Shown piece by piece: positions 1 to 64,000 of a stretch of 64,000 nucleotides of DNA (position 1 is its first letter; the number at the start of each line of letters is the position of its first letter). The position numbers were made by a program, and so were the translations under genes. The stretch comes from Qipengyuania marincola (lineage in GTDB: Bacteria > Pseudomonadota > Alphaproteobacteria > Sphingomonadales > Sphingomonadaceae): contig NZ_JARULC010000003.1 in assembly GCF_029688625.1 (NCBI RefSeq), positions 1-64,000 on the forward strand, given 5' to 3'. The notes under the pieces are model-generated. The model worked only from the letters and a program-made list of their open reading frames with translations. It had not been told where the DNA came from and did no database searches.

Positions 1-76
1 GGCCCCTTCGTCTAGCGGTCTAGGACGCGGCCCTTTCACGGCTGAAACACGGGTTCGAGTCCCGTAGGGGTCACCA
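1..76 (+). tRNA. tRNA-Glu (anticodon TTC), copy 1
   Basis: The sequence folds as a complete cloverleaf. The acceptor stem pairs GGCCCCT with AGGGGTC (one G-U), the anticodon loop is CTTTCAC with anticodon TTC, the T-arm carries GGTTCGAGTCC, and CCA is encoded. It starts at the first base of the window, so its promoter lies outside. A second identical copy follows after a 48-bp spacer, so the two are probably co-transcribed. Confidence 0.97.
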
Positions 77-124
77 CGGTGGCGTTTTGCATTCGCGACA
101 GGCGCAAGCCTGGCGGACGGATGT

Positions 125-200
125 GGCCCCTTCGTCTAGCGGTCTAGGACGCGGCCCTTTCACGGCTGAAACACGGGTTCGAGTCCCGTAGGGGTCACCA
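125..200 (+). tRNA. tRNA-Glu (anticodon TTC), copy 2
   Basis: This is an exact 76-nt copy of the tRNA-Glu gene just upstream, with encoded CCA. The identity points to a recent tandem duplication or gene conversion. phoR begins only about 30 bp downstream, so read-through from the tRNA promoter into phoR is possible. Confidence 0.97.
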
Positions 201-229
201 CCACCGGTGACTGTGACAAGAATGCGATT

Positions 230-1456
230 GTGATTGGCACGGTAGAGCCCGTGCGGCTAAGCGACGCCGCGATGGACGCTCCCCGCCTTCCCCTCCCGGG
301 TCTAGTGCTAGCGCTCGCGACCTGCGCGATGCTGACGTTGGCAGGCCTCGAACTCACGTCCGCGCTGGCGACCCTGCTGGTGTGGGCGGGATCGCTGTGG
401 CTCGTACGATCCGAGCCACCGCCGTCCCGCGAGGACCGCAATGGTGTCGGCCTTTCGCGAGATGCGATGGGAGATCTCTTCGAATATTCCGAAACACCGG
501 TCCTCATTACCGAAGGCGACCGGGTCATCATCGCAAATCACTCTGCCCGCGGCCTCCTCGGCACGCATATACTGGGGCAGGACGCGCGCATGGCACTGCG
601 TCAGCCCGAAGCGGTGAGATTGCTGGACAGATCCGCCGACGGCACCGCCGTCGTCCGGGGCCTGGCTCGACGAAACGACATCTGGCGAATCAATCGCAAG
701 AAACTCGACGGCAAGCTGGCGGTGATCGAATTGGTCAACAAAACGGCTGAAGCCGATATCGCACGGGCACATACCGATTTCGTTGCCAATGCCAGCCATG
801 AATTGCGAACGCCGCTCGCGTCCATCATCGGCTATGTCGAGACGCTGCGCGAGGATGTTGACAATCTGGACCCTGGCATCGCGGACCGTTTTCTCGCAAC
901 GATACAACGCGAAGGTCGACGTCTCCAGGACCTGGTCAGTGACCTCATGTCGCTTTCGCGGATCGAAGCGGAGAAGCACGACGCGCCAAGCGCCCGAGTC
1001 GATTTGCGCAAACTCGTCGAGGCCGCGGCACGCGACGGAGCAGGGTCCGACCGCTGGGACCGTCTGGATATCGAGGGGTCCGGCGAGTTTCACGTTCGCG
1101 GCGACGAGCAACAATTGGAGCAGCTCGTGCGCAATCTCGTCGACAATGCTCTCAAATACGGTGATCCGGACCAACCGGTAACCGTGCGTCTCCATCCGCG
1201 CGGTGACAATCGCGTGCGCCTGACCGTGACCGACCGGGGAGAAGGCATCGCCGCAGAGCATGTGCCCCATCTGACGCGGCGCTTCTACCGAACCGATCCT
1301 GGGCGCAGCCGGGCCTCGGGCGGCACTGGCCTCGGCCTCGCAATCGTCAAGCATATCGTCGAACGTCATCGCGGCCGGCTCGATATCGACAGCAAGCTTG
1401 GCGAAGGAACGCGTGTTACGGTCACGCTGCCTTTGGATAACGCAACTGCGGATTGA
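230..1456 (+). CDS. phoR: Phosphate regulon sensor histidine kinase PhoR
   Basis: Membrane histidine kinase that would phosphorylate PhoB under phosphate limitation. The N-terminus (about residues 20-60) forms a short hydrophobic hairpin. A PAS-like region (about 80-175) follows, then a HisKA domain with the H-box ASHELRTPL (phospho-acceptor His190) and an HATPase domain with an N-box (LVDNALKYG) and G-boxes (GEGIA, GTGLGLAIV). At 408 aa it has the usual PhoR size. The start taken is GTG at 230; an ATG at codon 15 (272) is an alternative, and neither has a clear Shine-Dalgarno site. It is the first gene of the pst/pho locus, while its partner phoB is the last. A Pho box directly follows its stop. 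Confidence 0.93.
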   Translation: MIGTVEPVRLSDAAMDAPRLPLPGLVLALATCAMLTLAGLELTSALATLLVWAGSLWLVRSEPPPSREDRNGVGLSRDAMGDLFEYSETPVLITEGDRVIIANHSARGLLGTHILGQDARMALRQPEAVRLLDRSADGTAVVRGLARRNDIWRINRKKLDGKLAVIELVNKTAEADIARAHTDFVANASHELRTPLASIIGYVETLREDVDNLDPGIADRFLATIQREGRRLQDLVSDLMSLSRIEAEKHDAPSARVDLRKLVEAAARDGAGSDRWDRLDIEGSGEFHVRGDEQQLEQLVRNLVDNALKYGDPDQPVTVRLHPRGDNRVRLTVTDRGEGIAAEHVPHLTRRFYRTDPGRSRASGGTGLGLAIVKHIVERHRGRLDIDSKLGEGTRVTVTLPLDNATAD

Positions 1457-1481
1457 TGCCATCCTGAGCATCCATCGCGCC

Positions 1482-1510
1482 CTGTCACACAACTGTAATT
1501 TGACGGTCAT
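1482..1510 (+). promoter_or_regulatory. Pho box before the porin gene
   Basis: Three 7-bp direct repeats, CTGTCAC (1482), CTGTAAT (1493) and CGGTCAT (1504), are each separated by 4 bp, an exact 11-bp period. This matches the established PhoB-binding arrangement (CTGTCAT-like heptamers). It lies in the 97-bp gap between phoR and the porin start. Confidence 0.85.
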
Positions 1511-1553
1511 AGGGGCGTCGCCGGATCGTAACCAATCCTGCGAAGGACCCCAG

Positions 1554-2909
1554 ATGACCCGAATGATTCGCCTTTCCGTTGCGGCGGCAGCGCTCAGCTG
1601 CACGATCGCCACACCCGTATTCGCGCAGGAAGTATCGGTTTCCGCAGATGAGCTCGCCGCAATGCGCGCGCAGCTTGCGGCGATGAACGCCCGGATCGAT
1701 CAGTTGGAAAGCGAGCTGGAAGCGGCAAAGCAGGTCAACGAAACGCAGAGCACGATGATCGCGGCTGCGGCAGAAAGCTCTGCCAACGCAAAGGTCGCCT
1801 CCGAAGCAGCGCCGGTCGGCGAACTAGCGAAAAGCGATGGCTGGAGCTTCAAGCCTCGCGGTCGCTTGCAGTATGACGCCGGCTTTGTCGTCGCTCCAGA
1901 CTCGACCGGCCGGGAAGATGGCTTCGGGAACGACGTGCGCCGCGCCCGCCTCGGCGCCTCGGGAGACTTGCCCGGGGGCTTCGGCTACAAGTTCGAAGTG
2001 GATTTTGCCAATAGCGACGTGGCGGTCACCGATGCCATTATCAGCTATGGCACGGGCGATGTCGAAGTCAGCATCGGTCAATTCAACAATTTCCAGTCGC
2101 TGGAAGAACTGACCAGTTCGCTGCACACGAGCTTTATCGAACGCGCAGCCTTTACCGACGCTTTCGGATTTGTCCGGCGCGTCGGCATCGGTGTGGAGTA
2201 TGCACCGGGCGATGTCTTGCTGCAGGCCGGCGTCTTCAGCGATAATATGGACGATTTGCCCAACGACAGCTGGAGTGCAGACGGGCGTGTCGTTTACATG
2301 CCTAAAATCGGCAACACGCAACTCCACCTTGGTGCTTCGGCGCATTATCGCGAGCTCGAGGAAGGAGGCACCGTGCGCTATCGCCAGCGTCCGCTGGTGG
2401 CATTCACATCCGAACGCTTCATCAATACCGACACCTTCGAAGCCTCGAGCGAAACCTCCTACGGCCTCGAAGGCGCGATGGTTTCAGGCCCGTTTCACGC
2501 CGCTGCCGAAGGCTATTGGCGCAAGGTCGCGACACCAGTTGTCCCCGCCGATCCCACTTTTTTTGGCGGCTATGTCGAAATCGGTTACTTTCTTACCCAA
2601 GGCGATACGCGCGGCTACAAGGGCGGGACCTTCGACCGCACCAAGCCGGAGAATCCCGTTGGAGAAGGCGGCCTGGGTTCGTTGCAGATCAACGCGCGTT
2701 ACGATCGGCTAGATCTGACCGATGCCGGCATCGTAGGCGGTTCGCAGGACGGCTACTACTTGTCGCTTGTCTGGAAACCGACCGACTACGTCATGCTTCT
2801 CGCGAACTATGGCAAGCTCGACTACAGCAACGCATTCTATCCCACTGACTCAGGTGACCGATCCTACTCGGTCGACGTGATCGGCCTGCGTGGCCAGGTC
2901 GATTTCTGA
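1554..2909 (+). CDS. Phosphate-selective porin (OprP/OprO family)
   Basis: Outer-membrane channel expected to admit phosphate or polyphosphate. The start at ATG 1554 has the ribosome site GAAGGA just upstream. The 451-aa protein opens with a signal peptide ending ATPVFA-Q. A coiled-coil stretch (about 30-60, AAMRAQLAAMNARIDQLESE) precedes a beta-rich barrel ending in aromatic residues and a terminal Phe (GQVDF), typical of porins. It is assigned to the Porin_O_P family from its overall pattern and its place between phoR and pstS. Control by PhoB is supported by the Pho box about 45 bp upstream. Solute specificity is inferred from context. Confidence 0.88.
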   Translation: MTRMIRLSVAAAALSCTIATPVFAQEVSVSADELAAMRAQLAAMNARIDQLESELEAAKQVNETQSTMIAAAAESSANAKVASEAAPVGELAKSDGWSFKPRGRLQYDAGFVVAPDSTGREDGFGNDVRRARLGASGDLPGGFGYKFEVDFANSDVAVTDAIISYGTGDVEVSIGQFNNFQSLEELTSSLHTSFIERAAFTDAFGFVRRVGIGVEYAPGDVLLQAGVFSDNMDDLPNDSWSADGRVVYMPKIGNTQLHLGASAHYRELEEGGTVRYRQRPLVAFTSERFINTDTFEASSETSYGLEGAMVSGPFHAAAEGYWRKVATPVVPADPTFFGGYVEIGYFLTQGDTRGYKGGTFDRTKPENPVGEGGLGSLQINARYDRLDLTDAGIVGGSQDGYYLSLVWKPTDYVMLLANYGKLDYSNAFYPTDSGDRSYSVDVIGLRGQVDF

Positions 2910-2913
2910 GACG

Positions 2914-2942
2914 CGGTCAAACGCCTGTCGCAACCCTGTAAT
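2914..2942 (+). promoter_or_regulatory. Pho box before pstS
   Basis: Heptamers CGGTCAA (2914), CTGTCGC (2925) and CTGTAAT (2936) repeat with an exact 11-bp period. They lie 45 bp before the pstS ATG and begin 4 bp after the porin stop. This is the second of three Pho boxes in the locus. Confidence 0.85.
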
Positions 2943-2987
2943 ATTGAAGCGCTTAGGCGCCGCTAGTTACCACACAAGGGATCTACC

Positions 2988-4034
2988 ATGACCAAGACCA
3001 AATCATTCATCTTCGCCGCCGTCTCGGCTGCTGCGCTCGCCGCTTGCGGTGGCGGCGCCGGTGACTCGACCTCGCGCGATTCGATCCGCGCCGTCGGTTC
3101 TTCGACCGTCTTTCCTTTTGCAAAGGCCGTTGCCGAAGCGTTTGTCCGCTCCAACCCCGACTATAAGAGCCCGATTATCGAATCGACCGGCACTGGCGGC
3201 GGGATGAAGCTGTTTTGTTCGGGCGTTGGCGCGGACACGCCCGACATGTCGAACGCATCGCGCCGGATGAAGGCGAGCGAGTTCGCCGATTGTCAGGCCA
3301 ATGGTGTGACGGAGGTCATCGAGATCCAGGTCGGTCTTGATGGAATCGCCTTCGCGTCGGCGCAGGGGGGCATCATGATGAGCCTGACCCCGAAGCAGGT
3401 TTACGAAGCGCTCGCCGCCAATCCCTACGGCGAGGAGCAGACGAACCGGACGTGGTCGGACGTCGATCCCTCGCTGCCGAACGAACCGATCCTCGTCTAC
3501 GGCCCGCCCAGCACTTCGGGCACGCGTGACGCTCTCAAGGAACTCGTCCTCGAGGTCGGTTGCGACACCAATGCCGAAATGAAGGCGCTCAAGGACAGCG
3601 ACGAAGATCGTCACGCTCAGCTGTGCACGGAAGTGCGCTCGGATGGCGCTTATGTCGACCAGGGCGAGCAGGACAATCTGATCGTCCAGAAGATCGAAGG
3701 CAACCCGAAGGCCGTCGGTGTTTTCGGATACAGCTATCTTGAGGAAAACGCGGACAAGGTTCAGGGCCTGCCCATGAATGGCGTCGATCCGACGTATGAG
3801 AACATCGCCAATTTCGAATATCCCGGCGCTCGTCCGCTCTATGTCTACGTGAAGAAGGCGCACCTCGACGCGATCCCGGGCCTGAAGGAATACCTTGCTC
3901 AGTGGACCAAGATGTGGGGCAAAGGTGAGGAACTCTCGAAGATCGGGCTTGTCGCCTCGCCTGACGACGTTATGGCGGCCAACACCCAAGCCGCGCTCGA
4001 GTACACCACGCTCGACGGCTCGCAGCTGAAGTAA
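2988..4034 (+). CDS. pstS: Phosphate ABC transporter substrate-binding lipoprotein PstS
   Basis: Periplasmic phosphate-binding component of the PstSCAB transporter. The 348-aa protein has a lipoprotein signal with lipobox LAAC (Cys about 20), so it is probably membrane-anchored rather than free as in E. coli. Recognisable PstS motifs are AVGSSTVFPFA near the mature N-terminus, STGTGGGMK, and GPPSTSGTRDA, which contribute to the phosphate pocket. The start ATG 2988 has AAGGGA upstream. It is followed 17 bp later by pstC and preceded by a Pho box. Confidence 0.95.
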   Translation: MTKTKSFIFAAVSAAALAACGGGAGDSTSRDSIRAVGSSTVFPFAKAVAEAFVRSNPDYKSPIIESTGTGGGMKLFCSGVGADTPDMSNASRRMKASEFADCQANGVTEVIEIQVGLDGIAFASAQGGIMMSLTPKQVYEALAANPYGEEQTNRTWSDVDPSLPNEPILVYGPPSTSGTRDALKELVLEVGCDTNAEMKALKDSDEDRHAQLCTEVRSDGAYVDQGEQDNLIVQKIEGNPKAVGVFGYSYLEENADKVQGLPMNGVDPTYENIANFEYPGARPLYVYVKKAHLDAIPGLKEYLAQWTKMWGKGEELSKIGLVASPDDVMAANTQAALEYTTLDGSQLK

Positions 4035-4051
4035 GGCGAAACAACCCGCGT

Positions 4052-5437
4052 ATGTCACCAGCCATCCTGCTTCTCCTGGCCCTTGGCCTCGGGCTCGCCG
4101 GATGGTTGGCGGCTCGCGCTCGTGCATGGGCTTTCCGGTGCGAGAGCGCGGACGGGCGCCTCGCCAGTCTGCCAACCTACCATGCGTGGTATGTCGCCCT
4201 CTGGATCGTGCTGCCCGTGGTCGCTTTCATTGCCGTATGGAGCGCGATCGCGCCCGGCCTCGTGGCGCAGAGCGTTCTTGCCAGTCCCGCTGCAGCGGAT
4301 TTGCCGGCATTCGGCTTCCAGCGGCAGACAATCCTGAACGAGGCGCGCGCAGTCGCGACCGGAGCAGCGCCGGCGGTTTTCAACCCGCAAGCCCGTGCCC
4401 TGGTCGAACCTTTCCGTGACGCCCTGTCGTACTACAATACCATTGGCATTGTAGTAACGGTGCTGATTGCGTTTCTGGCAGGCGCATGGGCATTCCTTCG
4501 CCTGAAGCCCGACTTCGCCGCACGCAGCCGGGTCGAACGGATCGTGATGGCAATCCTGCTCGGCGCATCGTTGGTGGCCATCCTGACCACCATCGGCATC
4601 CTCGGCAGCCTGGTTTTCGAAACCGTGCGCTTTTTCGGCATGGTGTCGCCGCTCGACTTTCTGTTCGGCACCCACTGGGGCCCCGACCCCATGGGCAATC
4701 CCGAAAATCCCGACCCGACACGTTACGGTGCCGTCCCCCTGTTCTGGGGCACACTGTTCATCGGTGCGATCATCGCAATGATCGTCGCCATCCCTCTCGG
4801 TCTGATGAGCGCGATCTATCTGACCCAATATGCCAATCCCAAAATCCGGTCCTGGGTAAAGCCCGCGCTCGAAATTCTCGCCGGCGTGCCGACGGTCGTT
4901 TACGGCTATTTCGCCGCACTCACCATTGCGCCCGCGATCCGCGATCTGGCCCTGCAACTGGGCGCCTCCAGTGCCTCGAGCGAAAGCGCCTTGGCCGCAG
5001 GGCTCGTGATGGGCGTCATGATCATCCCCTTCGTCAGCTCGATGGCCGACGACAGCATTGCTGCCGTGCCGCAGGCGATGCGCGATGGCAGCCTGGCGAT
5101 GGGTGCAACCACCAGTGAAACGATCCGCCGTGTCCTGGTACCCGCCGCCCTGCCCGGCATCGTGGCGGGCATCATGCTCGCCATCAGTCGTGCGATCGGA
5201 GAAACGATGATCGTCGTGATGGCCGCCTCCACCGCGGCTAACCTCAGCGGGAATCCGCTCGAAGCCATGACCACGGTGACAGTCCAGATCGTTGCCATGC
5301 TCACGGGCGAAGGCAGCTTCGACCATCCTGCCACACTCAGCGCCTTCGCGCTGGGCTTCGTCCTGTTCATGGTGACGCTGGGCCTCAACTTCGTCGCGCT
5401 GCGCGTCGTCAAACGGTATCGCGAAGCTTATGAGTGA
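4052..5437 (+). CDS. pstC: Phosphate ABC transporter permease PstC
   Basis: Inner-membrane permease subunit. At 461 aa it is far longer than E. coli PstC (319 aa). The extra length is N-terminal: two additional hydrophobic segments (about 3-22 and 47-68) and a linker precede the canonical permease core. The core carries the ABC-transporter EAA loop (MRDGSLAMGATTSETIRRV) that docks on PstB. The last codons overlap the pstA start by 8 bp, indicating translational coupling. Long PstC forms are known in alphaproteobacteria, so the extension is probably real. Confidence 0.93.
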   Translation: MSPAILLLLALGLGLAGWLAARARAWAFRCESADGRLASLPTYHAWYVALWIVLPVVAFIAVWSAIAPGLVAQSVLASPAAADLPAFGFQRQTILNEARAVATGAAPAVFNPQARALVEPFRDALSYYNTIGIVVTVLIAFLAGAWAFLRLKPDFAARSRVERIVMAILLGASLVAILTTIGILGSLVFETVRFFGMVSPLDFLFGTHWGPDPMGNPENPDPTRYGAVPLFWGTLFIGAIIAMIVAIPLGLMSAIYLTQYANPKIRSWVKPALEILAGVPTVVYGYFAALTIAPAIRDLALQLGASSASSESALAAGLVMGVMIIPFVSSMADDSIAAVPQAMRDGSLAMGATTSETIRRVLVPAALPGIVAGIMLAISRAIGETMIVVMAASTAANLSGNPLEAMTTVTVQIVAMLTGEGSFDHPATLSAFALGFVLFMVTLGLNFVALRVVKRYREAYE

Positions 5438-6692
5438 CCAGGAACCCACAATGCGCGCGCCGACCCGGACCGCCGCTTTCGAAGCGCGACTGAAGCAGCG
5501 CTACGCCGCCGAACGTCGGTTCAAGGCAATCGGCCTCAGTGCGATCCTGTTTTCCGTGGCAGTGCTCGTCTTCCTCTTGGGCACGATGACCTTGAACGGG
5601 ATTGGCGGGTTTCAGCGCGTCGAGCTGCAAGTGCCGATCGACTTCACCGAGGCTGGCCTCGCTGCCGATCCCTCCGCCATGGCGCAACCCGGCGCTATCC
5701 AGGCGCTGGAGGCGCAGGGGCTGCCCGATGTCGTGCAGTATTTCGCAGTCGAAGAACTTGGCGAGGATGCGGCGGGGCAACTCGGCGGTCAGGCCTGGCG
5801 TGATGTCGCTGCCGCAATCATATCCGACCCGTCGATCCTTCGCGAGCAGGCGACGTTCTCCTTGCCAGCATCCGCTGATTTGGCAGCTGGCTATGAAGGC
5901 GAGGGTTCTGCAGAGATGCAGCGAATGGCCGCGTCGCTCTATGACCAGGGCAAGATCGACAAAAACCTCGATCCCGGTTTTCTGACGCGCGCCGATGCGA
6001 CTAATCCGCAGCAAGTCGGCATCTGGGGCGCGCTCAAGGGCTCGATGCTGACGATGGTCGTCACCCTACTTCTGGCATTTCCGATAGGCGTCTTGGCGGC
6101 GCTGTATCTCGAGGAATATGCTCCGAAGAACAAATGGACCGATCTGATCGAGCTGTCGATCAACAACCTCGCGGCGGTCCCCTCGATCATCTTCGGCCTG
6201 CTTGGCCTCGCCGTGTTCCTGACGATCTTCCCGAATCTAAGATCAGCTCCGGTCATCGGTGGCATGACACTGGCGCTGATGACCATGCCGGTCATCGTCA
6301 TCGCCGGCCGCAACGCGATCAAGGCCGTTCCGCCCAGCATTCGCGACGGCGCTTTGGCAGTAGGCGCTTCACCGGTTCAGGTGGTCTTTCACCATGTCTT
6401 GCCGCTAGCCTTGCCCGGTATCCTGACCGGGACGATCATCGGCATGGCTCGTGCCCTTGGCGAGACCGCACCACTCCTGATGATCGGGATGCGTGCCTTC
6501 GTTGCCACCCCTCCCGATGGTTTCACTTCACCCGCAACAGTCTTGCCGATGCAGATTTTCCTCTGGTCCGATGAAATCGACCGGGGATTCGTGGAGCGCA
6601 CCAGCGCTGCGATTATCGTGCTACTGTTATTCCTGCTCGTGATGAACGGGCTGGCAATCTACCTGCGCAACAAATTCGAGAAGACATGGTGA
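5430..6692 (+). CDS. pstA: Phosphate ABC transporter permease PstA
   Basis: Second permease subunit, 420 aa against 296 in E. coli. The first membrane segment (about 30-52) is followed by a polar, acidic stretch of about 140 residues (55-195). This would be periplasmic if the topology of the core is kept. The remaining segments and the EAA loop ([20 protein letters not shown]) are typical. The gene overlaps pstC by 8 bp and pstB by 7 bp. The large soluble insert could contact PstS or PhoR; that is speculation. Confidence 0.93.
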
Positions 6693-7477
6693 CCGTAGTC
6701 CACGAAAATCTTGATGTGACCGACGCCAAGATGAGCACGCGCGACGTCTCCGTCTATTACGGCGACAAGAAAGCGATCGACGAGGTCTCGATCGATATTC
6801 CGACGAAATACGTCACCGCTTTCATTGGCCCCTCCGGATGCGGCAAATCGACCTTCCTGCGCACGCTGAATCGCATGAATGACACGATACCTTCGGCACG
6901 TGTCGAGGGGGAAATCACGCTCGACGGCGAAGATATCTATCGGTCCAAGATGGACGTCGTCCAGTTGCGCGCGCGTGTTGGAATGGTCTTCCAGAAGCCG
7001 AACCCCTTTCCCAAATCGATTTACGACAACATCGCCTATGGCCCGAAGATCCACGGCCTCGCCGAAGGCAAGGAAGAACTCGACGCTGTCGTCGAACGGT
7101 CCCTCAAGCGCGCGGGGTTGTGGGAAGAGGTCAAGGACCGCCTGAGCGATAGCGGCACGGCCCTCTCGGGCGGTCAGCAGCAGCGCTTGTGCATCGCGCG
7201 CGCAATCGCCGTCGACCCAGAAGTCATCCTCATGGACGAACCCTGTTCCGCACTGGACCCGATCGCCACGGCCAAGATCGAAGAACTGATCGCCGAATTG
7301 AACGGTCGCTACGCCATCGTGATCGTGACGCACTCGATGCAGCAAGCGGCCCGCGTCAGCCAGCGTACCGCCTTCTTCCACTTGGGAAAGATGGTGGAGT
7401 ATGGTCGTACTTCTGACATATTCACCAATCCGCTCGAACAGCGGACTCAGGATTATATTACCGGGCGATACGGATAA
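6686..7477 (+). CDS. pstB: Phosphate ABC transporter ATP-binding protein PstB
   Basis: ATPase of the phosphate importer. All nucleotide-binding motifs are present: Walker [10 protein letters not shown] (residues 48-56), Q-loop [10 protein letters not shown], signature LSGGQQQR (about 159), Walker B VILMDEP (about 180) and the switch His in VTHSMQQA. The length of 263 aa is standard. The start overlaps the pstA stop, and phoU follows 4 bp downstream. Confidence 0.96.
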
Positions 7478-7481
7478 CATC

Positions 7482-8162
7482 ATGGATTCCATGCAAGAAC
7501 ATACCGTCAAGGCCTTCGACGAGGACATCACGCGGCTCCGCGGCCTGATCGCCGAAATGGGCGGCCTCGCGGAAGCCGCCATCCAGCAGGCGATCGAAGC
7601 GCTCGTGAAAGGCGACGATGCCCTGTCGGACCGGATCGTGAAGGGCGACAAGAAAATCGACGTGCTCGAAAGCGAGGTCGACAGGCTGGCGGTCCGCATC
7701 ATTGCCTTGCGCGCCCCAATGGCGGATGATTTGCGCGAGGTAATCGCAGCGCTCAAGATCGCCGGCGTCGTCGAGCGGATCGGCGATTATTCCAAGAATA
7801 TTGCCAAGGCGAGCAAGGAGATCGGATCGAACCGCAAGCAGTTCGAGCCGCTGACCCTGCTCCCGGCCATGGCCGAAGTGGCGAGCGAGATGGTCCATGA
7901 TGTGTTGACGGCTTACGCCGCGCGCGATGCCGAATTGGCGCGCGAAGTCATCGCCACCGACGAGAAGGTCGACGCCTTCTATAACTCGATTTTCCGCAAC
8001 CTTGTCAGTCACATGGTCGAAAACCCGTCCACCATTTCAAGCGCGGCACAGCTTCTCTTCGTGGCGCGCAATCTCGAACGCATCGGCGATCATGCGACCA
8101 ATGTTGCCGAAATGGTACATTTCGCAGCGGTCGGAACCTATCCGCCCGATGACGACGACTGA
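7482..8162 (+). CDS. phoU: Phosphate signalling regulator PhoU
   Basis: Cytoplasmic adaptor that links Pst transport to PhoR and represses the regulon in high phosphate. The 226-aa protein is all-helical with two PhoU repeats, each with an acidic metal-binding stretch (KKIDVLESEVDRLA and DEKVDAFYNSIF) and an ERIGDY/ERIGDHATN motif. The start ATG 7482 is 4 bp after the pstB stop; the open frame extends upstream into pstB but that part is not PhoU-like. The phoU stop overlaps the third Pho box. Confidence 0.95.
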   Translation: MDSMQEHTVKAFDEDITRLRGLIAEMGGLAEAAIQQAIEALVKGDDALSDRIVKGDKKIDVLESEVDRLAVRIIALRAPMADDLREVIAALKIAGVVERIGDYSKNIAKASKEIGSNRKQFEPLTLLPAMAEVASEMVHDVLTAYAARDAELAREVIATDEKVDAFYNSIFRNLVSHMVENPSTISSAAQLLFVARNLERIGDHATNVAEMVHFAAVGTYPPDDDD

Positions 8163-8187
8163 CACAATTCTGTAGCGCGAAGGTCAT
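8159..8187 (+). promoter_or_regulatory. Pho box before phoB
   Basis: CTGACAC (8159), CTGTAGC (8170) and AGGTCAT (8181) repeat at an exact 11-bp period and overlap the phoU stop codon. This would let phospho-PhoB raise its own synthesis separately from the pst transcript. It is weaker than the other two boxes because the middle and last repeats each deviate. Confidence 0.65.
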
Positions 8188-8193
8188 ACTGCC

Positions 8194-8916
8194 ATGCCCG
8201 ATACGAACTCATCGCGGGAAGGCAAAAACGTGCACGCGGCCAAACTCTTGCTGGTCGAAGATGACCCAGCGCTATCGGAACTTCTGGAATACCGTTTCGC
8301 GAACGAGGGCTACAATGTCCGGACCACGGCCGATGGCGACGAGGCGCTTATCCTTGCGTCCGAGGACACTCCCGACCTCGTCATTCTGGACTGGATGATC
8401 GAGGGCACCAGCGGGATCGAGGTCTGCCGACGGCTCCGGCGCGACAAGGAGACGGCGCACGTCCCGATCATCATGCTGACAGCACGCGAAGCGGAAGATG
8501 ATCGCGTCAGGGGCCTCGAGACGGGCGCCGACGACTATCTCACCAAGCCCTTTAGTCCACGTGAATTGCTGGCCAGAGTTGCGGCGGTGATGCGGCGCAT
8601 CCGCCCCGCCCTCGCAGGTGAGGTTATCGAGGTCGGCGACATCGCGCTCGATCCTGTGGCGCACAAGGTGACACGTCGCGGGCGCACATTACAACTCGGC
8701 CCGACCGAATACCGGCTGCTCAAGTTCTTCATGGAGAGTCCCGGTCGGGTGTTCAGCCGTGGACAATTGCTTGACGGAGTCTGGGGCACGGAAAGCGACA
8801 TCGAATTGCGTACGGTCGATGTGCATATTCGCCGCCTGCGCAAGGCGATCGAGATCGACGGTGCCAAGGACCCGGTACGTACTGTGCGCAGCGCCGGCTA
8901 TTCCCTGGAAGCCTGA
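8194..8916 (+). CDS. phoB: Phosphate regulon response regulator PhoB
   Basis: OmpR-family response regulator. The receiver domain (about 16-135) has acidic residues VEDD, phospho-acceptor Asp66 (VILDWM), the switch Thr in MLTARE and Lys in LTKPF. A C-terminal winged helix follows (GRTLQLGPTEYRLLKF, RTVDVHIRRLRKAI). The annotated ATG 8194 gives 240 aa with a 12-residue non-conserved leader. An in-frame GTG at 8230 has a better ribosome site (GGGAAGG 7 nt before) and would start the protein near where family members usually start. Confidence 0.95.
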   Translation: MPDTNSSREGKNVHAAKLLLVEDDPALSELLEYRFANEGYNVRTTADGDEALILASEDTPDLVILDWMIEGTSGIEVCRRLRRDKETAHVPIIMLTAREAEDDRVRGLETGADDYLTKPFSPRELLARVAAVMRRIRPALAGEVIEVGDIALDPVAHKVTRRGRTLQLGPTEYRLLKFFMESPGRVFSRGQLLDGVWGTESDIELRTVDVHIRRLRKAIEIDGAKDPVRTVRSAGYSLEA

Positions 8917-8975
8917 CCGGTTCATCGAGGAAACAGCCATTCGGTCTATCGTTGCTTCAAATAGTGGAGGCAGCG

Positions 8976-9950
8976 ATGTTTGAGCGAACGGTGTCGGCGG
9001 TCCTCGCCGCTGCGACGACTGCAGCGCTCTTTGCTTGCATTCCGGCGGTGCAGCAAACCGCCGAAGAGCCGGAAAATGTTTCAGGAAATGGCACGTCACC
9101 TTTTGCTCGCGCTGCTCCCGTATCAGCGACAGGCGATGTGACCGGCGAATGGGATATCATCAGCTTCGATGGATACGAGCCGCGCCGCACCTTCGGCTCA
9201 ACCCGCGCAGCCTTCGCTGATTTCGGCGCTACGGGGGTCGCTTTGCGGATCGAATGCAATTATTCCGGCGCGCGCGGCATCATTCGTGACGGCCGCTTTG
9301 TCTCGCAACCCGACGACGGAGTGCAGACTGCCATGGGCTGCAGCGATGAAGCCATGGCGCGCGAAGCGGCCCTCTTCGATTTCTTCTTCCAAGATCCAGC
9401 AGTCGAAAAGCTGCCAAACGGCCAGATACGTCTTGTCGCAGGCGCGACCGAACTATTGCTGGAAAGGCCTGAACAGCGCAGGCTGGCCTTCCTCCCGAAG
9501 CCACAGGAAATCCTTGGCGAATGGCGACTCGTCGAAATCGTGCGCTATTACGACGGCGGTGGCTATGGCGGCGGCGGATTGTCCGAAGTTCCGGGCCGCA
9601 TCAGCTTCGATGGGATCACGGCCGGCTACACGCGATGCCCGCGATATGACCTGACTTATCGCTACACCGAAGATGGCCGCATTTCCAAGATTGATGGCCC
9701 GACACTGCCCGATCGACCGAGCAACTGTGAACCCCTAGCCGCCACCGGCCATTCGCCGGACATGCCGACACCGTGGAATGTGCTGACCGTCCTCCATGAC
9801 GATCCCTGGCTGGAGAAGGTCGAGGACGACACGCTGTTGATGGCAACCGAACGTTATGGCGTGGTGCTCACCCGCAAACCGTGCGAAATGCTGGAGCAAT
9901 CCGACGATCACAGCGAAACGCGCATGGTCGATTGCGCCTCGCCGCGATAG
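8976..9950 (+). CDS. Putative lipoprotein with tandem META/HslJ-like domains
   Basis: The 324-aa protein begins at ATG 8976, after the ribosome site TGGAGG. It has a signal peptide with a lipobox-like LFAC. Two similar halves follow, each with a META/HslJ-like opening: GEWDIISFDGYEP (about 50) and GEWRLVEIVRYYDGGG (about 190). Each half shows the beta-rich layout of META domains, and pairs of Cys may form disulfides. The function is unknown; HslJ-type META proteins are linked to envelope stress and antibiotic tolerance. It ends 1 bp from the convergent extensin-like gene. Membership in the Pho regulon is not supported by any visible box. Confidence 0.6.
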   Translation: MFERTVSAVLAAATTAALFACIPAVQQTAEEPENVSGNGTSPFARAAPVSATGDVTGEWDIISFDGYEPRRTFGSTRAAFADFGATGVALRIECNYSGARGIIRDGRFVSQPDDGVQTAMGCSDEAMAREAALFDFFFQDPAVEKLPNGQIRLVAGATELLLERPEQRRLAFLPKPQEILGEWRLVEIVRYYDGGGYGGGGLSEVPGRISFDGITAGYTRCPRYDLTYRYTEDGRISKIDGPTLPDRPSNCEPLAATGHSPDMPTPWNVLTVLHDDPWLEKVEDDTLLMATERYGVVLTRKPCEMLEQSDDHSETRMVDCASPR

Positions 9951-9951
9951 G

Positions 9952-10707
9952 TCATCGGCAAACGCCTCTCCAGCGTGGGCTCATGTCGAGATGCAAGTGG
10001 TCGGCATGTGCGGCATTGTAATCCGGCCCCAGAACCGTCGAGAACCCGTCGCACGCACCCTGGTGTGCCTTGCGTAGGAATTCTGCTTCCGGTGTGTTTC
10101 CCTGCCAATCGCGCAGCACGCTGATATATCGCCCGTCTTCCAGCTCGAAGCCCGCGATATCGATGGCATTGGCAGTCGCATGCTCGCTCCATGGTCCCTC
10201 GTCGCGTCCATAGAGACGTCGACAGGAGTAAGCGCCAAGATGTCGGATCTGCGCGATTCCCGAATCCAGGGTCTCTTGGGCGAGAGGAGTCAGCACGTCT
10301 CGCTCCCATATGTGTAGGGCGACGGCAGCCGGGCATGTAATAGCCGGGGTATCAGGACTTAGAGGGAAAGCGGACAGGCGGGTCCTGTCCTCTCGCCGAC
10401 AGGCACCCTCCCCCGCAGGATCAAGCGTCGAGAAGGCTACGTCACTGCGTTCGAGAACGGCCCGGCACTGGACCGGATCGTCACGCAATTTCAGTAGCTT
10501 GCTTTGCGTCGCCCAGCCTGCCGGGTCACGCAGGTTTAGGGGTGCCCACGGATTATGCTGTGGATGCCCCGCCAGCCAGACACGTCCTGCAAGCAAGAGC
10601 CCGAGCAGCAATAGCGCGCCGACCACGCGGCGGTCGGCGCGGAATTTGCCGATGCGTCTGGAAAAGAGCGTTGTCACGCGCCACCGAGCCGATTGGTGAT
10701 CCGACAC
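9952..10707 (-). CDS. Extensin-like protein, probable zinc peptidase-fold envelope enzyme
   Basis: A 251-aa protein with one N-terminal membrane segment (about 28-46) and an Extensin_like_C domain. The domain shares the zinc-ligand pattern of D-Ala-D-Ala carboxypeptidases: SEHATANAIDIAGF (His and Asp ligands) and HADHLHLD (HxH). Paired cysteines are also present. It is likely anchored in the inner membrane with a periplasmic peptidase-fold domain acting on peptidoglycan; the activity is inferred. The start is GTG 10707 with a poorly placed Shine-Dalgarno. It lies 36 bp downstream of dnaE2 on the same strand and may be co-transcribed with it. Confidence 0.7.
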   Translation of the reverse strand: MSDHQSARWRVTTLFSRRIGKFRADRRVVGALLLLGLLLAGRVWLAGHPQHNPWAPLNLRDPAGWATQSKLLKLRDDPVQCRAVLERSDVAFSTLDPAGEGACRREDRTRLSAFPLSPDTPAITCPAAVALHIWERDVLTPLAQETLDSGIAQIRHLGAYSCRRLYGRDEGPWSEHATANAIDIAGFELEDGRYISVLRDWQGNTPEAEFLRKAHQGACDGFSTVLGPDYNAAHADHLHLDMSPRWRGVCR

Positions 10708-10743
10708 CTCATGCGATGCACAAAGCCGCTTGTAGCCCCGCCA

Positions 10744-13700
10744 TCAATGAAAATCTCGCGACTTGGGAATGATCCGCACATCGCGCGGATGTGAGCCGCG
10801 CCAACCGCATTCGCGATTGCCGGGCGGCGGCTCCTGCCATGGCTCGACCGGCTTGTAGGGATCCTCGCTTCCTTCACGTAGATTATCGCGCGGGTTGAAT
10901 TTGTCGGGCAGCGGTGAATTGACATGGTCGGCGCGCGCGACCGGCGCATTGAGCATATCGTCCGACAGGCGATAGAGCTGGTGGGTCGCGTCGGCCATGT
11001 GATGTGCGATGACGTGAATAACCTCGTCGTCATATTCCACCCGGCCGCGCACCTCCATCAGCCGGCTGCCCATGACGACACGGCGCTGCTTTTCCTTGAG
11101 ATCGGGCCACACGACGAGATTGATCACGCCCGTCTCGTCCTCCAGCGTGATGAAACAGACGCCCTTCGCACTGCCCGGTCGCTGGCGGATAAGCACCACG
11201 CCCGCGACATGGACCATGCTGCGGAATTTGCGCGCACGCAGGTCGCAGGCCCGCACGAAGCCGCGTTCGGCCAGAGACGCGCGCAGGAAGGCCATCGGAT
11301 GCGCCTTGAGGCTGAGCCGGGTCGTCTGGTAATCGGCCACCACTTCTTCTGACAGCGGCATCGACGGAAGCCGGGTGGGCGATGCTTCGGCGCCCTCGTC
11401 GCGCGCCGCCGCGGCAGCGAACAGCGGCAGGTCCGGTCCGCCCACCAGGCTGCGCGCATCCCACAAGGCCTGACGCCGTGATAGCTGCATCGAGCCGAAA
11501 CAATCCGCGCTCGCGAGCCGCTCGATATGTGCGGGACCGATGCGGGCACGATCCCGCACCGCCGTGACGTCGGCATAGGAGCCGTTCTCGGCACGCTCGG
11601 CAATCAACCGTGCTGCCACGGCTTCCGACAAGCCGTCGACCTGACGAAGACCGAGGCGCAGAGCCACATGCTGGTCGAGCCGGCCATTGTCTCCCAGGCG
11701 TTGACTGGTCTCCTCCACCCGTTCCAGCGTGCAATCCCATTGGGACAGATTGACGTCAGCCGGCAGCACCGTGACGCCATGCTCCACCGCATCGCGCACG
11801 ATCTGGGCGGGCGCATAAAAGCCCATCGGCTGCGAATTGAGCAGCGCACAGCCGAACGCGGCCGGGAAGTGGCATTTCAGCCAGCTCGACACATAGACGA
11901 GATGCGCGAAGCTGGCGGCATGGCTTTCGGGAAAGCCATATTCGCCGAACCCACGGATCTGGTTGAAACAGCGCTGGGCGAATTCGCGGTCGTACCCCCG
12001 CTCGACCATGCGCTCGACCATCATGTCCTGCAACTCGTCGACCATGCCGCGACTGCGGAAGGTCGCCATCGCCTTGCGCAAGCGATTGGCTTCGCGGCTC
12101 GAAAACTTCGCGGCATCGAGCGCGATTTTCATCGCCTGTTCCTGGAAGATCGGTACGCCCAGCGTACGCTCGAGGATGCTGGACAACTCGTCCGGCGGGC
12201 CGTGTTCGGGCGATGGAGCGGGAATAATGACCTGCTCCGCACCGCGGCGACGCTTGAGATAGGGGTGGACCATGTCACCCTGGATGGGTCCCGGGCGCAC
12301 GATGGCGACCTGGATCACGAGATCGTAGAACTCGCGCGGACGCAGCCGCGGAAGCATGTTCATCTGCGCGCGGCTTTCGACCTGGAACACACCCAGCGAG
12401 TCCCCCTTGCGCAGCATCGCATAGGTTTCCGGATCCTCACGCGGGACAGTGGCCAGCGTGAGCGTGCGGCCATGGTGATCGTCCAGCAGGTCGAGACATT
12501 TGCGGATGCAGGTCAGCATACCCAGCGCCAGAACGTCAACCTTGAGAATGCCCAACGCCTCGATATCGTCCTTGTCCCATTCGATGAAACTGCGTTCGGG
12601 CATGGCGCCATTGCCGATCGGCACGGTCTCGGTCAGCGCACTCTCGGTGAGGATGAAGCCGCCGACGTGCTGCGATAAATGGCGTGGCATACCAATCATT
12701 TGCTCGGTCAGTTTCAGGACACGGCGCAAGTGCGGATCGGTTACATCCATACCGGTTTCGGCGGCGTGCGCCTCGCTGATTTCGCGACCCCATCCGCCCC
12801 ATACGGTCTTGGCGAGCGCGGCGGTCACATCCTCGGTCAGGCCCATTGCCTTGCCCACCTCGCGGATCGCCATGCGCGGGCGATAGTGGATGACGGTGGC
12901 GCACAGACCTGCGCGATGGCGGCCGTATTTGCGATAGATATACTGGATAACCTCTTCGCGTCGTTCGTGCTCGAAATCGACGTCGATGTCGGGCGGCTCC
13001 TTGCGTTCTTCCGAAATGAAGCGATCGAACAGCAACGCATGCCGGGCCGGGTCGACGCTGGTAATGCCGAGGCAATAGCAGACGGCGGAATTCGCCGCGC
13101 TACCGCGCCCCTGGCACAGGATCGGCGGATCGCATCGCCGCGCATAATCGACGATGTCCTTGATGGTCAGGAAATAGCGCGCCAGGTCGAGCTTGCCGAT
13201 GAGCGCCAGTTCCTTGTGCAGCGTCTGACGCACGCTGTCGGGTAGCCCTGCTGGATAGCGCCATTCCGCACCCTTCCACGTCTCGCTTTCGAGAAAAGCC
13301 TGCGGTGGCTGGCCGTCCGGGTAGATTTCCTCCGGATACTCATAGGCCAGTTCATCGAGCGAGAAGTTGCAGGCATCGGCCACCTCGCGCGTAGCGGCGA
13401 TGGCATGCGGCCAACGCTCGAACAGCCGTATCATTGTCTCGGGCGGCTTGAGATAGCGTTCAGCATTGCCGTGGAGCAGATGCCCTGCCGCCGCCACCGT
13501 GGTCTTGTGCCGGATCGCGGTCATCACGTCCTGTAGCGGGCGCCGGTCGGGCGTGGCGTAATGCACGTCGTTGGTGGCGAGGATCGATACACCGTTTGCG
13601 CGAGCCAGTGCGTCGAGATGCCCGATCCTGGCGACATCATCGCCGCGATAGAGATAGCTGGCGGCGATATGGCGCATGGTTGCCAAGCCGGCGACGAGAT

Positions 13701-14280
13701 GCGGCACGATGGCCTCGAACGGGCCCGTAATGCTTTCCTGAACCTGCTGTCCGCCGAGACCCACGACATTGCTGGCCCACGCTGGGACGGTGAAGGCCGC
13801 CTTGAGATCGCTCGGCGGCAGCAGGATCAGTTGCACATTCTCGGCATGATCAGCCAGCATCGCAAGGCTGATGTCGCACTCGCCCTTGGCCTGCCATTCG
13901 CCATCCAGCGTCCGCATTCGGCCTGCGGAAATCAGCCGGCATAGACGGCCGTAAGCGGTTCGGTTCTCCGGATAGGCGAGCAAGGAAAGGCCCTCGATCG
14001 TTTCTATCCGGCAACCGATAAGGGGTTTTATCTTCAGCGTTTTCGCTTCGGAATGAATGCGTACCACCCCGGCCATGCTGTTCGCATCGGCAATTCCGAT
14101 CGCATCATAACCATGCGCATGTGCAGCGAGCATGAGATCGACCGCGTCCGAGGCTCCGCGCAGGAAGCTGAAGCAGGACAGGAGACCCAATTCGACGAAG
14201 GCGCCGCGCAGCGGCGCATCTATCGTGTCCGGATCAAGCTCGATCGTGCGCTTGGGGATCTGGAGGTCGTTTTCGGGCAT
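10744..14280 (-). CDS. dnaE2: Error-prone DNA polymerase DnaE2 (ImuC)
   Basis: C-family polymerase that carries out SOS mutagenic lesion bypass with ImuA and ImuB. The 1178-aa protein retains the polymerase aspartates: PDIDVDF (Asp431 and Asp433) and KVDVLALGML (Asp582). The N-terminal PHP domain begins ELGLLSCFSFLRGAS, where replicative DnaE has an HxHSxYS-type metal motif, so the PHP site looks inactive. Near the C-terminus an OB-fold is recognisable (GVCFITLEDETGVINLVVW). The gene starts 4 bp after udgX and has no promoter space of its own, so it depends on the SOS promoter before the radical SAM gene. Confidence 0.95.
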   Translation of the reverse strand: MPENDLQIPKRTIELDPDTIDAPLRGAFVELGLLSCFSFLRGASDAVDLMLAAHAHGYDAIGIADANSMAGVVRIHSEAKTLKIKPLIGCRIETIEGLSLLAYPENRTAYGRLCRLISAGRMRTLDGEWQAKGECDISLAMLADHAENVQLILLPPSDLKAAFTVPAWASNVVGLGGQQVQESITGPFEAIVPHLVAGLATMRHIAASYLYRGDDVARIGHLDALARANGVSILATNDVHYATPDRRPLQDVMTAIRHKTTVAAAGHLLHGNAERYLKPPETMIRLFERWPHAIAATREVADACNFSLDELAYEYPEEIYPDGQPPQAFLESETWKGAEWRYPAGLPDSVRQTLHKELALIGKLDLARYFLTIKDIVDYARRCDPPILCQGRGSAANSAVCYCLGITSVDPARHALLFDRFISEERKEPPDIDVDFEHERREEVIQYIYRKYGRHRAGLCATVIHYRPRMAIREVGKAMGLTEDVTAALAKTVWGGWGREISEAHAAETGMDVTDPHLRRVLKLTEQMIGMPRHLSQHVGGFILTESALTETVPIGNGAMPERSFIEWDKDDIEALGILKVDVLALGMLTCIRKCLDLLDDHHGRTLTLATVPREDPETYAMLRKGDSLGVFQVESRAQMNMLPRLRPREFYDLVIQVAIVRPGPIQGDMVHPYLKRRRGAEQVIIPAPSPEHGPPDELSSILERTLGVPIFQEQAMKIALDAAKFSSREANRLRKAMATFRSRGMVDELQDMMVERMVERGYDREFAQRCFNQIRGFGEYGFPESHAASFAHLVYVSSWLKCHFPAAFGCALLNSQPMGFYAPAQIVRDAVEHGVTVLPADVNLSQWDCTLERVEETSQRLGDNGRLDQHVALRLGLRQVDGLSEAVAARLIAERAENGSYADVTAVRDRARIGPAHIERLASADCFGSMQLSRRQALWDARSLVGGPDLPLFAAAAARDEGAEASPTRLPSMPLSEEVVADYQTTRLSLKAHPMAFLRASLAERGFVRACDLRARKFRSMVHVAGVVLIRQRPGSAKGVCFITLEDETGVINLVVWPDLKEKQRRVVMGSRLMEVRGRVEYDDEVIHVIAHHMADATHQLYRLSDDMLNAPVARADHVNSPLPDKFNPRDNLREGSEDPYKPVEPWQEPPPGNRECGWRGSHPRDVRIIPKSRDFH

Positions 14281-14284
14281 CGCG

Positions 14285-15736
14285 TCACCCGGCCAGTTCC
14301 TCGAGCCGCTCCTTCACCGCCGCCAGATCGGCATCGAACAGGCGCGCCTGCTCTTCGCGCGCCGCGCCATCGAGCCGCAACAGGTAGGACGGGTGTGCCG
14401 TGACCCAGAGCTCGCTCCCATCATCGAGTTCGATTGGTGCGCCGCGAACTTTTGAAATGCTGACCGTCTTGCCCAACATGCCCCGAGCCGCGCTCGCTCC
14501 CATGGCGAGCACCAGCTTCGGCTGCACGATCGCGCGTTCGCTCTCGATCCACCAGCGGCAGGTATCAATTTCCTTCGCGCCGGGGCTCTGGTGAAGCCGT
14601 CGCTTGCCGCGCTGGACATATTTGAAATGCTTGACCGCATTAGTGACATAAGCCGCCTTGCGCTCGATCCCGGCTTTTTCGAGGTGGCGATCGAGCAGTT
14701 GCCCTGCCGGCCCCACGAAGGGTCGACCCACCTGGTCCTCCTGGTCGCCGGGCTGTTCACCGACGATCATCAAGGCGGCATCCTGCGGCCCTTCACCCAT
14801 GACCGCATGATTGTCGAGCTGGCCGATCGGGCACTTGCGGCAGCCATGGATCGCCTTGTCGATCGCTGCCAGCGTTTCAGGTCGCTCTTCGAATTCCAGC
14901 GCACCCTTCTCGACCATCTTCGCCTCGCGTCCCTGGGCCCCTGCCACCAGCTCGGGAATGAGCGCGGCTTCAGGCATGTTCTTCCAGTATTTCTTGGGCA
15001 TCTCCTTGAGCATGGCCCCGATCTTCAAACGCGCCGGATTGAAAATGGATGCGTAATAGCTGCGCCACAGATCCTCCATCGGATCGCCTTGCGGCGCATC
15101 GCTGCGCTCGGCCGGCGGCCCTTCGCGCATGATTTCGCCATCCCAATGCAGCGAGCCGCGCGGCGTCAGGATCGACCACTGCATATTGGAAAAGCGCCGC
15201 ATGAAGAAGCCGGCGTTGGCGCGCACGATGTGGTGGTCGGGCTCGAACCAGGCGACGTAGTGCTCCTGCGTCTCACCGTCCTTTTCGCTCTCCACGAGTC
15301 GGAATCGTACGAACGCGTGCATCTTGTGGCTGTCGCGCCGCACGTTTTTGTCGAGCTCCTCGACCCGGCGAACATCGGGATCGGCCTTGTCTTCCATCAT
15401 CCGCGGATTGGCCTGCAGTCGCCACAGCAGGCGATAGAGCAGCGCGAACCGCTCCGGATCGGAATGCAGGATCGCATTGCGCGCCAGGCTTACGAACCGG
15501 CGATTGGCACGCACCGGCTTCGCATCGGGATCGGGCACGGGGCTGCGCCGCTCGCCGTGAGCGAAGAGATCGCCGCTACCCCCAGGTTCGACCCAGGCGA
15601 CCCGGTCGGGCGGAACCTCGCACTGGACCAGCGCGCGCGCCCGCTCGCGCCAGAAATCGAAATCGTCGGGCGTCGGCATTTGTACGACATAATATGTGCC
15701 GAGCTTCACATTGGCGAGATTGCGCGCAGTCTTCAT
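14285..15736 (-). CDS. UdgX-type uracil-DNA binding protein with N-terminal DUF4130 domain
   Basis: A 483-aa fusion. Residues about 10-215 match the DUF4130/TIGR03915 'DNA metabolism' domain. Residues about 265-483 are a uracil-DNA glycosylase-superfamily domain with four Fe-S-type cysteines expected (CRKC visible), the GEQPGDQED motif and GRPFVGPAG. The R-loop GKRRLHQSPG contains His382, the residue that in mycobacterial UdgX forms a covalent bond to DNA at uracil. The protein therefore probably traps or marks uracil sites rather than releasing free product. Its start overlaps the radical SAM stop by 4 bp (ATGA), and dnaE2 follows after 4 bp. This gives one SOS operon. Confidence 0.9.
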   Translation of the reverse strand: MKTARNLANVKLGTYYVVQMPTPDDFDFWRERARALVQCEVPPDRVAWVEPGGSGDLFAHGERRSPVPDPDAKPVRANRRFVSLARNAILHSDPERFALLYRLLWRLQANPRMMEDKADPDVRRVEELDKNVRRDSHKMHAFVRFRLVESEKDGETQEHYVAWFEPDHHIVRANAGFFMRRFSNMQWSILTPRGSLHWDGEIMREGPPAERSDAPQGDPMEDLWRSYYASIFNPARLKIGAMLKEMPKKYWKNMPEAALIPELVAGAQGREAKMVEKGALEFEERPETLAAIDKAIHGCRKCPIGQLDNHAVMGEGPQDAALMIVGEQPGDQEDQVGRPFVGPAGQLLDRHLEKAGIERKAAYVTNAVKHFKYVQRGKRRLHQSPGAKEIDTCRWWIESERAIVQPKLVLAMGASAARGMLGKTVSISKVRGAPIELDDGSELWVTAHPSYLLRLDGAAREEQARLFDADLAAVKERLEELAG

Positions 15737-16977
15737 GCGGCAAACAGCTCTAGCTGCTCGGTCCTCGGCGCGAGCAGCCTGCGCAGGTCCGCCCGGTCGG
15801 TCAACGTGACAGGCTGCCAGTCGACCGTGCAGATGAACGGCCGAACCTTGGTGATGGACTGGGTCAGCAATGCCACGTCGTCCAGGCGCAGGTTACGATG
15901 CCGCCGACTGGCCAGGATCTTGTGCACCGCCTTCACGCCCAGGCCGGGCACGCGCAGCAGTTGTTCCTTGCTCGCCCGGTTGACGTCGACCGGGAAAGCG
16001 TCGCGAAACTTCAAGGCCCATGCAAGCTTGGGATCGATATCGAGCGGCAAATTGCCGTCCGCCTCGGTCGCCTGCATCACCTCGGTCGGCTTGTAGCCAT
16101 AGAAACGCATCAACCAATCGGACTGGTAAAGGCGATGCTCGCGGATCAGCGGCGGACGCTTCAACGGCAATACGGCGCTGGCATCCGGAATGGGCGAGAA
16201 AGCGCTGTAGTAAACCCGGCGCAAGCGAAAGTTGTCGTAGAGCCGGCTTGCCTTGCCAACGATATCGGCATCGGTCGCAGCGTCGGCACCGACAATCATC
16301 TGTGTCGACTGGCCCGCGGGTGCAAAGCGCGGCGCATGCCTGAACCGCTTGCGGGCATCCTTCGCCTCGACAAGATCGGCCTTTACCTTGCCCATCGCGC
16401 CTTCGATCTGGCCCGCATTCTTGTCGGGCGCGAGTCGGGTGAGGCCGCTGTCGGTCGGCAACTCTACATTGATCGAGACGCGATCTGCATAAAGCCCCGC
16501 CTGATGGACGATCTCGGCATCGGCTTCGGGGATGGTCTTGAGATGGATATAGCCGCGAAAATCGTGCTCTTCCCGCAGGATGCGGGCGACTTCCACGATC
16601 TGTTCCATTGTATGATTCGAGCTTTTCACGATGCCCGAGGAGAGAAACAGCCCTTCGATGTAATTGCGCCGGTAGAAAGCGAGCGTGAGGTCTACCACTT
16701 CCTGCGGCGTGAAACGCGCCCGCGCCACGTTCGAACTCTTGCGGTTGACGCAGTAGTGGCAGTCGAACACGCAATGATTGGTCAGCAGGATCTTGAGCAG
16801 GCTGATACAGCGACCGTCGGGCGCATAGGCATGACATATGCCCATCCCTTCGGTCGAACCGATTCCCTTGCCACCCAGCGAGTTCTTCTTCGCTGTCCCG
16901 GATGACGCGCAGGAAGCATCGTATTTCGCCGCATCGGCGAGAATCTCCAGCTTTTGAAGGATGGTCTGCGAAGCCAT
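15733..16977 (-). CDS. Putative DNA modification/repair radical SAM protein (TIGR03916 type)
   Basis: A 414-aa radical SAM enzyme with the cluster motif CVFDCHYC (Cys69, Cys73, Cys76). Additional conserved-looking cysteines lie upstream (Cys23, Cys48, Cys57), and a C-terminal helix-hairpin-helix DNA-binding segment is present (VNRASKEQLLRVPGLGVKAV). The family is known from frequent linkage to UDG-family and DUF4130 proteins; its substrate is unknown. The open frame extends 69 codons upstream, but that part lacks family features and crosses the SOS promoter. The ATG at 16977 is therefore chosen. It is the first gene of the radical SAM-udgX-dnaE2 operon. Confidence 0.88.
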   Translation of the reverse strand: MASQTILQKLEILADAAKYDASCASSGTAKKNSLGGKGIGSTEGMGICHAYAPDGRCISLLKILLTNHCVFDCHYCVNRKSSNVARARFTPQEVVDLTLAFYRRNYIEGLFLSSGIVKSSNHTMEQIVEVARILREEHDFRGYIHLKTIPEADAEIVHQAGLYADRVSINVELPTDSGLTRLAPDKNAGQIEGAMGKVKADLVEAKDARKRFRHAPRFAPAGQSTQMIVGADAATDADIVGKASRLYDNFRLRRVYYSAFSPIPDASAVLPLKRPPLIREHRLYQSDWLMRFYGYKPTEVMQATEADGNLPLDIDPKLAWALKFRDAFPVDVNRASKEQLLRVPGLGVKAVHKILASRRHRNLRLDDVALLTQSITKVRPFICTVDWQPVTLTDRADLRRLLAPRTEQLELFAA

Positions 16978-16979
16978 TC

Positions 16980-17012
16980 GTTCTTTATATGTTCTACCGA
17001 TGGGTTTTCCAA
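16980..17012 (-). promoter_or_regulatory. SOS promoter with LexA box of the radical SAM-udgX-dnaE2 operon
   Basis: The plus strand reads GTTC-TTTATAT-GTTC at 16980-16994, an exact alphaproteobacterial LexA box. On the minus strand the box overlaps a -10 hexamer TATAAA (16984-16989). A -35 hexamer TTGGAA (17007-17012) lies 17 bp upstream of that. The box ends 2 bp before the ATG at 16977. With a normal -10 to +1 distance, transcription would begin at or next to the start codon, suggesting a leaderless message. Confidence 0.85.
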
Positions 17013-17173
17013 CAGCAAATCGAAGAAGCATTGAACCGGGCCGACCATTCGACGTAAATAAGCCACGGACCGGGCCACTCTGGCGGGCACTCATGCGCAC
17101 GCTATGTCGGACGTATGATAGCCTGCAATTGGCGTGGATGAATGCAATCCACGGCGCAGGCTGATCTCTTCCC

Positions 17174-17601
17174 GAGAAATTCAACTTGGGACAGGTGCAC
17201 TTTCACGCTCCTTCCGAACATGCCTTTAATGACGATCGCTTCCGCTCGTCGCGCATTTTGTTCACGCCACCGATGCGGGTGAGCTGGGGGTCCTCGGCGT
17301 AATGTACGAGCAGGGCGGAGCTAACAGCGCCTTGGCCAGCATCGTGGATGGCGTCGGCCAGGGTAATGGAGCATCCGTTTCTTTCGACGTGAACGACATG
17401 GTCCCTGAGGCCTCCAGCATTTAACGGTACATGGGCTCGCTCACCACACCACCGTGCAGCGAAGGCGTGAACTGGCACATCGCCGAGACCGTAATGACCG
17501 CCAGTGCAGAACAGATTGCAGCGATGGAAGCCAGCCTCGGCCCCAGCGCCAGGTCGCTTCAGCCGCTCGGTTCCCGACCGCTGGTTGCACCTGTGGAGTG
17601 A
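17174..17601 (+). pseudogene. Remnant of an alpha-carbonic anhydrase
   Basis: Conceptual translation gives KFNLGQVHFHAPSEHAF, the alpha-carbonic anhydrase zinc-site motif FHAPSEH. The frame then shifts (TAA ends the first frame at about 17302). In another frame it continues DAGELGVLGVMYEQGGAN, then RYMGSLTTPPCSEGVNW, a hallmark alpha-CA motif, and EQIAAMEASLG, ending at TGA 17601. An in-frame TAA at 17422-17424 interrupts the second part. The N-terminal half is missing, and part of the middle appears deleted. The reading is a decayed gene; it fills most of the 17185-17715 gap between the radical SAM and PilZ genes. Confidence 0.85.
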
Positions 17602-17607
17602 AATAGC

Positions 17608-17634
17608 GCCCGCCTGGCACTACGCCAGGCGGGC
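17608..17634 (+). terminator. Hairpin after the carbonic anhydrase remnant
   Basis: A perfect 11-bp inverted repeat (GCCCGCCTGGC and its complement) with a 5-nt loop ACTAC lies 7 bp after the pseudogene stop. No strong T-run follows, so it may be a relic terminator. Confidence 0.6.
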
Positions 17635-17715
17635 ATGCTTAACGCGTCAGTGACCGTCTTCTTCAACTCGCCGCTAAGGACACGGACGCATTTCTGCGCG
17701 TAAGGGGGGCGACGG

Positions 17716-18114
17716 TTGGCACTGTTCCAGAGAAAACCGGCAACTGCACAGGCGGAGCGGCGGATCGCACGCCGACATGTCGTGGACTGCGCCGCGCGCC
17801 TGCAGCTTCTGGGTGGAGAACACGCTGGAAAACTCAGCAACTTGTCGATCGACGGGGCGCGGTTCGAAGCATCCGCCCCTCCTGCCGCGGGGGTCTCCGG
17901 ACTGCTCGCCTGGGGCGATCAGGAGCAATGGTGCAAAGTGGTCTGGAGCCGGGATAACAGTTGCGGTGTAGTTTTCGAGCGCAGCATCCCGCAGGCCGTA
18001 GTCGACGCGACCTCCGAGACCGTTGAGGTCGAACCGGGACCAAGCGCCGACTTCAGCAAAATACCGCTTGGGCAGAGGCGCGCACGACGCATGGCAGTGG
18101 TACCCAAGGCTTAG
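17716..18114 (+). CDS. PilZ-domain protein (putative c-di-GMP receptor)
   Basis: A 132-aa soluble protein that is almost entirely one PilZ domain. The arginine motif ERRIARRHVVDC (about 14-25) and the (D/N)xSxxG motif NLSIDGARFE are present; these bind cyclic di-GMP in the family. The start is probably TTG 17716 after a G-rich ribosome site; no ATG fits. It lies between the two arms of the SOS mutagenesis island and overlaps the 3' end of imuB by 4 bp in convergent orientation. No partner gene is next to it. Confidence 0.75.
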   Translation: MALFQRKPATAQAERRIARRHVVDCAARLQLLGGEHAGKLSNLSIDGARFEASAPPAAGVSGLLAWGDQEQWCKVVWSRDNSCGVVFERSIPQAVVDATSETVEVEPGPSADFSKIPLGQRRARRMAVVPKA

Positions 18115-19655
18115 GCACACAAACCCTGCATATACCAATCGGGTGCACCACCACGCCCATCGCCGACGATACCCTGGCGATAAATCCAGTAGCGTCGGCC
18201 ACATTCGTCCTCGATCCTGTAATAGTCGCGCAGGCGCGCAGAACCGCGTTCGCGCCACCATTCGGGTGCGATCCGTTCGGGGCCCTCCACCCGCGCGACT
18301 TCATGTACATGACCGCGCCAGCGAAATCGCTGGGGATAGCCATCGGGCGTGGCGTAGAGCACCGCGATATGCTCCGGCGCATCGAGCATTTTCAGCGGGC
18401 GCGCGTGGAATTCCAAACTGCCCTGCACTAGCGGCTCGGCCTCGAGCGGAGGTTGCCAGCGTTGCGCGCGCTCGGGAATATGACTGGCGAAGGGGACCGG
18501 GCGACTGACCGCCTTGGGGCCGAGTCTGACCGTCAGCCTGTCGATGCAGGCGGCAAGCGAAGTCCCGTGGATTTCGGCACCCGCTTCGATATCGCCCTGC
18601 TCCAGCGCCAGCGGCTCTGCCCAGCTGGCGCGCAGGCGCAACATCTCGATCCCGAAACCGGCATCGATATCGTCGAGCCGTGTGGCGAATAAACGGCAAA
18701 TATGCGCTGGATCGCGTGACGCGGCAGCCATTTCCAGCTGGCGCACCGCTACCTCACCATCGACACGCCACAGGCCCAGTTCGAGCCGCCGTGCACCGAG
18801 CCCCTTGCCCTCCAGTTCGCGTGCCATGTCGACGGCAAGATCGCCGACTACCTGATCCAGTAGCGCGCGGTGGCGAATCGGTTCCATCAGGCGGCGCTGG
18901 ACGAGCGGCATCTGCTGCGGGATGACCGGAAGAAGCGGTTCGGGCACCCGGCCGAGCAGCTGGTCGAGCCGGATCAGCGGATTGGCCGCGGGCGACTTGC
19001 GGTTGCGGAACCGCCGGTGCAGCGCGTCGCGACCGATCATAGTGATATCCCCGATCCGCTTGAGGCCGAGGCGACGCAATACCGTCAGCACATCGCTGTC
19101 GAGGCGCAGTGCAGCTACTGGCAGATCCGATAAGGCCCGCTCTATATCGGCATCGACGATTGCGGCAGGCGGGCCGTAGTGTGCCAGCGCCCATGCCGCT
19201 CCCGCAGTGGGCGCGATGGCCGCCCGAAGGGCGAGGTGGCGCTGGTCGAAGGCGGCGGACACATCGTCGAGCAGGGCCCCTTCCCCCCCGAACAGATGCG
19301 GCACCGCGGTCACGTCGACCAGCACGCCGTCGGGCGCATCCATCGCCGACCATGGCCCCCAGCGACGCGCCCAGGCAGCGAGCTTTTCGAGGAATGCCAG
19401 GTCACCTGCCGGGTCGGATGGGGCGGTCGCGATTTCAGGGCACAGCGTGCGTACGTCGGCCAGCATCATACCGGCTCTCGCCCCTGCCGTCTTCCCTGCA
19501 CGATTGGCCGCTTCGATGCGCGGGCCGTGTGCGGTTTCGGCAATCAGGACAAGGGGCCTGTCATCGAATTCGCGGCGGTCTGGCGAGCCCTGTCGCCAGC
19601 GATCGATTGCCATCGCCGGAAGCCAGATTGAAAGAATGCGCCGCGATCCGGCCAT
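18111..19655 (-). CDS. imuB: ImuB, Y-family DNA polymerase-like mutasome subunit
   Basis: A 514-aa protein with a Y-family polymerase fold but without the catalytic carboxylates. Where active enzymes have the SxDE motif, this one reads DAPDGVLVDVT, as in known ImuB proteins. ImuB is a non-catalytic hub linking the beta clamp, ImuA and DnaE2. Thumb and little-finger regions are recognisable by pattern (RLGLKRIGDITMIGRDALHRRF for the HhH thumb). The gene starts 9 bp after imuA. Its stop overlaps the convergent PilZ gene by 4 bp. Confidence 0.92.
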   Translation of the reverse strand: MAGSRRILSIWLPAMAIDRWRQGSPDRREFDDRPLVLIAETAHGPRIEAANRAGKTAGARAGMMLADVRTLCPEIATAPSDPAGDLAFLEKLAAWARRWGPWSAMDAPDGVLVDVTAVPHLFGGEGALLDDVSAAFDQRHLALRAAIAPTAGAAWALAHYGPPAAIVDADIERALSDLPVAALRLDSDVLTVLRRLGLKRIGDITMIGRDALHRRFRNRKSPAANPLIRLDQLLGRVPEPLLPVIPQQMPLVQRRLMEPIRHRALLDQVVGDLAVDMARELEGKGLGARRLELGLWRVDGEVAVRQLEMAAASRDPAHICRLFATRLDDIDAGFGIEMLRLRASWAEPLALEQGDIEAGAEIHGTSLAACIDRLTVRLGPKAVSRPVPFASHIPERAQRWQPPLEAEPLVQGSLEFHARPLKMLDAPEHIAVLYATPDGYPQRFRWRGHVHEVARVEGPERIAPEWWRERGSARLRDYYRIEDECGRRYWIYRQGIVGDGRGGAPDWYMQGLCA

Positions 19656-19664
19656 GTCGCACGG

Positions 19665-20492
19665 TCAGCCCCGCGCGATTAGCGGACGCGTTGCCGCCTC
19701 GCCGAAGAACGCTCGCCCGATCGAACCGCCAGTCGAAGGAACATCGCGACCCTGTCCCGCACGACGTGCAGACAACGATCCGCCCGTTTGCGACAACACC
19801 CAGTGTCCCGGCGCATGCGAACGCGCACGGAAAAGTTCCGCCTGCCATGCCGGCTGGCCCGGGGCCTGCGCATTCCATCGGGGCGTGTCTGAACGTGCCG
19901 AGGTCACCTCCCAACGCATCCGGGCAGACGAGAGGTCTCGCGCGGCGTCCAGGCGCACGAGGTACAGCGGTACACCATGCTTTTGCGCCGCCAGCGTCAA
20001 CCGGCGTGAAGCGGTGAAATCGAGCGAACGAGGATTGCCCGCGACCTCTCCGATGACGAAAGCGAGATCGCGACAGCGCAGCCCTTCTTCCAGCGCGAAG
20101 AGCGCGTCTTCGGGCTTTTCGGCCAGCACATGAACAATGCGCGATTGCAATTCGCGGGGCAAGCCCGCGCGATAGGGGCGCCCGCCGATCCTTGCCGCAT
20201 CGCGGGTCTGCACCCACAGCACGCTGCGCCGGTCCTCTGCTTCCTGCCCTGCCGGGCGAGGCAGGTGCTGCAGGTCGTCCAGTGCGAGCGCCAACGCCAC
20301 CCCTGCACCGGCCGCTTCGCGCGAGGAGGCGAAAACCTCGTTATGCAGTGCCGCCCCTTGCCGCATTGCAAGGCCGGGACGCCAGCGTGCACTCCGCTGG
20401 GCGGACAGGGCCGCGACGTCCGCGAAGGATGCCAGCGGCAGAGCGGCCTGATCGGCCGAGCGATCGGTAAGAGACATAGTGGAGCGACTCAT
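19665..20492 (-). CDS. imuA: ImuA, RecA-like SOS mutagenesis accessory protein
   Basis: A 275-aa protein with a RecA/SulA-like fold that acts with ImuB and DnaE2 in SOS mutagenesis. No intact Walker A is apparent, as is usual for ImuA. The Walker-B-like strand CRDLAFVIGEV and the C-terminal LYLVRLDAARDLSSARMRWEV match family patterns. The ATG at 20492 lies 2 bp from a LexA box, as with the radical SAM gene. A second ATG five codons in (20477) is a weaker option because neither has a Shine-Dalgarno. imuB follows 9 bp downstream. Confidence 0.9.
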   Translation of the reverse strand: MSRSTMSLTDRSADQAALPLASFADVAALSAQRSARWRPGLAMRQGAALHNEVFASSREAAGAGVALALALDDLQHLPRPAGQEAEDRRSVLWVQTRDAARIGGRPYRAGLPRELQSRIVHVLAEKPEDALFALEEGLRCRDLAFVIGEVAGNPRSLDFTASRRLTLAAQKHGVPLYLVRLDAARDLSSARMRWEVTSARSDTPRWNAQAPGQPAWQAELFRARSHAPGHWVLSQTGGSLSARRAGQGRDVPSTGGSIGRAFFGEAATRPLIARG

Positions 20493-20494
20493 AT

Positions 20495-20509
20495 GTTCTT
20501 ATTATGTTC
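20495..20509 (-). promoter_or_regulatory. LexA (SOS) box of imuA-imuB
   Basis: GTTC-TTATTAT-GTTC on the plus strand is an exact GTTC-N7-GTTC box ending 2 bp before the imuA ATG, the same geometry as at the radical SAM operon. On the minus strand the N7 contains an A/T-rich -10-like segment (ATAATA or TAATAA). TTGCGA about 18 bp upstream is a possible -35. Confidence 0.85.
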
Positions 20510-20611
20510 CAATCCGGATCGATTCGCAATCGCTCCCGCCAAACTCTCGCCGATACGGAACGCCTCCCCATCCACGAACGTTGGCAGGAAAACATGTGAA
20601 AGGACCACTTG

Positions 20612-21097
20612 ATGAAACATGCCGCCGGAAACCCCGACAAGCTCAAGACCGAATTCTGGAAAGCCATGGCGGATTCGCCCTTTGTCTTTCTTGAACTCGA
20701 CGGACGACCTGACACCGCCGTTCCCATGACTGCGCAGCTCGACAAGGATGCCAACAGCTCGATCTGGTTCTTCACACACAAGAAAAGCGATTTCGCCCAG
20801 CTCGGCGCTGCTACCGCGACCTTCGCAGGCAAGGGGCATGAAATGTTTGCCCGCTTTGGCGGCAAGCTGGCTGTCGAAACCAGCAAGGAACGCTTCGACC
20901 ATTTCTGGAACAATTTCGTCGAGGCCTGGTACGACGGCGGCAAGAACGATCCCGACATCCTGTTCCTGCGCATGGACCTCGGAACGGCAGAAATATGGAA
21001 CGGTGATCTAGGCGTCCTCAATACGGCCAAGATGGCACTCGGCATGAACGTGCATGACGAAGCCGAAGAACAGCATGCCGAGAAGGTCGACCTCTAA
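20612..21097 (+). CDS. Pyridoxamine 5'-phosphate oxidase-family (general stress protein-like) flavin protein
   Basis: A 161-aa split-barrel protein of the COG3871 type, which usually binds FMN or F420-like cofactors. The central motif SSIWFFTHKKSDFAQLG and the C-terminal TAEIWNGDLGVLNTAKMALG match 'general stress protein 26'-like members. The ATG at 20612 follows a GAAAGGA ribosome site, and an upstream TTG is less likely. The substrate is unknown. A rho-independent terminator separates it from the convergent permease gene. Confidence 0.8.
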   Translation: MKHAAGNPDKLKTEFWKAMADSPFVFLELDGRPDTAVPMTAQLDKDANSSIWFFTHKKSDFAQLGAATATFAGKGHEMFARFGGKLAVETSKERFDHFWNNFVEAWYDGGKNDPDILFLRMDLGTAEIWNGDLGVLNTAKMALGMNVHDEAEEQHAEKVDL

Positions 21098-21130
21098 ACG
21101 GGTCCTTCTCCAAATGACCTGTAAAAACGA

Positions 21131-21160
21131 AAGGGCCGCCCTTGCCGGGCGGCCTTTTCT
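21131..21160 (+). terminator. Bidirectional rho-independent terminator
   Basis: An 8-bp GC-rich stem (GGCCGCCC with GGGCGGCC) and 5-nt loop is followed by TTTTCT on the plus strand and an A/T run on the other side. It lies between two convergent genes and can serve both. Confidence 0.85.
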
Positions 21161-21162
21161 CG

Positions 21163-22746
21163 TCAGTCGGCGCTGGCAGACGGGTGGATCGGCACCATGG
21201 TTTCCTCGCCCGCGACATCATCGACCACTTCAATGATTCCTTTGCCCAGATGACTGCTGCGGCGACTGTAGCCGAAATAGACTATCAGGCCGATCGCGGA
21301 CCATACCGGCAGGACCAGCATCGCCTCCAGCGGGAGGTTGAGGAACAGGAAAGCGCAGCCTGCGATTGTCGCCGGCCCGACGAACCACAGCGCCGGGGTG
21401 CGAAAGTCGCGCTTGCGGTCGGGCGCTGTTCGACGCAGGACCATCACCGCGACCGCCACCATCAGGAAAGCATAAAGCGTGCCGGCATTGGCAATATCCG
21501 CCAACTGCCCAACCGGGAAGAATGCCGCACCGACTGCGACGATCGCGCCGGTCAAGGCGGTGACCACATAGGGCGTCTTCCATCGCGGATGGACCTTGGA
21601 CAGGCCTGCGGGCAGCAGCCCGTCCCTGCTCATCACGAAGAAGATGCGTGTTTGCGCAAACAGCAAGACAAGGATGACCGAGGGAAGTGCCAGGAAGGCC
21701 GCGATGCCGAGCATGTTGCCGATCCCGGAGAACCCGATCTGGCGCAGGACATGAGCGAGCGCCTCGTCTGAGCAGACGAGGGCATCGGCATAAAGTGGGA
21801 GAGCGCATTGCCGGGCAAGTTCTTCCGACCCCGCAGGAAACGGAATGCCGCCCGGCCCCATGATAGGCTGCCCGCCAATGGTGCCGATCGCGCCCGCCGC
21901 GACCAGGATGTAGAAAACCGTGCAAAATACCAGCGACCCGACCAGGCCGATGGGAACATTGCGTTGCGGATCCTTGGTCTCCTCCGCCGCCGTTGAGACG
22001 GCATCGAAGCCGACATAGGCGAAAAAGATCGTCGCGGCGGCCCCTACCGCCCCGACCCCGGTGCCGAACCCGCCGAAAATCCCTGCAGGTAGGAACGGGT
22101 TGAATTGGTCGGGATCGAAATAGGCGCTGGTCAGTGTGAGCCCGATAAAGGCGGTCAGTGCCGTAACCTTGATAGCCACGAGCACCGCATTGACCTTGGC
22201 GCTTTCGCTGGTGCCGATCATCAGCAGCCAAGTCACCAGCAGGGCGATCACCAGCGCGGGCAGGTTGATCAACCCTCCCGGCTCTCCCCCAAGAGCGAGC
22301 GGCCCGGCTGACAGCCATTGCGGAAGGTTGATACCGAGAAACTCATTGAGGATCGTGCCGGAGAAATACCCGGACCAACCAACCGAAACCGCCGATGCAG
22401 CAATCGCGTACTCCAGGATCAGCGCCCATCCGACCGTCCAGGCCAGCAATTCCCCCATTGTCGCGTAGCTATAGGTGTAGGCTGATCCTGCCACAGGGAT
22501 CATGGCAGCGATTTCCGCATAGCAAAGCGCTGCGACCACGCAGACGGCACCCGCGATAACGAAGGCCAGCATCAGACCCGGCCCCGCCTTCTGCGCCCCG
22601 GCAGCGGTAAGGACGAAGATCCCTGTCCCGATGATGCAGCCGATACCGAACAGCATCAATTGCCATGCGCCAAGCGAACGGTGCAGCGATTTCCTTTGCG
22701 CCGCCGCGAGAATTGCGTCGAGCGGCTTCACTCTGTCGAGGATCAT
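21163..22746 (-). CDS. APC-family amino acid permease
   Basis: A 527-aa inner-membrane protein with about 12 or more hydrophobic segments. The first-helix motif IGCIIGTGIFVLTA is the substrate and ion-binding loop of APC transporters. The layout (conserved YAEIAAMIPVAGSAYTYSY after helix 2) resembles the cationic amino-acid transporter (CAT/YfnA) branch. The substrate cannot be settled from sequence. It sits 102 bp downstream of a second sodium-dependent transporter on the same strand. Confidence 0.88.
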   Translation of the reverse strand: MILDRVKPLDAILAAAQRKSLHRSLGAWQLMLFGIGCIIGTGIFVLTAAGAQKAGPGLMLAFVIAGAVCVVAALCYAEIAAMIPVAGSAYTYSYATMGELLAWTVGWALILEYAIAASAVSVGWSGYFSGTILNEFLGINLPQWLSAGPLALGGEPGGLINLPALVIALLVTWLLMIGTSESAKVNAVLVAIKVTALTAFIGLTLTSAYFDPDQFNPFLPAGIFGGFGTGVGAVGAAATIFFAYVGFDAVSTAAEETKDPQRNVPIGLVGSLVFCTVFYILVAAGAIGTIGGQPIMGPGGIPFPAGSEELARQCALPLYADALVCSDEALAHVLRQIGFSGIGNMLGIAAFLALPSVILVLLFAQTRIFFVMSRDGLLPAGLSKVHPRWKTPYVVTALTGAIVAVGAAFFPVGQLADIANAGTLYAFLMVAVAVMVLRRTAPDRKRDFRTPALWFVGPATIAGCAFLFLNLPLEAMLVLPVWSAIGLIVYFGYSRRSSHLGKGIIEVVDDVAGEETMVPIHPSASAD

Positions 22747-22848
22747 ATGTGCGTGCAGGCTCCACCGGATCGCCGCGGAAACCTCCCCGCTCGGACAGCC
22801 GGAAGCTGCCGATTACTCGGAAATTTTGCGGTCGCCTAGCGCAAAATG

Positions 22849-24279
22849 TCAGGAGGGCAGAATGCTGGGGAACAATCCGGTCACGAGGATAATCGCCACT
22901 GCGATCGGGCACAGCCACGCGATGAGAAACCGCCAGATGCCAAAAGCCACCGGCGAAAGGCCGGTGGTCGAGCGCAGCAGCGTCGTGTCGGCCTTCCATC
23001 CGATGAAGATCGAGGTGAGCAAGGCGCCGATCGGCAGCATGACCTTGCCGGTAAATCCATCGACCGTGTCGAGAATGTCGGTGTTTTCGAACAACGACCA
23101 GAAGCCGAGTGGCCGGACATCGGCCCACACATTGTAGCCCAGCAGGCAGGCGATCCCGATCACGAAGGCGCCGCCGCCGAAGATCAAGGCCGACTTGTGG
23201 CGACTCCAGCCGCGCTCGCCGATACCCCAAGCAGTCGGCACTTCGAGCAACGAAATCGAGCTGGTGATCGCAGCCACGAGGATCAGGACGAAGAACAGGA
23301 AACCGAACAGCGCCCCGGCCGGCATGGTCTGGAAAGCGAACGGCAGCGTCTGGAACACCAGCGTCGGCCCCGCCGCAGGATCGAGCCCGACTGCCAGCAC
23401 GATCGGGAAAATCATGAGGCCCGCAAGCAATGCCACGCTCGTATCGGCAAGTGCGATGAGCGCCGAAGTCGGCCCCAGTCCGCTACCTTCCTTGATGTAA
23501 GACCCATAAGTGATGAGTCCGGCAACGCCGAGCGACAGTGAGAAAAGTGCCTGTCCCAGCGCCGAGTTCATCACTTGCGGAGTCAGTTTTGACCAGTCGG
23601 GTGTGAAAAGGAATGTGACGGCATCACCGATATCGCCCTCGATCGCCCCGTAAACCACGAGGCCGACAAGCAGGACGAAAAACAGTGGCATCAGATAGGT
23701 TGCCGCCTTTTCGATGCCCGAGCTCACGCCGCGCGCGACGATGAACAAGGTGAGGCCCATAAAAGCGAAGTGCATCGCGAGCAGGAGGCCGGGATTGGCG
23801 AACATGTCACCGAGGCGCTGCTGGATCTGCGCCTCGTCTTCGCCCACCAAGGCCCCCCGGAACGGGTCGCCGGACATGATGGCATCGACCAGATCGGCCC
23901 CCATGACGCCTGAATAATAGAGCACCCAACCCGCTACGACCGAGTAGAAGGAGACGATAAGAAAAGCCGCCAGCGCCCCGATGCCGCCGAAGATCGACCA
24001 TGCAGGCGATGCGTTGGACTGGCCAGCTACCCTGCGGATGGAACCCACTGCATCGGTCTGGCCTACGCGACCGATGAAAATCTCGGAAAGCACCAGGGGC
24101 AGGCCAAGGAGGAAAACGCAGGCAATGTAGAAGAGGACGAAGGCACCGCCACCGCTTTCGCCCGCAAGGGTCGGAAACCGCCAGATATTGCCAAGACCTA
24201 CGGCAGCTCCCACCGATGCCAGAATGAAAGCCGAGCGGGATGACCAGCCTTCGCCGGTCGAAGTGGTGGTGGCGACCAT
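22849..24279 (-). CDS. Neurotransmitter:sodium symporter-family transporter
   Basis: A 476-aa inner-membrane NSS/SNF protein with the helix-1 signature [21 protein letters not shown], whose backbone binds sodium and the amino-acid substrate in LeuT. About 11-12 membrane segments are expected. The start ATG 24279 is divergent from panB across a 122-bp gap. Substrate unknown; small amino acids are typical for bacterial members. Confidence 0.9.
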
Positions 24280-24401
24280 TATCGTCTTTTCCTCTCTGGA
24301 CGGCGGCCCCTCTGCCGCCCGTTCCCGTGGGCGCCCTTAAACACATAATCGGACTGGATTCCAAGCGCCGCTTTGCCTTCGCTCCCCGGCTTGCTAGGGG
24401 C

Positions 24402-25280
24402 ATGTCAATGTCCACGACCTTCCAACTCGATACATCGACCAGCCGGGCGAATCCCACGCCGCAACCGATGAAGCGCCTCACCGTGCCCAAAATCAGGGCG
24501 CACAAGAAAGGCGGCACGGTCGAGCAACCGCTCGTGATGCTGACCGCCTACACGGCGCGCCAGGCACAGTTGCTGGACGCGCATTGCGATATCCTGCTCG
24601 TCGGCGACTCTCTCGGGCAGGTCATTTACGGTCTGCCCTCGACGATACCCGTCACTATGGAAATGATGGCCAATCATGCCGCAGCTGTCGTGCGCGGCAG
24701 TTACCACGCGGTCGTGGTGGTAGACATGCCCTTCGGCTCCTATGAGGCATCGAAAGAACAGGCGTTCGAAAGCGCGGCCTATCTCCTGAAGCAATCGGGC
24801 GCTGCGGCGGTCAAGCTGGAAGGCGGGGCGCAGATGGCCGAAACAGTGGCATTCCTGAACCAGCGCGGCATCCCTGTGATGGGACATGTCGGCCTTACCC
24901 CGCAGGCGGTGAATGTGCTGGGCGGATACATGGCACGTGGGCGCAGCGAGGCCGAGGCTGAAAAGATCGTCTCGGACGCGCGTGCGCTCGACGAGGCAGG
25001 CACCTTTGCCATCGTTATCGAGGGCGTCGTCGAACCCATCGCTATCGAGACGACCAAGGCTGTCTCCTGCCCAACAATCGGCATTGGCGCCTCGGCGCAA
25101 TGCGATGGCCAGGTTCTCGTTACCGAAGACATGCTCGGAATGTTCGAACGCGTCCCGCGCTTCGTAAAGAAATACGCGGCGATCGGCGACGTGATCGAGA
25201 AAACCGTCGCCCAGTATGCCGAGGAGGTGCGTTCGCGAAGCTTCCCCGGTCCAGACCAGACTTACCAGCCGATAAGCTGA
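24402..25280 (+). CDS. panB: 3-methyl-2-oxobutanoate hydroxymethyltransferase PanB
   Basis: First committed enzyme of pantothenate synthesis; it transfers a hydroxymethyl group from methylene-THF to ketoisovalerate. The 292-aa protein has metal-ligand regions VGDSLGQV and KLEGG, and the C-terminal GIGAS motif. The open frame extends 54 codons upstream, but those codons overlap the NSS promoter region and lack PanB features. ATG 24402 (or 24408) after AGGGGC is chosen. The DUF475 gene follows 14 bp later. panC is not in the window. Confidence 0.95.
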
Positions 25281-25294
25281 TTACCGGACAATTT

Positions 25295-26365
25295 ATGGAT
25301 ACGCTGCTTCGCTATTACGCGTTTTCGCTCGGCTTTACGGCCGTCTGCCTCGGCCTAGGGGCCTGGTATGGCTGGGCTAGCAGCGGCACGATCGGCGGCA
25401 TGCTGTCGGTCCTGTGGATCGTGATCGTGCTATCGATCCTCGAGGTTTCTCTGAGTTTCGACAATGCAGTGGTCAATGCCACCGTGCTGCGCGACATGGA
25501 TCCGGTCTGGCAGCAGCGCTTTCTGACTATCGGCATATTGATCGCGGTATTCGGCATGCGCATTGTCTTCCCGATCGCTATTGTCGCCATTGCCGCGCAG
25601 GTCGGCCCGATCGAGGCCGTCTCACTGTCCTTGAACGATCCGGCCGAATACGAGCGGATCGTGTCGGAGGCCCATGTCGGGATCGCCGGGTTCGGGGGAG
25701 CCTTCCTGGCGATGGTCGGCCTCACCTTCTTCTTCGACAATGACAAGGAAGTGCACTGGATTTCCGCGATCGAGAAAGCGATCAACAAGTTCTCGAACGT
25801 CCCTGCGGTGGAGATCGGGCTTGTCCTCGTTCTCGTCTATACCGTGTCGACCGCACTACCTGCAGACGACACGATCACCTTTTTGACGGCCGCGATCCTC
25901 GGCCTTGTCACCTTTATTGCCGTGCACGCGATAGCGGCCATCATCGAAGAGCGCGAAGCAGCCAAGAAAGCTGCGGGCGAGATCGTCAAATCGGGTCTCG
26001 GAGGTTTTCTCTACCTCGAAGTGCTCGACGCGAGCTTCAGCTTCGACGGTGTTATCGGGGCCTTCGCCTTGTCGAATAACATGATCGTAATCGCGCTCGG
26101 CCTGTCGGTCGGCGCCATGTTCGTGCGCTCGATGACCATCCATCTGGTACGCACCGGTACGTTGGCGCAGTATCGTTATCTCGAGCATGGCGCTTTCTGG
26201 GCAATCATTGTGCTGGGGATCATCATGCTGCTGTCCGCGCGCTACCATATCCCCGAAACGATCACGGGCCTGCTCGGCGCTGTTCTGATCGGCCTCAGCT
26301 TCTGGTGGTCGGTGCGGCACAATCGCCGCTATCCGCATGACGCGGTGACACAGCCAGCCGACTAG
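25295..26365 (+). CDS. DUF475/TerC-like integral membrane protein
   Basis: A 356-aa protein with about nine hydrophobic segments. Acidic residues within membrane segments (VSLSFDNAVVNA, LDASFSFDGVIGAFALSNN) repeat in two halves, the pattern of the TerC/DUF475 superfamily, whose members are linked to metal-ion handling. The start at ATG 25295 follows panB by 14 bp; a longer frame begins inside panB but is unlikely. The last 71 bp overlap the convergent bile-acid symporter-like gene. Function unknown. Confidence 0.8.
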   Translation: MDTLLRYYAFSLGFTAVCLGLGAWYGWASSGTIGGMLSVLWIVIVLSILEVSLSFDNAVVNATVLRDMDPVWQQRFLTIGILIAVFGMRIVFPIAIVAIAAQVGPIEAVSLSLNDPAEYERIVSEAHVGIAGFGGAFLAMVGLTFFFDNDKEVHWISAIEKAINKFSNVPAVEIGLVLVLVYTVSTALPADDTITFLTAAILGLVTFIAVHAIAAIIEEREAAKKAAGEIVKSGLGGFLYLEVLDASFSFDGVIGAFALSNNMIVIALGLSVGAMFVRSMTIHLVRTGTLAQYRYLEHGAFWAIIVLGIIMLLSARYHIPETITGLLGAVLIGLSFWWSVRHNRRYPHDAVTQPAD

Positions 26366-27299
26366 CGATTGGGGCCGCCACCACAAGCTGCGCGAAATGG
26401 TACAGCAGTAGCGCGATCACGATAAAGCCGGCGTCGCTTGGCGCGAAAAGAATGGTCGCCAGCGGCGCGCCGACCGCCGCGCTTTTCTGAGCGCCGGCGA
26501 ACAGGAACGCGATCCTGTCGCCGCGCGTGAGCCTCAGCACGCCCGATGCGAACCAAGCTCCGGCATTGGCAATCGCCAGAAACACAAGAACGAGAAGGAG
26601 GATGACAAGCCAGTCTACACCACTCAGGCGTTGCCAGATGCCCTGTTCGACCGCGCCCGAGAATGCGACGTAGACGGCTGCGGCAATGGCAAACCTGTCC
26701 ACCCAGGCGATCTTTTGCCTGTGCCGGCCGATGAATTGCTTCGCATGCGTTTGGAGCAATTGCCCAATGGCGAAAGGCAGGACCAGCAAGATCATGATCT
26801 TACCGATCACCTCAAAACCGACGGCGCCGCTGCCGCTTCCTCCGAGAGCCAGAAAGATCGGCACGGTCACGAAAACGCCCAGAATATTGAGCAGGGCGGC
26901 ACCGACGACCGACAGGGCGATATTGCCACCTGCCAGCGAAGTATAGGAGGTGGCCGACTGCACAGTGGACGGCAGAGTTCCGAGATAGAGGAACCCCAGG
27001 GCCACCGCAGGAGCGAGGGTTTGCGCCCCGATGGTAGCCAGAGCCAGCCCACCAAGCGACATGGCACCGAACACCCACAAGACCAGCGGTAGCAAGAAGC
27101 GCCAGTTTCTGACGCCCATAGCGATTTCGCTACGCGCTATTCGCAACCCATTGAGCAGAAACAGGATGAAGATAGCGGCGTTCGCAACTGCCTGCGCGGC
27201 CGCCCGGCCTTCCCCGATGGCAGGAACAATCGCAGCTAGCGCGACTGCACCCGCAAGCATACGCAGCATGGGATCGGCAAGAACGGTTCGCAAAGCCAT
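26295..27299 (-). CDS. Bile acid:sodium symporter-family (SBF-like) transporter
   Basis: A 334-aa protein with about ten membrane segments and the family-typical stretch LGTLPSTVQSATSYTSLAGGN in the core. It belongs to the SBF_like (PF13593) branch, widespread in bacteria and without an assigned substrate. The C-terminal 23 codons lie in the overlap with the DUF475 gene. The tail RHADSGDCAAPTTRS is polar and may be expendable. Confidence 0.82.
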   Translation of the reverse strand: MALRTVLADPMLRMLAGAVALAAIVPAIGEGRAAAQAVANAAIFILFLLNGLRIARSEIAMGVRNWRFLLPLVLWVFGAMSLGGLALATIGAQTLAPAVALGFLYLGTLPSTVQSATSYTSLAGGNIALSVVGAALLNILGVFVTVPIFLALGGSGSGAVGFEVIGKIMILLVLPFAIGQLLQTHAKQFIGRHRQKIAWVDRFAIAAAVYVAFSGAVEQGIWQRLSGVDWLVILLLVLVFLAIANAGAWFASGVLRLTRGDRIAFLFAGAQKSAAVGAPLATILFAPSDAGFIVIALLLYHFAQLVVAAPIASRLAVSPRHADSGDCAAPTTRS

Positions 27300-27338
27300 C
27301 GGAGCGCTCTGTGCCTTGGCTTGGCGCTTGTCGAGCCT

Positions 27339-29099
27339 TCAGTCCGACGTGAGCGACTCCAGCTTTGCATAAAGATCTGCGCGCGCCGTGACCTCCGCCG
27401 GGGGCAAAACCGCGAGCAAGGCCGCGACCGACCGCGGATTGAGCGGCTGCAGGTCGTGAGCCTCGATCGCGAAGTCAATGGCCTCGTCAGGCTGTCCGAG
27501 TTGCGCGGCGACCAGGGCACGCGCCGACAGGACCCATGGAACGCGAGCTTGCCCGTGCAGGATGGCATGGTCGAGCAATTGCGCTGCGACCGACCATTTC
27601 CCCTGCGCTGCATAGGCATCCGCAAGCAGGGCGGCTGCGTGTCCGTTCAACGGATTCGATCGGACGAAACGCTCCAGTAAGGCTGCCGCATCTTCCGGCG
27701 TTGCCTGACTGCCTGCCAGGCGCAGGGCCAGAGGCCACGGCTGACGAATATTGGCGGCGCGCGAATATGCGCGGCGAGCAGCGGCCCGATCGCCCGCCGC
27801 CAGTTCGGCATCGCCGAGAATGGCGTAGCCATCGCCTGAACCAGGATAGTTGCGCACGAAATCCCGCGCGCTGGAAATCGCCTGGCCACGGGTGCGACCG
27901 GCAAGCGCGGCACGCACGTAGTCGCGCGTCTGGCCGCCGCTTCCTCCGCGCGGAACAAGCGTCTCCAGCGGCGCTTCGGTGGGTAGCGGCGCAAGTCTTT
28001 GCGGAGCCATTGCGGCGAGGTCGAGGAATCGGGCTGCGGCGGCACGATCCCCCATCGCCTCATACGCTCGTCCGACAAGGACTCTCAGATGCGGAGAGCC
28101 GGATGGCCCCGCGGCCCGCGCGGCAAAGCGGCGCACCAGTTCCTTGTCGCTGCCGCTGCGGGACAGCGCGAGGGCAAGCAATTCGACTGCGCGAACGTTG
28201 TCCGGCTGGCGTCTGGTCAATCGGTCCAGCTGCTGCGCGGCACTGTCGAAATTGCCGTTCTGCATGTCGACGATGGCGGACAACATGATCGCTGCGGGGC
28301 GCCCCTCCTGATCGAATTGCGATCGCTGCAGCAACGCCCGGGCCAGCGGGAAACGGCCGCCTCGCGCCGCAATAACTGCCTGCACGAACAGGCCTTGAGA
28401 AGACAGCAAGACGCTATCCCCCCCGGCACGCAGGACCGCAAGTGCCTCCCTCGCCTGCCCTGCATCCGCCAGCGTGGCGGCATAGTCCAGACGCAGTTCA
28501 CGATTGGCGGGATGCTGGTCCACCGCCGCCGCAAACCAATTCAGGGAAGGCACGAGGCCCTCGGCGTCGCGCAGCAATTGTCCGCGAAACTGCAAGGCCG
28601 AAGCATTTTGCGGCGCGAGGGCCAGCGCACGTTCGGCGGCGTCGATCGCCTGCGCCTGCTCGCCCCCTTCGAAACGCAAGCGCCCGATATCGACCCACAG
28701 CTCCGGATCCTGCGGGTCGAGGCGAAGGGCCCTGTCATAGGCGCGCCCGGACGCTTCCAGATTCGCACGCGCCATTTCGAGGCGCCCGATCATCCGCAAT
28801 CCAAGCGCCTCGGTTCCAGCGGAAAACACCTCGGGCTCCAGCCACCGGGCGGCTTCTGCCAGATCGCCACGCTGCAGCGCTGCTTCGCCAAGATAGGCGG
28901 CCACGTCCGCCTCGGGCGTGCCCTCGACCAGCGCCCTTTGCAGGACGATCCGCGCATCCTGCGGATTGCCGGCAGCAAGCTGTCGTTTGGCAAGCTCGAC
29001 CGAGGCAGCGGTCGACGGCGCGGGCTCGCATCCCGCGAGCGCCGTCACGGCCGCCAGGACGCCGGCGAGCCTCAGAAATCGTCTAGGTCTGCAAATCAT
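27339..29099 (-). CDS. TPR-repeat lipoprotein of the PrsK/PrsR locus (PrsT-like)
   Basis: A 586-aa lipoprotein (lipobox LAGC near residue 23) built almost entirely of tetratricopeptide repeats (AYDRALRLDPQDPELWVDIG and similar units). The start ATG 29099 overlaps the end of prsR by 17 bp, so translation is coupled; a longer frame from 29117 is less likely. In XrtA/PEP-CTERM loci a TPR lipoprotein (PrsT) usually accompanies PrsK and PrsR. This one is shorter than the roughly 900 aa of typical PrsT, so the assignment is by context. It may scaffold polysaccharide export. Confidence 0.7.
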   Translation of the reverse strand: MICRPRRFLRLAGVLAAVTALAGCEPAPSTAASVELAKRQLAAGNPQDARIVLQRALVEGTPEADVAAYLGEAALQRGDLAEAARWLEPEVFSAGTEALGLRMIGRLEMARANLEASGRAYDRALRLDPQDPELWVDIGRLRFEGGEQAQAIDAAERALALAPQNASALQFRGQLLRDAEGLVPSLNWFAAAVDQHPANRELRLDYAATLADAGQAREALAVLRAGGDSVLLSSQGLFVQAVIAARGGRFPLARALLQRSQFDQEGRPAAIMLSAIVDMQNGNFDSAAQQLDRLTRRQPDNVRAVELLALALSRSGSDKELVRRFAARAAGPSGSPHLRVLVGRAYEAMGDRAAAARFLDLAAMAPQRLAPLPTEAPLETLVPRGGSGGQTRDYVRAALAGRTRGQAISSARDFVRNYPGSGDGYAILGDAELAAGDRAAARRAYSRAANIRQPWPLALRLAGSQATPEDAAALLERFVRSNPLNGHAAALLADAYAAQGKWSVAAQLLDHAILHGQARVPWVLSARALVAAQLGQPDEAIDFAIEAHDLQPLNPRSVAALLAVLPPAEVTARADLYAKLESLTSD

Positions 29100-30453
29100 A
29101 CTGCTTGAGCAGGTCATACAGCGTAGGGCGGCTGATCCCGAGCAGCTTGGCCGTATTGGAAATATTCCCCTCGCTCCGGGCGAGCGCCTTGCGGATCATC
29201 TTGCGATCCGCCTGTTCGCGCGCGGATTTGAGATTTAGCGCCAGATCCTCGCCTTCCTCACCCGTATTATCGAGATCGAGATCCTCGGCACCGATCAGCT
29301 TGCCATCGGCCATGATGACGGCCCGCTTCACCCGGTTTTCCAACTCGCGCACGTTTCCGGGCCAGGTCCACCCATCGATGGCGGCAAGGGCATCGGGCGC
29401 AAATCCCTTCACCTGAGGATTCATCTCCCGGGCAAAGCGCGTGACGAAGGTCTTGGCCAGCAGCACCGCATCGCCCGGTCTTTGCGCCAGCGTCGGCACC
29501 TTGATGACGATTTCGGCAAGGCGATAGAACAGATCCTCGCGAAAGGTGCCTTCGCCGATCATGGCCTCAAGATCCTGGTGCGTTGCGCTCACGATCCGGG
29601 TATCGACCGGGATGGGTTTGCGCCCGCCGATCCGCTCGATGGTCCGTTCCTGAAGGAAGCGCAGCAACTTTACTTGAAGGGGCAGCGGTATGTCGCCCAC
29701 CTCGTCAAGGAATAGCGTCCCGCCATCGGCCAGTTCGATCTTGCCTTCGGTCGTCTTAACCGCGCCGGTGAAGGCGCCCTTTTCGTGACCGAAGAGTTCG
29801 CTTTCGAGGAGGTTTTCCGGGATCGCCGCGCAATTGATGGCGATGAAAGCACCCGACCGGCGTTCGCTCGCCTCGTGCAGCCCTTTCGCGAGAAGCTCCT
29901 TCCCGGTCCCGCTGGCACCGAGCAGCATGACCGATACGCTGGTCGGAGCCACCCGCTCGATCGTGCGGGCAACCTTGGCCATCTCGGGGGCGGCCGTGAT
30001 CATCGAGCCAAGGACGGTCTGGTCCTCACCGACCTTTTCCGAAAGACGCCGGTTTTCCTCCTCGATGCGATGCAGGCGCAAGGCGCGATCGACGATCAGG
30101 CCCAGAGCGTCGATGTCCACCGGCTTCTGGTAGAAATCATAGGCACCGCGTTCAACGGCCCGCAGAGCACTTTCGCGAGCACCATGACCGGATGCCACGA
30201 TGACCTTCGTATCGGGCTTCATCGCCATGATTGCATCCAGCACGGCGAAACCTTCGCTGGTGCCGTCCGGATCCGGCGGCAGTCCGAGGTCGAGGGTCAC
30301 GACTGCCGGTTCCTCGGCGCGCAATGCGGCCAGCGCGGCTTCACGAGTGCCCGCGATGACCACGTCGTAATCGTCATAGGCCCACTTCAACTGCGCCTGC
30401 AGCCCCTCGTCGTCCTCGACGACCAGCAGTTTGGGCTTGTCGCTCGCCATCAT
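29083..30453 (-). CDS. prsR: PEP-CTERM-box sigma-54-dependent response regulator PrsR
   Basis: A 456-aa NtrC-type activator. The receiver domain (about 8-125) has phospho-acceptor Asp55 (VTLDLGLPPD). The AAA+ domain (about 140-375) has Walker A GASGTGKE, the GAFTGA loop that contacts sigma-54, and Walker B TLFLDEVGD. The C-terminal Fis-type helix-turn-helix reads NISNTAKLLGISRPTLYDLL. Its start overlaps the prsK stop by 4 bp (ATGA). It would activate sigma-54 promoters of EPS or PEP-CTERM genes; none is identified in this window. Confidence 0.9.
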   Translation of the reverse strand: MMASDKPKLLVVEDDEGLQAQLKWAYDDYDVVIAGTREAALAALRAEEPAVVTLDLGLPPDPDGTSEGFAVLDAIMAMKPDTKVIVASGHGARESALRAVERGAYDFYQKPVDIDALGLIVDRALRLHRIEEENRRLSEKVGEDQTVLGSMITAAPEMAKVARTIERVAPTSVSVMLLGASGTGKELLAKGLHEASERRSGAFIAINCAAIPENLLESELFGHEKGAFTGAVKTTEGKIELADGGTLFLDEVGDIPLPLQVKLLRFLQERTIERIGGRKPIPVDTRIVSATHQDLEAMIGEGTFREDLFYRLAEIVIKVPTLAQRPGDAVLLAKTFVTRFAREMNPQVKGFAPDALAAIDGWTWPGNVRELENRVKRAVIMADGKLIGAEDLDLDNTGEEGEDLALNLKSAREQADRKMIRKALARSEGNISNTAKLLGISRPTLYDLLKQYDLQT

Positions 30454-32558
30454 GCGTCCTCATATCGCGTGGTTGTCGGGTCCAGCCCGATGAAGCGGCT
30501 AGTGGCCTGCAGCGGGAGCGTCAGCGTGAAACGCGACCCGATCCCTTCGCGCGATTCCGCGTCGAGCCGCCCGCCCATGGCGCGCACCGTTTCGCGGGCC
30601 TCGAAGGCCCCGATTCCGAAACCGCCTTCTTTCGAAGAGACAAACGGCTTGAACAATCCGTTGCGCAGGAATTGCGGGCTCATGCCCTTGCCATTGTCGA
30701 TGATCTGCAATTTCCCGTTCACTCCGTCGGCATAGACTTCGAGGACCACCGAACTTTCGCTGTCGCTGGCATCGACCGCATTCTGGACCAGATGGATCAG
30801 AGCCTGTTCGACACCTTCCTCGTCTCCGATCACCAGCGCGGGCTCTGCCCTGAGCAAAGCTACCGGATGGTTCTGGCGGAACCGATCGACCACGCGACGA
30901 GCTGTTGCAGCGAGATCGAAGGCACCCGAGACAGGCTTGTCCTTGCTGCCATACCGACCCAGCCGGGCAAGCAGACTGTTAAGCTTGTCCGCGCTGTTGC
31001 GCAGCGTGACCAGCATGTCCTCGCGAAACTCCGGCTTGTCGGCATGCTTCTGCGCATTGCGCAGCAGGAGCGACATCTGGCTCGACAAATTCTTGATGTC
31101 GTGCATCACGAACGCCATCCGGCGATTGAATTCGTCGAACCGGCCGGCCTCGATCAATGCCGCCTGGCCTGCCTCTTCGGCAAGATAGCTTGCCAATTGC
31201 CGGCTCACCACGGTGAGCAGGTCGAAATCCTCCCAGTCGAGCTTGCGTGCAATGCCGGGGCGCGAAAGAATGGCGAGACCGACCAGCCGATCGAAATGGA
31301 GCAGAGGCACGGCGGCCCAGATGGTCCGGTCGCTGCGCAGTCCCGCGGGGATGAGCGCGCATTCGCCATAATGGTCGATCCCGGCGCGAACCTCGTCGAA
31401 ATCGATTATCAATTCCTGCTGTTCCAGCAGACGGGCCAGCGCAGCCGGAAGGCGGTTTTCGTCCAGCGGCGTTTTGCGCCACTGCCACTCTGCCGCAAGC
31501 TCCAGGTCGCCCTCGTCAGTGCAGGCAAACAGCAGGCCGGAGGGGCTGTCGGTTATATCGGCAAGCGCCTTTATCGCGCGCTCCGACAGGCTGGTCTCAT
31601 CGAAGCCCGTGCGACCGACGGTATTGGTGAAGCGTATCCACTCCGTCCGGTAATCGTAGCGATGCTTGAAAAGGTGCTTCACCGCCGTGACGCGCAACCA
31701 ACCGCGCAGTCCTGCCGAGGGGAGCCAGATCAGTGCCAATGCACCGGCAGCGATGACCAGCCCGACCTGCACCAGTCGCGCCAGATCGCCCGAGGCCATG
31801 TCCAGCCAGCGCGCAATGCCCAGCATGAGGAGCAGATAGGCCCCTATGAGGAGGAGCGAGAGGAAACGGAAAGTGACCGCGCGCGACGGACGGAATTCAA
31901 GCCCCGCTGAGGAGCGCGCGAAACCGAGCGCGAACGGCACCGCGACGAACGCCGCCGCCACTCCCCGCAAGGCCGTCATTTCGACAGGCGCGCTGCCGAG
32001 GAAGTAAGCGACCGTGTAATAGTTGAGCTCGAACGCCCACAGGCCGGCCAGGGCGGCGGCGTTCCAGCGCAACAATTGCCGCGAGGCGTCGGCAGCACCG
32101 ACGTAGAGGTTGTGAACCAGCACGAGCGCGCCGATCGCAACGAACAGCCTAAACGTCGTCGCCGTTTCGAATGCCATGCCGACCACCTGGGGCGATGCTG
32201 CATTTCTCTGGGCGATGAAAAGAAGCAGCAAGTGCAGCAACTCGACCAGGCACAGGACGGCGAAGGCAGGCCGGACGATCCGCACGGTTTCATCGCGGCC
32301 GTCATTCGCGAAATGGCGGAAAAGAACGAACAGCCAGGCAAGGTTGCGAGCGATTTCGGTCAGGCCGACGATCGCGCGCGAAGAATCGAAGCTCGCCGCC
32401 GCAATGCACCAGTTTGCAGTCAGTGCGAGGGCCAGGATCGCAGGAATCCGGTCGTTCCGGCCGGCATCGCCCTTGCTCGCGAGCCAGACCGCGCAGATGG
32501 CGCAGACGATGGCCCCGATCGTATAGGCGGCATAGACGGAGGTTGCAGCGAGGCCCAT
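30450..32558 (-). CDS. prsK: PEP-CTERM-type sensor histidine kinase PrsK
   Basis: A 702-aa membrane kinase. About eight N-terminal hydrophobic segments (1-290) are followed by a GAF-like region (about 310-460) and a histidine kinase core. The H-box-like segment AFVMHDIKNLSSQMSLLL carries the phospho-acceptor His. The ATPase part has NAVDAS (N-box) and GFGIGAFEARETV (G-box). This matches TIGR02916 PrsK. It overlaps the sugar transferase by 1 bp and prsR by 4 bp. Confidence 0.88.
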   Translation of the reverse strand: MGLAATSVYAAYTIGAIVCAICAVWLASKGDAGRNDRIPAILALALTANWCIAAASFDSSRAIVGLTEIARNLAWLFVLFRHFANDGRDETVRIVRPAFAVLCLVELLHLLLLFIAQRNAASPQVVGMAFETATTFRLFVAIGALVLVHNLYVGAADASRQLLRWNAAALAGLWAFELNYYTVAYFLGSAPVEMTALRGVAAAFVAVPFALGFARSSAGLEFRPSRAVTFRFLSLLLIGAYLLLMLGIARWLDMASGDLARLVQVGLVIAAGALALIWLPSAGLRGWLRVTAVKHLFKHRYDYRTEWIRFTNTVGRTGFDETSLSERAIKALADITDSPSGLLFACTDEGDLELAAEWQWRKTPLDENRLPAALARLLEQQELIIDFDEVRAGIDHYGECALIPAGLRSDRTIWAAVPLLHFDRLVGLAILSRPGIARKLDWEDFDLLTVVSRQLASYLAEEAGQAALIEAGRFDEFNRRMAFVMHDIKNLSSQMSLLLRNAQKHADKPEFREDMLVTLRNSADKLNSLLARLGRYGSKDKPVSGAFDLAATARRVVDRFRQNHPVALLRAEPALVIGDEEGVEQALIHLVQNAVDASDSESSVVLEVYADGVNGKLQIIDNGKGMSPQFLRNGLFKPFVSSKEGGFGIGAFEARETVRAMGGRLDAESREGIGSRFTLTLPLQATSRFIGLDPTTTRYEDA

Positions 32559-33943
32559 CAGCGCGCACCCTCCGGGTAGATGACGACCCGCACCGTCTGC
32601 AGCAGGATCAGAAGGTCGAGGAAGGGCGTGTAGTTCTTTGCGTAATAGAGGTCGTATTCCAGCTTCTGCCGCGCATCATCGATACTCGCGCCATAGGGGA
32701 AGTTGATCTGCGCCCAACCGGTAATGCCCGGCTTTACCTCGTGACGCTCCGCATAGAACGGCAGTTCGCGTTCCAGCTCGGACACGAAGTGTGGAACTTC
32801 CGGGCGCGGGCCGACAAAGCTCATATGCCCCTTCAGGACTGCCCAAAGCTGCGGCAGTTCGTCGATCCTCAGCTTGCGGATGATGCGTCCGACACGGGTG
32901 ATGCGCGGATCGTCCTCCTCGGCCCACTTGGCGCCATCGGCCTCGGCATCCGTTCGCATGGAGCGCAGTTTCACGACCTCGAATGGCTGGCCATAGAGGC
33001 CGATTCTCCTTTGGCGGAAAAACATGGGGCCCTTGCTGTCGAGCTTCACAGCCAGACCAAACACGAGGATCAGGGGCAAGCCGACGATCAGGATCAAGAG
33101 GCTGCTGACGATGTCGAACAGGCGCTTCCCGGCAGCCGAAATGCGCTTGCCCGCGGAAAAGCCGTCCGAGAAGATGAGCCAGCTGGGATTGAGCGTGTCG
33201 AGATCGACGCGTCCGGTCTCGCGTTCAAGGAAACTGGAGAAGTCGTTTATCGCGACACCCTTGGTCTTCACTCTCAATAGGTCCTTGAGCGGCAGGGCGT
33301 TGCGTCGTTCCTGCAAGGCAAGCACGACTTCGCGCGCACCCAAGCGCTCGACATACTGTCCGAGATCGCCGATCGTTGCGCGCGGCACGGCGCGATCGAC
33401 CACGGGCGGGCAATCGCCCATGTCGACGAAAGCGAGGGGCGTGAAGCCCGATCCCTCTCGCTGCGAAAGTCGCTGCAGGCGGTCCGCTCGTTCACCTGCC
33501 CCGAGGACGAGGATACGCCGCCGGAAGGTCTCGGACCCCACCAGGCGCGTAGCCAGAAGGCGATTGCCCACGAGACCCACCAGCGCGATTGCCATCGCGT
33601 AGAGAAGAACGGAGCGCCAGAAAGCCGCGCCGGGAACGAGGAAATTGAGGAAGGCGATCCCGATCAGGCCGAGGCTGACGGCAACGAGCAGCCGCGCGGT
33701 GCCGAAACGGATCGAGCGCAATGCGTCGGGCGTGTAAGCGCCCACGGCGATCATCGCGACCCACACGACGAGGGCGAAACCTGCCAGCTCCGGCATGCGC
33801 TCGGTGAGCGGTCCACTGCTGGAGCCGATCTGTCCGATGCGCAGCTGCCACGCGAACTCGCCCGCTGCCAACAGCAGGGCCAGGTCGATCAGGGACAGGA
33901 GCACTACGTTGTAGGAAAAATAGTGCTTGAAGACGCGGATCAT
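32558..33943 (-). CDS. TIGR03013/EpsB_2-type undecaprenyl-phosphate sugar transferase
   Basis: A 461-aa initiating glycosyltransferase of exopolysaccharide synthesis. The N-terminal part has four hydrophobic segments and a CoA-binding-like domain ([16 protein letters not shown]). The C-terminal part is a bacterial sugar transferase domain: [19 protein letters not shown], then [27 protein letters not shown] and [10 protein letters not shown]. It transfers a sugar-1-phosphate to the lipid carrier. It is the first gene of the operon with prsK, prsR and the TPR lipoprotein. Confidence 0.9.
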
Positions 33944-33962
33944 CCGGTCGCGCTCGCGAAAT

Positions 33963-34018
33963 TGCTAGTGTCGGGATTCTTGACTAGCAGCAAGGGATGA
34001 AGCGTCGGTAAATTTTAC
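33963..34018 (-). promoter_or_regulatory. Palindrome-rich upstream region of the EPS/prs operon
   Basis: The 141-bp gap before the sugar transferase contains a 7-bp inverted repeat (TGCTAGT at 33963-33969, ACTAGCA at 33983-33989). A second palindrome, GTAAA-T-TTTAC, lies at 34008-34018. Both sit where a promoter for the minus-strand operon is expected and could be regulator sites. No sigma-54 consensus (TGGCAC-N5-TTGC) is seen. Confidence 0.4.
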
Positions 34019-34038
34019 ACAAGCGGAAAAACCGCTGA

Positions 34039-34064
34039 AAAGGCGGAGCTTTCACCCCGCCTTT
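34039..34064 (-). terminator. Hairpin after the small membrane protein gene
   Basis: An 8-bp stem (AAAGGCGG with CCGCCTTT) and 10-nt loop lies 21 bp downstream of the minus-strand stop. On the minus strand it ends in TTTTC, a short T-run. A second small hairpin (AGCGG, five bases, CCGCT) follows. Confidence 0.55.
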
Positions 34065-34084
34065 CCCGCGACATGCGAATATTG

Positions 34085-34378
34085 TTACTGCTGAACTGCG
34101 TCCTGGGCCGCTTCGCCCGCCTGCTGCGCGGCATCGCCGACCTGCGACGCTGCGTTGCCAACATCCTCTGCCGCACCTGCAATGGCGTTGTCCTTGGCGA
34201 TCTCGGCGTCGCTCGCCTGCGAGAAAAAGACCACGCCAGCGACCACTGCGACCAGCAGCAGCACCACGAGCACCCATTTGGCGCCGCCGCCACTTCCAGC
34301 GCGATCGGATACCACGGTGTGCGTCGTATGCGTGTTGCCGTCCGGCGTGCGCGTTTCGGTTATCCGTTCTTCAACCAC
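34085..34378 (-). CDS. Small single-pass membrane protein with Ala/Gln-rich tail
   Basis: A 97-aa protein with a polar N-terminus (about 1-32), one membrane segment (WVLVVLLLVAVVAGVVFF) and an Ala-rich amphipathic tail (SQVGDAAQQAGEAAQDAVQQ). The tail resembles LEA-like or antitoxin-type helices in small stress proteins. The GTG start at 34378 has a very strong ribosome site, GAGGAGG, 7 nt upstream, which supports translation. It has its own terminator and no operon partner. Function unknown. Confidence 0.7.
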   Translation of the reverse strand: MVEERITETRTPDGNTHTTHTVVSDRAGSGGGAKWVLVVLLLVAVVAGVVFFSQASDAEIAKDNAIAGAAEDVGNAASQVGDAAQQAGEAAQDAVQQ

Positions 34379-34469
34379 GAGTGTTCCTCCTCAAGAATTT
34401 GTATTGTCTTGCTGAGAGCCAGAAAAGCCGTTTCCTGCGGACGGTTCCTGCAGGCGCGTCGATTGTTGG

Positions 34470-35852
34470 TTAATCGCCGGCAAACTCGAACGGGGTGTTG
34501 CCGCGGCGCACCTTGTCGAAGGACAGGCCCCTGCCTTGTGGTGGAAGCGAGCGTTGGCTGCAGCGCATCCTGTGGCATCGCGCGCAGCCCGGACCGATCG
34601 GCTGCGCATCCTGGGACCGCAGCGAAACGCCGCGAGCCTGGGCAAGACCTTCCGCCAGAACCGCCTCGATCCCCAGCGCCACCACGAATTGCGCTTCGCC
34701 CGGCGCGCCGCGTCCCTCGACCGCGCGCGCCAGAGTGAACCAGCCCCCTTCCCGCTCGCCCGCAATGTCGAGAGCCACGAACTGCACCTGCAATTCCCCT
34801 GACCGCTCGAAGGCGCGGTGGACGTGCCACAAGGGGCAGCTGGTATCGGCATCGATGAAGCGTGCGGTGCTGGCCCCGGAGAACGTCTTTGAGAACTGGC
34901 CTGCGCGGTCCAGCCTGACCATGAAAAACGGCAAGCCCCGCTGTCCCACACGCTGGAGCGTGGTCAACCGGTGCGCCAGCTGCTCGAAACTGACGCCGAA
35001 GCGCCTCTCGAGCACGGGCAGATCATATCCCGTAGCCTCGCACGCGCGCAGGAACCGCCCATAGGGCATGATCAGCGCGGCGGCGAAATACCCAGTAAGA
35101 TGGCGGGTGAAGAATGATCGTGCCGCCTCATCCTCGAAGCGCGCTCCCTTGGCGATAGAATCGATCATGTCCTGATGCTCAAGCTGCGCAATCTGCAGGG
35201 CGAGCTGGAAATTGCGCGAGGAATGGCCGAGCATTTCGGAAAGCTGTACCTGCCGTGCGTGGAGATCGAGGCGGCGCAGGCTGTCGGGCATCACGTCTCG
35301 CGGCAGAATCCGGACCGAGAGCTGATGCCGTTCGCGGAGGCGTTCCGACAAGGCAACGCCGATGTCGCCGCGCGACAGGCGGATTTCGTCGGCAAGCTCC
35401 TCGGCAGCAAGGTCGAGATCGGCAAAGTGGTTGCGCCATTTCTCGATTTCGCGGCGCGAGGCGGCCAGCGGCCCATCGACACGGTCGGCGACGGGGGACG
35501 CATCGTCGTATAGCCGGGCGAAGGCAGCTGCCACCTGCGGCGCGGCAGCGAGCAGCTCCTGCGCCTCCTCCCGATCGATCCCGAGATCCTTGAAGCGTTC
35601 GTCGGCAAGCCGGCGCATCATGCCATCGATGCCGCCGATCGTTTCATCCTCGCGCAAAGTGCGGGGGTCGAAATCGAACTGCTCGACGAGCTGCATGACC
35701 ACTCGCGCGCTGAGAGGCCGCTGGTTGCGTTCGATGAGATTCAGATAGCTTGGCGAGATATCGAGCCGCGTTGCCGTGGCTGCCTGGGTCAGACCTTCGC
35801 GCTTGCGGAGGCGGCGGATAGCAGGTCCGGCAAAAAGCGCTTCATCAGCCAT
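34470..35852 (-). CDS. XRE-family regulator of the RamB/MccR (short-chain fatty acyl) type
   Basis: A 460-aa regulator. The N-terminal helix-turn-helix (about 8-65, GLTQAATATRLDISPSYLNL) is followed by an ImmA/IrrE-like region (about 150-290) and a DUF2083-type C-terminal domain with clustered cysteines (CARCHRMRC). The family includes RamB, which controls glyoxylate-cycle genes, and MccR. It is divergent from aceA across a 149-bp gap, so regulation of isocitrate lyase by an acyl-CoA-type signal is a reasonable inference. Confidence 0.8.
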   Translation of the reverse strand: MADEALFAGPAIRRLRKREGLTQAATATRLDISPSYLNLIERNQRPLSARVVMQLVEQFDFDPRTLREDETIGGIDGMMRRLADERFKDLGIDREEAQELLAAAPQVAAAFARLYDDASPVADRVDGPLAASRREIEKWRNHFADLDLAAEELADEIRLSRGDIGVALSERLRERHQLSVRILPRDVMPDSLRRLDLHARQVQLSEMLGHSSRNFQLALQIAQLEHQDMIDSIAKGARFEDEAARSFFTRHLTGYFAAALIMPYGRFLRACEATGYDLPVLERRFGVSFEQLAHRLTTLQRVGQRGLPFFMVRLDRAGQFSKTFSGASTARFIDADTSCPLWHVHRAFERSGELQVQFVALDIAGEREGGWFTLARAVEGRGAPGEAQFVVALGIEAVLAEGLAQARGVSLRSQDAQPIGPGCARCHRMRCSQRSLPPQGRGLSFDKVRRGNTPFEFAGD

Positions 35853-35905
35853 CTGTAACTTTCTTTACTGGTTTACACTTCACCTAGCGCAATCAGGCGA
35901 GGATA

Positions 35906-35927
35906 GACAAGAAATTTTGTCAATTTC
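35906..35927. promoter_or_regulatory. Overlapping palindromes between the RamB-like regulator and aceA
   Basis: GACAA-N6-TTGTC (35906-35921) overlaps GAAATT-N5-AATTTC (35911-35927). These are two nested inverted repeats in the centre of the divergent intergenic region. A further imperfect element, GTAA-N6-TTAC (35855-35868), lies right at the regulator start. They are candidate binding sites for the adjacent XRE regulator; no binding data exist here. Confidence 0.45.
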
Positions 35928-36001
35928 TCTGTTCTCGAACCGCCGGCCGCTGCAATTTGCCGAGGAGGCGATGACGCCCCCATATCACAAGGAGCATCCC
36001 C

Positions 36002-37600
36002 GTGACCTACCAGGCCCGGATCAAGGAACTGAACGAAACCATCGCTGCCAATGGCGCACCCTGGGGAGCGATCGACGCCGAGAGTGCTGCGCGCATGGTC
36101 GTGCAGAACCGTTTTCGCACAGGTCTCGATATCGCGAAATACACCGCGAAGATCATGCGGAAGGACATGGAAGCCTATGACCGCGACCCGGCGAATTACA
36201 CGCAGTCGCTCGGCACCTGGCACGGGTTCATCGCCCAGCAGAAGATGATCTCGATCAAGAAGCATTTCGGCAGCACCAAGCGCCGGTATCTCTACCTGTC
36301 GGGCTGGATGGTCGCCGCGCTGCGCAGCCACTTCGGCCCCCTGCCCGATCAGTCTATGCACGAAAAAACGAGCGTGCCAGCGCTGATCGAGGAGCTGTAC
36401 ACCTTCCTCAAGCAAGCCGACGCCCGCGAGCTCGGCGGCATGTTCCGCGATCTCGATACCGCTCGCGATAACGGTGACGAAGTCGAAGCGCAGCGCCTGC
36501 AGAAGGCGATCGACGATCACGAAACGCACGTCGTGCCGATCATCGCCGATATCGACGCCGGCTTCGGCAACGCCGAGGCAACCTACCTGCTTGCCAAGAA
36601 GATGATCGAGGCCGGTGCCTGCGCGTTGCAGATCGAAAACCAGGTTTCGGATGAAAAGCAGTGCGGCCACCAGGACGGCAAGGTCACCGTTCCGCACGAG
36701 GACTTCCTCCAGAAGATCCGCGCGATCCGCTACGCGTTCCTTGAGCTGGGTGTCGAAGACGGCATCATCGTGGCGCGTACCGACTCGCTCGGCGCAGGGC
36801 TGACCAAGCAGATCGCCTATTCGACCGAGCCGGGCGATCTGGGCGACCAGTACAACAGCTTCCTCGATTGCGAGGAAGTCGATCCGGCCGCCATCACCAA
36901 CGGCCAGGTTTTCATCAGCCGCGACGGCAAGCTGATGGCGCCCAAGCGCCTGCCCAGCAACCTCTACCAGTTCCGTTCGGGGACCGGCGAGGATCGCTGC
37001 GTGCTCGACTGCATCACCTCGCTCCAGCATGGGGCCGACCTGCTGTGGATCGAAACCGAGAAGCCGCATATCGAACAGATCGCCGGAATGGTCGACCGCA
37101 TTCGCGAGGTCATTCCGAATGCGAAGCTGGTTTACAACAACTCGCCCAGCTTCAACTGGACGCTGAACTTCCGCCAGCAAGTCTATGATGCATGGGCAGA
37201 AGCCGGCAAGGATGTCAGCGCTTTCGACCGCGACAAGCTGATGAGCGTCGACTATGACGGCACCGATCTGGCCGCCGAAGCCGACGAGCGGATTCGCACC
37301 TTCCAGCGCGACGCTGCGAAGCGGGCGGGCATCTTCCACCACCTCATCACCCTGCCGACCTATCACACGGCGGCGCTGAGCACCGACAATCTCGCGAGGG
37401 AATACTTCGGGGAACAGGCGATGCTCGGATACGTCAAGAACGTGCAGCGCGAGGAAATCCGTCAGGGCATCGCTTGCGTGAAGCACCAGAACATGGCCGG
37501 CTCCGACATCGGAGACGACCACAAGGAATACTTCGCCGGCGAAGCAGCCCTCAAGGCTGGCGGCAAGAACAATACAATGAACCAGTTCGCCGCGGCGTAA
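36002..37600 (+). CDS. aceA: Isocitrate lyase
   Basis: Cleaves isocitrate to glyoxylate and succinate in the glyoxylate shunt. The 532-aa protein carries the catalytic Cys221 in the signature KQCGH (classic form KKCGH), and the aspartates in IIADIDAGFGN that bind magnesium. The length places it with the longer isocitrate lyases rather than the 434-aa E. coli form. The start is GTG 36002 with AAGGAG at the right distance. A 68-aa gene follows 11 bp later. No malate synthase is in the window. Confidence 0.95.
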   Translation: MTYQARIKELNETIAANGAPWGAIDAESAARMVVQNRFRTGLDIAKYTAKIMRKDMEAYDRDPANYTQSLGTWHGFIAQQKMISIKKHFGSTKRRYLYLSGWMVAALRSHFGPLPDQSMHEKTSVPALIEELYTFLKQADARELGGMFRDLDTARDNGDEVEAQRLQKAIDDHETHVVPIIADIDAGFGNAEATYLLAKKMIEAGACALQIENQVSDEKQCGHQDGKVTVPHEDFLQKIRAIRYAFLELGVEDGIIVARTDSLGAGLTKQIAYSTEPGDLGDQYNSFLDCEEVDPAAITNGQVFISRDGKLMAPKRLPSNLYQFRSGTGEDRCVLDCITSLQHGADLLWIETEKPHIEQIAGMVDRIREVIPNAKLVYNNSPSFNWTLNFRQQVYDAWAEAGKDVSAFDRDKLMSVDYDGTDLAAEADERIRTFQRDAAKRAGIFHHLITLPTYHTAALSTDNLAREYFGEQAMLGYVKNVQREEIRQGIACVKHQNMAGSDIGDDHKEYFAGEAALKAGGKNNTMNQFAAA

Positions 37601-37611
37601 GGAGAGGAAGG

Positions 37612-37818
37612 ATGACCACGATGACCGAAGACACCCCCCAGACACAACCGGGGAAAACCGAACCGGGCCGCGCCCGAGCCCTGTTTTCGACTGCCGACTT
37701 CCGCCTGCTGCGCACCGCGCTGACGGCTTATGCCCGGCAGATCGAGGACCGCGAGGAACTGGCCAAGATCAACGCGTTGCACCACCGGCTCGGTACCTAC
37801 GTGCCGTCGGAGGGCTGA
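37612..37818 (+). CDS. Small protein of unknown function downstream of aceA
   Basis: A 68-aa soluble protein (MTTMTEDTPQ start) with a flexible, Pro/Thr-rich N-terminus and a charged C-terminal helix (FRLLRTALTAYARQIEDREE). The ATG at 37612 is preceded by AAGGAGAGGAAGG, a strong ribosome site, and the gene lies between aceA and the terminator. It is therefore co-transcribed with aceA. Not recognised. Confidence 0.65.
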   Translation: MTTMTEDTPQTQPGKTEPGRARALFSTADFRLLRTALTAYARQIEDREELAKINALHHRLGTYVPSEG

Positions 37819-37838
37819 TCCGGACTTAAATCAGCAGA

Positions 37839-37858
37839 ATTCTCCTGGGGAGGAGAAT
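37839..37858 (+). repeat. Perfect 8-bp palindrome upstream of the aceA terminator
   Basis: ATTCTCCT and AGGAGAAT form a perfect stem around the loop GGGG, 21 bp after the stop of the 68-aa gene and just before the terminator hairpin. It may stabilise the 3' end of the message; the AGGAG sequence would be masked in the fold. Confidence 0.6.
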
Positions 37859-37860
37859 AC

Positions 37861-37902
37861 GGCCGTCGGAGCGACCCCAAACGCTCCGGCGGCCACATTT
37901 TT
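37861..37902 (+). terminator. Rho-independent terminator of the aceA operon
   Basis: A 13-bp stem (GGCCGTCGGAGCG with CGCTCCGGCGGCC, one G-U) and 8-nt loop is followed by ACATTTTT. The convergent M20 peptidase gene ends 13 bp later. Confidence 0.88.
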
Positions 37903-37914
37903 GCAGAGAATGCC

Positions 37915-39246
37915 TCAGCCGCCCTTACGCGGCATCAGGTCGAGCGCCGCGCTCGCCAGGGCCTCGGCACCGGTGGCGATGACCTTTTCGGCATCTGGCG
38001 CCCAGAAGGGCGAATGAAGCGACGGCAGAGGCGTTCCGTTTTCCTTCAGCGCCGTAAGCATCGCGTCCGGGGTTCCGCTGATCCAGAAAATCATGCTGTC
38101 GATCGCGTCCGGATCGGCGCGGCGGAACTGGCTGAAATCCTCACCGCCCATCACCGCAGGCCATTCTACCACCCGGTCTTCGCCGAACCGTTCTGCGAAC
38201 GACGCCGCCCTTTCTTTCGTGAATTCGACATCGTTGAAGGTCGAGGGCGTATAGGGATCCTCTATGCTGATCTCCGGCATGAGATTTTCAGGCAAACCCG
38301 CCGTGATCGCTTCGCCGCGCGCGACCCGCTCGATCCCGTCGAGCAGGAGCTTGCGGCTTTCGTCCGAATAGCTGCGGACGGTCAGCTGGAGCTTCGCCTC
38401 GTCCGAAATGATGTTGTGCTTGGCGCCGGCATGGAAGCTGCCGACGGTGATCACCGCCGGATCGAGCGGCGAGGAGTTGCGGCTGACGATGGTCTGCAGC
38501 TTCATCACGATCGAACTGGCCAGCACGACCGGATCGACAGTAGTGTGCGGATAGGCGCCATGCCCGCCGATGCCTTTCACCGTGATATCGACGCTGTCGA
38601 CATTGGCTAGCGCATAACCGGGCGTAAATCCGATCGTGCCCGCCGGGGCAGGTGCGGCGGCATCGTGGAAGGCCAGCGCATAGTCGGGCTTGGGAAAGCG
38701 GGTGTAGAGCCCGTCCTCGATCATCGCGATCGCGCCCAGGCCCAGCTCTTCCGCCGGCTGCAGGATCATCACCAGCGTGCCCTGCCACTCGTCCTTGCGC
38801 TCGGCCAGAAGCTGCGCCGCGCCGATGAACCCGGCCATGTGCGTGTCGTGGCCACAGGCATGCATAACGCCTGTCGTAACTCCGCTTTCGGGTGTCGCGG
38901 TAGCGGTGCTCGCATAGGGCAAGCCGGTCTGTTCGACTACGGGAAGGCCATCCATGTCGGCGCGCAGCATGACGGTTGGCCCCTCGCCATTGCGCATGAC
39001 CGAGACGACGCCGGTCTTGCCCACCCCCTCGGTCACCTCGAAGCCCAGCGCGCGCATCCGCTTTGCGAGCTTGGCCGCGGTTTCGTGTTCCTCGAAACTC
39101 AGCTCGGGATTGGCGTGGAGATCGCGGTAAAGCTCCATGAGCTCGGGCATGTCGGCCTGTAGGTCGGCACGCAGATCGTTCGCACTGGCGGGCGTGGTAA
39201 TCGCTAGAGCAAGCGTGGCCAACGAAGTTGAAACGGATCTAAGCAT
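37915..39246 (-). CDS. Exported M20-family amidohydrolase/peptidase (hippurate hydrolase-like)
   Basis: A 443-aa metallohydrolase with a signal peptide ending TTPASA-N, so it is periplasmic. The di-metal site motifs include MLRADMDGLP and MHACGHDTHMA. The dimerisation domain occupies about 220-330. Related enzymes cleave N-acyl amino acids; the substrate is unknown. It lies 54 bp downstream of an SLC13 transporter on the same strand, which suggests uptake of a released acid or amino acid. Confidence 0.85.
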   Translation of the reverse strand: MLRSVSTSLATLALAITTPASANDLRADLQADMPELMELYRDLHANPELSFEEHETAAKLAKRMRALGFEVTEGVGKTGVVSVMRNGEGPTVMLRADMDGLPVVEQTGLPYASTATATPESGVTTGVMHACGHDTHMAGFIGAAQLLAERKDEWQGTLVMILQPAEELGLGAIAMIEDGLYTRFPKPDYALAFHDAAAPAPAGTIGFTPGYALANVDSVDITVKGIGGHGAYPHTTVDPVVLASSIVMKLQTIVSRNSSPLDPAVITVGSFHAGAKHNIISDEAKLQLTVRSYSDESRKLLLDGIERVARGEAITAGLPENLMPEISIEDPYTPSTFNDVEFTKERAASFAERFGEDRVVEWPAVMGGEDFSQFRRADPDAIDSMIFWISGTPDAMLTALKENGTPLPSLHSPFWAPDAEKVIATGAEALASAALDLMPRKGG

Positions 39247-39300
39247 TGTGTGAGTTCCCCTCTGAGATCGTACCTTGTAAGCACAGCCGCGTCGAAAACC

Positions 39301-41130
39301 CTACAGGCTGTAGCTGAGCACCAGCAGGATCGAGAGCGCGGTCACCATGATGATGACCAGCGGGACGCCGGTGCGGACGTAGTCCTGAAACTTGTACGAT
39401 CCTTCCGCCATGATCAGCATGTTCGTCTGATAGGCGATCGGGGTCGCGTAGCACAGATTGCACCCGAACAGCACGGCCAGCACCAGCGGCTCGGCCGGAA
39501 GGCCCAGCTTGCTGGCGATTGCGAAGGCGATCGGCGTGCCCACCGTCGCGGCGGTTGCATTGGACGCGAAATTCGTGAGAAACGTCATGGCGAGCATGAT
39601 TGCCGCCAGGGCGAACGCGGGCGAAAGGTAGTCGAGACCGACCGCCATGACCGTGCCGATCCAATCCGCCGCCCCGCTGTCGAGAATGATGCGGCCCAGC
39701 GCGATACTGGCCGCAACCAGCACGATGACGCTGCCCGACAGGCCACGACCCACGCGGTCGAACTTCACGCACCCGGTTACGAACATCAAAATCGCGCCCG
39801 CCAGCGCCGAAATCGCGATCGGGACAAGGCCGACAGAAGAAAGCGCGATCGAACCGCCCATGATAACGGCAGCCAGCGTCGCCTTTGAACGCCGTGGCAG
39901 CTCGCGTATCCCCTCCAGCTGCAGCAGACTATCGGTCCGCGCGAAATGCTCCATGTCGTCGGGCAAACCCATGACGAGCAGCACGTCGCCTTCGGCAAAT
40001 CGGTGATCGCCGCCTTCGGAGAATTGCTCCTTTTCGCCGACCAGACGGTCCGGACGGTGCGTCCCGATAACAGCGACACCATAAAGATCGGCGATCCCGG
40101 AGCTCGGAAGCGTCCGCCCGATAAGACGCGAATCCGCGGTGACGATCATCTCCACAACGGCGATATCGATCCCCGTCTCGCTGGAGCGGCGACGAATACG
40201 GTCGATTACCCAGCTGGGAGCGGCATCGCCGCGCAGCGTGTTCATCGCTTCCTCGATCGCTTCATGCGTGCCTGTCATGCGCAAGCGGTGTTGCGGCCGC
40301 AGCAGGCCGACCGGAACATCGTGAAACTCGATCCCGGCGGGCAGGCGCGAGGAGACTTCGGACAATTCGCGCCCGTTGAGAACCGAATCCTCGGTGACGC
40401 GCAGCCGCGTTTCGAACAAGCGAAGCGCATGGACCGACTTTACGCGATTGTCGCCCAGCAAGCGCGGCATCACGATCCAGACGAATGGCAGCGCGACAAG
40501 CGAAGCGAGCAGCACGATCGGCGTGAAGTGAAACACGCTCATCTCGGGCATGCCGAGGTCGACGGCGATCGAAACCACGAGAATGTTGGTCGATGTCCCG
40601 ATCGTCGTGGCCATACCCCCCATAAGCGATGCGGCATTGAGCGGGATCAGCGTCTTCGATGCCGCCATCGCCCCGCGCATTGCCAGCTGCACGAAAATCG
40701 GCATCAGCAGGACGAGGACCGGCGTGTTGTTGACTCCCATCGACAGGAGGAAAGTCACGACCAGCGAGAACAGCAGGCCCAGCTGCAAATTGACCTTGAA
40801 CAGGCGTTCCAGAAACCGCGCAGCGGGCTCGAGCGCTCCTGTTACCACCAGGCCCCGCCCCATGATCATCAGGGCGCAGATTGTAATCAGCGCGTAGTGG
40901 CCGAAGCCCGAAAAAGCGAGCGCCAGCCCGTCGGTCGGCTGGCTTTCCGGTAAGGGGAAGAAATAAAGGCCGACCGCGATGACGGCGATTGTCAGCAGCG
41001 AGATAATCTCGACCGACATTCGTCCCCGGGCAAACGCTACGAACATCCAGATCGTGACGATCATCGCCGCGATGGCGTGGTATGAGGGCATCCCGATCAT
41101 CCGCGGGCGGCAATCCCATCCCCGCGCCAC
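39301..41130 (-). CDS. SLC13-family permease with two cytoplasmic RCK/TrkA-C domains
   Basis: A 609-aa membrane protein of the divalent anion:sodium symporter class. Hydrophobic segments lie in two blocks (about 10-200 and 410-605), separated by two TrkA_C-like regulatory domains (about 220-400; PAGIEFHDVPVGLLRPQHRL, RTLPSSGIADLYGVAVIGTH). This layout fits bacterial SLC13 'TrkA-C' permeases, often sulfate or dicarboxylate carriers. The start is GTG 41130, but an in-frame ATG at 41100 (MIGMPSYHAI) is equally plausible because no clear Shine-Dalgarno marks either. Confidence 0.82.
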   Translation of the reverse strand: MARGWDCRPRMIGMPSYHAIAAMIVTIWMFVAFARGRMSVEIISLLTIAVIAVGLYFFPLPESQPTDGLALAFSGFGHYALITICALMIMGRGLVVTGALEPAARFLERLFKVNLQLGLLFSLVVTFLLSMGVNNTPVLVLLMPIFVQLAMRGAMAASKTLIPLNAASLMGGMATTIGTSTNILVVSIAVDLGMPEMSVFHFTPIVLLASLVALPFVWIVMPRLLGDNRVKSVHALRLFETRLRVTEDSVLNGRELSEVSSRLPAGIEFHDVPVGLLRPQHRLRMTGTHEAIEEAMNTLRGDAAPSWVIDRIRRRSSETGIDIAVVEMIVTADSRLIGRTLPSSGIADLYGVAVIGTHRPDRLVGEKEQFSEGGDHRFAEGDVLLVMGLPDDMEHFARTDSLLQLEGIRELPRRSKATLAAVIMGGSIALSSVGLVPIAISALAGAILMFVTGCVKFDRVGRGLSGSVIVLVAASIALGRIILDSGAADWIGTVMAVGLDYLSPAFALAAIMLAMTFLTNFASNATAATVGTPIAFAIASKLGLPAEPLVLAVLFGCNLCYATPIAYQTNMLIMAEGSYKFQDYVRTGVPLVIIMVTALSILLVLSYSL

Positions 41131-41151
41131 GATGACAAGGATTTTCGTGCG

Positions 41152-41769
41152 TTATGCGGCCACTTGCCGGGCCTGGTCGAGTGGCACGCGGGTCAGCAGG
41201 AGTACGCCGACCAGTGCCGTGGCAGCCGTTCCGGCCGCACCGGCGGCAAATCGCCAGCTTTCGGCATCGATCATCGCCAACAGGTTCAGCCCGATGGCGG
41301 CAAGCCCTGTCAAAACCGCAAGCACGCCGAGCGCAATATTCATCGTGCCACCTGTGTGCAAAGCCCTTGCGCCGAGAACGAGGCCTGCAAGGCCGAGCAG
41401 GAGCTTGGCAAGGAAATAGAGGAAGAACGCGCCGGCGAGTATTGCCGAGAACAATTGCGGGACGGTCTCGCCCGCCTCCATCGCCGGGCCGAACATGGAT
41501 AGGCCCATCCCCACCTGCAGCGTGTTGAGGACTCCGGACAAGGCAACCACGGACCACAATACCGCCGATCCCGGAAGCCGCGCCGATAGGGCAAGACCCG
41601 TTGCCGCCACGGCGCAGAACGCGAAAAGTTCGGTGAACCAGGTGAGCGGTCGCAGCATGGTATCGCCACCCGCGTTGGATACGACGGCGATGTAGAAGAT
41701 CTGACTCGCCACAGTCAGCAGAAGCGCGAGGCCCAAGGTGCGCAAAAGGCCGCGATCGGTAATGGTCAT
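41152..41769 (-). CDS. Multi-pass membrane protein of unknown function
   Basis: A 205-aa protein with about six hydrophobic segments (for example LGLALLLTVASQIFYIAV, LFAFCAVAATGLALSA, ILAGAFFLYFLAKLLLGL). ATG 41769 is the likely start; the longer open frame runs into tRNA-Leu. It is 21 bp upstream of the SLC13 gene on the same strand and probably shares its transcript. I do not recognise a family. Confidence 0.65.
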   Translation of the reverse strand: MTITDRGLLRTLGLALLLTVASQIFYIAVVSNAGGDTMLRPLTWFTELFAFCAVAATGLALSARLPGSAVLWSVVALSGVLNTLQVGMGLSMFGPAMEAGETVPQLFSAILAGAFFLYFLAKLLLGLAGLVLGARALHTGGTMNIALGVLAVLTGLAAIGLNLLAMIDAESWRFAAGAAGTAATALVGVLLLTRVPLDQARQVAA

Positions 41770-41859
41770 CGTACTATTCCCTGTCGGTGTTCCGGCGGCA
41801 AATGAATGCCTCGCGCAATATTCGCCGGAATGACAGGATTGGTTACACTGCTGCGCAGG

Positions 41860-41944
41860 TGGTACCCCTGGCCGGACTCGAACCGGCACTTCGTAAGAAA
41901 CTCGATTTTGAGTCGAGCGCGTCTACCAATTCCGCCACAGGGGC
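41860..41944 (-). tRNA. tRNA-Leu (anticodon CAA)
   Basis: An 85-nt class II tRNA on the minus strand. The acceptor pairs GCCCCTG with CAGGGGT (one G-U). The anticodon stem CTCGA/TCGAG encloses CTCAAAA with anticodon CAA, a long variable arm follows, and CCA is encoded. Confidence 0.97.
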
Positions 41945-41963
41945 ACTGCCAGCAGGAGCGCGG

Positions 41964-41992
41964 CGGATAGCTTGGGGGGCAAGGTGTGACAA
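41964..41992 (-). promoter_or_regulatory. Sigma-70 promoter of tRNA-Leu
   Basis: On the minus strand TTGTCA (41987-41992) is followed by 17 bp and TATCCG (41964-41969). The spacing is ideal, and the -10 lies 19 bp before the tRNA 5' end. Confidence 0.65.
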
Positions 41993-42011
41993 GCGCCGAG
42001 TAGGAGATGCG

Positions 42012-42344
42012 CTAGAAATCCCATCCGATGGCGACATGAGCGAGGCCCGGCACGCCTTTGCGGGTCTTGCCCAATGCGCCGGCCGAGAAGACCGGGCCAT
42101 CCTTCGCCAGCATGATTGCGACTGCCGGCGGGTCGAATGCGACCGCGCGCAGGTCAGTCCCGCGGGGAATCTCGGGGTTCTGCTGGGTCGCCTGATCCCG
42201 CTCTATGCGGTCCGGCGCCCCTAGGTCGAAACGACAGTCGAGCGGAGGGCTGGGCGCCTGAGCGCGCTCTTCGGCGGCCAGCGGTTTTGCCAGCGCAAGG
42301 CAGCCTATCGCTGCCGACCAGACCAGTTTCGAAGGTGCGACCAT
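42012..42344 (-). CDS. Exported small protein of unknown function
   Basis: A 110-aa protein with a signal peptide (MVAPSKLVWSAAIGCLALA) and likely cleavage after KPLAA, so it is periplasmic. ATG 42344 follows a GAGGATT ribosome site; a TTG two codons earlier is less likely. One Cys (LDCRFDLGAP) is visible in the mature part. No family is recognised. It lies 90 bp downstream of the suhB-like gene, possibly on its transcript. Confidence 0.6.
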   Translation of the reverse strand: MVAPSKLVWSAAIGCLALAKPLAAEERAQAPSPPLDCRFDLGAPDRIERDQATQQNPEIPRGTDLRAVAFDPPAVAIMLAKDGPVFSAGALGKTRKGVPGLAHVAIGWDF

Positions 42345-42434
42345 CGTCAATCCTCTATGGGAGAGACGATGGAGGGACAGGCTTAGTTCCCGCTTACTGC
42401 ACGAGGTGAACGGGTCTTCACCATCGCAAAATGC

Positions 42435-43253
42435 TCATTTCAGCGCGTTCGCAAGCAGCTTGTGCAGTTTGGAATGCAGGGCATCATTAGCCGCCAGCAC
42501 CTGCTTGTCATGCACCGGCATTGAGCGCCCGCGAAAATCGGTCACGAAGCCGCCGGCCTCGCGCACCAGCAAACCGCCCGCGGCAGTATCCCAGGGACTG
42601 AGGTCGCTTTCCCAAAAGCCGTCGAAGCGCCCCGCCGCCACCCAGGCGAGATCGAGCGATGCGGCCCCGAAGCGGCGAATGCCCGCGACATTCGGACCGA
42701 TCGCACCATAGATGCGCGTCCACTCGTCGAAGTTGCCGACGCCCTGAAAAGGAATGCCGGTCGCGATCAGCGAATCCGACAGGTTGCGCCGCGACGACAC
42801 GCGCAGCCGCCCGTCGTGCAGCCAGGCACCACGCGATTTCTCTGCCCAGAAAGTCTCGTCGGTGATCGGTTGATAGACCACGGCAGCGGTAACGTCGCCC
42901 CAGCCCCCGCCGCCAAGCTTGGGTTCCTGCACCGCGATGGAGATGGCGAAATGCGGGATGCCGTGGAGGAAATTGCTGGTGCCATCCAGCGGATCGATGA
43001 CCCAGCGTGGCTGGCCCTCCTCGCCTTCGATGGTTCCGGCCTCTTCCAGCACGAAGCCCCAGTCTGGGCGTGCCAGCTTCAGCTCGTCGTAGAGCGTACG
43101 TTCGGCGCGCATGTCGGCCTTGGATACGAAATCGGCCGGCCCCTTGCGGCTGACCTGAAGGTGTTCGATCTCGCCAAAATCGCGGCGCAAGCGATTTCCC
43201 GCCTTGCGCGCGGCCTTTTCCATCACGCGGATCAGTCCCGACAATGCGGCCAT
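42435..43253 (-). CDS. suhB: Inositol monophosphatase family protein
   Basis: A 272-aa magnesium-dependent phosphatase. Family motifs are all present: the metal-binding Glu in LEEAG, WVIDPLDGTSNFLHG and WDTAAGGLLVREAGG. These resemble SuhB, which acts on inositol-1-phosphate and also has roles in ribosome and antitermination complexes. ATG 43253 is chosen over the long open frame, which has an unrelated N-terminus. It lies 10 bp downstream of a 116-aa gene and with efp forms one operon. Confidence 0.9.
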   Translation of the reverse strand: MAALSGLIRVMEKAARKAGNRLRRDFGEIEHLQVSRKGPADFVSKADMRAERTLYDELKLARPDWGFVLEEAGTIEGEEGQPRWVIDPLDGTSNFLHGIPHFAISIAVQEPKLGGGGWGDVTAAVVYQPITDETFWAEKSRGAWLHDGRLRVSSRRNLSDSLIATGIPFQGVGNFDEWTRIYGAIGPNVAGIRRFGAASLDLAWVAAGRFDGFWESDLSPWDTAAGGLLVREAGGFVTDFRGRSMPVHDKQVLAANDALHSKLHKLLANALK

Positions 43254-43263
43254 GATAATTCTC

Positions 43264-43614
43264 TTATTCGGTAAGGACGCGGATCGACCGCGCCTGGAGG
43301 TGAATGTCGCCCCATTCGGAAGCCATGGCGAAGCGCGTTCCCTCGATGTGGAAATCGGAGATCGCAAATCGCTTCCGACCGCCGGCGCCGCCCTCGGGCC
43401 GCTCGAGCGAAAGCTTCGAAATGCCCGCGAATTTCAGCATGCCCGGGTGGAAACAGCACTCGTCGCCCTCGCCCGGCTGTTCGTAGTCGGGATGTGCGGG
43501 AGCGAGGCAGAAATCCATCTCCAGAACCAACTCGTCGTCATTGATCACCACGCCCAGAAGGACGCTTTTCTCGATGTCGACATTCTCGAACCGGCTGGCG
43601 ATGGATTTGCCCAT
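43264..43614 (-). CDS. Conserved-looking small protein between efp and suhB
   Basis: A 116-aa soluble protein with a Cys pair and acidic centre (EGDECCFHPGML) and a beta-rich pattern (RFAISDFHIEGTRFAMASEWGD has alternating hydrophobics). The start ATG 43614 is 12 bp from the efp stop, so it is translated in the efp operon. I do not recognise a family or function. Confidence 0.65.
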   Translation of the reverse strand: MGKSIASRFENVDIEKSVLLGVVINDDELVLEMDFCLAPAHPDYEQPGEGDECCFHPGMLKFAGISKLSLERPEGGAGGRKRFAISDFHIEGTRFAMASEWGDIHLQARSIRVLTE

Positions 43615-43626
43615 GTGTCGCGCCTC

Positions 43627-44190
43627 TTAGCTGGCTTTGCCGACGTAGCTCTGCTCATACACGTCGACCACGATCCGCGTGCCGCTCTCGATGTGCGGCG
43701 GGACCATGATGCGCACGCCATTGTCGAGCACGGCAGGCTTGTAGCTGGACGAGGCTGTCTGCCCCTTCACTACCGCGTCGGCCTCGACGATTTCGGCTTC
43801 GACCTGTTGCGGGAGTTCGACCGAGATGGGCTTTTCTTCCCACAGCTCCAGTTTCACCTGCATGCCATCTTGCAGAAACGGCCGGGCATCGCCCAAGAGG
43901 TCGGCCGGGAGATTGATCTGCTCGTAGGTGTTCTGGTCCATGAAAACGAGCATATCGCCGTCTTCATAAAGGAACTGGTATTCCTGCGTATCGAGGCGCA
44001 CCTTCTCGACGGTGTCGGCGCTGCGGAAACGGACATTGGTCTTGCGGCCGTCCTGCAGGTTCTTCATTTCGACCTGCATGTAGGCCCCGCCCTTGCCCGG
44101 CTGGGTGTGCTGGATCTTGGCGACCTTCCAGATGCCGCCTTCGTATTCGATGATGTTGCCCGGACGGATGTCCACGCCGCTGATCTTCAT
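43627..44190 (-). CDS. efp: Elongation factor P
   Basis: Rescues ribosomes stalled at polyproline stretches. The 187-aa protein has the usual three beta-barrel domains and the loop QPGKGGAY with Lys33 at the modifiable tip position. The Pro before and Gly after it match the family. ATG 44190 is chosen over an in-frame extension of 82 codons. No EpmA/EpmB or EarP gene is visible in the window, so the modification route is unknown. Confidence 0.96.
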
Positions 44191-44326
44191 GGGGAAGCTA
44201 CCTTCGACTTTGAAAAGAGCGCGCCGCCATCGGAATGAGCGACGATGTGCCGCGCGCCTTAGCGAAAGGTGACCATGCGGGCAAGCGAGTGGCCAAGCCG
44301 GATGCCCGGTGATATGATATTGGCGG

Positions 44327-44692
44327 ATGGACATGATGAAGCCGCACACAAATCTTCTCGCCATCGCGGCCCTCGCCAGCCTTGCCGCATCGCCCATATC
44401 GTCGCAGGGGCGCCTGGGCTTGCTGGAGCGCGGCACCTATGTCTGCGCCCTGCCCGGCGATGCGACCGGCCAGGCGTGGATCGAACAGGAAGGGCGGCGC
44501 TTCACCGTGACCGGGGGTTCGAGCTACGAGACCCCGCGCGGGGCCGGCACCTACCTTCTCGAAGGCAGGCAGATCACCTTCACCCGCGGCCCCATGCGCG
44601 GGATGAAATTGCTCATGCAGAGCTCCGGCCTGCTGCAACAGGTCGACAAGGATGGGAAACTTGGCCGGCTGCGGTGCCACCGCACCGATTGA
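44327..44692 (+). CDS. Exported small protein of unknown function
   Basis: A 121-aa protein with a likely signal peptide ([19 protein letters not shown]) and a short beta-rich mature part ([35 protein letters not shown]). It is divergent from efp. ATG 44327 is annotated, but 44333 or 44336 would also do. Two Cys (VCALP, RCHRTD) could form a disulfide in the periplasm. It ends 9 bp from the convergent M23 gene. No family recognised. Confidence 0.6.
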
Positions 44693-44701
44693 CCCTTCGG
44701 C

Positions 44702-45397
44702 TCAATTGCCCGTCAGCAGGGGATATGGGTTGAGCGCGGTCGCCGGTTCCCACCATTCCGCATCCTCGGTGGTCTGAAGAATGGCGAAGTGGAGATGCGG
44801 CGCCTCGTCACTCGCATTGCCCGATGACCCGACCGTGCCAAGGCGCTGACCGCGGCGGATGCGCTGACCTTCTTTCAGTCCCTCGGCATATTCGTCGAGA
44901 TGGGCGTAGTAGTAGATCGTTTGTCCATCGGTCGAACGAACGTAGACCGTATTTCCGCCCGCATCGGAGCGGAACAGCTTTTCGACGACTCCGGCGGCGG
45001 CGGCCACAACGCTGGTACCCGTGGGCGCCATTATGTCGATCGCCTCGTGCAGGCGGCTGCCGCCCGCGCGCGAATCGCTGAAGGTGTCGGTCAAGTCTCC
45101 CGGGCGGATATTCTTGACCGGAACGAGCAGCTGGCGTGCCTGCGCCTCGTCCAGCCCCTGTGCGGTTCGCGTATCGAGCGCTCCGGCATCGGGGGCATCG
45201 GTTTCGATCTGCTCAGGATCGAGGCTCGGCGATGGTGCCGTGGAGACCGGACTGGGCGCGGCCTCCGCCGGCCGAGTCGCCGCGCGCTGGCTCTCGCCAG
45301 TGGCATTCTCGATCAGGCTCCCGCCCACAATGATCCACACCGCACTCGTCAGCGTGGCGGTGATGACGATGGTGAGAATGCGATCGACAAGGCCCAT
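44702..45397 (-). CDS. M23 (LytM)-family metallopeptidase
   Basis: A 231-aa inner-membrane-anchored endopeptidase acting on peptidoglycan. One N-terminal segment (about 8-30) is followed by a Pro/Ala-rich linker and a LytM domain with complete zinc ligands: HEAID (His117, Asp121), His166 and HLHF (His201, His203). The catalytic site therefore looks active. It lies 18 bp downstream of the L,D-transpeptidase on the same strand; together they look like a small cell-wall remodelling operon. Confidence 0.9.
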   Translation of the reverse strand: MGLVDRILTIVITATLTSAVWIIVGGSLIENATGESQRAATRPAEAAPSPVSTAPSPSLDPEQIETDAPDAGALDTRTAQGLDEAQARQLLVPVKNIRPGDLTDTFSDSRAGGSRLHEAIDIMAPTGTSVVAAAAGVVEKLFRSDAGGNTVYVRSTDGQTIYYYAHLDEYAEGLKEGQRIRRGQRLGTVGSSGNASDEAPHLHFAILQTTEDAEWWEPATALNPYPLLTGN

Positions 45398-45415
45398 GGC
45401 GGCGAGACTAGCGCG

Positions 45416-46705
45416 TCATGCTTCGAAAATCACCTGCGTCGATTGCGAAACCATCCCCGCAAGCCGCGCCGCGTCCCAATTCGTCAGGCGCACGCAGCCG
45501 CTCGACTGCGCCCGACCGATGGTTTCGGGATCGGGCGTACCATGCAGGCCATAATGCTCTTTGCTTAGATCGATCCACACAACACCGACCGGCGAATTGG
45601 GCCCCGGCGGCAATTTATACGTCTTGCCATCCTCCTTGCCACCACTCAGAACTTCGGGATCGTAGCTGTAGGGCGGATTGTAGGCCTCGCCGACAATATC
45701 CCACTCACCAAGGGGCAAGGGAAACTCGCTGGAACCCGAACTTACGGTGAAGAGAGCCACCAGCTTTTCCCCCTGGTAAGCCTTCAGCGTCTTGCCCGCC
45801 TTGCTGACGACGATGCGATCCACTTCGGGCTGGTCGCTGCCGACGCCAAGCGAAGCGAGCGTTTGCTGCCAGCTGGTATCCTCGATGGAGCCAGGCGCGA
45901 TCCTGTCGCCGCCGATATTGGGCACGCGGATTTGCTGGCCGGGCTTGAAGAAGCTGTCGCCCTGCCCGCTTGCCCCGGACGCGGTCCGCGTCGCGGTGCT
46001 ACTCGGCGTCGATGACGGCGTCGCGCTCGCTTCAGGCGCGGGCGATGCGCTCGACGAACCGGCCGTCTCGCTACCTGCTCCGGCGGGTCGGCCATTCGGG
46101 TTGAGCTGCTTCAACACGTCAATCGTCGTGTGAAAACGTTCGGCCAGACGTTCGTCGAGCGATTTGTAGCCCAGTCGGTCCAGCTCCGCCTTGGCCGCCG
46201 TGTCTTCGGGAATGTCGGTATATTCGGCGTCGCTCCAGCTCGCCGGAATGGTCACGACGCGCGTGGCGGGAATACGGTCCCATTCGGCAAGCGCCTGTTT
46301 GGTCGCTTCATCCAGCTCGCCGGTCACATCGAGGTCATTGGCTTCCTGGAAGCCGTTGAGCGCGTTTTCGGTGCTCATTCCCATCTTGCCATCGATGACG
46401 CCGGGCCCAAAGCCAATGCGGTCGAGCACGACCTGTGCCTGCATGATCGGGCGGTCTTCGGGATCGGGGATGTCCGCGGCCTGCGCATCGCTGCCCGCGT
46501 CTGCCGCATCGCCCTCGTTCATATAGCGGTCGTCGTTGGAGGCCATCGTGTCGGCGAGATTGTCTTCGCCATAGGTCTCGTAACCGTAATCCGTGCCCTG
46601 GTTGGCGGACGCGACGGTGTCGGTGTCCTGCTCATTATCCTGCCCCTGCATTCCGCAGGCAGCGAGCGCGATTGACGAGACGGCGGCAAAAACGAGTGCG
46701 CGCAT
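45416..46705 (-). CDS. L,D-transpeptidase lipoprotein with peptidoglycan-binding domain
   Basis: A 429-aa lipoprotein (lipobox LAAC, Cys17). After an acidic linker it has a peptidoglycan-binding-1 domain (about 90-140, AQVVLDRIGFGPGVIDGKMG), a LysM-like or linker region (ERFHTTIDVLKQLNP) and a Ser/Thr/Pro-rich segment. The C-terminal YkuD domain has HGTPDP and SSGCVRL with catalytic Cys404. It would crosslink peptidoglycan 3-3 or attach proteins in the periplasm. Confidence 0.9.
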   Translation of the reverse strand: MRALVFAAVSSIALAACGMQGQDNEQDTDTVASANQGTDYGYETYGEDNLADTMASNDDRYMNEGDAADAGSDAQAADIPDPEDRPIMQAQVVLDRIGFGPGVIDGKMGMSTENALNGFQEANDLDVTGELDEATKQALAEWDRIPATRVVTIPASWSDAEYTDIPEDTAAKAELDRLGYKSLDERLAERFHTTIDVLKQLNPNGRPAGAGSETAGSSSASPAPEASATPSSTPSSTATRTASGASGQGDSFFKPGQQIRVPNIGGDRIAPGSIEDTSWQQTLASLGVGSDQPEVDRIVVSKAGKTLKAYQGEKLVALFTVSSGSSEFPLPLGEWDIVGEAYNPPYSYDPEVLSGGKEDGKTYKLPPGPNSPVGVVWIDLSKEHYGLHGTPDPETIGRAQSSGCVRLTNWDAARLAGMVSQSTQVIFEA

Positions 46706-46758
46706 GGTGAGACCTCTCCTGAATGTGGGACAGGGAACGTCCCTTCAGGTGAGCAAAC

Positions 46759-47382
46759 TCACTGCCGCCCGATTTGCTCCGAAAATGCTTTGATCGCGGC
46801 CACTTCGTCGCCGTTCCAGACCGAACCCGACACGGCGAGGAAATCCGCCCCTGCCTCCACGAGTGGCCTGCAATTATCCGGCGTGATCCCGCCGATCGCG
46901 ACACAGGGGATTTCGAACAGGCCTGCCCACCAGGACAATATCTCCGGTTCCGGTCGATGATCGCTCTGCTTGGTGGTCGATGGATGGAACGCTCCGAAAG
47001 CGACGTAATCGGCTCCCGCTTCTCCCGCTTCCATCGCAAGGTGCCTGGAGGCATGACAGGTAACCCCAATCTGCGCCTCGCGGCCGAGCTGCTCGCGCGC
47101 ATCCTTGGGATCGCCGTCGCCCTGCCCGAGATGGACCCCGTCGGCCCCGAGCCGCCTGGCAAGCGCGACATCGTCGTTCACGATGAAGGCAACATCGCGC
47201 GCGGCGCAGAGGGCCTGAAGCGGCTCGGCAAGCCTTGCAGCCTCGTGCTGCACGATACCCTTCACTCTGAACTGGAAGGCGGTGACAAGCCCCTTCCCCG
47301 CGTCGAGGGCGCGTTCGAGACGGTCGGGAAACTCCCCCGAAACGTCGAGGGGCGAGATGAGATAGAGTTGGCAGTCGGTCAT
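46759..47382 (-). CDS. thiE: Thiamine phosphate synthase
   Basis: Couples the pyrimidine and thiazole moieties of thiamine. The 207-aa TIM barrel has the family residues QFRVKG (pyrimidine site), FIVNDDVALARRLGADGVHLGQ and VAIGGITPDN with a phosphate-binding glycine loop. The start is ATG 47382. No TPP riboswitch is seen in the 80-bp upstream gap, so control is unclear. It precedes the L,D-transpeptidase gene by 53 bp. Confidence 0.92.
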   Translation of the reverse strand: MTDCQLYLISPLDVSGEFPDRLERALDAGKGLVTAFQFRVKGIVQHEAARLAEPLQALCAARDVAFIVNDDVALARRLGADGVHLGQGDGDPKDAREQLGREAQIGVTCHASRHLAMEAGEAGADYVAFGAFHPSTTKQSDHRPEPEILSWWAGLFEIPCVAIGGITPDNCRPLVEAGADFLAVSGSVWNGDEVAAIKAFSEQIGRQ

Positions 47383-47462
47383 TGCCTGCGACCTCTAGTG
47401 CGACGCTGACGCTTCGTCACCTGTTCAGATGTCAGACAGGGCCTTGCGCGCCATATCGGTGC

Positions 47463-47852
47463 ATGAAATCGCTTTCTGCCACCCCGCTTCTCTTCGTCCT
47501 CGGCGCATGCGCCATCATACCCGATACGCCGCGCGTCGATGGCGATGCGCAGGACCAGGGAAGCGCGATCGGGATCAACCAGGCTGTCTGGGCAGGCGAT
47601 ACGATCCTGAAACCGCTGGCGGTGACCGAAGACAGTCGCTGCCCCGTCGATGCCGAATGCGTCTGGGCGGGCAAGCTGGTGGTTTCCACCCGGATCACGG
47701 CCACGCACTGGACGCAGACCGCACCGCTCACCCTGGGCGAGCCTTACGAGGTAATGGGGCGGACCTACGAATTGGTGGAGGCGACGCCGGACCGGAGAGC
47801 GACCGGCACGATCGGTTCGGGCGACTACCGCTTCGTGTTCGCGCGCCGCTAG
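47463..47852 (+). CDS. Small lipoprotein of unknown function
   Basis: A 129-aa lipoprotein (lipobox LGAC, Cys16). The mature part includes a Cys pair (RCPVDAECVW) and a beta-rich C-terminus ending GSGDYRFVFARR. ATG 47463 gives a normal signal peptide; the longer frame overlaps the thiE promoter region. The stop is 3 bp from the convergent aldolase gene. Family not recognised. Confidence 0.7.
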   Translation: MKSLSATPLLFVLGACAIIPDTPRVDGDAQDQGSAIGINQAVWAGDTILKPLAVTEDSRCPVDAECVWAGKLVVSTRITATHWTQTAPLTLGEPYEVMGRTYELVEATPDRRATGTIGSGDYRFVFARR

Positions 47853-47855
47853 GCG

Positions 47856-48743
47856 TCAGGTCACGCTAGCGGCGTGGATCTGATCGATGGCGCCAGACAG
47901 CGTTTCGTCGAATTCCGTATCGCTCTGTTCATGCCGCAAATCCTGCAGCAAGCCGCGGCTAAAGCTGGCGATCATACCGGGATTTTTCGCAAGTTCGCTA
48001 CAGGCCTCATCCGTGGAATAGCCGCCGGACAGGGCCACGACGCGCAGGACCTTGGGGTGATTTGTGAGGCCGGAATAGAGGCCCGCGGTCTTGGGGATCG
48101 ATAGCTTCAGCATGATCTGCTGACCTTCGGGTAGCGCGTCGAGGCCCTCTTCGATCGCCTGCAGCATGATAGCCTCGCCCTCGGCCCGGTCATCGGCGGT
48201 GATGTCGTATTCGGGCTCGAGGATCGGCACCAGGCCGGTCGACAGGATACGCGCGCCCTCGGCGAACTGCTGACGCACATTTTCCTTGATTCCGGCCGGA
48301 TTGGCCGACTTGAGCACGCTGCGCATCTTGGTGCCGAACACGCCAAGATCCTTCGCGCGTCGGCACATGTCCTCGAGGTTGGGATTGGGCTTCATCAGCT
48401 GCGCCCCGTCGCGCTCGTCCTCCAGCCCCTTGTCGACTTTCAGGAAAGGAACGATGCCGCGTTCCTTGAGGCGCGTCGGCACGCTCTTGCCTCCGCTCGT
48501 TCCTTCCATCGTCTTCTCGAACAGGATCGCGCCCAGTACCTTCCCATTGCCAAAGCACGGCGCCTCGATGATCCGCTGGCGCATTTCGTGGATCAGAGCG
48601 AACATTTCGTCTTCGGAACTCCACGCGCCTTCCTCGATCCCGTAGCCGCGCAGCGCCTTCGGTGTCGAGCCGCCGGACTGGTCGAGCGCCGCGATAAAAC
48701 CTTGGCCGGTGGCGATACGCGCCGTCATTTCCTCGAAAGTCAT
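47856..48743 (-). CDS. Class I fructose-bisphosphate aldolase
   Basis: A 295-aa glycolytic aldolase. It has the class I pattern rather than the zinc-dependent class II: AALDQSGGSTPKAL near the start, EKTMEG, LVPILEPEYDI, and LKLSIPKTAG with the probable Schiff-base lysine. The ATG at 48743 (MTFEEM) is chosen; an in-frame ATG eight codons upstream is possible. It is separated from the thioesterase by 92 bp and may have its own promoter or be the tail of the tkt-gap-pgk transcript. Confidence 0.92.
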   Translation of the reverse strand: MTFEEMTARIATGQGFIAALDQSGGSTPKALRGYGIEEGAWSSEDEMFALIHEMRQRIIEAPCFGNGKVLGAILFEKTMEGTSGGKSVPTRLKERGIVPFLKVDKGLEDERDGAQLMKPNPNLEDMCRRAKDLGVFGTKMRSVLKSANPAGIKENVRQQFAEGARILSTGLVPILEPEYDITADDRAEGEAIMLQAIEEGLDALPEGQQIMLKLSIPKTAGLYSGLTNHPKVLRVVALSGGYSTDEACSELAKNPGMIASFSRGLLQDLRHEQSDTEFDETLSGAIDQIHAASVT

Positions 48744-48835
48744 GCTGATGATCCCGTGTCTGTGCATTCGTATGCGCCGCCCTTAGCCAAGCGGTTTTGC
48801 GGTCGCAACCGCACTCAGCCAAAATAGCTGTGCCG

Positions 48836-49282
48836 TTACACCGAGGTGCGGGTGATCTTGCGAATGATGCCGGTGAAACTAAGCGCCGGGGTGCCGTCAC
48901 CCGTGACAAGCCCACGTACGAAAATGGTCTTGCCGCCTCCGCGCGTCACCTCTCCGCGGGCCTCGACCATCTGCCCGACGCTGATCCCGCCGAGAAAATC
49001 ACCCGAGAGATTGATCGTAACGCCGAAATTCTCGCCGAGTTCTTCCTGGGCAATCGTGAACAGGGCAAAATCGGCGAAGGTCATCATGCAGCCGCCATGC
49101 ATCGAACCGGCGCCGTTCATGTGCTCGGGACCTGCGCGAAAGGCGCTGACGCGCTCGCCATCAATCTCGCGCATGTAGAAAGGTCCGGCGCGCGTTTCGA
49201 AGGCGTCGTGCGTCCAGCTGCTCCAGCCTGCCCACTCCCCCTCGGTAATGAGAGTCGGCCCATGGGTCGTCATCTCGCTCAT
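48836..49282 (-). CDS. PaaI-family (hot-dog fold) thioesterase
   Basis: A 148-aa protein with the hot-dog signature MHGGCMMTFADFALF. The His-Gly-Gly and downstream Asp are the usual catalytic region of acyl-CoA thioesterases. Its ATG overlaps the pgk stop by 4 bp, so it is translated with the glycolytic cluster. Substrate unknown. Confidence 0.85.
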   Translation of the reverse strand: MSEMTTHGPTLITEGEWAGWSSWTHDAFETRAGPFYMREIDGERVSAFRAGPEHMNGAGSMHGGCMMTFADFALFTIAQEELGENFGVTINLSGDFLGGISVGQMVEARGEVTRGGGKTIFVRGLVTGDGTPALSFTGIIRKITRTSV

Positions 49283-50478
49283 GCGGTCAGAGCGGCGACG
49301 CCCGGCAAATCCTTGCCTTCCATCCATTCGAGGAAGGCCCCGCCCGCGGTCGAAACGAAGGTGAAATCCTCCTTCACCCCGGCATGGGCAAGCGCGGCAA
49401 CCGTATCCCCGCCGCCAGCCACGGACGTGAGCGAACCATCCTGCGTCAGCGCTGCCGCAGTCTTGGCGAGCGCCACCGTGGCGGCATCGAAGGGTTCGAT
49501 CTCGAAGGCGCCGAGCGGCCCGTTCCAAACCAGCGTGCGACATGTCTTCAGCACGTCGCCCAGCGCCTCGGTCGCGAGCGGGCCGACGTCGAGGATTAAC
49601 TCGTCATTCGCAACTTCATGGACGTTGCAGGTTCGCAACGAAGACGGGTTGGCGGCGAATTCCTTCGCAACCACGACGTCATAAGGCAGGTGCACCGTGC
49701 AACCGGCATGATCGGCCTCGTCCATGATGCGGCTGGCGGTGTCGGTAAGGTCGTGCTCGCACAGGCTTTTGCCGACATCGACGCCCTTTGCGGCAAGGAA
49801 GGTGTTCGCCATCCCGCCGCCGATGATGAGGTGCTGAACCTTGCCGACAAGGTTCTCGAGCACGTCGAGCTTGGTCGAGACCTTTGCCCCGCCGACCACT
49901 GCCGCCACCGGCTGTTCCGGATTGCCGAGGGCTGCGTCCAGCGCCTTCAACTCGGCCTCCATCGCGCGCCCCGCATAGGCAGGCAAATGGTGCGCCAGAC
50001 CCTCGGTCGAGGCATGGGCACGATGCGCCGCGGAGAAGGCATCATTGACGTAGAAATCGCCATGGGCGGCGATTCCCTTAACGAATTCCGGATCGTTCGT
50101 TTCCTCACCCGGCCAGAAACGGACGTTGTCGAGCAGGCCGATATCGCCGTTCCCGAGGATGCCGATCGATTGTTCGACCACCGGGCCCATGACCTCGGGA
50201 ATGAACATGATTTCCTTATGCAGCACCTTCTCGACATCGCCCTGCACGAAGCTGGTGCTCATGGTCGAATGGCGTTGCCCCTTGGGGCGGCCGTAATGGG
50301 CGAGCAAAAGCACCTTGGCGCCTCTGTCCGTGAGTTCGAGGATTGTGGGTTTCACCGCCTCGACCCGCGTAACATCGGTGGCCGACCCGTCCTTCATCGG
50401 GAGATTGAGATCGACGCGCACCAGCGCGACCTTGCCGGTGATATCGCCAAGGTCGTCGAGGGTCCGGAATTTACTCAT
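49279..50478 (-). CDS. pgk: Phosphoglycerate kinase
   Basis: A 399-aa enzyme interconverting 1,3-bisphosphoglycerate and 3-phosphoglycerate. Recognisable are VALVRVDLNLP near the start, the LLLAHYGRPKG loop, and the nucleotide-binding VAGGGDTVAAL near the C-terminus. ATG 50478 lies 11 bp downstream of gap. The gene overlaps the thioesterase by 4 bp. Confidence 0.96.
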   Translation of the reverse strand: MSKFRTLDDLGDITGKVALVRVDLNLPMKDGSATDVTRVEAVKPTILELTDRGAKVLLLAHYGRPKGQRHSTMSTSFVQGDVEKVLHKEIMFIPEVMGPVVEQSIGILGNGDIGLLDNVRFWPGEETNDPEFVKGIAAHGDFYVNDAFSAAHRAHASTEGLAHHLPAYAGRAMEAELKALDAALGNPEQPVAAVVGGAKVSTKLDVLENLVGKVQHLIIGGGMANTFLAAKGVDVGKSLCEHDLTDTASRIMDEADHAGCTVHLPYDVVVAKEFAANPSSLRTCNVHEVANDELILDVGPLATEALGDVLKTCRTLVWNGPLGAFEIEPFDAATVALAKTAAALTQDGSLTSVAGGGDTVAALAHAGVKEDFTFVSTAGGAFLEWMEGKDLPGVAALTA

Positions 50479-50489
50479 CCTGTTGTCCT

Positions 50490-51497
50490 TTAAAGGAACT
50501 TCGCCATCACACCGGCGGTGTCGATCATGCGGTTCGAGAAGCCCCATTCATTGTCGTACCAGCTGACTACGCGGGCAAGCTTGCCTTCCATTACACTGGT
50601 TTCGAGGCTGTCGATGGTCGAGCTGGCCGGATAGTGGTTGAAGTCGCTGCTGACGAGCGGCTGGTCGGTGTAGTCGAGCACGCCCTTCATCTTGCCTTCC
50701 GCCGCTTCCTTGAGCGCAGCATTCAATTCCTCGGCGCTGGTGTCGCGGCCGGGGGTGAAGACGAGATCGACGAGACTGACGTTAGGCGTCGGTACGCGGA
50801 CCGAGCTGCCGTCGAGCTTGCCGGCCAGTTCGGGCAGCACAAGGCCGACCGCGCGCGCTGCGCCGGTGGTGGTCGGAATCATGTTCTGCGCACCGCCGCG
50901 GGCACGGCGCATGTCGCCATGCATCTGGTCGAGCATACGCTGGTCGTTGGTGTAGCTGTGGATCGTGGTCATGAAGCCGCGCTCGATCCCGACAGTATCG
51001 TGCAGCACCTTGGCCATCGGCGAGAGGCAGTTGGTGGTGCAGCTGGCATTGGAAACGATCACGTCGTCAGCGGTCAATACATCGTGGTTCACGCCGTAGA
51101 CGATCGTGGCCGAGACATTCTTGGCCGGGGCCGAGATCAGCACCCGCTTGGCACCCGCCTTGAGGTGCGGTTCGGCGGCCTCGTGGCTCTGGAAGAAGCC
51201 GGTGCATTCCAGCACTATGTCGATGCCCTGTGCGGCATGCGGCAGATTGCCCGGATCGCGCTCGGAAGTCACCTTGATCGACTTGCCGTTGACGACGATC
51301 GCATCGCCATCGACCTCGACGGTGCCGGGGAAACGGCCATGCGTGCTGTCATATTGGAACAACAGGCCATTCGACTTGGTGTCTGCCAGGTCGTTGATCG
51401 AAACGAGGTCAAGATCGTGATCGTCCCGCTCCAGAATGGCGCGCGCCACGAGGCGGCCGATGCGTCCGAAACCGTTGATTGCAACCTTCGTCGCCAT
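50490..51497 (-). CDS. gap: Glyceraldehyde-3-phosphate dehydrogenase
   Basis: A 335-aa NAD-type enzyme with the Rossmann start [10 protein letters not shown] and catalytic Cys153 in [11 protein letters not shown] partner His lies about 27 residues on ([10 protein letters not shown]), and the C-terminal part has [13 protein letters not shown]. Asp follows the second strand region (INDLADTKS), consistent with NAD preference. It lies 15 bp downstream of tkt and 11 bp upstream of pgk in a likely single operon. Confidence 0.97.
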
Positions 51498-51512
51498 GAT
51501 AGAAGCTCCTGC

Positions 51513-53501
51513 TTAGCCGTTCAGTTTGTTCATGATTTTCGGGACGATTGCGTCCGCCGTGATACCGAATTTCTCGAACAGGTCTTCCGCCGGGGCACTG
51601 GCCCCGAAACGGTCGATCCCGATATTCAGGCCGTTCGCCATGGTGTAGCGTTCCCACCCGAAGGTCGTCCCCGCCTCGATGCTGACGCGCAGGATCTGCG
51701 ACGGATCGACATTCGGCAGGATGTCGTCGCGATAGGCCGCGTCCTGCTCGTCGAACAATTCGGTGCAGACCATCGAAACGACATCGACCCCAATGCCATC
51801 CTTTTCCAGGCGCTCCGCACATTCGAGCGCGACATGCACTTCAGAGCCGCTGGCGATGAGGATAACGCGACGCGCGCCGTCGGCGCTCTTGAGGCGGTAT
51901 GCGCCCTTGCTCGAAGCACCCATGCCTTCCGATGTCCGGACCTGCGGCAAGCTCTGGCGGCTCAACGCAAGGACTGTCGGGCGGTCTTTCTCGCGCAGCG
52001 CGATGTCCCAGCACTCGGCCGTTTCCACGGCATCGGCGGGCCGCATCACGAGGAGGTTCGGCATCATGCGCAGTGACTGGACATGCTCGATCGGCTGGTG
52101 GGTGGGACCATCCTCGCCCAGCCCGATGCTATCATGGGTCATCACGTAGATTGCGCGCGCCTGCTGCAAGGCCGACAGGCGGATCGCACCGCGGCAATAG
52201 TCCGTGAAGACCAGGAAGGTCCCGCCATAGGGGATGACTCCGCCATGCAGCGCCATGCCGTTCATCGCGGCAGCCATGCCGAATTCACGAATGCCGTAAT
52301 AGATATAGCGGCCGGAATAGTCGTCGGCGGTAAACGGTCCGATGCCGCCCGCCTTGGTGTTGTTCGAGCCGGTCAGATCGGCGCTGCCGCCCATGGTTTC
52401 GGTCAGCTGGCCATTGATCTGCGCGAGCGCCATCTCGCTTGCCTTGCGCGTTGCCACCTTCTGCGGGTCTGCGACTAGCTTTTCGATATAGTCATCGAGG
52501 CTGAAGCTATCGGGCAGGTCACCTGCCATGCGCCGCTCGAATTCCGCGCGGCGGCCATCGTTCGACAGCCGATCCCGCCAACCGCGATGCTCGGCTTTAC
52601 CTCGCTCGCCCGTGCTGTGCCAGTCGGAGGCGACCTGATCGGGAATGACGAAGGGCTCGGCATCCCAGCCAAGCTGCTCGCGTGCAGCGGCTATCTCATC
52701 AGCGCCCAGCGGTGCCCCATGCGTGGCACTGGTGCCTTGCTTGTTCGGAGCTCCCTTACCGATCACCGTCTGACAGGCGATCAGCGAGGGGCGCTCATTG
52801 GCCAGCGCCTCGTCCATCGCGCGGCGGATATCGTCGAAATCGTGGCCGTTGCAGCTCACGACGTGCCATCCGGTGGCCTCGTATCGCGCTTTTATATCCT
52901 CGCTGGTGGAAAGCGCGGTCGATCCGTCGATGGTGATGTTGTTGTCATCCCACAGCACGTTCATGCGACCGAGCTTGAGATGTCCGGCGAGGCCGATCGC
53001 CTCGTGGTTGATGCCTTCCATCAGGCAGCCGTCCCCTGCGATGACCCAGGTGCGGTGATCGACGAGATTGTCACCGAAGTCAGTATTCAGCTTGCGCTCG
53101 GCAATGGCCATGCCGACAGCCATCGCGAGGCCCTGACCCAGAGGCCCCGTGGTGCATTCCACACCGTCGAGCAGGAAGTTCTCGGGATGGCCCGCACAAG
53201 GACTGCCGAGCTGGCGGAAATTGCGGATGTCCTGCATCGTCGGCGCCGCATACCCGGACAGGTGCAGGAGCGCGTAGATCAGCATCGATCCATGTCCGGC
53301 GGACAGGATGAAGCGGTCGCGATCGGCCCAGTCGGGGGCCGAGGCGTCGAACCTCAGATACTCGCTCCACAATACCGTCGCGACATCGGCCATGCCCATC
53401 GGCATGCCGGGATGTCCGGAATTCGCCGCCTGCACCGCATCCATGGAAAGGGCCCGGATGGCATTGGCCATCTGGACCATGCGGGGCGTTTCGAGGCTCA
53501 T
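51513..53501 (-). CDS. tkt: Transketolase
   Basis: A 662-aa thiamine-diphosphate enzyme of the pentose phosphate pathway. ThDP-binding elements are GHPGMPMGMAD, GDGCLMEGINHEAIG with the metal loop, and GEDGPTHQPIEH with the catalytic Glu region. Length and motifs are standard. It heads the tkt-gap-pgk-thioesterase cluster. Its upstream gap (53502-53676) is divergent with the coiled-coil/zapA genes. Confidence 0.96.
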   Translation of the reverse strand: MSLETPRMVQMANAIRALSMDAVQAANSGHPGMPMGMADVATVLWSEYLRFDASAPDWADRDRFILSAGHGSMLIYALLHLSGYAAPTMQDIRNFRQLGSPCAGHPENFLLDGVECTTGPLGQGLAMAVGMAIAERKLNTDFGDNLVDHRTWVIAGDGCLMEGINHEAIGLAGHLKLGRMNVLWDDNNITIDGSTALSTSEDIKARYEATGWHVVSCNGHDFDDIRRAMDEALANERPSLIACQTVIGKGAPNKQGTSATHGAPLGADEIAAAREQLGWDAEPFVIPDQVASDWHSTGERGKAEHRGWRDRLSNDGRRAEFERRMAGDLPDSFSLDDYIEKLVADPQKVATRKASEMALAQINGQLTETMGGSADLTGSNNTKAGGIGPFTADDYSGRYIYYGIREFGMAAAMNGMALHGGVIPYGGTFLVFTDYCRGAIRLSALQQARAIYVMTHDSIGLGEDGPTHQPIEHVQSLRMMPNLLVMRPADAVETAECWDIALREKDRPTVLALSRQSLPQVRTSEGMGASSKGAYRLKSADGARRVILIASGSEVHVALECAERLEKDGIGVDVVSMVCTELFDEQDAAYRDDILPNVDPSQILRVSIEAGTTFGWERYTMANGLNIGIDRFGASAPAEDLFEKFGITADAIVPKIMNKLNG

Positions 53502-53676
53502 GTGTATTGTCTCCGCAAGAGGTGGCGATTCGACGCGCCGCTGCCATCGCGGAGGCAGGGCGGCAGGTCAAGGCGAGGGGGTGTCGGTGGCTAAGCGTGC
53601 ACCGGCTGACCCATCTTATCAACAGGTCGGCGCAAGGCTTTGCCTTGGCTCGGCAAACTGGGTAAATCCGATACCC

Positions 53677-53883
53677 ATGTCTCAGCAACGCATCGCGCAG
53701 GCAATGGAGCGGATAGAACGCGCCCTCGGCCGCATCGAAACGCAGGCGGCGCTGGCGCGCCATTCAGGCACCGGTCAGGACAGCGATGACTCCAACCTCG
53801 CGGCTCGTCACGAAGCGCTCCGCACGTCGGTCGAAGCCAGCCTCGCAGAGCTCGACGGCCTTATCGAAAGGCTTGAACAATGA
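53677..53883 (+). CDS. Small coiled-coil protein preceding zapA
   Basis: A 68-aa protein predicted to be two helices (MERIERALGRIETQAALA and VEASLAELDGLIERLEQ) with heptad-like hydrophobics. Its stop overlaps the zapA start by 4 bp (ATGA), so the two are co-translated. A cell-division accessory role is suggested only by this linkage. Confidence 0.7.
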   Translation: MSQQRIAQAMERIERALGRIETQAALARHSGTGQDSDDSNLAARHEALRTSVEASLAELDGLIERLEQ

Positions 53884-54188
53884 GCGACGTGACGCTGCAT
53901 GTCGGTGGCCGCAATTATACGGTCGCGTGCCAGGATGGGCAGGAAGGTCATATCCAGCGCCTCGCCGAAGTGATCGATGCAAAGCTCTCCTCGATGGGGG
54001 CGAACCTGTCCACGCAGGAGGCGAAGAACCTGCTGTTTGCCGCGCTGCTTCTGGCCGATGAACTCGAGGAATCGCAGAAGGCCCCTGCCCCTTCCGAGCC
54101 CGCGGATTTCGACACCACCAGGCTTGCAACGCAGCTGGAGCGGATCGCTGCGGCGCTGGAGAATGCCGCAACCACCCTTGAGAGCTGA
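53880..54188 (+). CDS. zapA: Cell division protein ZapA
   Basis: A 102-aa FtsZ-ring stabiliser. The N-terminal beta-hairpin domain (VTLHVGGRNYTVAC) and following helix (HIQRLAEVIDAKL) fit ZapA. A longer C-terminal coiled coil follows. The gene is succeeded by 6S RNA and fau, a conserved order in many proteobacteria. Confidence 0.88.
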   Translation: MSDVTLHVGGRNYTVACQDGQEGHIQRLAEVIDAKLSSMGANLSTQEAKNLLFAALLLADELEESQKAPAPSEPADFDTTRLATQLERIAAALENAATTLES

Positions 54189-54212
54189 GCGCGCGCATCC
54201 TAGATAGCGCGA

Positions 54213-54403
54213 TGGCGGGGCTGCCCGGTACGAGCCGCATGAATATCCCTGAGGCTATAAGCAATCCTAGGGAGCTGTCCCTGCCCTGGAACACGGGCCA
54301 CTGCGTTCTTCGGAACGGAACCCGGGAACCGGGGTATACGGCGCCCACCTGACGTTTTAGGCGTCAGAGGATTTCAAGGTAACGACCCATGGTGGTCCCG
54401 CCA
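54213..54403 (+). ncRNA. ssrS: 6S RNA (SsrS)
   Basis: The 316-bp gap between zapA and fau holds a long self-pairing RNA. The ends close a stem (TGGCGGGGCTGCC with GGTGGTCCCGCCA, G-U pairs included). An internal region that can form the 6S open bubble follows, and a terminal hairpin CGTTC-TTCG-GAACG closes the other end. Position between zapA and fau is the classic locus of ssrS. The exact ends are approximate. 6S RNA binds sigma-70 RNA polymerase and moderates transcription in stationary phase. Confidence 0.75.
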
Positions 54404-54504
54404 CTTTCATTTTGCGCTGCCGCTTTGGTGCTTGGGCGCAGGTTTTATTCTGCGCTGACCCGCCGCTGCATGAGCGTGGGGCGCGCAAGTCTGCAGGGTT
54501 GGAT

Positions 54505-55077
54505 GTGACGAAAGACGAGCTTCGCAAACAGTTGCGCGCTGCGCGCAAGGTTCATGTCGCGGCGCTGCCTGACAGCATGCGTGCGCTGGTGTTCCACCGC
54601 CCGCCGGCTCCGCTTCTCGATCTCGTCCCCGACGGGGCGATCATCGGCCTCTATCGCGAAACAAGGTATGAGGCTCCTGCAACCGCCTATGCAAAATTCT
54701 TTCTCGAGCACGGCCACGAGCTTGCCTTGCCGCGGTTTGCCGGCGGGGGTGAGCCGATGGCTTTTGCTCGCTTCGCAGACCCTTACGAGGCCGCCGACCT
54801 CGAGGAAGGACCTTTCGGTCTGATGCAGCCGACCGGGAACGCGCCCGAAATGGTGCCGGACGTGCTGCTCATGCCGCTTGTCGCATTCACCGCTCAGGGC
54901 GAGCGCCTCGGCCAGGGCGGAGGGCATTACGACCGCTGGCTCGAACGGCATCCGGATACGGTCGCGATCGGGCTGGGCTGGGATTGCCAGCACGTGGACG
55001 ATTTGCCCGTGGAGAAGCATGATCGCCGCCTTCATGCGATCGTGACCCCGACCCGCATCTATGGACCTTTCGCATGA
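54505..55077 (+). CDS. fau: 5-formyltetrahydrofolate cyclo-ligase
   Basis: Converts 5-formyl-THF to 5,10-methenyl-THF. The 190-aa protein has the N-terminal KDELRKQLRAARK, the ATP and substrate motif GQGGGHYDR and the folate-side RYEAP. The start is GTG 54505 with CAGGG upstream; the open frame runs back into the 6S RNA and is not coding there. DUF2842 follows 10 bp later. Confidence 0.9.
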   Translation: MTKDELRKQLRAARKVHVAALPDSMRALVFHRPPAPLLDLVPDGAIIGLYRETRYEAPATAYAKFFLEHGHELALPRFAGGGEPMAFARFADPYEAADLEEGPFGLMQPTGNAPEMVPDVLLMPLVAFTAQGERLGQGGGHYDRWLERHPDTVAIGLGWDCQHVDDLPVEKHDRRLHAIVTPTRIYGPFA

Positions 55078-55087
55078 GGAGGCGCGC

Positions 55088-55303
55088 ATGAGAGAAGAAC
55101 CTACCTGGCGCATTCCGGTCGGCCTGCTTGGCCTTCTAGCCGCACTGCTGATCTACGGGATCGTGATCGCGCGCTACGTTCCGGAAGTGATCGGAGACTG
55201 GCACGCATTCGCGCAGACTGCGGTCTATCTGGTTCTTGGCCTCGTCTGGCTGCTCCCTCTGAAGCGCTTCCTGATCTGGATGGAAACCGGCCGCTGGGGT
55301 TGA
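55088..55303 (+). CDS. DUF2842 family small membrane protein
   Basis: A 71-aa protein with two membrane segments (about 11-32 and 44-62), the second ending LVWLLPLKRFLIWM. Length and the WLLP...IWM pattern fit DUF2842, a family typical of alphaproteobacteria. ATG 55088 has GAGGCGC upstream. It may be co-transcribed with fau. Function unknown. Confidence 0.8.
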   Translation: MREEPTWRIPVGLLGLLAALLIYGIVIARYVPEVIGDWHAFAQTAVYLVLGLVWLLPLKRFLIWMETGRWG

Positions 55304-55351
55304 TTGCCAAGCAGGGATGCCTGCCCTAGCCTCCCGCATGGGAGAGAATGC

Positions 55352-56788
55352 ATGGCATCACACGGCGGCGAAGCGAGCGGACCCGTTGGCGACAAGCCTT
55401 CTGTCGGTCTCAAGCTGGCGCACGGTTTTGGTGCGGCGGCTTTCGGAATCAAGAACAACGGGTTCGATTACTTCCTGCTGCTGTTCTACGGCACGGTGAT
55501 CGGCCTTGAACCCGGCCTTGTCGGCCTCGCCATCCTCATCGCGCTGGTTTTCGACGCTTTATCAGACCCGCTGGTCGGCTATTGGTCCGACAATTTCCGC
55601 AGTCGCTGGGGCCGGCGGCATCCGTTCATGTATGCCGCCGCAGTGCCGGTCGCACTCAGCTATTTCCTGCTGTGGACCCCGCCCGATTGGGGGCAGACGG
55701 GACTCTTTCTTTATCTGACCGTCGTCGCAATTCTGATCCGCACGTTCATCACCTTTTACGAAACTCCCAGCACCTCGCTAATTCCCGAACTGGCAGTCGA
55801 TTACGACGAACGCACGAGCCTCCAATCCTACCGGCTGTTCTTCGGTTGGGCTGGCGGCAACATCATGAGCGTAATCATGTTTGGCGTGCTGCTGGCAGGT
55901 CCACTCGGCATGCGCGATCCCGAAGCCTTCGCGACTTACGGCATCATCGGCAGCATCACGATTTTCGCTGCGATCATGGTTTCGGCCCTGGGCACGCACC
56001 ACCGCATTCCGCATCTCCACTGTCCCGTCGCAACGGGCGAGCGCTACAGCGTGCGCCGCATCTTTCGCGAAATGATAGAGACGCTGAGCGAACGCAGCTT
56101 CATCGCCCTGTTCCTGGCAATGGTGTTCTTCTCGGTCGCGACCGGCCTCGCAGCGTCACTGTCTTTCCTAATCCTCAACTATTTCTGGGGCTTCAGCGAA
56201 TTCCAGATCTTCATCTGGACCTGCTCGGTATTCTTCTCCGCCCTTCTTGGATTCCTGCTCGCGCCCTGGTCCGGCAGGCGCCTGGGCAAGAAGAAGGCGA
56301 CGATAATCCTCGGCCTGCTGGCCTTCACGATCCAGCCCGCACCGGTCTTGCTCCGCCTCGTGGGCGCGATGCCGGAAAACGGCGATCCGCTGTTGTTCCC
56401 GCTGGTGCTCGCCGTCAATGTGATCGATCTTGCACTGATTATCGCTGTATCGGCCGTCGCCTATTCGATGATCGCCGACCTCGTCGAGGCAAACCAGCTG
56501 AAGACGGGCCGGCGCAGCGAGGGCGTATACTACGCTGCGATCACCTTCACCCGCAAAACGACCCAGGGGCTTGGTGTGCTTGCCGCCGGTGTCATCCTGT
56601 CCGCCATTGCCTTTCCGGAAGGTGCAGAACCGAGCACGGTGTCCGAAGACACACTCTGGGCGCTGGGCGCTGGCTACGCCCCATCGCTGCTCGCCCTTTG
56701 GCTGGCTGGGCTCTATTGCATCTCGCGGTACCGCATCGACCGCGCCGAACACGAAGCCAATCTGCGCCTGCTGGCAGAACGGGGCTGA
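55352..56788 (+). CDS. GPH/MFS-2-type cation:sugar symporter
   Basis: A 478-aa major-facilitator protein of the glycoside-pentoside-hexuronide branch, with about 12 membrane segments. The N-terminal loop motif DALSDPLVGYWSDNFRSRWG (between helices 2 and 3) is the family hallmark. ATG 55352 follows GGAGAG. Substrate unknown; sugars or glycosides fit. No sugar-catabolic gene is adjacent. Confidence 0.85.
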   Translation: MASHGGEASGPVGDKPSVGLKLAHGFGAAAFGIKNNGFDYFLLLFYGTVIGLEPGLVGLAILIALVFDALSDPLVGYWSDNFRSRWGRRHPFMYAAAVPVALSYFLLWTPPDWGQTGLFLYLTVVAILIRTFITFYETPSTSLIPELAVDYDERTSLQSYRLFFGWAGGNIMSVIMFGVLLAGPLGMRDPEAFATYGIIGSITIFAAIMVSALGTHHRIPHLHCPVATGERYSVRRIFREMIETLSERSFIALFLAMVFFSVATGLAASLSFLILNYFWGFSEFQIFIWTCSVFFSALLGFLLAPWSGRRLGKKKATIILGLLAFTIQPAPVLLRLVGAMPENGDPLLFPLVLAVNVIDLALIIAVSAVAYSMIADLVEANQLKTGRRSEGVYYAAITFTRKTTQGLGVLAAGVILSAIAFPEGAEPSTVSEDTLWALGAGYAPSLLALWLAGLYCISRYRIDRAEHEANLRLLAERG

Positions 56789-56821
56789 GGAACGGCCTCG
56801 GCAGGCCTTCGTTCGATTGGC

Positions 56822-57604
56822 ATGCCCGAATTACCCGAGAACGAGGCGCAGCGCCTGACCCTGGAACGGGAATGCCTAAACCGTACGATCGAGGCCGTGG
56901 AGCTGGGCAGCGACACCGAATATATCGAATTGCCGGGCGATAACGCGCGCAAGCGACTGGTAGGTCATCAATTCACGCAGACACGGCGACACGGCAAAAA
57001 CATCTTCGCCGGATCGAAGACCGGCCCCTGGATGGCGGTGCACCTCGGAATGACCGGCAGGCTCGTGCCCTTCGATGCACCGGACGAGGCGCCGGAATAT
57101 ACCAAGCTTCTGATTATTTTCGAAGGCGATCGCCGCCTCGCGTTCCGGTGTCCCCGCAAGCTCGGCCATGTGCGCATCATCGATGATGTAGACGAGTATC
57201 TTGCTGGCGAAGACCTGGGGCCCGACGCACTTGAAATCGACAAGGCTAGCTTCCTCGAAGCACTCGGCACCACTCGCAGCGCGATCAAGTCAGCACTGAT
57301 GAAGCAAGAGCGCATCGCTGGCATCGGGAACCTGTGGTCCGATGAAATACTGTTTCAGACCGAAATCCATCCAGAAACCCGTGCTGATGAACTGGGCGAG
57401 GCAGCGCTGGGTGCGATGCACACTGCCATGCGCCGCATTTTGGACGGAGTGATCGATACCGAAGCCCATTATTCCGAGCTCCCCCGCAAATGGCTGATAC
57501 GCCACCGCGAAAAGGGTGCGGAATGTCGGCGTTGTGGAGGAAAGATCGCGACCGCCAAGGTCGGCGGACGAACCGCCTGCTTTTGCAAGGATCATCAATC
57601 GTAG
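56822..57604 (+). CDS. Fpg/Nei-family DNA glycosylase
   Basis: A 260-aa base-excision enzyme. The catalytic N-terminus MPELPE is intact (Pro2, Glu3 after Met removal), with the beta-hairpin Lys59 in RRHGKNIF and the helix-two-turn-helix GIGNLWSDEIL. The zinc finger is unusual: CRRC (Cys235, Cys238) is followed by CKDH (Cys255, His258), with a His where most members have Cys. The sequence PENE instead of PEVE also marks a separate branch. This is probably not the canonical mutM; whether it acts on oxidised purines or pyrimidines cannot be told. Confidence 0.9.
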   Translation: MPELPENEAQRLTLERECLNRTIEAVELGSDTEYIELPGDNARKRLVGHQFTQTRRHGKNIFAGSKTGPWMAVHLGMTGRLVPFDAPDEAPEYTKLLIIFEGDRRLAFRCPRKLGHVRIIDDVDEYLAGEDLGPDALEIDKASFLEALGTTRSAIKSALMKQERIAGIGNLWSDEILFQTEIHPETRADELGEAALGAMHTAMRRILDGVIDTEAHYSELPRKWLIRHREKGAECRRCGGKIATAKVGGRTACFCKDHQS

Positions 57605-57617
57605 GAAAATCCCCAAG

Positions 57618-57694
57618 TGGCGCGAGTGACGGGGCTCGAACCCGCGACCTTCGGCGTGACAGGCCGACACTCTAACCAACTGAGCTACACCCGC
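57618..57694 (-). tRNA. tRNA-Asp (anticodon GTC)
   Basis: A 77-nt tRNA on the minus strand with acceptor GCGGGTG, D-arm GTAGCTCAGTTGGTTAGAG, anticodon GTC, T-arm GGTTCGAGCCC and encoded CCA. The gene is flanked by a perfect 10-bp inverted repeat (CCCAAGTGGC at 57612-57621 and GCCACTTGGG at 57698-57707). This lets the precursor leader pair with the trailer. Confidence 0.97.
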
Positions 57695-57714
57695 GTAGCC
57701 ACTTGGGAGCCGCG

Positions 57715-57743
57715 CAGTTAGGGCAGGCTCCGATTCCTGTCAA
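57715..57743 (-). promoter_or_regulatory. Sigma-70 promoter of tRNA-Asp
   Basis: On the minus strand a perfect -35 TTGACA (57738-57743) is followed by 17 bp and a weak -10 TAACTG (57715-57720), just upstream of the tRNA leader. The rest of the 57695-57869 gap shows only T-rich runs. Confidence 0.6.
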
Positions 57744-57869
57744 TGCCGATCGCGGGGCTTTTTTGTCCTTTTTTCGGCAGCGCGACAGGCCTGTGCTCTT
57801 TACCCCAAATTAACCCCTCGCGCACACCTTCGGACTATCGAAATCCGCGTGGGGGAACGGGGGTTCGCA

Positions 57870-57992
57870 ATGCTGAGAACAGTCTTTCTGATCGCATCGC
57901 TGACGATGCTCGCAGGCGGCGCACTGGCCGCGCAATCTGCCTTCGACATTCAGGACCAAGCGTACTCGCCCATCGCCCTCGTAAAACGATAG
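57870..57992 (+). CDS. Possible 40-aa secreted peptide
   Basis: ATG 57870 to TAG 57992 encodes a 40-residue peptide with a signal-like start (MLRTVFLIASLTMLAGGALA) and a short mature tail (AQSAFDIQDQAYSPIALVKR). A G-rich stretch precedes the ATG. The signal-peptide pattern is the main support; codon signal cannot be judged at this length. It sits in the 347-bp gap between tRNA-Asp and the E2 gene. Confidence 0.4.
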   Translation: MLRTVFLIASLTMLAGGALAAQSAFDIQDQAYSPIALVKR

Positions 57993-58020
57993 GCCCGAAG
58001 CGATAAGCCCGAAACGATAG
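57987..58020. repeat. 14-bp tandem repeat, about 2.4 copies
   Basis: CGATAGGCCCGAAG is followed by CGATAAGCCCGAAA and CGATAG. The repeat starts inside the last codons of the possible 40-aa peptide and lies 21 bp from the E2 stop. No function is evident. Confidence 0.7.
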
Positions 58021-58041
58021 TCAGGAGCGACAGGCGCGCTG

Positions 58042-59364
58042 TCAGCTGACGAGAATCAGCGCCGGGGCCTCGAGCAATTTCTTGAGCGCCTGGATGAAGC
58101 TCGCCGCATCCCAGCCATCGACGACGCGATGGTCGCAGCTGATCGAGATATTCATCAGCTTGCGCTTCTCGATCCGCTCTACCCCATCGGTGCCGGTCAC
58201 GTACATGGGCCGTTCGATGATACGATTGGGGCCGATGATGGCGACTTCCGGACGATTGATGACCGGGGTCGTCGCCACGCCGCCTAGGGGGCCGAGCGAG
58301 GTAACGGTTAGCGTTCCGCCCTGCATTTCCTCGCTCTTGGCGGTCCCGTTGCGCGCTGCATCGGCAAGTCGGCTGATCTCATTGGCGAGCTGCCACGGGT
58401 TCTTCGCCTGCGCGTCCTTTATCACCGGAACCATCAGGCCGGCATCGGTCTGCGCAGCCATGCCCATGTGCACGGACCCATGACGCGTCACGATGCCCGC
58501 CTCATCGTCGTAACGGGCATTGATCATCGGGAAGTCCGGCAGGGTCTTGCAGATCGCGGTGATCAGCAGGGGCAGCAGGGTCAGTTTGGGTTTGTCGCCG
58601 CGATTGGCGTTGAGCTGGGCGCGCAGCTCTTCCAGATCGGTGACGTCAATCTCTTCGACATAGGAGAAATGCGGGATGTTGCGCTTCGACGCAGCCATGT
58701 TCTCGGCGATGCGACGCCGCATGCCGATGACCTTCTTCTCCTCGTCCTCGCGCGTCGGCGCGGCAGATCCATAGCCCGAATTGTACGACAAGAACTGGTC
58801 GAGATCGCCATGGCGGATACGGCCGTCCTCTGCGGGCTTTACCTGAGCAAGGTCGATCCCAAGGTCCTTTGCGCGCTTGCGCACCGCGGGCGTGGCGAGA
58901 ACCTTGGTGTCCGGTGAAGGCGCGGGCGCCGGGGTGGGCTCTGGAAGCGGCTCGGGGTCGGGGTCGGCGGCCAAAGCGTCGTCGGCATCGCTCGCATCGG
59001 AGGTCTCGACTTCGATCCGCTCCTCGACTTCCTCGTCCTTAGGTGCGGGAGCGGGCGTTGCTTCCGCAGCCGCCTCGTTCTCTTCGGCAACCTCCTCTTC
59101 GGCAACCTCGTCAGGCACCTCGCCTTCGACCTCGATCACGACCAGCATGGAGCCGATCGAGACCATATCGCCCTCGCCTCCGGCGATCTCCAGGATCTTG
59201 CCGGTCACCGGGCTTTCCATCGGCACGGTGGCCTTGTCGGTCATCATGTCGACGAATTCCTCGTCTTCACTGACCGTATCGCCAACCTGCTTATGCCACT
59301 GGACAATTTCGGCCTCGGCAATGCCTTCGCCGATATCGGGCATGTTGAAGGTGAATTTCGCCAT
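58042..59364 (-). CDS. bkdB: Branched-chain 2-oxoacid dehydrogenase E2 (dihydrolipoyl acyltransferase)
   Basis: A 440-aa core subunit. The N-terminal lipoyl domain has Lys44 in MMTDKATVPM. An acidic Ala/Pro/Glu linker (about 85-155) leads to the E1/E3-binding domain (LATPAVRKRAKDLGIDLAQV, about 158-195). The catalytic domain ends with CDHRVVDG (His412). A single lipoyl domain and the branched-chain-type E1 partners support BCKDH rather than pyruvate dehydrogenase. ATG 59364 is chosen. It follows the E1 beta gene by 5 bp. Confidence 0.9.
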   Translation of the reverse strand: MAKFTFNMPDIGEGIAEAEIVQWHKQVGDTVSEDEEFVDMMTDKATVPMESPVTGKILEIAGGEGDMVSIGSMLVVIEVEGEVPDEVAEEEVAEENEAAAEATPAPAPKDEEVEERIEVETSDASDADDALAADPDPEPLPEPTPAPAPSPDTKVLATPAVRKRAKDLGIDLAQVKPAEDGRIRHGDLDQFLSYNSGYGSAAPTREDEEKKVIGMRRRIAENMAASKRNIPHFSYVEEIDVTDLEELRAQLNANRGDKPKLTLLPLLITAICKTLPDFPMINARYDDEAGIVTRHGSVHMGMAAQTDAGLMVPVIKDAQAKNPWQLANEISRLADAARNGTAKSEEMQGGTLTVTSLGPLGGVATTPVINRPEVAIIGPNRIIERPMYVTGTDGVERIEKRKLMNISISCDHRVVDGWDAASFIQALKKLLEAPALILVS

Positions 59365-59369
59365 GGAAG

Positions 59370-60431
59370 TCAGTCCTTGAGAATCTTGTCGAGGGCCTCG
59401 CCAATACGGACGGGACCGGGGAAATAGGCCCATTCGAGGCTGTGCGGATAGGGCGTGTCGAAACCGGTCACGCGCTCGACCGGTGCCTCCAGATGATAAA
59501 AGCATCGTTCGGTCACAAGCGCCGAGAGCTCGGCACCGAACCCGCTGGTACGGGTTGCTTCGTGCACGATCAGGCAGCGCCCGGTGCGCTCGACCGAAGC
59601 CTCGATCGCCTCGATGTCGAGCGGGACGAGCGTGCGCAGGTCGAGAATGTCGGCCTCGACGCCCTTCTGCTTGCAGACCTCCTCGACCACATGGACCATC
59701 GTGCCATAGGCCAGGATCGTTACGCGATCGCCTTCGGTCACGCGCCGCGCCTTGCCTAGCGGAATCTTGTAATATCCCTCGGGGACGATGCTTTCATCGA
59801 ACCGCTTCCACGGCTGCGCAGGCTTGTCGTAATAGCCTGAGAACGGGCCGTTGTAGATCCGTTTGGGTTCGAAGAAGATGACCGGGTCGTTGTCCTCGAT
59901 CGCGCTGATCAGCAGGCCCTTGGCGTCGTAGGGTGTCGACGGGATCACTGTCTTAAGGCCCGACACGTGCGTGAAGATCGCTTCCGGGCTCTGGCTGTGC
60001 GTCTGCCCGCCGAAGATGCCGCCACCGAAGGGCGAACGCACCGTCATCGGCGCAATATACTCGCCCGCCGAACGATACCGCAGGCGCGCCGCTTCACTGA
60101 TGAGCTGGTCGAGGCCGGGATAAATGTAGTCAGCGAACTGGATTTCGGGCACCGGGCGCAGGCCATAGGCCCCCATCCCTACCGCCACGGCTATGATGCC
60201 GCATTCGGAAATCGGAGTGTCGAACACGCGGGTCTTGCCGTGTTTTTCCTGCAGCCCCGCGGTGCAGCGGAATACACCGCCGAAATAGCCGACGTCTTCC
60301 CCCATGACGACGACGTCCGGGTCCTTTTCCATCGAGACATCGAGCGCATCGTTGATCGCCTCGATCATGTTGAGGCGGCGTTCCGTGTCCTGCTCTTTCG
60401 CGGGCGCGGTTTTCGTCTCGGCTTCGCTCAT
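59370..60431 (-). CDS. bkdA2: 2-oxoisovalerate dehydrogenase E1 beta subunit
   Basis: A 353-aa transketolase-like subunit with GEDVGYFGGVFRCT near the start, the middle GFGAELSALVTERCF, and the C-terminal transketolase_C domain (LRTLVPLDIEAI). It pairs with the alpha subunit to form the ThDP site. Its start overlaps the alpha subunit stop by 4 bp. The first 15-17 residues are polar and not conserved. Confidence 0.92.
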   Translation of the reverse strand: MSEAETKTAPAKEQDTERRLNMIEAINDALDVSMEKDPDVVVMGEDVGYFGGVFRCTAGLQEKHGKTRVFDTPISECGIIAVAVGMGAYGLRPVPEIQFADYIYPGLDQLISEAARLRYRSAGEYIAPMTVRSPFGGGIFGGQTHSQSPEAIFTHVSGLKTVIPSTPYDAKGLLISAIEDNDPVIFFEPKRIYNGPFSGYYDKPAQPWKRFDESIVPEGYYKIPLGKARRVTEGDRVTILAYGTMVHVVEEVCKQKGVEADILDLRTLVPLDIEAIEASVERTGRCLIVHEATRTSGFGAELSALVTERCFYHLEAPVERVTGFDTPYPHSLEWAYFPGPVRIGEALDKILKD

Positions 60432-61741
60432 GCGCCCTTCCCTCCGTTCGGCAGCCCCTCGGGGAACTTGGTCTCGCGCTCGCGAATCGCCTGCTCGGCC
60501 TGCTCCCTGAGGTGCCAGGGAAGCTCCTCGAAAACATCCTCGAACATGGTACGGAACGGATGGTGCAGGCCATGGCCGAGAATGCCGTTAGCCTCGGCTT
60601 CCTTGGTAGTCTTCTTCACATGCTCGGCAGCCTCGAGGTCCATCTTTTCCTGCCGCTCTTCATCCCATTCGCCAAGCGCAATGAGGTGGTCCTTGAGACG
60701 GGTCACGGGATCGCCCAACGGCCATTCGGCCCGCTCCTGCGCGCTACGGTATCCAGTCGGGTCGTCCGAAGTGGAATGCCCCTCCGCGCGATAGGTGAAG
60801 AACTCGATCAGCGTCGGCCCCGCATTGGCGCGGGCACGATTGGCGGCCCAGCGCTCGGCGGCATAGCAAGCGAGCGCATCGTTGCCGTCTACGCGCAGAC
60901 CGGCAAGACCATAGCCCAGCGCGCGGGCGGCGAAGGTCGTTCGCTCCGCCCCGGCGAAACCGCTGAAGCTGCTGATCGCCCACTGGTTGTTGATAACATT
61001 GAGGATAACCGGTGCATTATAGACCGTCGCGAAGGTGCAGGCCGAATGAAAGTCGCCCTCCGCAGTGCTGCCCTCGCCCACCCAGGTTGCTGCGATGCGA
61101 CTGTCGCCTTTCATCGCGCTCGCCATGGCCCAGCCAACCGCCTGCGGTGTCTGCGTGGCGAGGTTGCCGCTGATAGTGAAGAAGCTGTGCTCGCGGCTCG
61201 AATACATGATCGGCAGCTGGCGGCCCTTAAGCTTGTCGCCCTTGTTCGAGTAGATCTGGTTGATCATCTCGATCATCGGATAACCGCGCTGGATCAGAAT
61301 GCCCTGCTGGCGATAGCTGGGAAACACCATATCGTCCCCCGCCAGCGCCATGCTGGCCGAGACGCTGGTTGCCTCCTCGCCGGTGCACTTCATGTAAAAG
61401 CTGGTCTTGCCCTGGCGCTGCCCGCGGAACATGCGCTCGTCGAAGGCGCGCGTCATCGCCATGTGGCCAAGCATCTTGCGTAATGTGTCGGGATCGAGCT
61501 TCGGATCCCACGGGCCGTAAGCCTTGTTGTCGTCACCCAGGACGCGCACCAGCCCGAAAGCCAACTCGTGCATTTCCTTGGGGTCACAAGTCTCATCGGG
61601 GCGCGGCGCCGTGCCGACCTCGGGGATCTGCAGATGCGAGAAATCGACCGTATCGCCGGGTCGAAACTTCGGTTCGGGTACGTGGAGCGACAACTTGGGG
61701 CGATTGTCCCCTTGTCCGGCTCCTGAGGGCCTGTCGGCCAT
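60428..61741 (-). CDS. bkdA1: 2-oxoisovalerate dehydrogenase E1 alpha subunit
   Basis: A 437-aa ThDP subunit. FPSYRQQGILIQRGYP and the ThDP motif (TWVGEGSTAEGDFHSAC through VINNQWAIS) are of the branched-chain E1 alpha type. The YRAEGHSTSDDPTGYR phosphorylation-loop equivalent is present. Start ATG 61741 (MADRPSG); an earlier in-frame start is weaker. No E3 (lipoamide dehydrogenase) gene is in the window, so E3 must be supplied from elsewhere. It follows the promoter at 61780-61808. Confidence 0.92.
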   Translation of the reverse strand: MADRPSGAGQGDNRPKLSLHVPEPKFRPGDTVDFSHLQIPEVGTAPRPDETCDPKEMHELAFGLVRVLGDDNKAYGPWDPKLDPDTLRKMLGHMAMTRAFDERMFRGQRQGKTSFYMKCTGEEATSVSASMALAGDDMVFPSYRQQGILIQRGYPMIEMINQIYSNKGDKLKGRQLPIMYSSREHSFFTISGNLATQTPQAVGWAMASAMKGDSRIAATWVGEGSTAEGDFHSACTFATVYNAPVILNVINNQWAISSFSGFAGAERTTFAARALGYGLAGLRVDGNDALACYAAERWAANRARANAGPTLIEFFTYRAEGHSTSDDPTGYRSAQERAEWPLGDPVTRLKDHLIALGEWDEERQEKMDLEAAEHVKKTTKEAEANGILGHGLHHPFRTMFEDVFEELPWHLREQAEQAIRERETKFPEGLPNGGKGA

Positions 61742-61779
61742 AGAAATCTCTCCCAGACGCAATCTTACGCGCAGGCGTT

Positions 61780-61808
61780 ATAATATTTCGCGCACGCGAA
61801 ACGGTCAA
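61780..61808 (-). promoter_or_regulatory. Promoter with embedded palindrome before the bkd operon
   Basis: On the minus strand TTGACC (61803-61808), a 17-bp spacer and TATTAT (61780-61785) form a strong sigma-70 promoter. The spacer holds the perfect inverted repeat TTTCGCG-TG-CGCGAAA (61786-61801), positioned to block RNA polymerase if bound. It is about 40 bp upstream of the E1 alpha ATG. Confidence 0.8.
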
Positions 61809-61845
61809 GGGAGGGTCAGTTCACCCGACAAACCACTGGGCCGGA

Positions 61846-62772
61846 TCACACGGCGACGGGCGCCTTGATGGGCCCGTGCGGCGTGTAGTCGCGAACCTCG
61901 AAATCCTCAATCCGATAGTCGAAGATCGTGGAAGGCCGCCGCAGGATTTTAAGCCGTGGGTGGCCTTGCGGTTCCCGCGAGAGCTGCTCTTCCACCAGAT
62001 CCGCGTGATTGAGATAGAGATGCGTGTCCCCGCCCATCCACACGAGCTCGCCCGGCTCGAGATCGACCTGCTGGGCGATCATCCGTGTCAGAAGCGCCGC
62101 CGACCAAAGATTGAACGGCAGGCCGAGGGCGACATCGCAACTTCGCTGGTAGAGCAGGCAATTGAGGCGACTTCCCGCCACATGGAACTGATAGGTCTTG
62201 TGACACGGCGGCAGCGCCATGCGGTCGAGCTCGGCGACGTTCCAACCTTCGATGATATGACGCCGACTGCCCGGGTTATTCCTGAGCGAGGCGACGACTT
62301 CCGCAACCTGATTGACCCCAGGACCCTTCCGATAAAGGCCGCCCTTGACCGGCTGGTAGGTAGGCCAATCGACCCATTGCTTGCCATAGACCGGCCCCAG
62401 GTCACCCCATTTCGCGGCGAAGGCCGGATCGTCGGCAATCCGCGCAATGAAATCGTTGAGTGCGATTTCGTCGCCCGTTTCATCGACATAGCGAGCGTGC
62501 GGCCACTCGTTCCAGATCTTCACGTCTTGCAGCACCAGCGGGCGAATGTTCGTGTCGCCGGTGAGAAACCATAAGAGCTCACGCGTCGCGGTCTTCCAGT
62601 AGACGCGCTTGGTCGTCACCAGCGGCATTGCCCCTTCGGCGAGGTCGAAGCGCAGCGTCGCCCCGAACACCGACCGCGTCCCGATACCGGTACGATCGCG
62701 CCGTTCATCGCCCTGCGTCCAGGTGCGGCGCATGAGGTCGAGATATTGGTCTTCGTAATGCTGCTTCGACAC
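61846..62772 (-). CDS. thyA: Thymidylate synthase
   Basis: Makes dTMP from dUMP with methylene-THF. The 308-aa protein has the catalytic Cys190 in MALPPCHKTYQF, RDRTGIGTRSVFG and the folate-binding GLPFNLWSAALL. It carries the roughly 45-residue insert (VKIWNEWPHARYVDETGDEI region) seen in the L. casei-type enzyme. The start is GTG 62772 (MSKQHYEDQY); a longer in-frame start gives a non-conserved leader. The bkd promoter lies 37 bp past its stop. Confidence 0.96.
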   Translation of the reverse strand: MSKQHYEDQYLDLMRRTWTQGDERRDRTGIGTRSVFGATLRFDLAEGAMPLVTTKRVYWKTATRELLWFLTGDTNIRPLVLQDVKIWNEWPHARYVDETGDEIALNDFIARIADDPAFAAKWGDLGPVYGKQWVDWPTYQPVKGGLYRKGPGVNQVAEVVASLRNNPGSRRHIIEGWNVAELDRMALPPCHKTYQFHVAGSRLNCLLYQRSCDVALGLPFNLWSAALLTRMIAQQVDLEPGELVWMGGDTHLYLNHADLVEEQLSREPQGHPRLKILRRPSTIFDYRIEDFEVRDYTPHGPIKAPVAV

Positions 62773-62810
62773 GCGTGCAGCCCTAGCCGGAAATTGCGCG
62801 AATTGCCCGC

Positions 62811-62869
62811 TTGCTCTCGCAGCAATCCACACCTATAGGGCCGCCTCTGCCTCGCGGGGTCCGCCCCGC
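62811..62869 (+). promoter_or_regulatory. Promoter and leader hairpin of tRNA-Pro
   Basis: TTGCTC (62811-62816), a 17-bp spacer and TATAGG (62834-62839) form a promoter divergent from thyA. A 6-bp hairpin (GCGGGG-TCCG-CCCCGC, 62854-62869) lies in the leader before the tRNA. Confidence 0.6.
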
Positions 62870-62880
62870 AAGCATCCGGT

Positions 62881-62957
62881 CGGGGAGTAGCTCAGCCTGG
62901 TAGAGCACTGTCTTCGGGAGGCAGGGGCCGGAGGTTCGAATCCTCTCTCCCCGACCA
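62881..62957 (+). tRNA. tRNA-Pro (anticodon CGG)
   Basis: A 77-nt tRNA with acceptor CGGGGAG paired to CTCCCCG, D-arm AGCTCAGCCTGGTAGAG, anticodon loop TTCGGGA with anticodon CGG, T-arm GGTTCGAATCC and encoded CCA. Confidence 0.97.
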
Positions 62958-63044
62958 TTTCATTCATCTGCGGGCAAGCCGGGTGTGGCGATGGTGCCGG
63001 ACCGTATTGCTTAACCCCTGCGCGGGCACGAAGGATGTATTCTG

Positions 63045-63173
63045 ATGATTCGTAAATCGCTCGCTATCGCCCTTGTGCTCGCTGGCGCGGCATCGCTCTC
63101 GGCCTGCAATACCGTGCGCGGGCTAGGCGAGGATATCAAATCCGTGGCCGATGCTGGCGATCGCGTGACCTGA
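63045..63173 (+). CDS. Entericidin A/B-family lipopeptide
   Basis: A 42-aa peptide MIRKSLAIALVLAGAASLSA followed by CNTVRGLGEDIKSV. The signal peptide, lipobox LSAC, and the CNTVxGxGxD pattern are those of entericidins, small outer-membrane or inner-membrane lipoproteins of antidote/toxin type. Only one copy is present here; the enteric ecnAB pair is not. ATG 63045 follows AAGGAT. No regulator adjoins it. Confidence 0.75.
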   Translation: MIRKSLAIALVLAGAASLSACNTVRGLGEDIKSVADAGDRVT

Positions 63174-63266
63174 GAGGCGCGTCGCGCGGTGGTTTCGCCT
63201 CGCATGCTTATCAAGCCGTTAACCAATGCGGCTTAGGCGTGCTGCAATGAGAGCGACACTTCCATC

Positions 63267-64000
63267 ATGTGGCTGATCAATTCCGTCGCGCGGCGATCGC
63301 GAGGGTCGGGTTGGCGCGCCTATTTCCTGATTGCCTGCGTCGCGCTGCTGGCCGTCCTCCTCGGTGGTGCAAGCTGGAGTGCGTACCGGTCCTCCGTCGA
63401 GCGGAATGTTGCGGAGGCCTGGCAGGTTCATACACTTGAGGTCTTGCTCGAGACCGATCGCCTGCGCACTTCGACATTGCAACAGATACGCGGTGAACGG
63501 GGATACCTTCTCACTGGTGACGCGAATTTCTTGCGGCCTTACGAATCCGGGCGCCAAGCGTCGATCGAGGCCCGCGAAAAGCTCGCTGCCCTGATCGCCG
63601 ACAATGCCGAGCAAACGGCCCGCCTACGTGCCATGGACGACGAATTCTCCCGGCTGGGAGAAGTCCTGGAAGCGATGATCGAGCAACAGCAGGACGGGCG
63701 CGGCGCTGAGGCTATTGCCTATGTCCGGCGCGGCGCCGATCGCGAAGCTATCGAGGCGATCCTGAGCGGGCTGGAGCAGATCGAAGCAACCGAGCGGCAA
63801 CTGCTGGCCGATCGGACCGAGGCAGCCCAGCAGAGGGCGCGCGAGAATGAGCTCTACCAATATGGTCTTGCGCTTGTGGGCCTCTCGTTGCTCGTCCTTG
63901 CCATGGTCACGAGTTTTCATGTGCGTCGCGCTCTTGACGCAGAAGCCGAAATACGTCGCGAGTTGCTGCGATCTGCCGCCACCGATCCGATGACCGGCCT
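63267..64000 (+). CDS. CHASE3-domain diguanylate cyclase (GGDEF), 3'-truncated by the window
   Basis: The visible 244 residues have an N-terminal membrane segment (about 19-39), a CHASE3-type periplasmic helical sensor (about 50-195: VERNVAEAWQVHTLEVLLET and RGYLLTGDANFL) and a second membrane segment (YGLALVGLSLLVLAMVTSF). The start of a GGDEF domain follows (SAATDPMTGL, the classic opening). The rest lies beyond the window. It is likely to make c-di-GMP, which the PilZ protein at 17.7 kb could sense, although no direct link is shown. Confidence 0.85.
   Translation, partial: MWLINSVARRSRGSGWRAYFLIACVALLAVLLGGASWSAYRSSVERNVAEAWQVHTLEVLLETDRLRTSTLQQIRGERGYLLTGDANFLRPYESGRQASIEAREKLAALIADNAEQTARLRAMDDEFSRLGEVLEAMIEQQQDGRGAEAIAYVRRGADREAIEAILSGLEQIEATERQLLADRTEAAQQRARENELYQYGLALVGLSLLVLAMVTSFHVRRALDAEAEIRRELLRSAATDPMTG

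Follow-up and report, generated by a model that had tools for sequence, protein, structure and literature searches.

In the window, the whole 64,000-nucleotide stretch of Qipengyuania marincola DNA that was analysed, the genes for a radical SAM protein (rSAM), a DUF4130-UdgX fusion protein and the error-prone polymerase DnaE2 are packed closely into one minus-strand operon, with an exact LexA box in front of it. The original prediction of a three-gene SOS operon thus stands for this window but not as a conserved unit, which consists of rSAM and DUF4130. Most likely, rSAM is a clamp-docked radical SAM enzyme that would work alongside the mutasome on damaged DNA, while UdgX captures uracil.

Organization of the locus

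10744..14280, minus strand: dnaE2, error-prone polymerase (NF004225, 1374.9 bits, cut-off 939)
14285..15736, minus strand: udgX, DUF4130-UdgX fusion gene, 483 aa
15733..16977, minus strand: rSAM gene, radical SAM protein, 414 aa
18111..19655, minus strand: imuB (Pfam IMS, IMS_C and DUF6504; without an NCBIfam match)
19665..20492, minus strand: imuA (NF033429, 27.5 bits, far under the cut-off of 150; the name is backed by position and neighbours)

Both predicted gene junctions are borne out: the rSAM gene (16977-15733) overlaps udgX (15736-14285) by 4 bp, and four bases (14284-14281) separate the udgX stop codon from the dnaE2 ATG at 14280. The operon had been placed at 14285..16994; its upper limit is correct, being the end of the LexA box, but the operon extends down to 10744. 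A scan of the window found no terminator-like site on the minus strand from the LexA box to the end of dnaE2, and we strongly infer that the three genes are co-transcribed here. When compared with the ImuA-ImuB-DnaE2 mutasome cassette, the locus contains imuA, imuB and dnaE2, with LexA boxes before imuA and rSAM. However, imuB does not lie directly upstream of dnaE2, as rSAM-udgX intervenes; its box is the only exact one a short way upstream of dnaE2.

Operator and promoter

16980..16994, minus strand: LexA box GAAC-N7-GAAC, GAACATATAAAGAAC, before rSAM and overlapping the -10 element
16984..17012, minus strand: predicted sigma-70 promoter, TTGGAA (17012-17007), 17 bp, TATAAA (16989-16984)
20495..20509, minus strand: second LexA box, GAACATAATAAGAAC, 2 bases before the imuA ATG, over the -10-like CATAAT

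The exact LexA box noted next to the ATG at 16977 is indeed there, with 2 bases between the box and the start codon. We rejected the box alone as evidence, because the counts of GAAC-N7-GAAC are near chance both in the window (2 against 1.57 expected) and in the whole genome (75 against 48 for a reversed control). It is the conservation of the box across related loci that makes it more than a chance match: of 80 named related loci, 78 have the box no more than 150 bp from the start of rSAM (shuffled expectation 0.26), and in 60 of these 78 a start codon follows exactly 2 bases past the box. T..G is present at -18/-16 of the box, corresponding to the -35 element, in 72 of the 78 boxed loci, and TA within the box in all 78. 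A stricter consensus scan of the window did not list the TTGGAA-17-TATAAA promoter. The rSAM mRNA is predicted to be leaderless, starting at or near ATG 16977.

The same motif lies upstream of lexA in this genome (C1:988312-988326; lexA gene match 987582-988277), and also upstream of recA and a uvrD-like gene, both named from their translated starts. Membership of rSAM in the LexA regulon is therefore indicated both by the operator conserved before it and by a lexA gene with the same operator type. The imuA box was found in 33 of 35 testable loci. The type of box before rSAM varies with lineage: among 23 loci from elsewhere in the phylum, outside the class, 17 have CTGT-N8-ACAG in place of the GAAC box and 6 lack an exact box; CTGT-N8-ACAG also occurs in Caballeronia, and a Clostridia record has two GAAC-N4-GTTC sites upstream of the rSAM unit. 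The rSAM-DUF4130-UdgX pair looks SOS-switched across many bacteria.

We take COG4277 to be this radical SAM/HhH family. LexA control of a UDG-COG4277 pair in other phyla has already been published: the excerpted text of PMC8565304 describes a LexA-controlled COG1573-COG4277 SOS operon in Bacteroidetes and cites it also for Verrucomicrobia and Caulobacter, referring to da Rocha 2008 and Erill 2016 for the alphaproteobacterial and verrucomicrobial cases. Both have a pair of genes under LexA control, one of them encoding a member of the UDG superfamily. The present unit differs in lying directly upstream of dnaE2 in 16 of 39 rSAM genomes, and the clamp tail, promoter geometry and extra cysteines described below are not mentioned in that excerpt. 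Aravind et al. noted an SOS-linked association of the same three domains, DUF4130, a ‘SplB-like’ rSAM and UDG, with neither a clamp motif nor a regulatory analysis in the excerpt of their text (PMC3765255, Fig. 1 legend). Only these two papers came up for DUF4130/COG4277. One LexA-bound ‘Radical SAM protein’ (PMC9380542) and a radical SAM protein in LexA regulons (PMC7739468) have been reported, in each case with the family not given; neither these two papers nor PMC1839093, PMC12700426, PMC13384398, PMC12926913 and PMC4201530 held a usable mention of the rSAM-UdgX pair.

The radical SAM protein

16807..16911, minus strand: three extra conserved cysteines, C23, C48 and C57 (alignment of orthologs)
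16750..16773, minus strand: radical SAM motif CX3CX2C, C69, C73 and C76 (sequence alignment)
15898..15993, minus strand: HhH DNA-binding segment (HHH_3, 25.2 bits, just under the Pfam cut-off of 27)
15742..15756, minus strand: QLELF, beta-clamp-binding-like motif, C-terminal residues 408-412

rSAM belongs to TIGR03916 (rSAM_link_UDG), as judged by its score (573 bits against a cut-off of 343.5), its CX3CX2C motif, the cysteines of which are invariant in 63 aligned rows, and its adjacent TIGR03915 partner. The family had been described as lacking a known substrate, and our literature search likewise gave no reported one. The pattern of extra cysteines recurs in 169 of 170 distinct rSAM proteins, the remaining one differing in spacing, and C23, C48 and C57 could form an auxiliary Fe-S site. 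The AlphaFold2 model has a pLDDT of 85.9, with low confidence in the N-terminal Cys region. Weak PDB sequence matches include the HhH regions of ComEA and RuvA. Among the matches listed, the closest solved folds are those of LipA, HydE and BioB; rSAM shares just 11-19% identity with lipoyl synthase, HydE and biotin synthase, differs from their known Cys spacings, and has the added HhH segment and clamp tail. Lipoyl-synthase-like sulfur chemistry is not claimed from fold resemblance alone.

Deamination occurs within pyrimidine dimers, and such chemistry, which yields uracil, would explain why rSAM is paired with a uracil binder. An rSAM resembling photoproduct lyase might thus reverse pyrimidine dimers while UdgX removes uracil formed by deamination inside them, a reading in keeping with the SOS context and with the earlier ‘SplB-like’ label, as it appears in the excerpt of PMC3765255. 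We regard it as improbable. The closest solved folds among the matches listed, those of LipA, HydE and BioB named above, differ from that label. No SplB model appears among the NCBIfam results and SplB is not among the 50 matches listed, which is no argument against the label.

The C-terminal QLELF resembles the beta-clamp-binding consensus QL[S/D]LF (PMC3716654) and, as expected of a clamp client, this QLxLF-type motif lies in an exposed terminus, where residues 408-414 have a pLDDT below 50 in the AlphaFold2 model. The pattern Q[LM]x[LM][FLW] occurs within the last 14 residues of 149 of 170 distinct rSAM orthologs (1.8 expected), in 23 of the 30 tails that represent the set at 75% identity (0.2 expected), and in none of 4014 internal rSAM 14-mers. 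The 21 tails that miss this strict pattern carry QLSLAF, QLGFGF, QASLF, QGSLF, QFELF, QLSLI and similar sequences; the variant QMLLI fits the clamp motif poorly. Bacteroidota and Clostridia records contain related tails. Of the rSAM tails in the 80 named loci, 79 carry the motif, while it is found in no tail of the partners (UdgX 0/76, DnaE2 0/34, ImuB 0/37, ImuA 0/36). A match by itself proves nothing, since the motif is short and linear and the same pattern occurs internally in DnaE2, as QMNML in 34 of 34 sequences. We suggest that rSAM may dock on the beta sliding clamp through QLELF. This motif and the three extra cysteines appear to be new here; none of the paper titles listed joined radical SAM and clamp, although absence from print is unproven.

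We also considered, and rejected, that rSAM supplies a clamp motif lost by ImuB. A canonical motif is present in 3 of 37 ImuB orthologs, and in none of the 27 ImuB sequences, some of them fragments, found beside 30 dnaE2 loci, whether or not the genome encodes rSAM. Nor do we favour a phage origin; relatives occur in 10 phage records, all below 60% identity, and 8 of these are unannotated faecal contigs.

The DUF4130-UdgX fusion

14966..15670, minus strand: DUF4130 / TIGR03915 domain, residues 23-257 (229.9 bits, cut-off 112.25)
14315..14962, minus strand: UdgX domain TIGR03914, residues 259-474 (323.3 bits, cut-off 189.95)
14591..14593, minus strand: His382, R-loop histidine of UdgX, counterpart of M. 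smegmatis UdgX H109

The fusion of DUF4130 to UdgX in the udgX gene had been missed in the earlier note. His137, Arg144, Pro166 and Arg181 of DUF4130 are invariant in 63 aligned rows. The second domain is identified as UdgX by its curated model score, a UDG family-4-like fold, motif A with Gln (GEQPG) and the R-loop histidine; in rows with a UDG domain, the E is conserved in 44/44, the motif A Gln in 43/44 and the R-loop His in 44/44. Fold lists for the fused model are dominated by UDG matches, so that residues before ~266 are barely tested. Compared with M. smegmatis UdgX (PDB codes 6AJO and 6IOD), the protein has the N-terminal DUF4130 fusion and an rSAM partner. H109 is the covalent nucleophile of the mycobacterial enzyme. 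UdgX forms a covalent complex rather than turning over, and its physiological role has been called largely unknown (PMC10359453).

The intact active-site residues would also suit a uracil base-excision unit, in which UdgX does the work of clearing uracil or ribonucleotide misinsertions made by SOS polymerases and rSAM and DUF4130 help. UdgX accompanies rSAM in all 39 rSAM genomes among 118 of the order Sphingomonadales, and the published reading of the COG1573-COG4277 pair, with a near suggestion in the excerpt of PMC8565304, points the same way. We nevertheless hold this to be unlikely: in 17 of the 40 wider proteobacterial loci, rSAM-DUF4130 comes without a UDG domain in ~3.5 kb of flank, named Parabacteroides and Pusillibacter records, from other phyla, have TIGR03915 alone beside rSAM, and a covalent complex without turnover is ill suited to it. 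The loci without UdgX imply that uracil capture is an add-on. Of the proposed module that captures or processes uracil alongside the mutasome, the SOS setting is upheld by the conserved box, but uracil is not its core.

rSAM and DUF4130 are paired in 62 of 62 aligned loci, a set that we selected, and in 78 of 80 named loci. Many radical SAM enzymes have protein substrates, and such constant pairing would also suit a maturase whose substrate is not DNA but a protein, be it DUF4130, UdgX or a partner bound to the clamp. We give this little credence, as both the HhH segment and the clamp motif speak for DNA and the fork, and one of the two unpaired exceptions, locus L135, has neither DUF4130 nor UdgX within 10 kb of rSAM, which a contig end does not explain.

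Association with dnaE2

In the suggested survey of how often the pair lies upstream of dnaE2, covering the 118 Sphingomonadales genomes, dnaE2 directly follows in only 16 of the 39 rSAM genomes and is located elsewhere in 21. A joint function with DnaE2 is therefore lineage-specific at most; of the 40 wider loci, 1 had imu genes nearby. The link might even be incidental: a single family could have acquired the pair by insertion between the imuB and dnaE2 genes, with SOS control as all that they share. This is a real possibility, if short of probable. Consistent with such an insertion, imuB lies within 1.5 kb of dnaE2 in 27 of 30 dnaE2 loci examined, the two are adjacent in a congener without the pair (G018), and UdgX occupies that place in G023 and G087. 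Against it, imuA-imuB are separately linked to rSAM-UdgX, in divergent orientation, in 6 of 7 genomes examined from another alphaproteobacterial family, dnaE2 also being present in the one of these six loci with longer flanks. Moreover, DnaE2 is present in 38 of 39 rSAM genomes versus 38 of 79 others of the order (not corrected for phylogeny). dnaE2 follows udgX in 37 of the 75 loci that could be tested, and in all 37 the rSAM box is the exact box nearest to dnaE2, with none between rSAM and dnaE2.

Discussion

The scheme that we propose, with a clamp-docked rSAM at its centre, seems to us, taken as a whole, slightly better than an even prospect. A LexA operator over the -10 element would repress a promoter that serves rSAM and DUF4130-UdgX, and in this lineage dnaE2 as well, probably through a leaderless mRNA. 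Upon DNA damage, LexA cleavage would induce the operon together with imuA-imuB. rSAM, a radical enzyme that would bind DNA through its HhH segment and probably has an additional Fe-S site, would dock on the clamp via its disordered QLELF tail. Together with DUF4130 it would act on damaged DNA where forks stall or gaps are left, sites at which the ImuB-DnaE2 mutasome operates too. There the fused UdgX would excise uracil and then stay attached covalently to the abasic site, so protecting it from breakage. The layout of the operon, the conserved promoter and boxes, the motifs and the gene pairings are read from sequence, whereas LexA and clamp binding, the Fe-S site and the action on DNA are inferred. 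More tentatively, and in our judgement rather doubtfully, the clamp-riding enzyme might, as part of the SOS response of many bacteria, chemically edit lesion bases with DUF4130 at the fork, before or with translesion synthesis, UdgX serving as an optional covalent cap for uracil-derived abasic sites.

The emphasis thus moves from uracil to the rSAM-DUF4130 core, and the clamp-binding tail gives a hint of the place, and the shared SOS promoter of the time, at which the unit may act. DnaE2 synthesis in these lineages seems to rely on the rSAM promoter, and careless deletions of rSAM or udgX could therefore remove DnaE2 too. If the editing of lesion bases were true, it would represent an SOS action of a further kind, beyond excision and bypass.

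Gene arrangement and conservation of the rSAM unit

The radical SAM protein (rSAM; family TIGR03916, rSAM_link_UDG) is encoded upstream of a DUF4130-UdgX fusion and of dnaE2, with a 4-bp overlap between rSAM and udgX and a 4-bp gap between udgX and dnaE2. No terminator-like site was found on the minus strand between the LexA-type box preceding rSAM and the end of dnaE2. The closest named protein matches come mostly from Qipengyuania or Erythrobacter.

Genes of the region
20492-19665, minus strand: imuA, assigned from a weak model match (27.5 bits, cut-off 150) and position
19655-18111, minus strand: imuB
17716-18114, plus strand: PilZ gene, between imuB and rSAM
16977-15733, minus strand: rSAM
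15736-14285, minus strand: DUF4130-UdgX fusion
14280-10744, minus strand: dnaE2

In a sample of 118 Sphingomonadales genomes, rSAM scored above the cut-off in 39, UdgX in 41 and both in 39 (Fisher 3e-29, kinship ignored), and the two lie within 4 kb of each other in 38 of the 39. The sole unlinked genome, G002, is assembled into about 430 contigs, and the UdgX match of G027 falls in two frames. Among 80 named loci, the best 80 of at least 591 confirmed relatives, 78 contain DUF4130 and 77 a UDG domain; two (L065, L139) are cut by a contig edge. One Sphingomonas MAG (L135) carries rSAM and a LexA box, with both DUF4130 and UdgX absent within 10 kb. In 11 of the 80 (L107, L117, L121-L124, L126, L128, L131, L136, L137), which span several genera, among them Sphingomonas, Novosphingobium and Sphingobium, a hemerythrin-like gene (PF01814 in 4/4 scanned) separates rSAM from UdgX; its product may serve the radical enzyme as an oxygen or iron partner. 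The rSAM gene is also present in two 240-kb ‘Acinetobacter phage’ records (H61, H62), which possibly include bacterial sequence.

A conserved LexA box and its promoter geometry

The box, GAAC-N7-GAAC at 16980-16994, belongs to a common motif, found twice in the window (1.57 expected) and 75 times genome-wide, versus 48 for the reversed pattern. It nevertheless stands above chance because lexA, recA and a uvrD-like gene of this genome also have this motif upstream (the latter two named from translated starts), because it is conserved across loci, and because its geometry is fixed. The predicted LexA box before rSAM is borne out by 78 of the 80 named loci, where it lies no further than 150 bp from the rSAM start (0.26 expected from shuffles), and the other two (L114, L125) have near-copies. 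Counting both orientations, it occurs in 29/30 order-sample loci (loci being given for 30 of the 39 rSAM matches) and in 34/35 other alphaproteobacterial loci; these sets may share genomes, and the counts are not additive. Elsewhere in this genome another LexA-family match, a weak one of 25 bits that falls short of the cut-off, occupies C1:529546-530288, and a GAACGTATAGGGAAC site is close to it.

The start codon lies exactly 2 bases past the box in 60 of the 78 loci, T..G is found 18 bases before it in 72 (0-28 at 17 neighbouring offsets), and the TA within the box is invariant. We read this region from its sequence as TTGnnn-N17-TATAnn, in which LexA would cover the -10 element and the transcript would start at or near the ATG, and we infer leaderless transcription of the rSAM unit. 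Where the leader is longer (18 loci), an AGG/GGA stretch precedes the start in 14, a count made without a control.

Outside the class, the site type differs and the position is kept. Of 23 loci from the phylum's other classes, 17 have CTGT-N8-ACAG within 150 bp (0.04 expected), the exact site not being found in the remaining six; in Caballeronia it lies at -20. In a Clostridia record, GAAC-N4-GTTC sites lie at both -191 and -162. Among six site types tried, Parabacteroides gave one GGA-N5-TCC match and nothing else, and Acetoanaerobium and Gemmatirosa gave none. That one gene carries different LexA motifs in different lineages points to SOS control, and other explanations are hard to find.

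Linkage to dnaE2 and the imu genes

The original prediction joined rSAM, udgX and dnaE2 in one operon. Our survey of the order upheld the pairing of rSAM with UdgX (39/39) but not a general place for dnaE2, which follows directly in only 16 of the 39 genomes. It is elsewhere, distant or on another contig, in 21, on a separate contig in G002, and without a match above the cut-off in G112. DnaE2 itself is present in 38/39 rSAM genomes versus 38/79 others.

Among named loci with enough sequence, dnaE2 follows directly in 37/75. Since no exact box intervenes between rSAM and dnaE2 in any of these 37, and imuA has its own box in 33/35 loci, the linked dnaE2 appears to rely on the promoter of rSAM for its SOS induction. 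Of the 30 best-scoring dnaE2 loci in the order, 27 have imuB no more than 1.5 kb from dnaE2 and the other three have UdgX there; the rSAM-UdgX pair has thus been inserted into the imu cassette of this group.

Six of the seven genomes examined from another alphaproteobacterial family have imuA-imuB and rSAM-UdgX in divergent orientation (L209-L212, L215, L216 and L240, the last from the same genome as L212), the exception being G431 (L241). At L240, the one of the six examined with longer flanks, imuB is followed by dnaE2, and between the two divergent transcription units there is a GTTC-N7-GTTC site; L240 is the only one of 40 wider loci with imu genes nearby.

A clamp-binding-like motif at the rSAM C-terminus

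The rSAM of the window ends in QLELFAA. The pattern Q[LM]x[LM][FLW] falls within the last 14 residues of 149/170 distinct orthologs (1.8 expected from shuffled tails) and of 23/30 representatives at 75% identity (0.2 expected), and in none of 4014 internal rSAM 14-mers. The 21 remaining tails include variants such as QLSLAF, QLGFGF, QASLF, QGSLF, QFELF and QLSLI; the variant QMLLI fits poorly. Similar tails occur in Bacteroidota (QLILPF), Clostridia (QLSLF, QLSIF) and Caballeronia (QLSLL). The published consensus (PMC3716654) is QL[S/D]LF, terminal more often than internal. The rSAM tail has a pLDDT <50 in the structure model. In the 80 named loci the pattern was not found in the tails of UdgX, DnaE2, ImuA or ImuB; an internal QMNML of DnaE2 matches in 34/34, so the short pattern carries limited weight. 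Literature searches found no earlier report of a clamp motif in this rSAM.

A relative on a Gemmatirosa plasmid (L262), 35% identical, has QLSLW near its end and lacks the extra cysteines (C23, C48, C57); the next long open frame found is unlike DUF4130. Most ImuB proteins of the order have no canonical QLxL[FW] clamp motif, whether or not the genome has rSAM (window 18111-19655, L141-L170). Because mycobacterial ImuB depends on a clamp motif of its own to function in the mutasome (PMC10421592), it is plausible that rSAM and the mutasome share a clamp platform.

Relation to known systems and proposed function

As far as our searches reach, the clamp motif, promoter geometry, optional UdgX, single-box cassette insertion and hemerythrin variant are new within the literature searched. 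COG4277 we take to be this rSAM family. According to PMC8565304, a COG1573-COG4277 pair is already known to be under SOS control in Bacteroidetes, with Verrucomicrobia and Caulobacter cited, as is proposed here for rSAM-UdgX. The association of DUF4130 with SplB-like rSAM proteins and UDGs is likewise known from the Figure 1 legend of PMC3765255. We favour a model in which rSAM, a putative clamp-docked radical enzyme, would work on lesions together with DUF4130, and UdgX would add uracil capture to their action.
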